The notes below the pieces were generated by a model. That model saw only the letters and a program-made list of their open reading frames with translations, made no database searches and was not told where the DNA came from. Shown here one piece after another: positions 1-39,473 of a DNA stretch of 39,473 nt. Every line of letters begins with the position of its first letter. Position 1 is the first letter of the stretch. The translations under genes were made by a program, and so were the position numbers. Origin of the DNA: Alphaproteobacteria bacterium (lineage in GTDB: Bacteria; Pseudomonadota; Alphaproteobacteria; GCA-2731375). Location: the NCBI GenBank assembly GCA_030746635.1, contig JASLMH010000020.1:1-39473 (forward strand). Direction: 5' to 3'.

Positions 1-66
1 GTTGGTCAGGAAGGGACCATTGCCGACCAACCGCCAGCCCCGGTCAAAATAGTCGATGCCACCCAT
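1..66 (-). CDS. AMP-dependent acyl-CoA ligase-like protein, N-terminal 22 residues only (runs off left edge)
   Basis: An ATG at 66-64 opens a frame that stays open to the window edge and begins MGGIDYFDRGWRLVGNG. A GGAGGG ribosome-binding site lies about 6 nt before the ATG, so the start is credible. An opening of the type 'x-DYFDRGxRLxPxxP' is common at the N-terminus of long-chain acyl-CoA synthetases of the ANL (AMP-forming) superfamily, which is the basis of the call. No catalytic motif is in the window, so the assignment rests on the N-terminus alone. The 246 bp between this gene and the next (67-312) holds no gene I can support. Confidence 0.45.
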   Translation of the reverse strand, partial: MGGIDYFDRGWRLVGNGPFLTN

Positions 67-312
67 CCCAATCCCTCCGCTGCACGTGGTGCGCAAGAAA
101 TGATTTCGCCCTCTGCCGAAACCTTACTTCTGAGTTCTTGGGCCGACAACGCAGCGGCAACGAGTGATCGGTATCGTCATGTCGCGTTGTGGCTATCCGC
201 GCTGGTCAAACCGCTGCACCTCCAACAAGCAGTAACAACAACGGCCGCTGGCGCGTCCCTCAAGCGGTCACTGGATGCGCCGCGATTAGACGCGGCCGAG
301 GGCCATCCGGTT

Positions 313-771
313 TCAACGCGCGGCGGCGTGTACCGCCGCCGGAAAATCGCCCCGCCACAGGCCGCGCTGGCGTTTGCGGGCACCCCGTTCGACCTCGCGG
401 TAGCGGGCCGGAGCGGCCGCCGTCGGCCGGGCCCAGCCGGTATAGACCATGCCCTCGGACAGATCGTAGCCGCCGGCGGTGCAGGTTGCGACGGTGGCGC
501 CGGCCGCTTCCGCACGCGGCGTGCAGCGCACCTTCGCGCCGGCCGTCAGGTCCATCAGGGCGGTGGCCGCCACCTTGCCGCAGGGAATGGTGCGCCCCCG
601 CATCGGGCAGTCATCGCCCGGTGCCGGCACGGCGATGCCGTGCAGGCGGAAGACCTGGCCGGCCACCCGCAGGGTGGCGGCATCGATCACCTTGGCCGGT
701 CCAATGATCGGCTCCGCCTTGGCCGAGGCGATGGCCAGCGGGAGAGACAGCAGCAACAGGATCCTTCGCAT
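313..771 (-). CDS. Secreted thermonuclease (SNase)-fold protein, probably catalytically dead
   Basis: The 152-residue product has a classical signal peptide, with basic residues 2-3, a leucine-rich core and likely cleavage after AKA at residue 19. The rest follows the staphylococcal-nuclease (TNase) pattern of secreted alphaproteobacterial members: VID..TLRV, FRLHGI, PCG..A...L, TC..GG.DL, MVYTGWA and a GLWRGDF end. The catalytic positions are altered. The DGDT motif reads DAAT (30-33), the 'GIDAPE' segment reads GIAVPA (45-50), and the 'YGR' arginine is replaced in AGA (90-92). Only the FR arginine (R42) remains. By homology to S. aureus nuclease this removes the Asp21, Asp40, Glu43 and Arg87 equivalents, so a binding or structural role in the periplasm is more likely than nuclease activity. 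It lies downstream of the PIMT-like gene on the same strand. No Shine-Dalgarno precedes the ATG. Confidence 0.75.
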   Translation of the reverse strand: MRRILLLLSLPLAIASAKAEPIIGPAKVIDAATLRVAGQVFRLHGIAVPAPGDDCPMRGRTIPCGKVAATALMDLTAGAKVRCTPRAEAAGATVATCTAGGYDLSEGMVYTGWARPTAAAPARYREVERGARKRQRGLWRGDFPAAVHAAAR

Positions 772-777
772 GTCGGG

Positions 778-808
778 AGTATAGGGCCCGGTACCCGTTC
801 ACCGTGAA
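778..808 (-). promoter_or_regulatory. Candidate promoter of the SNase-like gene (leaderless start)
   Basis: On the minus strand a -10 box TATACT (783-778) ends exactly 6 nt before the ATG at 771. A weak -35, TTCACG (808-803), lies 19 nt upstream of it. Transcription would begin at or next to the A of the start codon, consistent with the absence of a ribosome-binding site. This is by-eye inference; the -10 is good and the -35 poor. Confidence 0.35.
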
Positions 809-846
809 ATCAAACCGCCGCGAGCGATGGGTTGGCGCCGGTCGCC

Positions 847-1656
847 TCAGATGCGGTCGCCGCCGGGCAGCGTGGTGAAGCGTACCGGCAGGATGCGCCG
901 CTCCGTCAGGCTGCCATCGGCGTTTTTTTCCACCAGGGTCAGGTGCTGCATCGAGTGCGGCCGTCCCACCGGCATCACCAGGCGGCCGCCTACCTTCAAC
1001 TGCGCCAACAGCGGTGGTGGGAGGTGATGCACCGCCTGGCGCACGATGATGGCGTCGAAATAGTCCTCGGTGGCCCCGGACCAGCCGTAATAGCCGTCGC
1101 CGATCTGGGTGGCGACATCCTCGTAGCCCAGTTCCTGCAGGCGCAGCATCGCCGCCTCCGCCACCGGGTCCTGCAGATCGATGCAATGCACCCGGGCACC
1201 CAGCTCGGCCAGCAGGGCGGCGTGATAGCCGCCGCCGATGCCGACCTGCAGCACCCGTTCGCCGCTACCGACATCGGCCAGTTGCGTCATCAGCGCCACC
1301 AGGAACGGCTGCGAGACCGTCTGTCCGTGACCGACCGGCAGGGGCCGGTCGAAGTAGGCGAGGGGGGCCAGTTGCTTCGGCACGAAGGCGTGCCGGGGCA
1401 GGTGCCGCATGGCGATCAGGATGCGCGGATCGGGCGGTCCCAGGCCGCCGCCCGCCAGCACCTCGCGCAGGTTCCGCGCCACCTTGTCGACCAGCTTCGC
1501 ACGGGCCTCGTCTGCCGCCTGCTGGCCCGCCGAGACGCGGCGCAGGCCGCTCGGCACGCGGCGGTCCTGGCCGTCGAACCAGCCATGCTCCCAGGCGGTC
1601 GCCAAGCCGACCAGCACCAGGGCACCAAGCGCGATGGCGATCTTTCGGTCGATCAT
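847..1656 (-). CDS. Membrane-anchored protein-L-isoaspartate O-methyltransferase-like protein
   Basis: The product has 269 residues. The family repairs isoaspartyl residues by SAM-dependent carboxyl methylation. The PIMT signatures are in order: P.HAFVP, GQTVSQPFLVALMTQL (the substrate and SAM loop), a motif I VLQVGIGGGYHAALLAELGA in place of the usual VLEVGTGSGYQ, VHCID at the end of strand 2, DGYYGW, and YFDAIIVRQAVHHLPPPLL followed by LKVGGRLVMPVG. Unusually, the protein starts with a hydrophobic segment (about residues 5-21, after MIDRK) and then an acidic stretch, so the enzyme domain would be membrane-tethered and possibly on the periplasmic side. The ATG at 1656 was chosen because it places this segment at the N-terminus and leaves a 105-bp divergent region before the feruloyl-CoA synthase gene; its ribosome-binding site is weak. 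The frame is open further upstream, but that stretch is antisense to the neighbouring gene. Confidence 0.78.
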   Translation of the reverse strand: MIDRKIAIALGALVLVGLATAWEHGWFDGQDRRVPSGLRRVSAGQQAADEARAKLVDKVARNLREVLAGGGLGPPDPRILIAMRHLPRHAFVPKQLAPLAYFDRPLPVGHGQTVSQPFLVALMTQLADVGSGERVLQVGIGGGYHAALLAELGARVHCIDLQDPVAEAAMLRLQELGYEDVATQIGDGYYGWSGATEDYFDAIIVRQAVHHLPPPLLAQLKVGGRLVMPVGRPHSMQHLTLVEKNADGSLTERRILPVRFTTLPGGDRI

Positions 1657-1761
1657 CGGCAGCGCCGATGTCGCTTGCCGGCAGCCGGCATTTCCTTCTC
1701 CCATTGCCGCCCGGGGAATGGTAAACCGCTGCCCTGGGCTTGGCGAGGGGAGGACGACCGC

Positions 1762-3603
1762 ATGGCGGAACGACAGGAACATGCATTGCGCCATCTGACG
1801 CCGAAGGTCGAGGTCGAGCGGCGGGCCGACGGCAGCATGGTGCTCTCCTCGCCCTATCTTCTGGAACAGCCGGCGGCGCATGTCGGTGAATTCCTCCGCC
1901 ATTGGGCCGGGGTCACCCCCGACAGTACCTTCCTGGCCGAACGGCGGGGTGACGGCTGGCGCGAAACCAGCTTCGCCGAGGCGCGGGGGCGGGTCGACGG
2001 CATCGCCCAGGCCCTGCTCGATCGCGGCCTGGGGCCGGAGCGGCCGCTGATGATCCTGTCGGGCAATTCCCTCAATCACGCGCTCCTGACCTTCGCCGCC
2101 ATGCAGGCCGGCGTGCCGGTGGCACCGATTTCGCCGGCCTATTCCCTGATGAGCCAGGATTTCGCCAAGCTGCGCCACGTCGCCGGGCTGGTGCGGCCGG
2201 CAATGCTGTACGTCGAGGCCGGACCGCCCTTCGCCGCCGCCCTGGCCGCCCTGCAGCCGGCGGATTGGGAACTGGTGATCGGCGGCGGCGAGGCGCCGGC
2301 CGGCCTGACCGCCACGCCCTTCGCCGAACTGGCGGCGACGCCGCCCGGCGAGGCGGTGGAGCGCGCCTTCGCCTCGATCGGCCCGGACACGGTAGCGAAG
2401 TACCTCTTCACCTCCGGCTCCACGGGGCTGCCCAAGGGGGTGATCAACACCCAGCGCATGCTCTGCGCCAACCAGCAGCAGTTGCGGCAGATCTGGCCGT
2501 TCCTGACCGAACGGCCGCCGGTGCTGGTCGACTGGCTGCCCTGGAACCACACTTTCGGCGGCAACATCTGCGTCAACAACGTCCTGGCCAACGGCGGCAC
2601 CTTGTACATCGACGCCGGCAAGCCGGCGCCGGGGCTGATCGAAACCACCGTCGACAATCTGCGCCGGGTCTCGCCGACGATCTTCTACAACGTGCCGGCC
2701 GGCTACGGCGCCCTGCTGCCCTACCTGGAACGGGACGAAGAGTTGCGGGAGAATTTCTTCCGCCGCCTGGAGATCATCTTCTACGCCGGTTCCGCCTTGC
2801 CGCAGGACCTTTGGGACCGCCTGGAGGTGGTGTCCGAACAGGCGCTCGGCCGCCGGGTCGAGATGACCTCGGCCTGGGGCTCGACCGAGACGGCGCCGAT
2901 GGCCACCGCCGTGCATTGGCCGATCGACCGGGCCGGCGTGATCGGACTGCCGGTTCCCGGTACCGAGGTCAAGATGGTGCCCAACGGCGGCAAGCTGGAG
3001 CTGCGGGTGCGCGGCCCCAACGTGACGCCGGGCTACCTCAACCAGCCGGACCTGACGGCCGAGGCGTTCGACGAGGAAGGCTTCTATCGGATCGGCGATG
3101 CCGGCCGCTTCGCCGACGACGACGACCCGGTCAAGGGCCTGGTGTTCGACGGCCGGGTGGCCGAGGACTTCAAGCTGACCACCGGTACCTGGGTCAACAG
3201 CGGCGGCTTGCGGGTGGCGGCGCTGGCGGCGGCGACACCGGCCTTGCAGGACACCGTGGTCGCCGGCCATGACCGGGACTACGTCGCCCTCTTGGCCTGG
3301 CCGAACCTGGCGGCCTGCCGCGAGATCGCCGGCGATGACGCTCTCGACGATGCCGGCGTGCTGGCGGCGGCGCCCCTGATCGAGCATATCCGGTGCGGCC
3401 TGGCCGCCTACAACGAGCGCAATCCGGGTTCCTCCACCCGCGTCGCCCGGCTCATCCTGCTGACCGAACCCGCCGGCATCGACGCCAACGAGATCACCGA
3501 CAAGGGCTATATCAATCAGCGCGCCGTGCTGGATTGCCGCGCCGAGGCGGTCGGGCGCCTCTACGCCGAGCCGCCGGATCCCGCGGTGATCGTGATCGCC
3601 TGA
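1762..3603 (+). CDS. fcs: Feruloyl-CoA synthase (AMP-forming)
   Basis: This 613-residue ANL-superfamily ligase would activate ferulate or related hydroxycinnamates to CoA thioesters with ATP, the first step of CoA-dependent side-chain shortening. It shows the P-loop-like A3 motif LFTSGSTGLPKGV (215-227), DWLPWNHTFGG, AWGSTETAP (371-379), YRIGDAGRF (442-450), and DGRVAEDFKLTTGTW with VNSGG, which is typical of feruloyl-CoA synthases. The C-terminal catalytic lysine lies in EITDKGYINQRA. The start at 1762 follows a GAGGGGAGGA ribosome-binding site at 1745-1754. Length and motifs match the Fcs group better than ordinary fatty acyl-CoA ligases. The hydratase/lyase and vanillin dehydrogenase partners are not in the window, so the exact substrate is inferred from family only. 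It is divergent from the PIMT-like gene. Confidence 0.82.
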   Translation: MAERQEHALRHLTPKVEVERRADGSMVLSSPYLLEQPAAHVGEFLRHWAGVTPDSTFLAERRGDGWRETSFAEARGRVDGIAQALLDRGLGPERPLMILSGNSLNHALLTFAAMQAGVPVAPISPAYSLMSQDFAKLRHVAGLVRPAMLYVEAGPPFAAALAALQPADWELVIGGGEAPAGLTATPFAELAATPPGEAVERAFASIGPDTVAKYLFTSGSTGLPKGVINTQRMLCANQQQLRQIWPFLTERPPVLVDWLPWNHTFGGNICVNNVLANGGTLYIDAGKPAPGLIETTVDNLRRVSPTIFYNVPAGYGALLPYLERDEELRENFFRRLEIIFYAGSALPQDLWDRLEVVSEQALGRRVEMTSAWGSTETAPMATAVHWPIDRAGVIGLPVPGTEVKMVPNGGKLELRVRGPNVTPGYLNQPDLTAEAFDEEGFYRIGDAGRFADDDDPVKGLVFDGRVAEDFKLTTGTWVNSGGLRVAALAAATPALQDTVVAGHDRDYVALLAWPNLAACREIAGDDALDDAGVLAAAPLIEHIRCGLAAYNERNPGSSTRVARLILLTEPAGIDANEITDKGYINQRAVLDCRAEAVGRLYAEPPDPAVIVIA

Positions 3604-3690
3604 CAGGCCATCGGCGACCGCCGCTAGCGGCGACGTTTCGGGCCGGCCGAAGCAACCTCATGCTAAATTGCAGAAGGCTTGACCCGTCGG

Positions 3691-3799
3691 CATGCTTCGA
3701 GACGGGCGCTGCGCGCCCTCCTCAGCATAAGGATAACTTGTTGAAATTACGCAACTATCCTCGTCCTGAGGAGAGCCGTAGGCTCGTCTCGAAGGACGA
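3691..3799. repeat. Pair of inverted REP-like palindromic elements
   Basis: Two related units face each other in the 227-bp gap between fcs and cysQ. Unit A is 3691-3734 and unit B 3757-3799. Read in the same sense, both have ATCCT, then CTGAGGAG, a short hairpin, then GTCTCGAAG. The hairpin is GGGCGC-TGC-GCGCCC in unit A and AGCC-GTA-GGCT in unit B, so the stems are preserved while their sequence differs. The central spacer also pairs (GGATA...TATCC, GTTG...CAAC), so the whole 109 bp can fold. CTGAGGAG/CTCGAAG palindromes of this sort are familiar dispersed intergenic repeats in alphaproteobacteria. The position after the stops of two convergent genes is typical of such elements. Confidence 0.7.
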
Positions 3800-3830
3800 A
3801 TGCGACAGGTCGTGCTTTTACATATCGGGT

Positions 3831-4604
3831 CTAATCGCGGCGCCCCCAGGCGACGAAGTGGGGGTTCTCGAACTCCGGCTTGCCATAGCTCAAGGGGCCG
3901 CCGTCCAGGCGGTCGACGCTGCCGCCGGCGCAGGCCAGGACCGCGTGGCCGGCGGCGGTATCCCACTCCATGGTGCGACCCAGGCGCGGGTACAGATCGG
4001 CCGCGCCCTCGGCCAGGCGGCAGAATTTCAGGCTGCTGCCGGCATCGCGCCGTTCCTTGATGCTGAACTTGGCCAGATAGTCGTCGGTCTCGGGCGAGGC
4101 GTGCGAGCGGCTGACCATGGCGACCAGGCCATCCGCCGCCGCCGCCCGGGCGGCGATCGCCTCGGCCGGGCCGCCGTCCCGCTCGCAGGTGACCTCCCCC
4201 GGTCCGGCGGCGATATAGGTCTCCCGCCGGGCCGGCACATGCACGGCGCCCAGGACCGGCGCGCCCTGGCGGATCAGGGCGATGTTGACGGTGAATTCGC
4301 CGTTGCGCGAGATGAATTCGCGGGTGCCGTCCAGGGGGTCGACCAGCCAGAAGACGCCGCCGCCGATATCCGATCGGTGGCCGGCGGCGACCTCTTCTTC
4401 GGCGACCACCGGGATCGCCGGCGTCAGTTCGCGCAGGGCGGCGGCGATGATCGCCTCGGCGGCGCGATCGGCCTCGGTCACCGGCGAGGCGTCGGCCTTG
4501 CTCTCGACCGCGAATTCGCCGGCGTAGATCTCCATGATGGCATCGCCTGCCTTGAGGGCGATGTCGCGGATGGCCGCTGCCAGTTCATGATCGGTGGCTG
4601 ACAT
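3831..4604 (-). CDS. cysQ: 3'(2'),5'-bisphosphate nucleotidase CysQ (inositol monophosphatase family)
   Basis: The 257-residue protein removes the 3'-phosphate from PAP/PAPS formed during sulfate assimilation, yielding AMP/APS. Metal-site motifs of the lithium-sensitive phosphatase family are present: SPVTEADRAAE (40-50), VVAEEE (66-71), WLVDPLDGTREF (86-97, with D89, D92 and T94), and the C-terminal EWDTAAGHA (213-221). SSLKFCRLAEG and DLYPR are typical of CysQ rather than of inositol phosphatases. The SDR gene upstream ends only 4 bp before this ATG, so the two are probably co-transcribed, with CysQ second. Confidence 0.9.
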   Translation of the reverse strand: MSATDHELAAAIRDIALKAGDAIMEIYAGEFAVESKADASPVTEADRAAEAIIAAALRELTPAIPVVAEEEVAAGHRSDIGGGVFWLVDPLDGTREFISRNGEFTVNIALIRQGAPVLGAVHVPARRETYIAAGPGEVTCERDGGPAEAIAARAAAADGLVAMVSRSHASPETDDYLAKFSIKERRDAGSSLKFCRLAEGAADLYPRLGRTMEWDTAAGHAVLACAGGSVDRLDGGPLSYGKPEFENPHFVAWGRRD

Positions 4605-4608
4605 GCCC

Positions 4609-5355
4609 TCAGCGTCCTCCGGTTACTTCGATGGTCGTCGCGGTGACGTAGGAGGCCCCGTCGCCGATCAGCCACAGCGCCGTTTCGGCCACTTCCTCGG
4701 CCGTGCCGGCCCGTGCCATTGGCACCGCCGGGGTCAGTTCGGCGAGCCGGTCCGGCATTCCCATGCGGGCATGCATCTCGGTATCGATCATGCCCGGGCG
4801 AATGCCGACCACCCGAATGCCCTCGGTCGCGACCTCCAGGCCCAGGCCATGGCAAAACGCCTCCAGCCCGGCCTTCGAGGCGGCGTAGTGCAGGTACTGG
4901 CCGGCGCCGCCCAGCTTGGCGGCGGCGGAGGTGATGTTGACGATGACGCCCCCCTGGCCGCCATGGCGGCTGGACATCCGCCGAACCGCCTCGCGGGCAC
5001 AAAGAAACGGCCCGATCAGGTTCAGATCGAACACCGTGTGGATATCGTCCGCCGCCACTTCATCGAGTCGGCCGATGCTGCCGGCGGTGCCGGCGTTGTT
5101 GATCAACGCGGTGAGGGGGCCCAGTTCACGGTCGACGGTCTCGAACAGGGCGACGATGTCGTCTTCCCGGCCCATGTCGCCGGCCACGGCCAGGGCTTCG
5201 CCGCCCGAGGCCTCGATCGCGGCGACCACGGCCTCGGCCCGATCCGGGCTGCTGTGATAATTGACGCAGACGCGAAAGCCGCGGGCGGCGCCCAAGCGCG
5301 CGCAGGCGGCTCCGATGCCACGGCTCGCCCCGGTGACCACCAACACACCCGACAC
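4609..5355 (-). CDS. Short-chain dehydrogenase/reductase (classical SDR)
   Basis: The product has 248 residues with a full classical SDR set. The nucleotide-binding TGASRGIG is at 8-15, the NNAG motif at 86-89, the catalytic serine at S143 and YxxxK at Y157-K161, with a PG.IDTEMH segment after the sixth strand. The C-terminal VTATTIEVTGG is typical of glucose-dehydrogenase/FabG-like oxidoreductases. Substrate cannot be told from sequence. The GTG start at 5355 has a GGAGGAGG ribosome-binding site about 8 nt upstream. It is first of a two-gene unit with cysQ, and a sigma70-like promoter is visible just upstream. Confidence 0.85.
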   Translation of the reverse strand: MSGVLVVTGASRGIGAACARLGAARGFRVCVNYHSSPDRAEAVVAAIEASGGEALAVAGDMGREDDIVALFETVDRELGPLTALINNAGTAGSIGRLDEVAADDIHTVFDLNLIGPFLCAREAVRRMSSRHGGQGGVIVNITSAAAKLGGAGQYLHYAASKAGLEAFCHGLGLEVATEGIRVVGIRPGMIDTEMHARMGMPDRLAELTPAVPMARAGTAEEVAETALWLIGDGASYVTATTIEVTGGR

Positions 5356-5392
5356 TGCTGTCGCCTCCTCCGCCGGTCAGAACGGCGGCCGG

Positions 5393-5421
5393 ACAACACC
5401 ACCTTGCCGGGCCGGGGTCAA
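5393..5421 (-). promoter_or_regulatory. Candidate sigma70-type promoter for the SDR-cysQ unit
   Basis: On the minus strand a -35 TTGACC (5421-5416) is followed after 17 nt by TGTTGT (5398-5393), giving a leader of roughly 30 nt before the GTG at 5355. The -35 is strong and the -10 matches only three of six positions. Confidence 0.33.
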
Positions 5422-5441
5422 GCGCGGGGTCGGATCATGCA

Positions 5442-5906
5442 CTAGTCGGCGGGCGGTGCCGGTTCGATCTTCAGGATCGCGCCGTCGACGCCGGCGACCC
5501 GAATGCGGCTGCCGGCCGGCAGATCGGGGCCTTCCACCCGCCATGACGAGTCCGCCACCCGGACGCGGCCGCGGCCGCCGCTGATCGCCTCGTCCAGGGT
5601 GAATTCACGACCGACATACTGCTGGCCGCGGCGATTCAGGTCCGGGTGATCGGTGGCCAGCGGCCGGCGCTTGAGGTAGCGCCGCGAGACCACGATCGAG
5701 GTCACCGACAGGGCGGAGAACAGCACCAACTGCCACTTCCAATCCATCTCCGGAACGAAGAACACCACGACGCCGACCACTCCGGCGGCGACGCCGAGCC
5801 ACAGGAACACCGCGCCGGGGGCGAAGATCTCCAGGATCACCAGCACCAGGCCGGCGATCCACCAGTCCCAATAGGCCAGGCTTTGCAGGTACAGCAGGAT
5901 TTCCAC
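5442..5906 (-). CDS. NfeD family membrane protein
   Basis: The 154-residue protein has closely spaced hydrophobic segments at about residues 15-35, 37-52 and 59-75, then a soluble OB-fold domain (GREFTLDEAISGGRGRVRV onward, with a GSRIRVAGVDGAILKIEP end). This is the short, protease-lacking NfeD type that pairs with SPFH-domain proteins. It lies 14 bp downstream of the qmcA-like gene, an arrangement like qmcA-ybbK of E. coli, which implies a joint role in membrane microdomain organisation. The GTG start at 5906 follows a GGGAG site with 7-nt spacing. Confidence 0.85.
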   Translation of the reverse strand: MEILLYLQSLAYWDWWIAGLVLVILEIFAPGAVFLWLGVAAGVVGVVVFFVPEMDWKWQLVLFSALSVTSIVVSRRYLKRRPLATDHPDLNRRGQQYVGREFTLDEAISGGRGRVRVADSSWRVEGPDLPAGSRIRVAGVDGAILKIEPAPPAD

Positions 5907-5920
5907 GAGCGCGCTCCCGC

Positions 5921-6919
5921 CTAGCCGTCGGCCGGACCGCCGCGCGGCAGGTGCGTTGCCCCGCCGCCGGTGCCGCCGCCATCACCGTCCGAATTGCCGC
6001 CGAAGCTCTGCCGCGCGATCTCGGTGATGCCGCCCAGGGCGCCGATCACGCCGGTCGCTTCCAGCGGCAGGAACAGCACCTTCTGATTGCGCGCCGCGCC
6101 GATCTGCCCCAGGGCCTCGACATAGCGCTGGGCGACGAAATAGTTGATCGCCTGGATGTCGCCGTCGGCGATCGCCTTCGAGACCATGCTGGTGGCCTCG
6201 GCTTCGGCTTGCGCCTCCCGCTCGCGGGCCTCGGCGTCGCGGAAGGCCGCCTCGCGTCGGCCCTCGGCCTCCAGGATCGCCGCCTGTTTTTCGCCTTCGG
6301 CGCGCAGGATCTCGGCCGCCCGCTCGCCCTCCGCCTCCAGGATGTTGGCGCGTTTCTCCCGTTCCGCCTTCATCTGCCGGGCCATGGCGTCGACCAGATC
6401 GCGCGGCGGCGCGATGTCCTTGATCTCGATGCGGGTCACCTTGACACCCCAGGGCGAGGTGGCGTCGTCGACCACGGTCAGCAGCCGGGCGTTGATCTCG
6501 TCCCGCTTCGACAGCAACTCGTCCAAATCCATGCCGCCCATCACGGTCCGGATGTTGGTCATGGTCAGGTTCAGGATCGAGATCTCGAGCTGGCTGACCT
6601 CGTAGGCGGCGGCGGCGGCGTCGAGGATCTGGAAGAACACCACGCCGTCGACCGAGACCATGGCGTTGTCCTTGGTGATCACTTCCTGGGTCGGGACATC
6701 CAGCACCTGTTCCATCATGTTCATCTTGGCGCCGATACGATCGACCACCGGGATGATCAGATGCAGGCCCGGACGCAGGGTTCGGGTGTATCTGCCGAAC
6801 CGCTCGACCGTGTATTCCATGCCTTGGGAAATCGCCTTGACGCCGGCCATCACCAGGATGATGGCAAGCAGTACCAGGCCGAAAACAAATATCGTCGAAC
6901 CGTCGAGTAAATAATTCAT
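5921..6919 (-). CDS. qmcA: SPFH/band-7 family protein, QmcA/paraslipin-like
   Basis: The 332-residue protein has an N-terminal membrane segment (about residues 10-27) and an SPFH domain beginning at GMEYTVERFGRYTRTLRPGL. QEVITKDNAMVSVDGVVFF and DLDELLSKRDEIN are characteristic of QmcA/paraslipins. A long charged alpha-helical stretch follows (AEREKRANILEAEGERAAEI and onward, EA-rich repeats) and would form a coiled coil. The tail is glycine-rich. Such proteins form oligomeric membrane platforms. The ATG at 6919 is preferred over a TTG two codons upstream because AAGGA sits 7 nt before it. It is first gene of a pair with nfeD and divergent from the HTH regulator gene. Confidence 0.87.
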   Translation of the reverse strand: MNYLLDGSTIFVFGLVLLAIILVMAGVKAISQGMEYTVERFGRYTRTLRPGLHLIIPVVDRIGAKMNMMEQVLDVPTQEVITKDNAMVSVDGVVFFQILDAAAAAYEVSQLEISILNLTMTNIRTVMGGMDLDELLSKRDEINARLLTVVDDATSPWGVKVTRIEIKDIAPPRDLVDAMARQMKAEREKRANILEAEGERAAEILRAEGEKQAAILEAEGRREAAFRDAEAREREAQAEAEATSMVSKAIADGDIQAINYFVAQRYVEALGQIGAARNQKVLFLPLEATGVIGALGGITEIARQSFGGNSDGDGGGTGGGATHLPRGGPADG

Positions 6920-6947
6920 GGTCAATTCCTTATCCGGTCAATATCGG

Positions 6948-6967
6948 ATACCAAGAAGCCTTGGTAT
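6948..6967. promoter_or_regulatory. 20-bp palindrome between qmcA and the HTH regulator gene (candidate operator)
   Basis: ATACCAAG-AAGC-CTTGGTAT is a perfect inverted repeat with 8-bp arms and a 4-nt centre. A second imperfectly nested pair, TATCCG (6931-6936) with CGGATA (6945-6950), flanks it. It lies in the 112-bp divergent region 28 bp from the qmcA start and about 65 bp from the regulator start, a usual place for an autoregulator's operator. No clear promoter hexamer pair was found on either strand here. Confidence 0.5.
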
Positions 6968-7031
6968 ACTCGCACAGTTTGACAGCACCGGTGCGGACGG
7001 CAACCGGAAAACACATTGCGAAATCCGGATC

Positions 7032-7517
7032 ATGAGCAACAAAAGCAGAATTCACTCTTTCCATCCCGAACGTTACGGCGATCCGAAGGCGGCGGTGCGG
7101 GCCCTGCTCCACGCGGTCGGCGGCGAGGCCCGGGCGGCGGCGGCCTGCCGGGTGTCCAAGTCCACCCTCTCGGAATACGGCAATCCCCGCTATGACGAGC
7201 GTCACATGCCGCTGGACGTGGTCCTGGCCCTGGAAAAGGCGGCCGGTGAAATGCCGGTCACCGAGCACCTGGCGGCCGAGCACAGCGCGCTGTTGCTGCA
7301 TCTGCCGACGGTGGAGGCCGAGGCCGAGTGGCTCGACCATCTGACCTCGATCGGCAAGGAGGCGGGCGACGTCTTCCACCGGGCCGGCGAATACCTGGCC
7401 GACGACGGCGAAATCGACGAGCGCGAGGCGCCGGGCCTGTTGAAAGAGGTCGACGAACTGCTGGCGGCGGTCGCCGCCATGCGAGTGGCGGTGCGCAGCC
7501 GGCTGCCGGAGAATTAA
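7032..7517 (+). CDS. Small HTH DNA-binding protein, phage CII-like regulator
   Basis: The 161-residue product has an N-terminal region (residues 11-60) that looks like a helix-turn-helix: AVRALLHAVGGEARAAAACR, then VSKSTLSEYGNP, where SKSTLSEY would be the recognition helix. The layout resembles the phage regulatory CII/CP76-type proteins found scattered on alphaproteobacterial chromosomes. The C-terminal half is acidic and helical and would dimerise. No other phage gene is nearby, so it appears to be a domesticated chromosomal regulator. The ATG at 7032 was chosen because the sequence upstream in frame does not resemble protein; its ribosome-binding site is weak. Targets are unknown, and the adjacent palindrome suggests self- or qmcA regulation. 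Confidence 0.6.
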   Translation: MSNKSRIHSFHPERYGDPKAAVRALLHAVGGEARAAAACRVSKSTLSEYGNPRYDERHMPLDVVLALEKAAGEMPVTEHLAAEHSALLLHLPTVEAEAEWLDHLTSIGKEAGDVFHRAGEYLADDGEIDEREAPGLLKEVDELLAAVAAMRVAVRSRLPEN

Positions 7518-7537
7518 CCCGGCGCGCGCCCTGCCCC

Positions 7538-8023
7538 TTAGAGCTGTCCCAGGATCGCCTCGGCGCCGCTGGAGGTGACTTCGCCGGGGTTTCCCTCCAC
7601 CGCCACCGACTTGACCACGCCGTCTTCGACCAGCAGGGCGAACCGGGTCGCCCGCATGCCCATGCCCCGGGCCGAGAGGTCCAGTTCCAGGCCCAGCGCC
7701 TTGGCGTAGTCGGCGCTGCCGTCGGCCAGCATCATCACCTTGTCGCCGACCCCCTGATCCTTGCCCCAGGCGCCCATCACGAAGGGGTCGTTGACCGACA
7801 GACAGCCGATCGCGTCGACGCCCTTGGCCTTCAGGGCGTCGTGGTTGGCGACGTAGCCGGGTACGTGTTGGGCCGAGCAGGTCGGCGTGAAGGCGCCCGG
7901 CAGTCCGAACAACACCACCGTCTTGCCGCCGAACAATTCATCCGTCTGCACCGGCGCCGGACCTTCGGCGCCCATGGTCATCAGTACGCCCGAAGGCATC
8001 CGATCGCCAACATTGATCGTCAT
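7538..8023 (-). CDS. Peroxiredoxin, Prx5 (AhpE-unlike, PMP20/type II) family
   Basis: The 161-residue cytosolic peroxidase would reduce H2O2 and organic hydroperoxides. The peroxidatic cysteine is C49 in PGAFTPTCS (42-50), the diagnostic Prx5 motif. Also present are HVPGYVANHDALKAKGVD, SVNDPFVMGAWGKD and the RGMGMRATRFALLVEDG segment. A second cysteine, C74, is at a position not usually resolving, so glutathione or a glutaredoxin may recycle it. The start at 8023 follows GGGGAGAA; an upstream in-frame start would add only five residues without a site. It is codirectional with the DsbD-alpha-like gene 125 bp upstream but seems to have its own promoter. Confidence 0.9.
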   Translation of the reverse strand: MTINVGDRMPSGVLMTMGAEGPAPVQTDELFGGKTVVLFGLPGAFTPTCSAQHVPGYVANHDALKAKGVDAIGCLSVNDPFVMGAWGKDQGVGDKVMMLADGSADYAKALGLELDLSARGMGMRATRFALLVEDGVVKSVAVEGNPGEVTSSGAEAILGQL

Positions 8024-8063
8024 CGTGGTTCTCCCCATTGGTCTGTTGCGTCTCTATGGGCGG

Positions 8064-8091
8064 TATTTACCCCGCCACGGCCTCCGGTCAA
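8064..8091 (-). promoter_or_regulatory. Candidate sigma70-type promoter of the peroxiredoxin gene
   Basis: On the minus strand TTGACC (8091-8086) is followed after 16 nt by TAAATA (8069-8064), with transcription expected near 8056 and a leader of about 33 nt. The -35 is strong and the -10 is moderate. Confidence 0.35.
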
Positions 8092-8148
8092 GTGTTACCG
8101 CAGCGGATCGGGCCGGGCAACCGCCGGCCGGCGAAACGCCGGGGCAGA

Positions 8149-9003
8149 TCAATCGCCGAGAGTGATGCGTGTTTCGCTGGCGCGGGCGCCGTCGACCAGC
8201 GTCAGGGTCAGGGAATGCTTGGACAGTGCCGCCTTGCCGGGGCCGGGATAGACCGGCAGGCGCATGGTCAGCAAGCGTCGGTCTTCCTGGTAGCTGATGG
8301 CCGGCCGGCCGAAACCGAAGGGCGATGGCGCCTCGACCATCATGTCCGGGTTTTCGAAGGCCTGGTCGGCCCGGGCGGTGACCTCCAGCACCTGTTCGCC
8401 GGCCGGGCCGCTGACCTTGGCCGCCTCGATGCGGAAGGGGGCGTCGCCGCCGCTTTTCGGGACCCGCGCGAGATATCGGCCGATCAGCGCCCCGTGCGCC
8501 GAGGGTCGGGCCGCGCCGGGATCGAGGGTCAGCCGCAGATCGGCATTGACCGGGATGCAGATGCGTTCGCAGATCAAGTAGTCCAGGCGCAGGCGGGCTT
8601 TCAGCGTTTGTCCCCCGCTTCGCGGCGTGACGGCGATCGGCAGCACCAGTTCGTCCTGATAGCCAAAACTGACGAAGCCGAAGGATTCGAAACGCTTCGG
8701 CGCCGGCCACAGGGCCCGCGCCTCGGCCAGGTTGTCGGATCCCGACCAGTCGAATTGCGGCGGCCCGCCGCTTTCACCGGGATTGCGCCAATAGGTCTTC
8801 CAGCCGGGTTTCAGGCGGATCTGCACCGCCAGCAGGACGCGATCGCCGTCGCCGACGGCGGTTTGCCCGGCGATCAGGCGAACCGGCGCCTCCTCGATGC
8901 CGGCCCAGGGCTCGGCGGCCCCGGTGGCGGAAAGGGCGGCGGACAGGACGGCCCAGGCCACCGCCGCCGTCGCCAATCGGCTCAGTTTGCTGAAAATACC
9001 CAT
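8149..9003 (-). CDS. Exported stand-alone DsbD-alpha-like (thiol:disulfide interchange N-terminal) domain protein
   Basis: The 284-residue protein carries a signal peptide (KLSRLATAAVAWAVLSAALS, likely cut near A29) followed by an immunoglobulin-like DsbD N-terminal domain. The recognisable parts are LLAVQIRLKPGWKTYWRNPG, FGYQDELVLPI and the hallmark DYLICERICIPVNADL, with the redox cysteine pair in C-ER-I-C spacing. In full DsbD this periplasmic domain relays electrons from the membrane domain to DsbC/DsbG-type partners. Here no transmembrane or thioredoxin-like part is encoded beside it, so its electron donor must be elsewhere. It is divergent from the YqgE/AlgH gene. Confidence 0.85.
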   Translation of the reverse strand: MGIFSKLSRLATAAVAWAVLSAALSATGAAEPWAGIEEAPVRLIAGQTAVGDGDRVLLAVQIRLKPGWKTYWRNPGESGGPPQFDWSGSDNLAEARALWPAPKRFESFGFVSFGYQDELVLPIAVTPRSGGQTLKARLRLDYLICERICIPVNADLRLTLDPGAARPSAHGALIGRYLARVPKSGGDAPFRIEAAKVSGPAGEQVLEVTARADQAFENPDMMVEAPSPFGFGRPAISYQEDRRLLTMRLPVYPGPGKAALSKHSLTLTLVDGARASETRITLGD

Positions 9004-9043
9004 TTCGCTGCGGTTTTTCCGGTTTCCCGCATTGCCTTGAACC

Positions 9044-9055
9044 CCCTATATAGGG
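9044..9055. promoter_or_regulatory. 12-bp perfect palindrome in the DsbD-alpha/AlgH divergent region
   Basis: CCCTATATAGGG sits 40 bp from the DsbD-alpha-like start and 71 bp from the algH start, next to an AT-rich CTTAATTAAC. It could overlap a -10 region in either direction or be a protein-binding site. I could not pair it convincingly with -35 boxes. Confidence 0.3.
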
Positions 9056-9126
9056 CTTAATTAACTTCCGCCGGGTGACAATGATGTGAGCTTGTTGCAG
9101 CCGGCGGGTAACGCCAAGTAGGAACG

Positions 9127-9708
9127 ATGACACTCGACGAGCACCAGGATGACGGCGGCTATCTTACCGGGCAGTTGCTGATCGCCATGCCGACCATGGG
9201 CGACCCCCGTTTCGAGCGGACAGTGATTTACATGTGTGCCCATTCGGCCGAGGGCGCCATGGGCCTGGTGGTCAACAAACTGGCGGACGAGATCGATTTT
9301 CCGGGATTGCTGGAGCAATTGGAAATCGAAACCGAAACCATCGTCAACCCGATCCGCGTGCACGTCGGCGGCCCAGTGGAAACCGGACGCGGCTTCGTCC
9401 TGCACACCACCGACTATCGTCAGGAATCGACCCTGGTGGTGACCGAAGAGGTCGGCCTGACCGCGACGGTCGACATCCTGCGCGCCATCGCCGAGGGCGG
9501 CGGCCCGCGGCGCTGCCTGCTGGCCCTGGGCTACGCCGGTTGGTCGCCGGGCCAACTGGACAGCGAAATCCAGGCCAACGGCTGGCTGCACGTACCGGCC
9601 GACCTGCCGTTGGTGTTCGACGACGATCTGCACGAGAAATGGACCCGGGCGGTGCGCAAGGTCGGCATCGACCCCTCGTTCCTGTCATCCGACGCCGGTC
9701 ACGCCTGA
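9127..9708 (+). CDS. YqgE/AlgH family protein (UPF0301)
   Basis: The 193-residue protein has the conserved family blocks: [57 protein letters not shown] and [21 protein letters not shown]. The biochemical role is unknown. The family was named from a Pseudomonas alginate regulator, but its members are widespread conserved proteins. The ATG has an AGGAA site with short spacing. Grouping with a peroxiredoxin and a DsbD-like gene hints at a link to redox or envelope homeostasis, which is inference from context only. Confidence 0.9.
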
Positions 9709-9761
9709 ATCCAGCCACCATCGCGAACTGGAAACTCCAGCAAAATCAAGGCATTGTGACG

Positions 9762-9785
9762 ATATTTCGATAATTCTAGAAATAT
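9762..9785. promoter_or_regulatory. Candidate ArsR operator
   Basis: ATATTTC (9762-9768) and GAAATAT (9779-9785) form a perfect 7-bp inverted repeat with a 10-bp centre, inside the only AT-rich stretch here. ArsR/SmtB repressors bind AT-rich dyads of this kind just upstream of their own genes. It ends 2 bp before the proposed -35 of arsR, so binding would block RNA polymerase. Confidence 0.55.
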
Positions 9786-9787
9786 AG

Positions 9788-9816
9788 TTGCAATGGCCTC
9801 GGCCAGGCCATATATT
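9788..9816 (+). promoter_or_regulatory. Candidate promoter of arsR (leaderless start)
   Basis: TTGCAA (9788-9793), a 17-nt spacer, then TATATT (9811-9816). The -10 matches five of six consensus positions. Exactly 6 nt separate it from the ATG at 9823, and no Shine-Dalgarno precedes that ATG, so the transcript may begin at the start codon. Confidence 0.45.
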
Positions 9817-9822
9817 TGCCCC

Positions 9823-10179
9823 ATGAACACGACACCCGAATTGCAATTGATCGCGGATGCGCTGGAGGCGCTGGGCAACGAGACCCGGCTGGCCATCTTC
9901 ACCCTGCTGGTGCCGGCCGGCCGCGGCGGTCTGACCGTGGGCCAGGTGCAGGGGCACCTCGGCGTGCCGGCCTCCACCCTGTCGCATCATCTCTCGCGGC
10001 TGGTGCAGGTCGGCCTGGTGCGGCAGGAGCGGGACGGCCGCCGGCTGATCTGCCAGGCCAACTACGATCAGATGGACCGGGTGCTGAGTTTTCTGACCCG
10101 CAATTGCTGCGCCGCCGACGGTCGGGCCGAGGGCCACGGCCACCAGGCGGCGAGGCTGTTGGAAGGAACCACGGAATGA
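9823..10179 (+). CDS. arsR: ArsR/SmtB-family metalloregulatory repressor
   Basis: The 118-residue winged-helix repressor shows IADALEALGNETRLAIFTLL (first helices), LTVGQVQGHLGVPASTLSHH (about 37-56, HTH), HLSRLVQVGLVRQERDGRRL (wing). Adjacent cysteines C95-C96 follow near the C-terminus in NCCAADG, with histidines after them (GHGHQ). A C-terminal Cys pair is a plausible As(III)/Sb(III) site, though the site differs from the classical ELCVCDL type, which is absent. The start at ATG 9823 gives the normal family length; an ATG 30 nt upstream would extend it into the proposed promoter. It overlaps the permease gene by ATGA, so repressor and transporter form one operon. Confidence 0.9.
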   Translation: MNTTPELQLIADALEALGNETRLAIFTLLVPAGRGGLTVGQVQGHLGVPASTLSHHLSRLVQVGLVRQERDGRRLICQANYDQMDRVLSFLTRNCCAADGRAEGHGHQAARLLEGTTE

Positions 10180-11213
10180 GTGATATCGCCCTATCCATCG
10201 CCGGCGCGGCGCGGCGCTTCGGTGCCGTCGACCGGGTCTGGTTGGGCATCGGCCTGCTGTTGCTGCTGGGGGGCTTGGCGGTTCCGCAACAGACCTGGGA
10301 AAGCGTGCGCTTCGCCGCCGACGCGTTGTTGCATATCTCGCCCTTCCTGGCCCTGTCCATCGCCCTGGCGGCCTATGCCAAGGCCTCGGGCGCGGACAAC
10401 CTGATCGCCGTGGTGTTTCAGGGCCGGCAGGCCCGGATGATCGTCGCCGCCGCCTTGTTCGGCGCGCTGTCGCCGTTCTGTTCCTGCGGCGTGATCCCGC
10501 TGATCGCCGCCCTCTTGGCCATGGGCGTGCCGTTGGCGCCGGTGATGGCGTTCTGGCTGTCCTCGCCGCTGATGGACCCGCAGATGTTCCTGCTGACCGC
10601 CTCCACCCTGGGCCTGACCTTCGCGGTGGCCAAGACCATCGCCGCCTTCGGCGTCGGTATGCTGGGCGGCTTCGCGACGCTGACGCTGATGCGCGCCGGC
10701 GGCTTCGCCTCGCCCCTGCGCGCGGGTGTCGGCGACGGTGGCTGCGGTGCCGGTTCGGTGCGCAGCGACGGCGAGGTGGTCTGGCGGTTCTGGCACCAGG
10801 GCGATCGGCGCGCGAAGTTCGGCCGGGAAAGCCTGAACACGGCGCTGTTCCTGGGCAAGTGGCTGACCGTGGCTTTCCTTTTGGAAAGCCTGATGCTGGC
10901 CTACGTGCCGGCGGACGCCATCGCCGGCCTGTTGGGCGGCGACAGCGTCTGGGCCATCCCGCTGGCGGTGATCGTCGGCGTGCCGGCCTATCTGAACGGT
11001 TTCGCGGCGATTCCGCTGATGGGTGGGCTGATCGACCTGGGCATGGCGCCCGGTGCCGCCATGTCGTTCATGATCGCCGGCGGCGTCTCGAGCATTCCGG
11101 CGGCGATCGCAGTGTTCGCCCTGGTGCGGCTGCCGGTGTTCAGCTGGTATCTGGTGATGGCCCTGGTCGGCTCGTTCCTGGCCGGCACCGGCTATCAGTT
11201 CTATATCGCCTGA
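10176..11213 (+). CDS. arsP: ArsP/YraQ-family permease (DUF318)
   Basis: The 345-residue integral membrane protein has around eight hydrophobic segments (about 22-36, 52-68, 88-98, 105-127, 145-172, then four after the hydrophilic loop 185-220). The family signature SPFCSCGVIPLIAALLAMG has C102 and C104, and it is followed by PLAPVMAFWLSSPLMDP. The second half repeats the theme in VGVPAYLNGFAAIPLM. Members such as ArsP export trivalent organoarsenicals, though others of this permease family have unknown substrates. Control by an ArsR repressor in the same operon supports a metalloid substrate. GGAAGGAA 7 nt before the ATG is a strong ribosome-binding site. Confidence 0.85.
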   Translation: MSDIALSIAGAARRFGAVDRVWLGIGLLLLLGGLAVPQQTWESVRFAADALLHISPFLALSIALAAYAKASGADNLIAVVFQGRQARMIVAAALFGALSPFCSCGVIPLIAALLAMGVPLAPVMAFWLSSPLMDPQMFLLTASTLGLTFAVAKTIAAFGVGMLGGFATLTLMRAGGFASPLRAGVGDGGCGAGSVRSDGEVVWRFWHQGDRRAKFGRESLNTALFLGKWLTVAFLLESLMLAYVPADAIAGLLGGDSVWAIPLAVIVGVPAYLNGFAAIPLMGGLIDLGMAPGAAMSFMIAGGVSSIPAAIAVFALVRLPVFSWYLVMALVGSFLAGTGYQFYIA

Positions 11214-11219
11214 GAGCTA

Positions 11220-11248
11220 TTGGCATTGTAGGCGCCGGCGCCCATATT
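11220..11248 (+). promoter_or_regulatory. Candidate promoter of fdhD (leaderless start)
   Basis: TTGGCA (11220-11225), 17 nt, CATATT (11243-11248), then exactly 6 nt to the ATG at 11255 with no Shine-Dalgarno. The spacer contains the palindrome GGCGCCGGCGCC. The arrangement resembles the arsR start. The -10 matches four of six positions. Confidence 0.35.
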
Positions 11249-11254
11249 GCCGGC

Positions 11255-12130
11255 ATGAAGGAATTCCACGTCGCCCCGGCGCCGGACGATGACCGCCTGA
11301 CCGAACAGGTTACCGGTATCGACCACCACGGCCAGCCGGCCGAGGCGCGGGTGGTGATGGAGCGGCCGCTGACGCTGTTCCTCAACAGCCAGGAAATCGT
11401 CACCATGATGACGATCGGCGATCACCCCGATTGCATGGCGGTGGGCTACCTTTTGAACCAGAACATGCTGCTGCCCGACGACCGGATTACGGCGATCGAC
11501 CATGACCAGGAACTGGACGTCGTCGTGGTCCGTACCGAGCGGCGCACCGACTACGAAGAGAAGCTGCAAAAAAAGACCCTGACCTCCGGCTGCGCCCAGG
11601 GCACCGTGTTCGGCGACGTCATGGAAAGTTTCGAAGGGGTGAAACTGCCCACCGACGCGGTGCTCAAGGCGTCGTGGATCTATGCCCTCAGCCGCAAGAT
11701 CAACCAGCGGCCCAGCCTGTACCTGGCGGCCGGCGCGATCCATGGCTGCGTGCTGTGCCAGGAAGACCGGCCGCTGATCTACATGGAGGACGTCGGCCGC
11801 CACAATGCCATCGACAAGATCGCCGGCTGGATGTTCCTCAACGATGTCTCGGCCGACGGCAAGATCTTCTACACCACCGGCCGGCTGACCTCGGAAATGG
11901 TCATCAAGGCGGTGCAGATGCGCATCCCGATCCTGATCAGCCGTTCCGGTTTCACCGCCTGGGGGGTGGAACTGGCCCGGCAGGCGAACCTGACCCTGAT
12001 CGGCCGGGCCAGGGGCCAACGCTTCCTCTGCCTGGCCGGCGAGGGACGCCTGGTGTTCGATGTCGATCCCGATCAGGTGCCCGAGGAAAGTCGCCGGGTG
12101 CAGCGCAAGGGCGGGGACGTTGAATATTGA
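11255..12130 (+). CDS. fdhD: Formate dehydrogenase accessory sulfurtransferase FdhD
   Basis: The 291-residue protein would pass sulfur from IscS to the molybdenum (bis-MGD) cofactor of formate dehydrogenase. Family blocks present are RPLTLFLNSQEIVTMM, DHPDCMAVGYLL, YMEDVGRHNAIDKIAGW, FYTTGRLTSEMV and LISRSGFTAWGVELAR. The catalytic loop reads TLTSGCAQGT with one cysteine, C113, where E. coli has a C-x-x-C pair (C121/C124). A separate C-x-x-C occurs at C165/C168 in IHGCVLCQED. It overlaps the start of mobA by 11 bp, linking it to MGD synthesis. No formate dehydrogenase subunit lies in the window. The preceding permease ends 41 bp upstream. Confidence 0.92.
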   Translation: MKEFHVAPAPDDDRLTEQVTGIDHHGQPAEARVVMERPLTLFLNSQEIVTMMTIGDHPDCMAVGYLLNQNMLLPDDRITAIDHDQELDVVVVRTERRTDYEEKLQKKTLTSGCAQGTVFGDVMESFEGVKLPTDAVLKASWIYALSRKINQRPSLYLAAGAIHGCVLCQEDRPLIYMEDVGRHNAIDKIAGWMFLNDVSADGKIFYTTGRLTSEMVIKAVQMRIPILISRSGFTAWGVELARQANLTLIGRARGQRFLCLAGEGRLVFDVDPDQVPEESRRVQRKGGDVEY

Positions 12131-12746
12131 AGGCCTGCCGGTCGGGCTGTTGCTGGCCGGCGGCGCGGCCCGGCGCATGGGCGGCGGCGACAAATGCCTG
12201 CGGCCCCTGGCCGGCCGGCCCTTGCTGGCGCATGTGATCGAACGCCTGCGCGATCAGGTCGGCGAACTGGTGTTGAACGCCAACGGCGATCCGGCCCGTT
12301 TCGCCGATTTCGGCCTGCCCGTGGTGGCGGACGTGATCAGCGGTTCGGCCGGGCCGCTGGCCGGCATCCTAACCGGCATGGAATGGCTGCGGGCCCATCG
12401 CCCGGGCGCGCGCTGGCTGGCCACCTTTCCCACCGACGCGCCGTTCCTGCCGGCGGATCTGGTCGCCCGCCTGGCCGATGCGCTGAACCACCGGGATGCC
12501 CGGCTGGCCTGCGCCGGTTCGGCCGGCCGCTCGCATCCGCCGATCGGCCTGTGGGACGTGAGCCTGGCCGACGACCTGCGGGCGGCGATGGAAGGCGAGG
12601 GGCTGCGCAAGATCGATCGCTGGACGGCCCGGCACGGGGTGATCCGGGTCGACTGGCCGGACCGGCCCCACGCCCCCTTCTTCAACGCCAACCGGCCCGA
12701 GGATCTGGCCGAGGCCGAACGTCTGCTGGCCGCGCCGGCCGGCTGA
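12120..12746 (+). CDS. mobA: Molybdenum cofactor guanylyltransferase MobA
   Basis: This 208-residue nucleotidyltransferase joins GMP from GTP to molybdopterin to make MGD. Motifs are LLAGGAARRMGGGDK (11-25, GTP loop), GSAGPLAGILTGMEWL (76-91), FPTDAPFLP (103-111, with metal-binding D106) and NANRPEDL near the C-terminus. The chosen start is TTG 12120, with AAGGGCGGGG 4-10 nt upstream, because the MobA N-terminus normally begins a few residues before the LAGG motif. An in-frame ATG at 12060 would run 20 residues into fdhD coding sequence. It overlaps fdhD by 11 bp and the amidase gene by 1 bp, so the three are probably one operon. Confidence 0.88.
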   Translation: MNIEGLPVGLLLAGGAARRMGGGDKCLRPLAGRPLLAHVIERLRDQVGELVLNANGDPARFADFGLPVVADVISGSAGPLAGILTGMEWLRAHRPGARWLATFPTDAPFLPADLVARLADALNHRDARLACAGSAGRSHPPIGLWDVSLADDLRAAMEGEGLRKIDRWTARHGVIRVDWPDRPHAPFFNANRPEDLAEAERLLAAPAG

Positions 12747-13414
12747 TGATCCGCCAGGCAGCATCGCCGAACCATGATCACCGGCCGGCCGGCCAGGCCG
12801 TCGACATGCTGCTGTTGCACTATACCGGCATGCCGACCGCCGCCGCGGCGGTGGCGCGGCTGTGCGATCCGGCGGCCAAGGTCTCGGCCCACTATCTGGT
12901 GGACGAGGACGGCGCGGTGCTCAGCCTGGTCGACGAAGACCGGCGGGCCTGGCATGCCGGCATCGCCCGGTGGGCCGGCGCCGACGACATCAACGGTCTC
13001 TCGATTGGCGTCGAACTGGTCAATCCGGGGCACGAGTTCGGCTATCGGGCCTTTCCGCCGGCGCAGATGGCGGCGCTGGTCGATCTTTGCCGCGACATCA
13101 TCGGCCGGCACCCGATCCCGCCGCACCGGGTGCTCGGTCATGCCGATGTGGCGCCGGCCCGCCGGCAGGATCCGGGCGAGCTGTTCGACTGGTCGGTGCT
13201 GGCGGCGGCGGGCGTCGGCCTGTGGCCGCCCGATGGGTGTCCGATCGGGGACGCGGCGGCCGACCTGGCCGACCTCGGCTACGACCTCGCCGGTGCCGAC
13301 CTTGGCGAATGCGTCACCGCCTTCCAGCGCCACTGGCGTCCCGGCCGGCTGGACGGTCGCCTGGACGACGATTGCCTGGGCCGGCTGTCATGGTTGCTTG
13401 ACCGGATCGCCTGA
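12746..13414 (+). CDS. AmpD-like N-acetylmuramoyl-L-alanine amidase with C-terminal peptidoglycan-binding region
   Basis: The 222-residue Amidase_2 zinc hydrolase cleaves the MurNAc-L-Ala bond of muropeptides in recycling or wall turnover. The first zinc histidine is H25 in LLLHYTGM, the second H132 in VLGHADVAPARRQDPG, with D142 in the same segment. SAHYLVDEDG, AWHAGIA and NGLSIGVELVNPG are also typical. Residues about 170-222 (LADLGYDL to LDDDCLGRLSWLL) look like a PG_binding_1 domain. There is no signal peptide, consistent with a cytosolic AmpD role. The ATG overlaps the mobA stop (TGATG). Amidase-rnpB-mraZ order is common in alphaproteobacteria. Confidence 0.88.
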   Translation: MIRQAASPNHDHRPAGQAVDMLLLHYTGMPTAAAAVARLCDPAAKVSAHYLVDEDGAVLSLVDEDRRAWHAGIARWAGADDINGLSIGVELVNPGHEFGYRAFPPAQMAALVDLCRDIIGRHPIPPHRVLGHADVAPARRQDPGELFDWSVLAAAGVGLWPPDGCPIGDAAADLADLGYDLAGADLGECVTAFQRHWRPGRLDGRLDDDCLGRLSWLLDRIA

Positions 13415-13426
13415 GCCGCCCATCTT
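13398..13426 (+). promoter_or_regulatory. Candidate promoter of rnpB, inside the 3' end of the amidase gene
   Basis: TTGACC (13398-13403), 17 nt, then CATCTT (13421-13426). The expected start, about 7 nt after the -10, is 13433, exactly where the P1 helix of RNase P RNA begins. The -35 lies within the amidase coding sequence. Confidence 0.55.
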
Positions 13427-13432
13427 AATGCT

Positions 13433-13893
<461 letters not shown>

Positions 13894-13907
13894 GCCCCCT
13901 CTCTCTA

Positions 13908-14027
13908 ACCTGTTTCCGATGCAATCGGAAATGCCTGGCCGGCCCGCTCCCCCACCCGGCCCCCCACGGGATCGTACGATTGGGTGGCCCGGGGGGGGAG
14001 CGGGCCGGCCAGGCCAAACCAACAGGT
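13908..14027. repeat. Nested long inverted repeat between convergent rnpB and methyltransferase gene (possible bidirectional terminator)
   Basis: A perfect 20-bp arm at 13934-13953 (CCTGGCCGGCCCGCTCCCCC) pairs with 13994-14013. Outside it, ACCTGTT (13908-13914) pairs with AACAGGT (14021-14027). In the left flank TTTCCGAT-GCA-ATCGGAAA (13913-13931) forms its own 8-bp hairpin, and the centre carries the palindrome ATCGTACGAT (13971-13980). The element begins 15 nt after rnpB and ends 1 nt before the methyltransferase stop. There is no T-tract on either side, so a classical intrinsic terminator is not shown. It could be a terminator, a processing signal or a dispersed palindromic element. Confidence 0.6.
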
Positions 14028-14028
14028 C

Positions 14029-14856
14029 CTAACCCGGCTTGCAGGCCACGAACAGGCCGCCGCCCAAGTCGCCACTGGTGATCCGGGCGACGAAGAACTC
14101 GTAGGCCTCGACATAGCGCCTATGCGCCGCCTCGCCGTGCTGGCGGACGGTGTCGTCCCGCATGCCGCGATACATCTCCAGCCGTTCGATCAGGATCTCG
14201 CGCCAGGCCACGGATAGATCGGACAGTTCGACGTCGTTGAAGCCGGCCTCGGCGATGTAGCGTCGGTAGGCCTCGGGCTCGAGCATCGATCGGGCGGCGA
14301 TGCCCTGGCGCAGGCGGTCGCGGGCGGCGCCATCCAGGCCCGGAAAGACCAGCCAGTCGGTGAAGGCCAGGCGGCCGCCAGGGCGCAGCACCCGGAACAG
14401 CTCGGCGAACAGGGCGGCCTTGTCGGCGATATGCAGGAAAGCCTCCTGGCTGATCGCGGCATCGGCGGAGCCGTCCGCCAGCGGCAGCCTGACGGCGTCG
14501 GCGTTGATCGGCGTGACCCGTTCGGCCAGCCCGACCCGGCGGTTCAGGCGGGCGCCGCCAATGGCCCGGCTGGTGGTCAGATCGACGCCGACGACCCGGG
14601 CGCCGTGCCGGTGGGCCAGGTAACGGGCCGGACCGCACAGGCCGCAGCAGACATCCAGCACCACGGCCCCGGCCGGCAGCTCGATGGCCGCCACCAGACG
14701 GTCGACCGCCGCCAGTCCGCCGTAATGGTCCTGGTCGTGGGGATAGAGATCCTCCGGCGCCAGCGGGCCGGTTGGCCGGCCCTGGCGCGCCAGGGCGGCG
14801 TTGATCTGCGCTTCCGTGATCGGATGCTGGTCGTAGAAATCCTGAACCGTCGTCAT
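14029..14856 (-). CDS. Class I SAM-dependent methyltransferase, dimethylglycine/sterol-methyltransferase-like
   Basis: The 275-residue product starts VQDFYDQHPITEAQINAAL and continues DLYPHDQDHYGGLAAVDRLV. Motif I follows in an unusual form, LDVCCGLCGPARYL (67-80), where family members normally have glycine at the second cysteine position. Next come VVGVDLT, INADAVRLPLADGSAD (motif II), FLHIADKAALFAELFRVL and RPGGRLAFTDW. This layout is that of small-molecule methyltransferases in the UbiE/sarcosine-dimethylglycine group; the substrate is unknown. ATG 14856 fits family N-termini but has a poor ribosome-binding site. A start at 14916, next to a TTTAAT box, is an alternative that adds 20 residues. 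A LexA-type box lies upstream, suggesting DNA-damage control. Confidence 0.75.
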   Translation of the reverse strand: MTTVQDFYDQHPITEAQINAALARQGRPTGPLAPEDLYPHDQDHYGGLAAVDRLVAAIELPAGAVVLDVCCGLCGPARYLAHRHGARVVGVDLTTSRAIGGARLNRRVGLAERVTPINADAVRLPLADGSADAAISQEAFLHIADKAALFAELFRVLRPGGRLAFTDWLVFPGLDGAARDRLRQGIAARSMLEPEAYRRYIAEAGFNDVELSDLSVAWREILIERLEMYRGMRDDTVRQHGEAAHRRYVEAYEFFVARITSGDLGGGLFVACKPG

Positions 14857-14931
14857 GCGCCATTGAAGCATGCCGTCGCGCGCCGCGAAAGCGACCGCCC
14901 GGTCGCCCGCCGTCATGTTCAATTAAAGAGA

Positions 14932-14946
14932 GAACATAAAAAGAAC
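14932..14946 (-). promoter_or_regulatory. SOS (LexA) box, alphaproteobacterial type
   Basis: Read on the minus strand, GTTC-TTTTTAT-GTTC is a perfect GTTC-N7-GTTC, the direct-repeat LexA site of alphaproteobacteria, with the T-rich centre typical of functional boxes. It lies 16 nt before the upstream candidate start (14916) and 76 nt before the chosen start (14856) of the methyltransferase, and overlaps a possible -35 TTGTTC with TTTAAT (14927-14922) as -10. It is about 260 bp from the divergent mraZ start. Confidence 0.6.
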
Positions 14947-15087
14947 AAACTTTCGCCGCATTGTTTGACTAGGCTTTCGCCGGTGAGGTCGGAATTGTTC
15001 TTCGCATGCCCCCATCTGGAAGCTCGATAACACTGGTTTGGATTTGATGATGACTTTGAATGCTAGGTTTTTTTCTATCCTTGTCCA

Positions 15088-15128
15088 TTGACGCCCATAA
15101 TATACCATGGTATCCCATGCGATCCCAT
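15088..15128 (+). promoter_or_regulatory. mraZ promoter region with four MraZ-box repeats
   Basis: CCCAT, ACCAT, CCCAT and CCCAT begin at 15094, 15104, 15114 and 15124, an exact 10-nt period with 5-nt spacers. On the minus strand each reads ATGGG or ATGGT, matching the TGGGN-N5 repeats bound by MraZ rings. A candidate promoter TTGACG (15088-15093), 17 nt, TATCCC (15111-15116) overlaps the repeats, as expected for autorepression of the dcw operon by MraZ. The -10 is weak. The rest of the 280-bp gap upstream (14947-15087) is AT-richer than its surroundings and holds no gene I can support. Confidence 0.72.
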
Positions 15129-15205
15129 AGAGGGCATTGCGGCGCGGATTGTCCGTTGCCGAGATGTTCGGCGGTGGTCGCGATGCCAGGAAACGGGGGG
15201 TGGAC

Positions 15206-15673
15206 GTGGCGCTGTTTCTGTCGCGGTTCGACAACAAGGTGGACCGGAAGGGCCGGGTCTCCGTGCCCGCGCCGTACCGCACCGCCCTGGCCGGTCAGGC
15301 CTTCGCCGGCATCGTCGCCTATCCCTCGCTGGTCTCCCAGGCGATCGACGCCTGCGACATGGCGCGCATCGAGGAACTGGCCAACGGCATCGACTCCTTC
15401 AATCCGTTTTCCGAGGAATACAGCGCCTTTGCCACCGCCATCCTGTCGCGCTCGCATCAGCTCCAATTCGACGGCGAGGGTCGCGTGGTCCTGCCCGAAC
15501 CATTGATCAGGCACGCCGGCATCACCGAGGTGGCCACCTTCGCCGGCCAGGGCGCCACCTTCCAGATCTGGTCGCCCGAGCGCTACGAGGTCTACGAACC
15601 GGAAGCCACCGAGCAGGCAAAGGAACAGGCGGCCAAGTTCGCGCTGAGCCGCCACAAGGGAGCGGACGAATGA
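15206..15673 (+). CDS. mraZ: Transcriptional regulator MraZ
   Basis: The 155-residue protein has two SpoVT/AbrB-like MraZ repeats: [20 protein letters not shown] near the start and [20 protein letters not shown] in the middle. MraZ forms rings that bind repeated boxes before its own gene and represses the division/wall cluster. The GTG at 15206 (MALFLSRF...) matches the usual N-terminus and follows a G-rich AAACGGGGGG site. ATG 15164 and GTG 15200 are in-frame alternatives; the former has no ribosome-binding site. It overlaps rsmH by 4 nt. Confidence 0.92.
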
Positions 15674-16626
15674 ACCGCCCGGCGCACCTGCCGGTGATGC
15701 TGGACGAGGTGCGCGCGGCCCTGTCGCCGGTGGATGGCGGTACTTATGTCGACGGCACCTACGGCAACGGCGGTTACAGCCGGGCCATCCTGGATGCCGC
15801 CGACTGCCGGGTGATCGCCATCGACCGCGATCCCGACGCCGTGGCCGCCGGGCAGGAGATCGTCGATCGCTATGCCGGCCGGCTGACCCTGGTGCTCGGC
15901 CGGTTCTCCGCCTTGGACGACCTGGCCGCCGACGGTGGCGCCGAACTGGTGCAGGGCGTGGCCCTGGATCTGGGCGTATCCAGCATGCAACTCGACCAGG
16001 CCGAACGCGGCTTTTCCTTCGCCGCCGACGGCCCGCTGGACATGCGCATGTCGCGGGCGGGGGAAAGCGCCGCCGACGTCGTCAACAGCCGTTCCCGCGA
16101 CGAGTTGGCCGACCTGATCTACCAATTCGGCGAGGAGCGCCGCTCCCGCGCCGTGGCCCGGGCCATCGTCGAGGCCCGCGCGGCGGCGCCGATCAGCCGC
16201 ACCGGACAACTGGCCGAGATCGTCGCCCGCGCCGTCGGCCGGGCCGGCCGCATTCACCCGGCCACCCGAACCTTTCAGGCCCTGCGCATCTACGTCAATC
16301 GCGAGATCGAGGAGTTGCGCCTGGCGCTGGGCGCGGCCGAACGGCTGCTGGCGCCGCGCGGCCATCTGGCGGTGGTCTCGTTCCACTCGCTCGAGGATCG
16401 CGAGGTCAAGCGGTTCCTGACCGAACGTTCCGGTGGTGCCGCCCGGGGCTCCCGTCATCGGCCGCCGGAACAGGACGGCGGGCCGATCACCTTTGAATTG
16501 CCGCGCCGGGGCGTGAACAAGCCGTCGGCGGCCGAGATCGCCGCCAATCCGCGGGCTCGTTCGGCCCGGTTGCGGTCGGCCAGGCGCACCGAAGCGCCGG
16601 CCCCGGCCAGGGAGGTGGCGGCATGA
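15670..16626 (+). CDS. rsmH: 16S rRNA m4C1402 N4-methyltransferase RsmH (MraW)
   Basis: The 318-residue protein methylates N4 of C1402 in 16S rRNA. Signatures are [25 protein letters not shown] (26-41, SAM-binding), [36 protein letters not shown] and the late [15 protein letters not shown]. The C-terminus is basic. It overlaps mraZ by ATGA and ftsL by 4 nt, with AAGGGAGCGG as ribosome-binding site. Length is normal. Confidence 0.95.
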
Positions 16627-17030
16627 GGCAGCGCATCACAATCGTTGCCATGCTGTTGGCGGTTGCCGTCTCGTTCGGGTTGTATCGCCTGGAACTGCAC
16701 GTGCAGGACATGGAACGCCGCCTGGCGCAGGCCGACGAACGGCTGCGCGAGGACCAGCGGACGATCCGCATCCTGAAGGCGGAATGGAGCTACCTGAACC
16801 AGCCGGCCCGCCTGCAAAACCTGGCCGAGCGTCATCTGCTGCTGGCGCCGCTGTCGCCGCAACAGATCAACACCCTGTCCGCCCTGCCCCTGCGGCCGGT
16901 GGATCAGGGCAACGGTGAATTCGGCGACGCCGACCACGGCTTCGAGAGCCTGCCGCTGCCCGGCGTCAAGCCGGTCAGGCAACGGCCTTCGGGCGGCATC
17001 ATCGTCGCCAGCACGGGTGCCTTGCGATGA
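16623..17030 (+). CDS. ftsL: Cell division protein FtsL
   Basis: This 135-residue bitopic divisome protein partners FtsB/FtsQ in other bacteria and activates FtsWI. It has a short cytoplasmic MRQR, one membrane segment (about 5-20) and a periplasmic heptad-rich coiled coil (about 24-57, [18 protein letters not shown]). The FtsL-type [18 protein letters not shown] follows. The C-terminal 50 residues are unstructured-looking and proline/glycine-rich. Position between rsmH and ftsI supports the call, and both neighbours overlap it by 4 nt. Confidence 0.92.
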
Positions 17031-18790
17031 CCGGGCGGCCGACCAAGCGGCCGGTCCGCCCCGCCGCCGGCCAACGCGCCGTGCCGGTGCCCGGCAAGAC
17101 CATGATCCGGCTGGAAGGCACGGCGGCGCGGACCATGCGCCTGGGCCATGGCCGGCTGCTGGCGGTGGCGTTGATGTTCGGCATCGGTTTCTGCGTCCTG
17201 GCCGGCCGGCTGGTCGAGTTGACCGTGGTGCGTGGCGGCGATGGGGCGGTGGCCAACCTGGTGCCGGGCACCATCGCGGCCCGGCCCGAGCGGGCCGATA
17301 TCGTCGATCGGCACGGCCTGCTGTTGGCCACCAATCTGTCCACGGCATCACTTTACGCCGATGCCCGCGAGGTGTTGGACGCCAACCGGGCGGCTCGGCG
17401 ACTGGCCAAGGTGCTGCCGGAATTGAGCCTGGCGGCAACGGCCGAGAAACTGCGCTCGGACAAGGCCTTCGTCTGGCTGAAACGGAACCTGACGCCGGCG
17501 CTGCAGGATCGGATCCACCGCCTGGGCATCCCCGGCCTGTATTTCCGCGAGGAACAGCGGCGGCTCTATCCGCATGGCGCGCTGGCCGCCCACGTGCTGG
17601 GCTTCACCGACGTCGACGGCAACGGCATCGCCGGCGTCGAGAAGTTCTTCGACGAGGAGCTGTTGCGCCGCGGCCATGCCGGCGCGCCGCTGCAATTGTC
17701 CCTGGATATCCGCGTACAGCATGCCCTGCGCGACGAGCTGGGGGCCGCGATGGCGAAATTCAGCGCCGTCGGCGCCGCCGGCCTGGTGATGAATGCCAAT
17801 ACGGGCGAGGTGTTGGGACTTGCCTCCCTCCCGGATTTCGATCCGAACCATCCCGGCGCCTCGCCCGTAACCAGCCGCTTCAACCGGACCTCCCTGGGGG
17901 TCTACGAGTTGGGTTCGGTGTTCAAGGTATTCACCCTGGCGATGGCGCTGGACAGCGGCACCACCAACCTGTCGGGCAGCTATGACGCCAGCAAGCCGAT
18001 CCGGGTCTCGCGCTTCACCATTCGCGACGACCACCCCAAGAAGCGTCGGCTGTCGGTGCCCGAGATCCTGATCTATTCCTCCAATATCGGCGCCGCCAAG
18101 ATGGCCTTGGACGTCGGCGGCAAGACCCAGCGCGCCTATCTGGGCCGCTTCGGCATGTTGCGCCGGCCGGCCCTGGAACTGCCCGAGGTGGGGGCGCCGC
18201 TCAGCCCCTCGCCCTGGCGCGACATCAACACCATGACGGTGGCCTTCGGCCACGGCCTGGCGGTCAGTCCGGTGCAGCTGACCAGCGGTTTCGCCGCCGC
18301 CGTCAACGGCGGCCTGCTGCTGCCGGCGACCCTGATCAGGCACCAGCCCGGCCAGCGCGGTCTCGGCGTGCGGGTGATCGGCGAAAGGACCTCCGGCCAG
18401 TTGCGCCGGCTGTTGCGGGCGGTGGTCGAAAAAGGCACCGGCGGCAAGGCCGAGGCACCCGGCTACCTGGTCGGCGGCAAGACCGGCACGGCGGAAAAAG
18501 CCGGCGTTCGGGGCTACCGCCGGCGGGCGCTGATCTCGTCCTTCGTCGCCGCCTTTCCGATCAACGCCCCGGCCTACGTGGTCTATGTGATGATCGACGA
18601 ACCCAAGGGCATCAAGGAGACCTATGGCTTCGCCGCGGCCGGCTGGAACGCGGCGCCGGCGGCCGGGCAGGTGATCCAACGCATCGCGCCGATCCTGGGT
18701 GTTCGGCCGGTGCACCTGGGCGGCCCGGCGAAGCGGCAGGCGATGGCGGTTCCCGGACAGGGCGGGGAACGGAAAGTTGCGGCTAACTGA
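17027..18790 (+). CDS. ftsI: Septal peptidoglycan transpeptidase FtsI (PBP3, class B)
   Basis: The 587-residue D,D-transpeptidase cross-links septal wall. A basic cytoplasmic N-terminus (about 1-45) precedes one membrane segment (about 46-66). A pedestal domain includes RADIVDRHGLLLATNL and GLYFREEQRRLYPHG. The transpeptidase domain has S297-VFK (SxxK active serine), S351-S-N353 (SxN) and K485-TG (KTGTAEK). It overlaps ftsL by 4 nt at its start and murE by 14 nt at its end. All catalytic residues are intact. Confidence 0.96.
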   Translation: MTGRPTKRPVRPAAGQRAVPVPGKTMIRLEGTAARTMRLGHGRLLAVALMFGIGFCVLAGRLVELTVVRGGDGAVANLVPGTIAARPERADIVDRHGLLLATNLSTASLYADAREVLDANRAARRLAKVLPELSLAATAEKLRSDKAFVWLKRNLTPALQDRIHRLGIPGLYFREEQRRLYPHGALAAHVLGFTDVDGNGIAGVEKFFDEELLRRGHAGAPLQLSLDIRVQHALRDELGAAMAKFSAVGAAGLVMNANTGEVLGLASLPDFDPNHPGASPVTSRFNRTSLGVYELGSVFKVFTLAMALDSGTTNLSGSYDASKPIRVSRFTIRDDHPKKRRLSVPEILIYSSNIGAAKMALDVGGKTQRAYLGRFGMLRRPALELPEVGAPLSPSPWRDINTMTVAFGHGLAVSPVQLTSGFAAAVNGGLLLPATLIRHQPGQRGLGVRVIGERTSGQLRRLLRAVVEKGTGGKAEAPGYLVGGKTGTAEKAGVRGYRRRALISSFVAAFPINAPAYVVYVMIDEPKGIKETYGFAAAGWNAAPAAGQVIQRIAPILGVRPVHLGGPAKRQAMAVPGQGGERKVAAN

Positions 18791-20240
18791 ACTGGCGGGG
18801 AGTGGCGTGCGACAGGGCTCGGAGCGGGAGATTGCGGGATTGACGGCCGATAGCCGCGAGGTTCGGCCGGGCTTCCTGTTCGCCGCCCTGCCGGGCAGCC
18901 AAACCGACGGCGCGCGGTTCATCCGGGATGCGGTCGATCGCGGCGCCGTCGCCGTCTTGGCGCCGCCCGGCGTGGCTGGGCAAGTCCCCGACCTGGGCGG
19001 CCTGCCCATCATCGAGGACGAGCAGCCGCGCCGACGACTCTCCCTGATGGCGGCGCGGTTCTACGTTCGCCAGCCCGAAACCATCGTCGCCGTCACCGGC
19101 ACCGCCGGCAAAAGCTCGGTGGTGGATTTCGTGCGGCAGATCTGGACCGCCCTGGGGCGTTCGGCCGGCAGCCTGGGCACCCTGGGCGTGCAGTCCGCGG
19201 CCATCCAACGCAAGCTGATCCATACCACCCCCGATCCGGTGGCCCTGCACCGGGCGTTGCGCGAACTGGCGGACGACGGCGTCGATCATCTGGCCCTGGA
19301 GGCCTCCAGCCACGGCCTGGACCAGCAGCGTCTGGATGGGGTGCGGATCGGCGCCGCCGCCTTCACCAACCTGTCCCGCGACCATCTCGACTATCACGCC
19401 GACGCCGAGGACTACCTGCGCGCCAAACTGCGCCTGTTCGACACCGTGCTGGCGCCGGGCGGCACGGCGGTGCTGCCCAGCCAATCGTCCCATCGCGAGC
19501 AATTGGTGGCGCTGTGCCGGGCCCGTGGCCATCGCCTGCTCAGCTATGGCCAGGACGCCGCCGAGGTCCGGCAGCTGAAGCGGCGGCCGCTGACCGACGG
19601 TCAATTGCTCACGGTTGGGGTGGGCGAGACGCAAGCCGACCTGCGGTTGCCCTTGATCGGCGATTTCCAGGCCCTCAACGTGCTGTGTGCCATCGCCCTG
19701 GTGCTGGCCGGCGGCGAAGCGGCGGCGGCGGTGCTGGCTGCCGCCGGCGGGCTGCGCGGGGTGCGCGGGCGCCTGGAATTGGCCGCCAGCCATCCCGGCG
19801 GCGGCCGCATCTACGTCGACTATTCCCACAAGCCCGAGGCCCTGCGGAATGCCCTGGCGGCCCTGCGGCCGCATACGGCGGGCCGCTTGGTGGTGGTGTT
19901 CGGCTGCGGCGGCGACCGCGATCGCGGCAAGCGGCCGGAAATGGGCCGGATCGCCGCCGAGCTGGCCGACCGGGTCATCGTCACCGACGACAACCCGCGC
20001 ACCGAGGACGCCGCCGCCATTCGCGCCGAGGTGCTGGCCGGCTGTCCCGAGGCCGAGGAAATCGGCGACCGCGCGGCGGCGATCCAGGCCGGCATCGGCG
20101 GGTTGGCGGCCGACGATATCCTGCTGCTGGCCGGCAAGGGGCACGAACAGGGCCAGGACGTGGCCGGCGTGGTGCGGCCCTTCGACGATGCCGAGGTGGC
20201 GCGCCAGGCCGTGGCGGACATTTCGGGCGGTGCGTCATGA
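18777..20240 (+). CDS. murE: UDP-MurNAc-L-Ala-D-Glu:meso-diaminopimelate ligase MurE
   Basis: The 487-residue Mur ligase adds meso-DAP to UDP-MurNAc-dipeptide. The N-terminal domain has GLTADSREVRPGFLFAALPG. The ATP loop is GTAGKSS (108-114), a variant of the common GTNGKT/GTDGKT. LEASSHGLDQQRL and NLSRDHLDYHADAEDY follow. The DNPR motif (405-408) marks specificity for meso-DAP rather than lysine. The start is TTG 18777, preceded by GGGGAACGGAAAG, since no ATG gives a suitable N-terminus. It overlaps ftsI by 14 nt and murF by 4 nt. Confidence 0.95.
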   Translation: MRLTELAGSGVRQGSEREIAGLTADSREVRPGFLFAALPGSQTDGARFIRDAVDRGAVAVLAPPGVAGQVPDLGGLPIIEDEQPRRRLSLMAARFYVRQPETIVAVTGTAGKSSVVDFVRQIWTALGRSAGSLGTLGVQSAAIQRKLIHTTPDPVALHRALRELADDGVDHLALEASSHGLDQQRLDGVRIGAAAFTNLSRDHLDYHADAEDYLRAKLRLFDTVLAPGGTAVLPSQSSHREQLVALCRARGHRLLSYGQDAAEVRQLKRRPLTDGQLLTVGVGETQADLRLPLIGDFQALNVLCAIALVLAGGEAAAAVLAAAGGLRGVRGRLELAASHPGGGRIYVDYSHKPEALRNALAALRPHTAGRLVVVFGCGGDRDRGKRPEMGRIAAELADRVIVTDDNPRTEDAAAIRAEVLAGCPEAEEIGDRAAAIQAGIGGLAADDILLLAGKGHEQGQDVAGVVRPFDDAEVARQAVADISGGAS

Positions 20241-21661
20241 GCGATCGCGCCCTTTGGCCGGCCGAGGTCGCCGCCGCCGCCACCAACGGTCGCACCGGTG
20301 CCGATTGGCGGGCCAGTGGCGTTTCGATCGACAGCCGCAGCGTCGGTCCGGGCGATCTGTTCGTCGCCATCGAGGGGCCCAATTTCGACGGCCATGTCTT
20401 CGTCGCCGAGGCCCTGGCCAAGGGTGCCGCCGCCGCCATGGTGGCGCGGCGGCCGGACGGCCTGGAACCGGGCGCGCCGTTGCTGGAAGTGGCGGATACC
20501 CTGGCCGGCCTGGAGGCCCTGGGCCGGGCGGCGCGGCAGCGCTGCGATGCGCGGATCGTCGCGGTTACCGGCAGCGTCGGCAAGACCGGCACCAAGGAGG
20601 CGCTGCGCATGGCCCTGGCCCGCGATGGCGCCACCCATGCCAGCGAAGGCAACCTCAACAACCATTGGGGCGCGCCCTTGAGCCTGGCCCGAATGCCGGC
20701 CGACAGCCGCTACGGCGTGTTCGAACTGGGCATGAGCGATGCCGGCGAGATCGAACCGTTGAGCCGCATGGTGCGGCCGCACGTCGCCATCATCACCAAC
20801 GTCGAGCCGGTGCATCTGGAATTCTTCGCCTCGGTGGCCGCGATCGCCGATGCCAAGGCCGAGATCTTCCTTGGCCTGGAACCGGGCGGCATCGCCATCC
20901 TCAACCACGACAACCAGCATTACACCCGTCTGCGCCAAATGGCCGAGGCGGTCGGCGCCGCCCGCATCATTTCCTTCGGCAGCCACGAAGCGGCCGCGGC
21001 CCGTTTGATCGGGTTGGCGGAGCATCCGACCTGCAACTGCATTTCCGCCGATATCGACGGTCAGGCGGTGACCTACAAGGTTGGCGCGCCGGGCCGCCAT
21101 TGGGCGATCAACAGCCTGGCCGTGCTGGCCGCGGTGCGGGCGGTGGGGGGCGATCTGGGCCTGGCCGCCCTGGCCATGGCGGAGATCGCGCCGGCCAAGG
21201 GACGAGGCCGGCGCCATCTGGTCGAACTGCCCGACGGCATCCTGCAATTGATCGATGAATCCTACAACGCCAGCCCGATCGCCACCCGGGCGGCGATCGA
21301 GATGTTGGGTGCCAGCCAGCCCGGCCCGGGCGGCCGCCGCATCGCCGTGCTGGGCGACATGCTGGAACTGGGCGATGCCGCGCCCGATCTGCACGCCGGC
21401 CTGGCCGAGCATTTGCAGGCGGCGCGGGTCGATCAGGTTTTCGTCTGCGGCGCCAATATGAAACACCTGCGGGCGGCGCTGCCCAGGCACATGCGGGCGG
21501 CCCGCGAGGAGGGCGCGGAAGAGCTGTTGCCACGTGTCCTGGCGGCGGTGCGGCCGGGCGACGTGGTGCTGGTCAAGGGTTCGCTGGGCATGGCCATGGC
21601 GCCAATCGTCGAGGCCCTGCGGCACCTAGGCGGCAATGCCGCCGCGGCGGCCAACGGTTAG
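20237..21661 (+). CDS. murF: UDP-MurNAc-tripeptide:D-Ala-D-Ala ligase MurF
   Basis: The 474-residue ligase adds the D-Ala-D-Ala dipeptide made by Ddl, completing the pentapeptide. Motifs are [19 protein letters not shown], the ATP loop [11 protein letters not shown] (111-121), [43 protein letters not shown] and [10 protein letters not shown], all canonical. It overlaps murE by ATGA and ends 10 nt before mraY. Confidence 0.96.
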
Positions 21662-21671
21662 GGGGCGGGCG

Positions 21672-22760
21672 ATGCTGTTCAACCTGCTCACCCCCCTGGC
21701 GGACGATTTCCTAGTCTTCAACCTGTTCCGCTACCTGACGTTCCGCACCGGCGCGGCGATAATGACCGCCTTGTTCATCAGCTTCATCTTCGGGCCGGTG
21801 GTGATCCGCTGGCTGCGCAGCAAGCAGGGCAAGGGGCAGCCGATCCGTGATGACGGTCCCGAGCGCCACATCGTCGCCAAGCAGGGCACTCCGACCATGG
21901 GCGGCTTCCTGATCCTGCTGGCGCTGTCGGTGTCGACCCTGTTGTGGGCCGATTTGAGCAACCGCTTCGTCTGGGCGGTGTTGCTGGTGACCGCCGGCTT
22001 CGGCCTGATCGGCTTCGCCGACGACTATCTGAAGGTGACCCGGGCCAACGTCCAGGGCGTGCCGGGGAAGCTCAAGCTGCTGTTGGAGGCGGTCGTCGCG
22101 GTGTTGGCGGCGATCTGGATCGTCTCGGTGCTGCCGACCGGCCTGGCGAACCACCTGGCCCTGCCGTTCTTCAAGGATCTGTTGCTCGATCTGGGCCTTT
22201 TGTTCCTGCCGCTGGCCGTCTTGGTGATGGTCGGCTCGTCCAACGCCGTCAACCTGACCGACGGCCTTGACGGCCTGGCGATCGGGCCGCTGATCATCGC
22301 CGCCTCGGCCTTTGCCTTGATCGCCTACCTGGCCGGCAACGTGGTGTTCTCCAACTACCTGCAAGTGCACAACGTGCCGGGTGCCGGCGAATTGGCGGTC
22401 TATTGCGGCGCCCTGGTCGGTGCCGGTCTGGGCTTCCTGTGGTTCAACGCGCCGCCGGCAATGGTGTTCATGGGCGATACCGGCAGCCTGTCGCTGGGCG
22501 GCGGCCTGGGCGCGGTGGCGGTGGTCACCAAGCATGAACTGGTGCTGGCCATCATCGGCGGCCTGTTCGTTTTGGAAACCGTCTCGGTGATCGTCCAGGT
22601 GGCCTCGTTCAAGCTGACCGGCCGCCGGGTCTTCCGTATGGCGCCCTTGCACCACCACTTCGAACAGAAGGGCTGGGCGGAACCGACCATCGTCATCCGT
22701 TTCTGGATCATCGCGGTGATCCTGGCCCTGTTCGGCCTGGCCACCCTGAAGCTGAGGTAG
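21672..22760 (+). CDS. mraY: Phospho-MurNAc-pentapeptide translocase MraY
   Basis: This 362-residue polytopic enzyme transfers phospho-MurNAc-pentapeptide to undecaprenyl phosphate, making lipid I. About ten membrane segments are visible. Conserved cytoplasmic motifs are KQGTPTMGG (70-78), GFADDYLKV (114-122, catalytic D117-D118), [25 protein letters not shown] and the late [13 protein letters not shown] histidine loop. The ATG at 21672 follows a G-rich site; an earlier in-frame start lies inside murF. Confidence 0.96.
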
Positions 22761-22763
22761 GCG

Positions 22764-24176
22764 ATGATCCCGATCGAGGCATATCGCGATCGCACCGTGG
22801 CCGTGTTCGGGCTTGGCCGTACCGGTCTGTCAGCGGCACGGGCATTGCTGGCCGGCGGCGCCCGGGTGTTGGTCTGGGACGACGACCCCAATCGGCGGCA
22901 GGCGGCCCAGGCGGTCGGCGCCCAGGCGGTGGAACCCGGGATCGACGGCTGGGCCGGCATCGCCGCCCTGGTGCTCAGCCCCGGCGTGCCCCTGACCCAT
23001 CCGGCGCCGCACATGGTGGTGCAACTGGCGGATCGTCTTGGCGCCGAGGTGCTGGGCGATGTCGAATTGTTCGCCCGCACCCGGCCGTCGGCGGCGATCG
23101 CGGCGGTCACCGGCACCAACGGCAAGTCCACCGCCACCTCGTTGATCGGGCATCTGCTCGCCGCCGCCGGTCGTCAGGTGCAGGTCGGCGCCAACCTCGG
23201 CCAGCCGGTATTGGATTTCCAGGCCCTGCCGGCCGACGGCGTCTACGTGCTGGAAATGTCCTCCTACCAGATCGATTTGTGCAGCGGCCTGCGGCCACGG
23301 GTGGCGGCGTTGACGAACATCAGCCCCGACCACCTGGATCGGCACGGCGGCATGGACGGTTACGTCGCCGCCAAACGACGGCTGCTGGAAATGGCCTGCG
23401 CCGACGCCACCCTGGTGATCGGCAGCGACGACGAATGGTCGGCCGGGGTCGCCGAGGCGATGCGCCGGGACCATCGCCGGGTGGTCGAGGTCGCCGTCAA
23501 CCGACGGGTCGACAACGGCATCTTCGCCCGCGACGGCGTGCTCTATCGCGCCGCCGGCTGCGCCAAGGTCAGGGTCGCCGATCTGCGCGGCATCGACAGC
23601 CTGCGCGGCAGCCACAATTGGCAGAACGCCGCCGTCGCCTTCGCGGTGGCGGAGGCCCTGGGCCTGCCCGGCGAGCGGATCGCCAAGACCCTGCGCGGCT
23701 ATCCGGGCCTGCCGCATCGCCTGGAGGCGGTCGGGCGGCTCGGCGCCGTCAGCTTCGTCAACGACAGCAAGGCGACCAACGCCGAGGCCACCTCCCACGC
23801 CCTGGCGACGTTCGACGACATCTATTGGATTGCCGGCGGTATCGCCAAACAGGGCGGCATCGAGCCCCTGGCCGGGTATTTCCCGAAAGTCGCCAAGGCG
23901 TTCCTGATCGGCGAGGCGGCCCCGGCCTTCGCCCGCAGCTTGAGCGACCGGCTGGCCCACGAGGTCGTGGGCGACCTGGACGCCGCCGTGCAGGCGGCCC
24001 ACGCGGCGGCCCAGGCGGCGGGCGGCGGCGTCGTGCTGCTGTCGCCGGCCTGCGCCAGTTTCGATCAGTTCGACAGTTTCGAGGCCCGCGGTGACGCCTT
24101 CCGTGGCCTGGTGCACGAGATCGTCGGCAATGGCAACAGCAACGGCCCGCGCCGCGCGGCGGGAGGGGCCTGGTGA
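22764..24176 (+). CDS. murD: UDP-MurNAc-L-alanine:D-glutamate ligase MurD
   Basis: The 470-residue ligase adds D-Glu. The N-terminal Rossmann-like domain has VAVFGLGRTGLSAARAL (12-28) and LSPGVPLTHP. The ATP loop is VTGTNGKSTATS (115-126), then VLEMSSYQIDL, NISPDHLDRHGGMDGY, FVNDSKATNAEA and VLLSPACASFDQFDSFEARG. The last is the typical MurD C-terminus. It starts 3 nt after the mraY stop and overlaps ftsW by GTGA. Confidence 0.96.
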   Translation: MIPIEAYRDRTVAVFGLGRTGLSAARALLAGGARVLVWDDDPNRRQAAQAVGAQAVEPGIDGWAGIAALVLSPGVPLTHPAPHMVVQLADRLGAEVLGDVELFARTRPSAAIAAVTGTNGKSTATSLIGHLLAAAGRQVQVGANLGQPVLDFQALPADGVYVLEMSSYQIDLCSGLRPRVAALTNISPDHLDRHGGMDGYVAAKRRLLEMACADATLVIGSDDEWSAGVAEAMRRDHRRVVEVAVNRRVDNGIFARDGVLYRAAGCAKVRVADLRGIDSLRGSHNWQNAAVAFAVAEALGLPGERIAKTLRGYPGLPHRLEAVGRLGAVSFVNDSKATNAEATSHALATFDDIYWIAGGIAKQGGIEPLAGYFPKVAKAFLIGEAAPAFARSLSDRLAHEVVGDLDAAVQAAHAAAQAAGGGVVLLSPACASFDQFDSFEARGDAFRGLVHEIVGNGNSNGPRRAAGGAW

Positions 24177-25297
24177 CCTCTTTCGCCCGCACCGATACCT
24201 CCGTCGTCGGCCGCTGGTGGTGGACCGTCGACCGCTGGACCCTGCTGGCGGTCGGTCTGCTGCTGCTGATCGGCTCGCTGTTGACCCTGGCGGCCAGCCC
24301 GGCGGTGGCCGAGCGCCTGAAACTGGAAAGCCTGCATTTCATTCAACGCCAGGCGATCTTCCTGCTGCCGGCGCTGCTGGCCCTATTCATGGCCTCGTTG
24401 ATGACGCCGCGCGGGGTGCGGCGGATTTCCGCCATCGGCTTCGTTGTCAGCCTGTTGTTGATGGTCGCGACCCTGTTCATCGGGCCGGAAATCAAGGGCG
24501 CCACGCGCTGGCTGCAATTCGCCGGCCTGTCGCTGCAACCCTCGGAATTCGTCAAGCCGTTCTTCGCCGTCGTCGCGGCCTGGATGCTCGCCGAGCAGCA
24601 TCGCGAAGGCGCCCTGCCGGGTAACCTGATCTGTTGTCTGTTGTACGGCCTGGTCACCCTGGTGCTGATCTTGCAACCCGATTTCGGCATGGCGGTGGTG
24701 GTCTCCTCCGTCTGGTTCGGCCAGTTCTTCATCGCCGGTCTGTCGATGCTCTGGGTCGGGGTGCTGGTTCTGCTCGGCCTGCTCGGCGCCGTCGCCGCCT
24801 ACGCCACCATTCCCCACGTCACCATCCGGGTCGACAGTTTCCTCGATCGGGCCAGCGGCGATACCTACCAGATCGACCGCGCCCTGGACGCCTTCGGCCA
24901 GGGCGGCCTGTTCGGCCGCGGGCCGGGCGAGGGCATGGTCAAGCGGGTGCTGCCGGATGCCCATACCGATTTCATCTTCTCCGTCGCCGGCGAGGAATAC
25001 GGCCTGATCGTCTGCCTGGTCATCGTCGCGCTGTTCGCCTTCATCACCCTGCGCGGTTTCGCCCGGCTGCTGCGCGAAGAGGATTTGTTCGTGCTGCTGG
25101 CCGGGGCCGGCCTGCTGACCCAGTTCGGCCTGCAGGCGGTGATCAACATCGGCGTCAACCTGGACCTGCTGCCGACCAAAGGCATGACCCTGCCGTTCAT
25201 CTCCTACGGCGGTTCATCGCTGATCGCCCTGGCCCTGGCCATGGGCATGGTGCTGGCCCTGACCCGGCGCCGGCCGGGCGGTGGAGGTGGGCCATGA
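24173..25297 (+). CDS. ftsW: Septal peptidoglycan glycosyltransferase FtsW (SEDS family)
   Basis: The 374-residue SEDS polymerase acts with FtsI at the septum. About ten membrane segments are present, with the family motifs QRQAIFLLPALL, GATRWLQFAGLSLQPSEFVKP split across residues near 105-130, DAFGQGGLFGRGPGEGMVK, AHTDFIFSVAGEEYG, and LDLLPTKGMTLPFISYGGSS, which is diagnostic of FtsW/RodA. The GTG start at 24173 overlaps the murD stop, with GGGAGGGG as ribosome-binding site. FtsW is preferred over RodA because of the dcw position. Confidence 0.95.
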   Translation: MTSFARTDTSVVGRWWWTVDRWTLLAVGLLLLIGSLLTLAASPAVAERLKLESLHFIQRQAIFLLPALLALFMASLMTPRGVRRISAIGFVVSLLLMVATLFIGPEIKGATRWLQFAGLSLQPSEFVKPFFAVVAAWMLAEQHREGALPGNLICCLLYGLVTLVLILQPDFGMAVVVSSVWFGQFFIAGLSMLWVGVLVLLGLLGAVAAYATIPHVTIRVDSFLDRASGDTYQIDRALDAFGQGGLFGRGPGEGMVKRVLPDAHTDFIFSVAGEEYGLIVCLVIVALFAFITLRGFARLLREEDLFVLLAGAGLLTQFGLQAVINIGVNLDLLPTKGMTLPFISYGGSSLIALALAMGMVLALTRRRPGGGGGP

Positions 25298-26409
25298 GCG
25301 GGCCGATCATGCTGGCCACCGGCGGCACCGGCGGGCATGTCTTTCCGGCCCAGGCCCTGGCCGCCGAGCTGGGCCGCCGTGGCCGTCGGGTCGACATCGT
25401 CACCGACCGGCGGGGCGCGGCCTTTGGCCGGAGCTTCGGCGATTGCCCGGTGCACGGCGTCAGCGCCGACACGCCCAGCGATCATTCGCCCATCGGCAAA
25501 GTGGTGGCACTGCTGCGCATCGCGCGGGGCACCTTGCAGGCGCGCGGGCTGATCCGCCGGCTGGCGCCGGACGCCGTGGTCGGCTTCGGCGGCTATCCGG
25601 CGCTGCCGGCGATGCTGGCGGCGGCCAGCCTGTCGGTGCCGCGCGCCATCCACGAACAAAACGCCGTCCTGGGCAAGGTCAACCGGCTGCTCGCCGGCCG
25701 GGTCGATGCCATCGCCGCCAGTTTCGCCAAGACCAGGTTGATCCCCGAGCGAGCCCGCGATCGCATCACCGTGACCGGTAACCCGGTGCGATCGGACATC
25801 GCCGCCGTCGGTGAACATGGCTATCGGCCGGCCGAGGCGGCCGGGCCGTTCGAACTGCTGGTATTCGGCGGCAGCCAGGGCGCCCGGGTGTTGAGCCAGG
25901 TGGTGCCGGCGGCCATCGCCCGTTTGCCCGAAGCCTCGCGCGGCCGTCTGCGGGTGACGCAGCAATGCCGACCGGAAGACCTGGACGAGGTGGCCCGGCA
26001 ATACCAGCAGTGCGCCGTGACCGCCGACTTGGCCGAATTCTACGACGACCTGGCCGACCGCCTGGCGGCGGCGCACCTGGTCGTCGCCCGGGCCGGTGCC
26101 GGCAGCGTCAGCGACCTGGCGGCGGCCGGCCGGCCCAGCATCCTGGTGCCCTACATCTATGCCGCCGATGATCATCAGACCGTGAATGCCGATGCCCTGG
26201 CCGGCGCCGGCGGTGCCTGGCTGCTGCCGCAAGCGCAATTCAGCGCCGAGACCCTGGCGAGCCGCCTGGCGGAACTGATGGACGATCCCGATGCCCTGGC
26301 AACGGCGGCGGGCCGGGCCCGGGCGGTCGGGCGGCCCGACGCGGCCCATCGCCTCGCCGATCTGGTGCTCGATCTGGCCGCCGGCAGCGAGGGGAGGGCC
26401 GTGGCATGA
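25294..26409 (+). CDS. murG: UDP-GlcNAc:undecaprenyl-PP-MurNAc-pentapeptide GlcNAc transferase MurG
   Basis: The 371-residue GT-B glycosyltransferase converts lipid I to lipid II on the inner membrane face. Landmarks are [16 protein letters not shown] (8-23, acceptor/phosphate loop), [69 protein letters not shown], and [17 protein letters not shown] for the UDP-GlcNAc site. It overlaps ftsW and murC by 4 nt each. Confidence 0.96.
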
Positions 26410-27839
26410 GGGCGCTTCCCCTGGATATCGGCATCATCCATTTCGTCGGCATCGGCGGCATCGGCATGAGCGGCATCGCCGAGGTCATGCATACCCTGGG
26501 CTATCGGGTGCAGGGCAGCGACCAAGCCGAGGGCGCCAACGTTCAGCGCCTGCGCGGTCTGGGCGTGAAGGTGTCGACCGGGCACCAGGCCGGCAATCTT
26601 GGCGATACTCAGGTCGTCGTCGTCTCCTCCGCCGTGCAGGCCGACAATCCGGAGGTGGTGGCGGCCCGCGAGCGCATGCTGCCGGTGGTGCGGCGGGCCG
26701 AGATGCTGGCCGAGTTGATGCGCCTGAAATGGTCGATCGCGGTGGGCGGCACCCATGGCAAGACCACCACCACCTCGATGATCGCGGCGATCCTCGATCA
26801 CGCCGGCTTCGACCCGACGGTAATCAATGGCGGCATCATCAACGCCTATGGCACCAACGCCCGGATCGGCGAGGGCGATTGGATGGTGGTGGAAGCTGAC
26901 GAAAGCGACGGCTCGTTCGTCAAGCTGCCGGCGACCATCGCCGTGGTCACCAACATGGACCCCGAGCACTTGGATTTTTACGGCGATTTCGACGCCGAGC
27001 GGCTGGCCTTCCAGACCTTTATCGAGAATTTGCCCTTCTACGGGTTCGCCGCCATGTGCATCGACCATCCGGAGGTGCAGGCGCTGATCGGCAGGATTTC
27101 GGACCGGCGCATACTGACCTACGGCTTCAGCCCCCAGGCGGCGGTCCGCGCCACCGAGATGACGGCGACCGCCACGGGCATGCGCTTCGACGTCGACTTG
27201 ACCGATCGGGCCAGTGACGCCCGGCGAACCCTGGCCGGCGTCGAATTGCCGATGCATGGCGGCCACAATGTCCTGAACAGTCTGGCGGCGATCGCCGTCG
27301 GTCAGGAGATGGGTATCGCCGATGGGGTGCTGGTATCGGCCCTGGCCCAATTCGCCGGCGTCAAGCGCCGCTTCACCAAGACCGGCGAGGCCGGCGGCGT
27401 CACCGTGATCGACGACTATGGCCATCATCCGGTGGAGATCGCGGCCGTGTTGCAAGCCGCCCGGGCCGCCTGCCAGGGGCGCATCGTCGCCGTCGTGCAG
27501 CCCCATCGCTACACCCGCCTGCGTGATCTGTTCGAGGATTTCTGCACCTGCTTCAACGACGCCGACGTGGTCGTCGTGGCAGACGTGCATCCGGCCGGCG
27601 AGGCGCCGATCGCCGGCGTCGACCGGGACGCGCTGATCCAGGGCTTGAAGACCCGCGGCCATCGCCGGGTGCTGTCGCTGGCCGCGCCGGGCGAGTTGCC
27701 GGCCCTGGTCGCGGCCGAGACCGGGCCGGGCGACATGGTGGTCTGCCTCGGTGCCGGCACCGTCACCGGCTGGGCCAATGCCCTGCCGGAGCAGTTGGCC
27801 GCCCTGACCGGGAAAGCGGCGGCGGGGGCGCGGTCATGA
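26406..27839 (+). CDS. murC: UDP-N-acetylmuramate:L-alanine ligase MurC
   Basis: The 477-residue ligase adds the first amino acid of the stem peptide. The N-terminal [13 protein letters not shown] (15-27) binds the UDP substrate. The ATP loop is [13 protein letters not shown] (113-125), followed by [53 protein letters not shown] and [11 protein letters not shown]. These are all canonical MurC segments, and the cofactor residues are intact. Overlaps murG and murB by 4 nt. Confidence 0.96.
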
Positions 27840-28780
27840 TGACGTCGGGTCAGGCAAGGACGACATTGCTCGAGCGGCTGCCGCAGGTGCGCGGCCGCTA
27901 TGTCGCCAATGTCGAACTGGCCGGCCTGACCTGGTTCCGGGTCGGTGGCAGGGCCGATGTGGTCTTCCATCCGGCCGACGCCGACGATCTGGCCGGCTTC
28001 CTGAAGGCCTGCCCGACCGACGTGCCGCGCCTGGTGCTCGGCGTCGGCTCCAACCTGTTGGTGCGTGACGGCGGCGTGCGTGGCGTGGTGATCCGCCTGG
28101 GCCGGGCCTTCGCCAGCGTCGAAGTCGATGGCGAGGTGGTCGAGGCCGGGGCCGCCGCCCTCGACGTCAATCTGGCCCGGGTCTGCCGCGATGCCGGGCT
28201 GGTCGGCTTCGAGTTCATGCGCGGTATTCCCGGCACCGTCGGCGGCGGTTTGCGCATGAACGCCGGCGCCTACGATCGCGAATTCAAGGATATCCTGCTT
28301 TGGGCCGAGGCGGTCGACGCCTTGGGCGAATTGCACCGCGCGAGCGTGGCGGAGCTCGATCTCTCCTATCGCCACTGCGGGGCGCCCGCCGATTGGATCT
28401 TCACCTCGGCCCTGTTCCGTGGCCGGGTCGGCGATCCGGCCGAAATCACCGCCCGCATGCAATCGGTGGGCCAGGCCCGCCGGGAGAGCCAACCCGTCAA
28501 CACCCGAACGGGGGGCAGTACCTTCAAGAACCCGGCGGACGCGAGGGCCTGGGAACTGATCGACCAGGCCGGTTGCCGCGGTCTGCAGCGTGGCGGCGCC
28601 ATGGTCTCGGAGCAGCACTGCAATTTCCTGATCAATACCGGCAGCGCCACCGCCGCCGACCTGGAGGCATTGGGCGAGGAGGTCCGCCGCCGGGTGCACG
28701 AGGCGACCGGCGTGATGCTGGAGTGGGAAATCCACCGCCTCGGCGAGCACGCCGCCGGCCTCGCGGAGGTGAGGGTATGA
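27836..28780 (+). CDS. murB: UDP-N-acetylenolpyruvoylglucosamine reductase MurB
   Basis: The 314-residue FAD/NADPH enzyme reduces the enolpyruvyl ether to UDP-MurNAc. FAD-binding features are [14 protein letters not shown] (33-46), [16 protein letters not shown] and the second block [33 protein letters not shown] carries the catalytic serine region, with a C-terminal [19 protein letters not shown]. The form is the shorter type II MurB that lacks the E. coli extra loop. The start is the first of two adjacent ATGs (27836 or 27839). Overlaps murC and ddl by 4 nt. Confidence 0.95.
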
Positions 28781-29688
28781 GCCGGCACGTGGCGGTCTTG
28801 ATGGGCGGCTGGTCGTCCGAACGCGAGGTCTCGCTGGTCAGCGGCGCGGCCTGCGCCAAGGCCCTGGGCGAGGAAGGCTACCGGGTCAGCGAGATCGACG
28901 TCGACCGCAACCTGGCCGGCGTGCTCGAGGAGTTGCGCCCGGACGTGGTGTTCAACGCCCTGCACGGGCGCTGGGGCGAGGACGGCTGCGTGCAGGGACT
29001 GCTGGAGATCCTCGGCCTGCCCTATACCCATTCCGGGGTCCGCTCCTCGGCCCTGGCCATGCACAAGCCCTCGGCCCTGGAAATCTTCCGCTGCCTGGGC
29101 ATCCCCTGTCCCGAGGGCCGGGTGGTCGGCATCGACGAGGTCAACCGGCGCGATCCCCTGCCGCGGCCCTATGTGGTCAAGCCGGTGGCCGAGGGGTCGA
29201 CCTGCGGCGTCCGCATCGTCCGGCCGGGCGACAACGCACCGCCGATCGCCGCCGACTGGCCCTACGAGGACGATCTGCTGGCGGAGTGCTTCATCCCCGG
29301 GCGCGAATTGACCGTGGCGGTGATGGACGGCGGCGCCCTCGGCGTCACCGAAATCCGCCCCCATGGCGGATTCTACGACTACGAAGCCAAATATACCGAC
29401 GGCAAGGCCGACCACTTCGTGCCGGCGCCGATCCACGCCGATGTCTACGCCGAGGCCATGCGTCTGGCCGAGCAAGCCCATGCCGCGCTGGGCTGCCGGG
29501 GCGTCAGCCGGGCGGACTTCCGTTACGACGACACGGCGGGCGAGCCGGGCCGCCTGTACATGCTGGAAGTCAACACCCAGCCCGGCATGACGCCGCTGAG
29601 CCTGGTGCCCGAGATCGCCGCCTATCGGGAGATCGGCTTCGGCGCCCTGGTGCGTTGGATGGTGGAGGACGCCGGATGCGCGCGCTGA
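28777..29688 (+). CDS. ddl: D-alanine--D-alanine ligase
   Basis: The 303-residue ATP-grasp ligase makes D-Ala-D-Ala for MurF. VAVLMGGWSSEREVSLVSG (4-22) opens the protein, then FNALHGRWGEDGCVQGLLE, PYTHSGVRSSALAMHK, YVVKPVAEGSTCGV for the ATP loop, and GFYDYEAKYTDGKADHFVP. LYMLEVNTQPGMTPLSLVPE carries the metal-binding Glu and Asn. The tyrosine in the omega-loop (YDYEAKY) fits D-Ala rather than D-Lac specificity. It overlaps murB by ATGA and ftsQ by 13 nt. Confidence 0.95.
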   Translation: MSRHVAVLMGGWSSEREVSLVSGAACAKALGEEGYRVSEIDVDRNLAGVLEELRPDVVFNALHGRWGEDGCVQGLLEILGLPYTHSGVRSSALAMHKPSALEIFRCLGIPCPEGRVVGIDEVNRRDPLPRPYVVKPVAEGSTCGVRIVRPGDNAPPIAADWPYEDDLLAECFIPGRELTVAVMDGGALGVTEIRPHGGFYDYEAKYTDGKADHFVPAPIHADVYAEAMRLAEQAHAALGCRGVSRADFRYDDTAGEPGRLYMLEVNTQPGMTPLSLVPEIAAYREIGFGALVRWMVEDAGCAR

Positions 29689-30533
29689 TGCGACGGCTCA
29701 TCGCCCGCAAGGGCGGCCGCCGGCCCCGCAAGGGCCGGCCGGAGCGCTGGCGGCGGCACTTGCCGCTGGCCGTGGCGCTATTGGGATTCTCGGCCGGTGT
29801 CGCCGTTGGCGCTTGGCAGCTTTGGCATGGCGGCTACGTCCACCGCGCCACCGACGGCATTGCCCAATGGGGCCAGCGGCAGATGGTGGCGGCGGGCCTG
29901 ACGGTTCGGCACGTCTTCGTCACCGGGCGCGGCGAAACCAGCAAGGCCGCGGTCCTCAAGGCGGTGGCCGTGCGCACCGGTCAGCCGATCCTCAGTTTCG
30001 ATCCGGCGGCGGCGCGCGACCGCCTGGTCGCCATGGGCTGGATCAAGAGCGCCCGCATCGAACGCCGCCTGCCGGACACCATCATCGTCCACCTGCGGGA
30101 GCGGGCGCCGCTGGCGCTTTGGCAGTACCAGGGGCGGCACCTCCTGATCGACCGGGAAGGTGCGCCGATCACCCGCCGCAACCTGGGCCGGTTCGGCCAT
30201 CTGCCGGTGGTGATCGGCCGGGACGCGCCGGCCCACGCGGCCGGCCTGCTGGATATGTTGGCCGCCCGCCCGGTGCTGTTCGCACAGGTCAAGGCCGCGG
30301 TCAGGGTCGGTTCCCGCCGCTGGAACCTGCGCCTGAAGAACGGCATCGAGGTCAATCTGCCGGAACACGATGCCGCCGCCGCCTGGAGCCGCCTGGCGGA
30401 ACTGGTCGCCGAGAAACGCATTTTCGAGCGGGACGTGGCGGCCATCGACCTGCGCCTGCCGGATCGGCTGGTGGTGCGCATGACGCCTCGTGCCGCGGCC
30501 AAGAAAAAGCGAAAGAACGGGAAGGACACCTGA
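29676..30533 (+). CDS. ftsQ: Cell division protein FtsQ
   Basis: The 285-residue bitopic divisome protein has a strongly basic cytoplasmic tail (1-28, many R/K), one membrane segment (about 30-48) and a periplasmic POTRA domain (LTVRHVFVTGRGETSKAAVL onward). The beta domain contains ERAPLALWQYQGRHLLIDREG and a late AIDLRLPDRLVVRM. The ATG at 29676 has GGAGG 7 nt upstream; a second in-frame ATG at 29688 is possible. It ends with a lysine-rich tail and lies 1 nt before ftsA. Confidence 0.94.
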   Translation: MRALMRRLIARKGGRRPRKGRPERWRRHLPLAVALLGFSAGVAVGAWQLWHGGYVHRATDGIAQWGQRQMVAAGLTVRHVFVTGRGETSKAAVLKAVAVRTGQPILSFDPAAARDRLVAMGWIKSARIERRLPDTIIVHLRERAPLALWQYQGRHLLIDREGAPITRRNLGRFGHLPVVIGRDAPAHAAGLLDMLAARPVLFAQVKAAVRVGSRRWNLRLKNGIEVNLPEHDAAAAWSRLAELVAEKRIFERDVAAIDLRLPDRLVVRMTPRAAAKKKRKNGKDT

Positions 30534-30534
30534 G

Positions 30535-31782
30535 ATGGCCGTCGGCAGAAATGGTCTGATCACCGCCCTGGATATCGGCAGCACCAAGATCGTCTGCTTC
30601 ATCGCCAGGCCCGACGGCGCCGGCGGCGCCCGGGTGATCGGCATCGGTCATCAGGTGTCCAAGGGCATGCGGGCCGGCACCGTGGTCGACATGGAGGCGG
30701 CCGAGGAGGCGGTGCGCGCCGCCGTCGACGCCGCCGAACGGATGGCCAAGGAAACCGTGTACGAAGTGATCGTCGGTTTTTCCGGCGGCCGCCCGGCCTC
30801 GCGCATCGTCGAGGTCGAGGTCGATATCGCCGGCCACGAGATCGGCGAGCGGGATCTGAAGCGGGCCCTGGACCGGGCCCATCTGCTGGCCCGCGAGGGC
30901 AACCACGACCGGGAGGTCGTCAATGCCCTGCCGGCCGGTTATTGCATCGACGGCACGCCGGGCTACCGCGAACCGCGCGGCATGTTCGGATCGCGCCTGG
31001 GCCTCAACCTGCATGTGGTCAGCACCGCCGCCGGGCCGATGCGCAACCTGCGCCTATTGGCCGAACGCTGCCATCTGGAGATCGCCTCGCTGGTGATCTC
31101 GCCCTATGCCTCGGGGTTGTCGACCCTGGTCGAGGACGAAATGGACCTGGGCGTCACCCTGATCGACATGGGCGGCGGCAGCACCGATGTGGCGGTGTTC
31201 TATGACGGCCACATGGTCCACACCGAACAGGTGCCGGTGGGCGGCAATCATGTCACCAACGATATCGCTCGTGGCCTATCGACGCCGGCCAGCCATGCCG
31301 AACGGCTGAAGACGCTGCATGGCAGCGCGGTCGCCGGCCCCGACGACGAACGCGCCATGGTCACGGTGCCCAGGGTCGGGGAAAGCGGCGCCGACGCCAT
31401 CCAACAAATCCCCCGCTCGATGCTGATCGGCATCATTCAACCGCGCATCGAGGAAACCCTCGAACTGGTGCGCGACCGGCTGGAGACCGGCGGCTTTGCC
31501 CGCATGGCCGGCCGCCGGGCGGTGCTGACCGGCGGCGGGGCGCTGTTGACCGGCGTGCGCGAGCACGCTGCCAGGGTTCTGGACAAGCAAGTCAGGGTCG
31601 GCCGGCCACTGGGCATCCACGGACTGGCGGAAGCCACCGAGGGGCCCGCCTTCGCCACCGCCGCCGGGCTGCTCGTGTATTCCGAACGGGGTCCGCGGCA
31701 GGCGGAAATCGAACCGGCCGGCGCGGTCGCCGAAGGCGGACGGATGGTCCGCCTGGGCCGTTGGTTCAAGGAGAATTTCTAG
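30535..31782 (+). CDS. ftsA: Cell division protein FtsA (actin-like FtsZ membrane anchor)
   Basis: The 415-residue actin-fold ATPase tethers FtsZ to the membrane and recruits late division proteins. Motifs are [17 protein letters not shown] (8-24, phosphate 1), the 1C subdomain with [38 protein letters not shown] (phosphate 2), [10 protein letters not shown] and [17 protein letters not shown] (adenosine). The C-terminus [10 protein letters not shown] is the amphipathic membrane-targeting helix. The ribosome-binding site is GGGAAGGA. A GC-rich hairpin begins at its stop codon, before ftsZ. Confidence 0.96.
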
Positions 31783-31810
31783 CTCCCGGCCGGGGTTCGG
31801 CCCGGGAGCT
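31781..31810 (+). promoter_or_regulatory. GC-rich hairpin between ftsA and ftsZ
   Basis: AGCTCCCGG (31781-31789) pairs with CCGGGAGCT (31802-31810). The stem includes the last two bases of the ftsA stop codon, and the loop can add further pairs (CCG with CGG). No T-tract follows, so it is more likely an mRNA processing or stability element, or an attenuator setting the FtsZ to FtsA ratio, than a full terminator. Confidence 0.5.
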
Positions 31811-31873
31811 CGTTGGAGTGTGAGGCAGTACCGAGTTGCAGACGAACGCTTAAAGGTAAAGGAGGCCAGCAGC

Positions 31874-33586
31874 ATGACTATCAACCTGAATGCCCCGCAG
31901 ATGACGGAGTTGAAACCGCGTATCGTCGTCATCGGTGTCGGTGGCGCCGGCGGCAACGCCGTCAACAACATGATCTCATCCGGCTTGGATGGGGTCGATT
32001 TCATTGTCGCCAACACGGATTCCCAATCGCTCGCGCAAAGCACCGCCGAGCGCCGTATCCAGCTTGGCACCAGTATCACCCAGGGCCTCGGCTGCGGTGC
32101 CAGGCCCGATGTCGGCCGGGCGGCGGCCGAGGAGGCGATCGACCAGATCCTCGATCACATGGGCGGCACGCACATGGCCTTCATCACCGCCGGCATGGGC
32201 GGCGGCACGGGCACCGGCGCCGCGCCGGTGATCGCCGAGGCCCTGCGCGAGCAGGGCATCCTGACCGTCGGCGTGGTCACCAAGCCGTTCCAGTTCGAGG
32301 GTGGCCAGCGTCTGCTGACGGCGGAGAAGGGCCTGGAGGAGTTGCAGGCCTTCGTCGACACCCTGATCATCATTCCCAACCAGAACCTGTTCCGGGTGGC
32401 GAATGAAAAGACCACCTTCGCCGATGCCTTCGCCATGGCCGATGACGTGTTGCATTCGGGCGTGCGCGGCATCACCGACCTGATGGTCATGCCGGGGCTG
32501 ATCAATCTCGACTTCGCCGACGTCAAGACCGTGATGGCGGAAATGGGCAAGGCGATGATGGGCACCGGCGAGGCCGAGGGCGAAAAACGCGCCATCGAGG
32601 CGGCCGAGGCGGCGATCTCCAACCCGTTGTTGGACGATGTCTCCATGAAGGGCGCGCGCGGCGTGCTGATCAACATCACCGGCGGCATGGATCTGACACT
32701 CTACGAAGTGGACGAGGCGGCCAACCGGATCCGCGAGGAAGTCGATCCCGACGCCAACATCATCGTCGGCTCGGCGCTCGAGGATACCTTGAACGGCCGC
32801 ATGCGGGTATCGGTGGTGGCCACCGGTATCGAGGTCGAGGCCAGTGCTCAGCGGCCGGTGATCGCCACGCCGCGCCTGGCCGCCGTGGCCGGTCGTCCGG
32901 TGCCCGGCGATGCCGCCGCCCCGGACGGCGCCGATGCCACGACAGCGGTTGGCGGAGGGGCGGACGAAGCCCCGGCCGAGGCGCCGGCGGCGGTGGCGGA
33001 GAAGGCGGTGGCCGATCCGGCGCCGCAAGCGATCGCCCTGTCGCTGCCCGACGAGGCCGTCCTGGAGGACGACACGGTGACCGCCGCGCCGGAAGAAGCA
33101 CCGCTGCCGCTGGCCATTGGCCAAGCGGTGCCGACGCCGAAGCCGCCGCAGGCGGAGCCCGAACCGGTGGTCGCCCGGTCCCGCGCCAAGGTCGAGCCGC
33201 AACTCGGCAACGAGCCGTTCATCGCCCCGACGCCAAGCCGGCCGGAAGAGGATCGGACACCGCTGAGGCGGCCCGACCCGCTGGCCGAGGCCGACGTGGT
33301 GAACGCCGGCAGCAGGCCGCCGAAGGAAAAGAAGGGCGGGTTCTCGCTGTTCCGGCGGATGACCGGCAGCCGGTCGGCCGAGGCGCCCGCGCCGAAGGCG
33401 GCCGAGCCGGCCAAGCCGAGGGTCGAATCGCCCCCGCCCGAGCGGGTGCGGCAGGCGACGGCGCCCACGGCCCCGGAGCCGACCCCGGAGGCGGCCGCCC
33501 CGGTGCCGGCCGAGCCCGCGGCTCAGCCCCGCGAAGAGGAAGATTTGCTGGAAATTCCGTCGTTTTTGCGGCGCCAGGCAAATTGA
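31874..33586 (+). CDS. ftsZ: Cell division GTPase FtsZ
   Basis: This is the 570-residue tubulin homologue of the Z-ring. The GTPase core (about 15-325) has [15 protein letters not shown], the signature GGGTGTGAA (109-117), and the T7 loop [12 protein letters not shown] long linker of about 230 residues, rich in Ala, Pro and Glu, follows. The C-terminal peptide [16 protein letters not shown] binds FtsA and other partners. The linker makes it longer than E. coli FtsZ (383 residues) and longer than the Caulobacter one, as in several alphaproteobacteria. The ribosome-binding site AAAGGAGG (31858-31865) is near-perfect, with a 90-bp leader after ftsA, implying high expression. Confidence 0.97.
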
Positions 33587-33646
33587 CCCAATGGCCTCAT
33601 GTCTGCGACTAAAGTAGTAACCAAATGTAACAAAGAGTGATTTGAG

Positions 33647-33692
33647 CACCTTGGGAGCGGTTGCTAGTAACTTCTTCCAAGGTGTTCTTTTT
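33647..33692 (+). terminator. Probable intrinsic terminator downstream of ftsZ
   Basis: CACCTTGG (33647-33654) pairs with CCAAGGTG (33677-33684) and is followed at once by TTCTTTTT. The 22-nt loop contains GTTGCTAGTAAC, which can fold as a second stem with one G-U pair. It lies 61 nt after the ftsZ stop and would separate ftsZ from lpxC transcription. The remaining 118 bp up to lpxC show no clear promoter to my eye. Confidence 0.65.
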
Positions 33693-33810
33693 GCAGGATT
33701 TTTCTTGTTGAGAGGGCGGACATCCGAAGTTTCGTGGTTTGTTTCGTGGATCGGGGCGCGGATGGGTGGGCAGAAGAACTTGGACGAGAAACCTTAGCAG
33801 AGTACGTGGT

Positions 33811-34758
33811 TTGATTTCCAAACAGCAGCATACCCTGAAAAACCCGATCAACTGTTCGGGCGTTGCCCTGCATAGCGGCGCCAGGGTCGCCATGACACTG
33901 CTGCCGGCGCCGGCGGGTAGTGGCATTGTCTTCCATCGCAACGACATCGGTGGCGCCGATGCCGAGGTGGCGGCGCGCTGGGACACCGTCAGCGACACCA
34001 CCATGAGCACGACCGTGCGCAACCAGGCCGGCGTGTCGGTGGCGACGGTCGAGCATCTTATGGCGGCGTTGTCCGGCTGTGGCGTCGACAACATCCGGAT
34101 CGAACTCGACGGCCCGGAAGTGCCGATCATGGACGGCTCGGCCGCGCCCTTCGTGTTCCTGGTCGAATGCGCCGGTCTGGCGCCCCAGGAGGCCCGCCGC
34201 CGGTCGGTCCGGGTCTTGAAAAGGATCGATATCGAGGATGGCGAACGGCGGGCGGCAATACTGCCTTCGTCGGGTTTTTCGGTGTCGTTCGAGATCGATT
34301 TCGACTGTCCCGCGATCGTCGAGAAGAATGGCTTCTTCGATCTGCACAACGGCGGCTTCAAGCGCGAAATCTGTCGCGCCCGGACCTTCGGCTTCGAACG
34401 GGACGTCAGCCAGCTGCTGGAGATGGGGCTGGCCCGCGGCGGCTCGCTGGATAATGTCGTGGTCGTCGGCCGCGACGACGAAATCCTGAACGAGGACGGT
34501 TTGCGTTATGGCGACGAGTTCGTGCGCCATAAGGTGCTGGACTGCGTCGGCGATCTGTATCTGGCCGGCGGTCCGCTGCTGGGCCATTTCGCCGGCGTGC
34601 GCAGCGGCCACACCATCAACAATCAGCTGCTGCGCAAGCTGTTCGCCGATCCCTCGGCCTGGGAATACAGCTACGATGTGCCGCGGCCGCCGGCCGAGCA
34701 GATCCAGGCCTGGGCGCCCCTGGCCGTGGTCGGGGAGCCGCTGGCGGCCACTGCCTAG
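33811..34758 (+). CDS. lpxC: UDP-3-O-acyl-N-acetylglucosamine deacetylase LpxC
   Basis: The 315-residue zinc deacetylase carries out the committed step of lipid A synthesis. Zinc ligands are H82 (VEHLMAAL), H240 and D244 ([12 protein letters not shown]). Catalytic E81, K241 and H267 (SGHTINN) are all present. The start TTG 33811 ([10 protein letters not shown]) aligns with the usual M-x-KQRTLK opening; upstream in-frame TTG 33739 and GTG 33766 would add a basic extension. No strong ribosome-binding site is visible. The gene ends the dcw region, as in E. coli. Confidence 0.94.
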
Positions 34759-34889
34759 GCCCCGCTCGCCCCAGGCACTAGTTCCGCGATCGATACGGCC
34801 CGCGCGGCGTCTGGACAGCGTGGCCGACGTGGCCATATGTTGGCCGTAACCATCCCCCGTCACCGCAGCCCTTGTCAGGAGGCCCCGTT

Positions 34890-35441
34890 TTGCCGTTCAG
34901 CGATGCCGCGTCCCGCGATCTGATGCATACCCGTAACCTCGATCTCAGGGCGTACCGGCGCCACGACGGCCTGTGGGACATCGAGGGCCACATCACCGAT
35001 ATCAAACCCTTCGACTACAGCATGCTGGACAGTGAACGCACCGCCGCCGAGCCGGTGCACGACATGTGGTTGCGCCTGACCGTCGACGATGATTTCGTCG
35101 TGCGCGGCGCCAAGGCGCTGATCGACGTCGGCGCCCACGGGCCCTGCCACGAGATCGCCCATAACTATGCCGAATTGGAAGGGCTGCGGGTCGGTCCCGG
35201 CTGGAACCGCGGTATCCGCGAGCGCCTCGGCGGCGTGCGCGGCTGCACCCACCTCAACGACATGTTGGGGCAGATGGCGACCACCGCGATGCAGGCGCTG
35301 TGGGAGGTGGTGGAGGAGCAGCAGGACCAGGGCGATGGCCACCGCCAGCTAGGTCCCGGGCTGCTGAACTCCTGTCACGCCTACGGCGCCACCAGCCCGT
35401 ATGTGAAGGATTACTTCCCCGACTACTACGAAGGCGACTAG
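34890..35441 (+). CDS. DUF2889 family protein
   Basis: The 183-residue protein matches the DUF2889 pattern: MHTRNLDLRAYRRHDGLWDI, EGHITDIKPFDYSM, EPVHDMWLRLTVDDDFVV, RERLGGVRGCTHLNDMLGQM and SCHAYGATSPYV. The conserved histidines and cysteines (C.H.N..., SCHAY) suggest metal or cofactor binding, but no function is established to my knowledge. The start is TTG 34890, 7 nt after AGGAGG (34877-34882), which lies inside any longer frame and so decides the start. Its stop codon interlocks with that of ubiG in a shared CTAG. The 131 bp before it shows nothing further. Confidence 0.82.
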   Translation: MPFSDAASRDLMHTRNLDLRAYRRHDGLWDIEGHITDIKPFDYSMLDSERTAAEPVHDMWLRLTVDDDFVVRGAKALIDVGAHGPCHEIAHNYAELEGLRVGPGWNRGIRERLGGVRGCTHLNDMLGQMATTAMQALWEVVEEQQDQGDGHRQLGPGLLNSCHAYGATSPYVKDYFPDYYEGD

Positions 35442-36187
35442 GATTTTTCCGCCTTGCTGGCGTAGGCCAGATAGTTCACTCGAGGGTCGCGGCACAGGTG
35501 CCAGTCCCGGTCGCCGGGATCGAAGCGGACGCCGGTGACGTCCTCCAGCCGGGCACCGGCGCGGCGCAGATGCCGGCCCAGTTCGGCCGGCTTGCGGAAG
35601 CGCCGCCAGTCGTGGGTGCCGGCGGGCAGCCAGCGCAGCAGGTATTCGGCGCCGACGATGGCGGCTAGATAGGACCGCGTCGTGCGGTTCAGGGTCGACA
35701 GCAACAGGGCGCCGCCGGGCCGGCACAAGGTGACCAGGGCGTCGAGGAATACCGCCAGATCGGCGACGTGCTCGACCACCTCCATGCTGACGACGACGTC
35801 GAAGCTTTCGTTGGCGCCGGCCAGGGCCTCGGCGCTGGCCACCCGGTAGTCGATCTCCAGTCCGGACCGCGCCGCGTGCCGTTGGGCGGCGGCGATGTTG
35901 TCGGCGCCGGCGTCGATGGCGGTGACCTCGGCCCCGAGGCGGCGGAACGGCTCGGACAGGAGGCCGCCGCCGCAGCCGACATCGAGCAGCCGCAACCCCC
36001 GCAGCGGCCGCAGATCGGCCGCTGGCCGGCCGAAATGCCGGCACAACCTATCCCGGCTGTAGGCCAGACGCGGCCGGTTCAGGTGGTGCAGGGGCCGCAT
36101 CGGCCCGTCCGGGTCCCACCATTCCTCCGCGATTTTCTCGAACCGGTCGATCTCCACCGGGTCGACGCTGGCCGCCCCCACGGTCAT
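35438..36187 (-). CDS. ubiG: Ubiquinone biosynthesis O-methyltransferase UbiG
   Basis: The 249-residue enzyme performs both O-methylations in ubiquinone synthesis. The N-terminal EIDRFEKIAEEWWDPDGPMR (12-31) and PLHHLNRPRLAYSRD are diagnostic of UbiG. The SAM site is LLDVGCGGGLLSEP (67-80), followed by VTAIDAG, VVVSMEVVEHVAD, LLLSTLNRTTRSYLAAIVGAE within one block, and the late PAGTHDWRRF. The ATG at 36187 has AAGGGAAG upstream and matches family length; the frame extends 37 residues further without a site. It is divergent from lysC and convergent with the DUF2889 gene. Confidence 0.94.
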   Translation of the reverse strand: MTVGAASVDPVEIDRFEKIAEEWWDPDGPMRPLHHLNRPRLAYSRDRLCRHFGRPAADLRPLRGLRLLDVGCGGGLLSEPFRRLGAEVTAIDAGADNIAAAQRHAARSGLEIDYRVASAEALAGANESFDVVVSMEVVEHVADLAVFLDALVTLCRPGGALLLSTLNRTTRSYLAAIVGAEYLLRWLPAGTHDWRRFRKPAELGRHLRRAGARLEDVTGVRFDPGDRDWHLCRDPRVNYLAYASKAEKS

Positions 36188-36219
36188 CCGTGCTTCCCTT
36201 GTAAGCCAATGGTGCTTTG

Positions 36220-36248
36220 AGTATGTATACGCGCCCTTGCGTCGGCAA
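36220..36248 (-). promoter_or_regulatory. Candidate promoter of ubiG with overlapping inverted repeat
   Basis: On the minus strand TTGCCG (36248-36243), 17 nt, CATACT (36225-36220). The inverted repeat CCTTGC-GTCG-GCAAGG (36235-36250) overlaps the -35. A weak plus-strand pair, TTGTAA (36199-36204), 17 nt, TATGTA (36222-36227), could serve lysC, so the two promoters would overlap. Confidence 0.35.
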
Positions 36249-36291
36249 GGTAGGTCAGCAGGGCCGGCGGCGGATGCCGCTGGGCGAGGGT

Positions 36292-37512
36292 ATGGCACGT
36301 ATCGTGATGAAATTCGGCGGCACCTCGGTCGCCGACATCGATCACCTCCGCAAGGTCGCGGAGCGGGTGGCGCGTGAGGTCGAGGCGGGCAACGAGGTGG
36401 CGGTGGTGGTTTCCGCCATGGCCGGCACGACCAATCGCCTGATCGATTGGGCCGGCGAGATGAGCGTGCTGCACGACGCCCGTGAATACGACACGGTGGT
36501 CTCCTCCGGCGAGCAAATCACCATCGGTTTGTTGGCCATGGCCTTGCAACAAATGGGAATTTCCGCCCGCTCGTGGCTGGGCTGGCAGATTCCCGTGCAA
36601 ACCGACGGCATTCACGGCAGCGCCCGCATCGCGGACATCGACGGCGCCGAACTGGTCCGGCGGATGGCCGAGGGACAGGTGGCGGTGGTCGCCGGTTTTC
36701 AGGGCCTGGGCCCGGACAATCGCATCACCACCCTGGGCCGTGGCGGCTCTGACACCACGGCGGTCGCCATCGCCGCCGCCATCGGCGCCGACCGCTGCGA
36801 CATCTACACCGACGTCGACGGCGTTTTCACCGCCGATCCCAGGATCGTGACGGCTGCCCGCAAGCTTGATAGGATTACCTACGAAGAAATGCTGGAAATG
36901 GCCTCCCAAGGCGCCAAGGTCCTGCAGACCCGATCGGTCGTAATGGCCATGAACCATCGGGTTCGGCTGCAGGTGCTGTCCAGCTTTGCCGATACACCTG
37001 GCACACTAGTGGTAGACGAGGAAGAAATCGTGGAACAGGCGGTTGTCAGCGGCATTACCTACACCAGTGACGAGGCCAAGGTGACGCTTTTGCACGTACA
37101 GGATAGGCCCGGCGTGGCGGCGGCCGTGTTTGGACCCCTGGCCGATGCCAACGTGAATGTCGACATGATCGTGCAAAGCGCCTCGCCGGACGGCACGCAG
37201 ACCGATATCACCTTCACGGTGTCGCGCGCGGATCTCTCGCGGGTGGAGCGGATCCTGGGCGAGAAAAAGGCGGAAATCGGCTGTCAGGACATCATCGCCG
37301 ATCCCGACGTGGTCAAGGTTTCGGTGATCGGCGTTGGCATGCGCAGCCATGCCGGCGTGGCCCAGCGGATGTTCGGCGCGCTGTCCGAGAAGGGCATCAA
37401 TATCCACGCCATTTCCACATCCGAGATCAAGATCAGCGTGCTGATCGGGGCGGAATACACCGAACTCGCCATTCGCAGCCTGCATTCGGCCTATGGCTTG
37501 GATGCGGCGTAG
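36292..37512 (+). CDS. lysC: Aspartate kinase
   Basis: The 406-residue kinase catalyses the first step of the aspartate pathway, feeding lysine, threonine and methionine and the meso-DAP used by MurE. The catalytic domain opens with IVMKFGGTSVAD (4-15) and includes VVSAMAGTTNRL, SSGEQITIGLLA, TTLGRGGSDTTAVA, and IYTDVDGVFTADPR. Two ACT domains follow (VTLLHVQDRPGVAAAVFGPL and VSVIGVGMRSHAGVAQRMF) with GINIHAISTSEIKISVL near the end, which indicates amino-acid feedback control. The ATG at 36292 follows GGGCGAGGG and gives the usual length. Confidence 0.95.
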   Translation: MARIVMKFGGTSVADIDHLRKVAERVAREVEAGNEVAVVVSAMAGTTNRLIDWAGEMSVLHDAREYDTVVSSGEQITIGLLAMALQQMGISARSWLGWQIPVQTDGIHGSARIADIDGAELVRRMAEGQVAVVAGFQGLGPDNRITTLGRGGSDTTAVAIAAAIGADRCDIYTDVDGVFTADPRIVTAARKLDRITYEEMLEMASQGAKVLQTRSVVMAMNHRVRLQVLSSFADTPGTLVVDEEEIVEQAVVSGITYTSDEAKVTLLHVQDRPGVAAAVFGPLADANVNVDMIVQSASPDGTQTDITFTVSRADLSRVERILGEKKAEIGCQDIIADPDVVKVSVIGVGMRSHAGVAQRMFGALSEKGINIHAISTSEIKISVLIGAEYTELAIRSLHSAYGLDAA

Positions 37513-37590
37513 ATATCCGCCGAGGCCGCCGATAGCCGGGCCGGCAGCGATCGCCAGCGGGGCGTATCGACAGGGTCCGAGGACCTCGGC

Positions 37591-39473
37591 ATGAGCGCCG
37601 TTTCGACCGGCCCGCGCATGCTGCTGCGACGGCTGCGCGAGGTCATGGCCGGCCCCGGCAGCCCCCAGGAACGCATGAACCAACTGGTGCATGCCATTGC
37701 CGCCAACATGGTGGCAGAGGTCTGTTCGGTTTATCTGTTGCGCGGCGGCGTGCTCGAACTGTACGCGACGGAAGGTCTGGCCGCCACGGCGGTACACAAG
37801 ACCACCTTGAAGTTCGGCGAGGGCCTGGTCGGCTTGATTGCCCAATCGGCCCGGCCGCTGGCCATCTCGGAAGCCCGCTCGCACCCGAATTTCGCTTTCC
37901 GGCCGGAAACCGGCGAAGAGATCTATCACGGCCTGATGGGCGTGCCGGTGGTCCGGGGCGGCCGCGTGGTCGGCGTTCTGGTGGTGCAGAACCGAACCAA
38001 CCGGGAATACAGCGAAGACGAGATCGAGGCGATGCAGACCATCGCCATGGTCCTGGCCGAAATGGTGGGCGGCGATTTGCAGTCGGAGGCGCCGGGCGTT
38101 GGTCAGTTTGGCTCCGAGGCGCTGCCGCAGCGGTTGAGCGGCCTGATGTTGAACGAAGGTCTGGCCCGCGGCGTCGCCGTGCTGCACGAACCCCGCATCG
38201 TCGTCGAACAGCACGTCGCCGACGACATCGACGTGGAAACCGGGCGCCTGGACCGGGCCCTGGCCGATCTGCGCCTGCAGGTCGATAGCATGCTGCAGGC
38301 GGCGATCGCCGAGCCGGCCGGTGAATCCCGCGACATCCTCGAGACCTACCGGATGTTCGCGCATGATCGCGGCTGGATGGCGCGCCTGCACGAGGCGGTG
38401 CAAAGCGGCCTGACGGCGGAGGCGGCGGTCGAGCGCGTGCAGGTCGACAATCGCGCCCGCATGTCCGAGATCGGCGATGCCTACCTGCGCGAGCGGCTGC
38501 ATGACCTGGAGGATCTGTCGAACCGGCTGATGCGGCACCTGACGCAACATGGCAACAACGGCCAGGATGACAATCTGCCGGCGCGGGCCGTCGTCGTCGC
38601 TCACAACATGGGGCCGGCTGAATTGCTCGACTACGACGTCGAGCGGGTGAAGGCCCTGGTGCTCGAGGAAGGTTCGCCCACCTCGCACGTGGCGATCGTC
38701 GCCCGCGCCCTGCAGATCCCGGTGATCGGCCGTATCGAGCGGCTGCTCGATACCGTCGAAAGCGGCGACGATCTGGTGGTCGACGGCGACAACGGCCAAT
38801 TGTTCGTGCGTCCGGGCGAGGACGCGCTCGGCGCCTTCGAGGCCAACCTGGAACTGCGCCAGGCCCGGGCGGCGCAATACGCCGCCATGCGGGACGAGCC
38901 CGCCATCACGCGCGACGGCTGCATCATCAGGCTGAACATGAATGCCGGCTTGCTGGCGGACCTGCCGCACCTCGAGGAGACCGGTGCCGCCGGCATCGGT
39001 TTGTACCGCACGGAATTGCACTTCATGGTGCGGGCGACCTTGCCGACGGTGGCCACCCAAACCGAGTTCTATAGCCGGGTCATCGAACATGTCGGCGACC
39101 GGCCGGTGGTTTTCCGCACCCTCGATGTTGGCGGCGACAAGATGCTGCCCTATCTCACGCGCCACGACGACGAGGTCAATCCGGCCATGGGCTGGCGGGC
39201 GATCCGGCTGTCGCTTGACCGCCCGGTGTTGCTGCGAATGCAGATCCGGGCCTTGTTGAAGGCGGCCGCCGGCCGCACCCTCAACGTAATGTTTCCGATG
39301 ATCGCCGAGGTCTCGGAGTTCAAGGCGGCCCGGGCGCTGCTGGACCGGGAGGTCGCCCGCCAGCGCCGCATGGGGGAACCCGAGCCCGTCGAAATCCGCG
39401 TCGGGACCATGCTGGAAGTGCCCAGCCTGGCCTGGCAGTTGGGGGCGCTGTTGCCACTGGTCGATTTCGTCTC
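37591..39473 (+). CDS. ptsP: Phosphoenolpyruvate-protein phosphotransferase PtsP (EI-Ntr), 3' end outside window
   Basis: The frame is open for 627 codons to the window edge. EI-Ntr passes phosphate from PEP to NPr and then EIIA-Ntr, a signalling chain for nitrogen and potassium balance. The N-terminal GAF domain (about 15-160: AEVCSVYLLRGGVLEL, GEGLVGLIAQSARPLAI, GVPVVRGGRVVGVLVVQNR) distinguishes it from sugar EI. Next come the EI N-domain, the phospho-histidine H366 in EGSPTSHVAIVAR, and the PEP-binding barrel with GLYRTELHFM, FRTLDVGGDKMLPYL, NPAMGWRAIRLSLDRP and VMFPMIAEVSEF. The ATG 37591 has GAGGA 7 nt upstream. The lysC-ptsP order is usual in alphaproteobacteria. About 125 C-terminal residues are missing, judged from family length. 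Confidence 0.94.
   Translation, partial: MSAVSTGPRMLLRRLREVMAGPGSPQERMNQLVHAIAANMVAEVCSVYLLRGGVLELYATEGLAATAVHKTTLKFGEGLVGLIAQSARPLAISEARSHPNFAFRPETGEEIYHGLMGVPVVRGGRVVGVLVVQNRTNREYSEDEIEAMQTIAMVLAEMVGGDLQSEAPGVGQFGSEALPQRLSGLMLNEGLARGVAVLHEPRIVVEQHVADDIDVETGRLDRALADLRLQVDSMLQAAIAEPAGESRDILETYRMFAHDRGWMARLHEAVQSGLTAEAAVERVQVDNRARMSEIGDAYLRERLHDLEDLSNRLMRHLTQHGNNGQDDNLPARAVVVAHNMGPAELLDYDVERVKALVLEEGSPTSHVAIVARALQIPVIGRIERLLDTVESGDDLVVDGDNGQLFVRPGEDALGAFEANLELRQARAAQYAAMRDEPAITRDGCIIRLNMNAGLLADLPHLEETGAAGIGLYRTELHFMVRATLPTVATQTEFYSRVIEHVGDRPVVFRTLDVGGDKMLPYLTRHDDEVNPAMGWRAIRLSLDRPVLLRMQIRALLKAAAGRTLNVMFPMIAEVSEFKAARALLDREVARQRRMGEPEPVEIRVGTMLEVPSLAWQLGALLPLVDFV

Follow-up and report, generated by a model that had tools for sequence, protein, structure and literature searches.

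The mraZ upstream region and its LexA-type box

The window, i.e. the whole stretch of 39,473 nt analysed here, carries mraZ, the first gene of the dcw cluster, preceded by the RNase P RNA gene rnpB and a divergent methyltransferase gene (Table 1). In most bacteria the dcw cluster begins with mraZ, and to our knowledge it is poorly understood what controls MraZ and why it has been retained. A GTTC-N7-GTTC direct repeat with two perfect half-sites lies between the methyltransferase gene and mraZ. The original prediction of a LexA-type SOS box at this place was borne out in its exact position, with the repeat reading on the minus strand.

Table 1. Coordinates of features around the LexA-type box in the window
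Feature	Position	Strand	Basis and remarks
rnpB (RNase P RNA)	13434..13896	plus	Rfam RF00010, 265 bits
Class I SAM methyltransferase	14029..14856	minus	Transcribed away from mraZ; start may be earlier, at TTG 14922
LexA-type box GTTCTTTTTATGTTC	14932..14946	minus (reads 14946-14932)	GTTC-N7-GTTC, matrix score, conservation before mraZ
Flank AAACTTTCGCCGCATTGTTTGACTAGGCT	14947..14975		mraZ side of the box; conserved in the order in alignments and position profile
Predicted mraZ promoter TTGACG-N17-TATCCC	15088..15116	plus	Sequence comparison; -35 starts 156 nt after box start
MraZ-operator-like repeats (CCCAT and variants)	15094..15128	plus	Recur across the promoter with a 10-bp period; conservation seen in an alignment of 73 promoters
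mraZ, first dcw gene	15206..15673	plus	Start GTG 15206 by alignment; Pfam MraZ 2.3e-18

The bare 8-base pattern alone is weak evidence and not significant, with two matches in the window vs 0.85 expected and 106 matches genome-wide vs 65 for the reversed pattern. The second match in the window (12264-12278) has a mixed spacer, lies within an N-acetylmuramoyl-L-alanine amidase gene and is probably due to chance. Sequence context was taken for most listed genome matches, and among these the box at 14932-14946 is the only one whose spacer is devoid of G and C. Sites with GC-rich spacers are in their majority located within predicted genes; those whose spacers are richest in AT are mainly intergenic, their neighbours being recA, uvrA/ssb, gcrA, an operon that contains an ImuB-like gene, a PA0069-type radical SAM gene, and a small ORF followed by a gene that resembles argG in its translation.

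For a quantitative comparison with the genome's own LexA sites, a matrix was built on the lexA, recA, uvrA/ssb, and imuA sites of the same order. The recA, imuA, and uvrA sites have inflated scores because they were part of the training set, which did not include the window box. The latter reached 22.5 bits, ranking fifth among the 91 perfect-half sites of the genome, and thereby scores with the organism's own SOS sites; the runner-up site within the window had 11.05 bits. Only the sites of the small ORF, imuA, uvrA/ssb, and the radical SAM gene ranked higher, and the upstream site of recA scored lower (20.8 bits).

LexA and its motif in the order

A lexA gene is present in the source genome, where it runs off the contig end. 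A perfect box precedes lexA in 13/13 relatives and recA in 13/13 genomes with a recA match. As the box is found before recA and before lexA itself, the usual argument from autoregulation, GTTC-N7-GTTC can be taken as the working LexA motif of the order. Most genomes of the order have two sites at recA, a perfect box far upstream and a GTAC-N7-GTTC near-match at the promoter, 68-70 nt apart. Upstream LexA sites are therefore not unique to mraZ. In R. sphaeroides, LexA reportedly both stimulates and represses recA.

Two other sites in the source genome deserve mention in their own right. The cell-cycle regulator gene gcrA is preceded by a perfect box at a distance of about 100 nt (contig C238, about 9300-9314), and so are its counterparts in five relatives (G008, G005, G004, G009, and G010), whereas three further genomes have a site with one mismatch in this position (loci L125/L178 and L179-L190). 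GcrA might possibly be under SOS control in this order. At L015:1501-1790 (contig C35), the genome's top LexA box (29.8 bits) is located 38 nt before an 83-aa ORF upstream of the argG-like gene. The encoded protein has paired cysteines and looks zinc-ribbon-like by eye; searches of Pfam and NCBIfam gave no match.

The box stays with mraZ and not with the methyltransferase

A search starting from mraZ recovered a perfect box upstream of this gene in 15/15 genomes of the order. The methyltransferase gene is adjacent to mraZ in three of them, and the other 12 keep the box without it. There, the slot between rnpB and mraZ holds an enoyl-CoA hydratase gene, intact or decaying, or no gene at all, and rnpB is the usual upstream neighbour of the box wherever no gene is inserted. 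All of these states occur within genus g2, where the enoyl-CoA hydratase gene is intact in G011, broken in G001, or missing. The copy in G001 (contig C54, L193) is frame-shifted and truncated, with a similarity that jumps frame and ends at residue 152, and the box alongside is still perfect. Genomes of genus g2 with an empty slot have rnpB, on the mraZ strand, ending 26-175 nt from the box. In G013 (genus g4), the rnpB end is 18 nt from the box; the sequence at the old box position has decayed, and further upstream there is a perfect box that points the other way. Throughout the alignments of the order, the GTTC half-sites are invariant and the spacers variable.

The methyltransferase probably starts at ATG 14856 because orthologue similarity begins there, which places the box at a distance of 75 nt. 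Its nearest solved relatives are phosphoethanolamine N-methyltransferases, sarcosine/dimethylglycine N-methyltransferases also being near, and it stays under every specific NCBIfam cut-off among the matches listed. The gene is divergent and about 75-130 nt from the box in the source genus and two others. The original prediction had read the box as an operator of this methyltransferase, which would make it a new SOS gene, and the proposed comparison of orthologues gave a divided answer. The box is kept before the two closest orthologues, both mraZ-adjacent and from other genera (57% identity in G014, 55% in G012), and this, together with the short distance to the likely start, speaks for such a role. 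Against it stand the 12 genomes above, the wide occurrence of the box before mraZ in the class, and the homologues located elsewhere: a search of the contigs for the methyltransferase retrieved four, and the three inspected had no perfect upstream box. The two closest orthologues do not share the predicted overlap of the box with a possible methyltransferase -35. The box follows mraZ instead of staying with the methyltransferase wherever that is located, and its persistence where the gene is absent and beside a decaying gene in the slot led us to reject the methyltransferase as the primary target. We regard it as improbable that the box is chiefly its operator; the methyltransferase may be a divergent neighbour that is co-regulated via its position. 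The same prediction had added in passing that damage could affect the dcw side, and this proved to be the better-supported half.

As a separate observation, another family has an AT-rich perfect box, GTTCATATAATGTTC, that follows the end of a methyltransferase homologue at a distance of about 230 nt (L087:2524-2538, in match orientation).

Near-constant spacing to the mraZ promoter

Both distances, to the mraZ -35 and to the rnpB end, were measurable in 33 genomes, in all of which the box has the orientation seen in the window. The distance from box to mraZ -35 had a median of 154 nt (MAD 3) and was 156 nt in the source genome and seven others, while the distance to the rnpB end had a median of 88 (MAD 52); the variances of the two differ (P 4e-4, long-insertion genomes omitted). 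Moreover, space for a divergent protein gene is absent in 21 of these 33 genomes. Given the near-constant distance to mraZ and the variable distance to the other neighbour, the box is most likely an element of mraZ. When the regions were aligned on the -35, the resulting profile displayed the MraZ repeats and a sharp box peak 141-160 nt upstream. Families with the opposite box orientation have mostly shorter distances of 66-94 nt. Helical phasing of the spacing was weak (R 0.42 at 10.5 bp, 25 families), a signal on which we base no claim.

Other elements are shared just upstream of the mraZ -35 (15053-15087 in the window, with counterparts in L191, L198, L235, and L236). Part of genus g2 has a CtrA-like TTAA-N7-TTAA there, and family f30 a palindromic GGAATTACTTGTAATTCC.

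Alternatively, LexA might control a non-coding RNA whose start is close to the box and which runs either antisense towards rnpB or, as a short RNA, before mraZ. In many genomes the 3' end of rnpB is near the box, and no promoter has been assigned so far, both of which were counted in favour of this explanation. However, the distance to mraZ is tightly kept and that to rnpB is not, and the genomes of the order showed neither consensus pairs nor any other conserved RNA structure at the locus, so that a structured sRNA was rejected. The same holds for a small SOS peptide like SidA between box and mraZ, as small ORFs are no commoner there than in shuffled sequence. A LexA-controlled non-coding transcript seems unlikely.

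Occurrence across Alphaproteobacteria

The class-level sample consisted of 90 mraZ upstream regions, namely the 30 best mraZ matches and 60 hand-picked from the listed matches, the latter biased towards larger genomes. A perfect box was present upstream of the mraZ coding region in 51 of the 90, compared to 1.5 expected from dinucleotide shuffles, and the reversed motif was found in none of them. LexA-bearing genomes had the box in 50 of 80 cases and LexA-lacking ones in 1 of 10, a comparison whose Fisher value (0.002) is indicative only because genomes of one family are not independent. The sole LexA-lacking genome with a box has a GC-rich spacer, and in some seven additional LexA-bearing genomes a site with one mismatch occupies roughly this position. 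At the family level, a perfect box was detected in 31 of the 54 sampled families; its absence from the other 23 counts against its reading as an mraZ/dcw operator. The box is conserved in relatives and co-occurs with LexA, which, together with its score, supports the predicted LexA-type nature of the site, and its anchoring to the mraZ promoter across the class further weakens the methyltransferase reading.

That a regulator other than LexA, preferring a similar direct repeat, uses the site appears very improbable. The bare pattern is frequent in the genome and the LexA-lacking set comprises ten, mostly small, genomes, but the box is nearly absent from that set, and its spacer and flanks resemble the lexA, recA, and uvrA sites. 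A functionless chance match, for which one could cite the two window hits, was already disfavoured by the conservation in the entire order, the class counts, and the occurrence at one promoter distance, and is extremely improbable.

A putative LexA operator in the mraZ/dcw control region

Taking together what was computed for the site (LexA-like quality, conservation of perfect halves, co-occurrence with LexA, and a near-fixed distance to the mraZ promoter), the box is probably a LexA operator that serves the mraZ/dcw control region and is both conserved and old within Alphaproteobacteria. LexA binding, the direction of its effect, and the promoter acted on are inferred. In undamaged cells, LexA would sit on the box and repress transcription towards mraZ, whether by acting on an upstream start close to the box or, jointly with MraZ, at the promoter. 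Cleavage of LexA upon DNA damage would then change the output of mraZ, most simply by raising it, and MraZ, as regulator of its own cluster, might retune the division genes after damage.

Some 150 nt separate the box from the predicted mraZ promoter further downstream, which is distant for simple repression and counts against this reading. In the plainest model, LexA would repress an upstream start from which transcription reads into mraZ. A conserved promoter at the box was found on neither strand, which also speaks against the operator, and a sigma-70 promoter was rejected as the positional scan gave no consistent signal. With the tight spacing, LexA and MraZ might act jointly at a distance. 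A more far-reaching version, in which a class-wide damage switch places LexA about 154-156 nt from the MraZ-controlled promoter to act with MraZ or by DNA looping and not by covering the promoter, is rather doubtful.

Comparison with known systems

The same site before the division cluster in a large share of the class suggests an old and little-noticed link between DNA damage and division. If true, an SOS-repressor operator that is kept in much of Alphaproteobacteria and almost evenly spaced from the MraZ-controlled promoter would provide a direct transcriptional route from DNA damage to the division genes, in addition to induced inhibitors such as SidA. A literature search, with key subscription papers and supplements outside its reach, yielded nothing that joins LexA, mraZ, SOS, and Alphaproteobacteria. 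The main texts of recent Caulobacter SOS papers do not mention mraZ, which would count against the operator if Caulobacter has the box.

As an idea, the link between LexA and mraZ is not new: for Gram-positive gut bacteria, a published study proposed that an MraZ homologue is preceded by a LexA site, and B. subtilis LexA bound this site in EMSA (PMC3998124). There, too, a LexA site is assigned to mraZ, but the LexA motif and the phylum are different and the available text describes no fixed long spacing to an MraZ-controlled promoter. The extent and geometry of the link in Alphaproteobacteria appear unreported in the literature consulted. The dcw cluster of R. sphaeroides is preceded by UpsM, a leader giving rise to a terminated sRNA and described as special to Rhodobacteraceae (PMC5089854). 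This system likewise has a regulatory region, about 270 nt long, before mraZ, but differs in the sRNA of its leader and comes without mention of LexA (PMC5089854).

Compared to the alphaproteobacterial LexA operators of recA, lexA, uvrA, and imuA, the window box has the same half-sites, spacing, and AT-rich spacer and falls within their score range; unlike those, it lies well upstream of the predicted promoter and not inside it, and before division genes. SulA and the Caulobacter protein SidA, both SOS-induced division inhibitors, also couple DNA damage to division via LexA. However, these are induced proteins that act on the divisome, whereas in the present case the target of LexA would be the division cluster's own control region.
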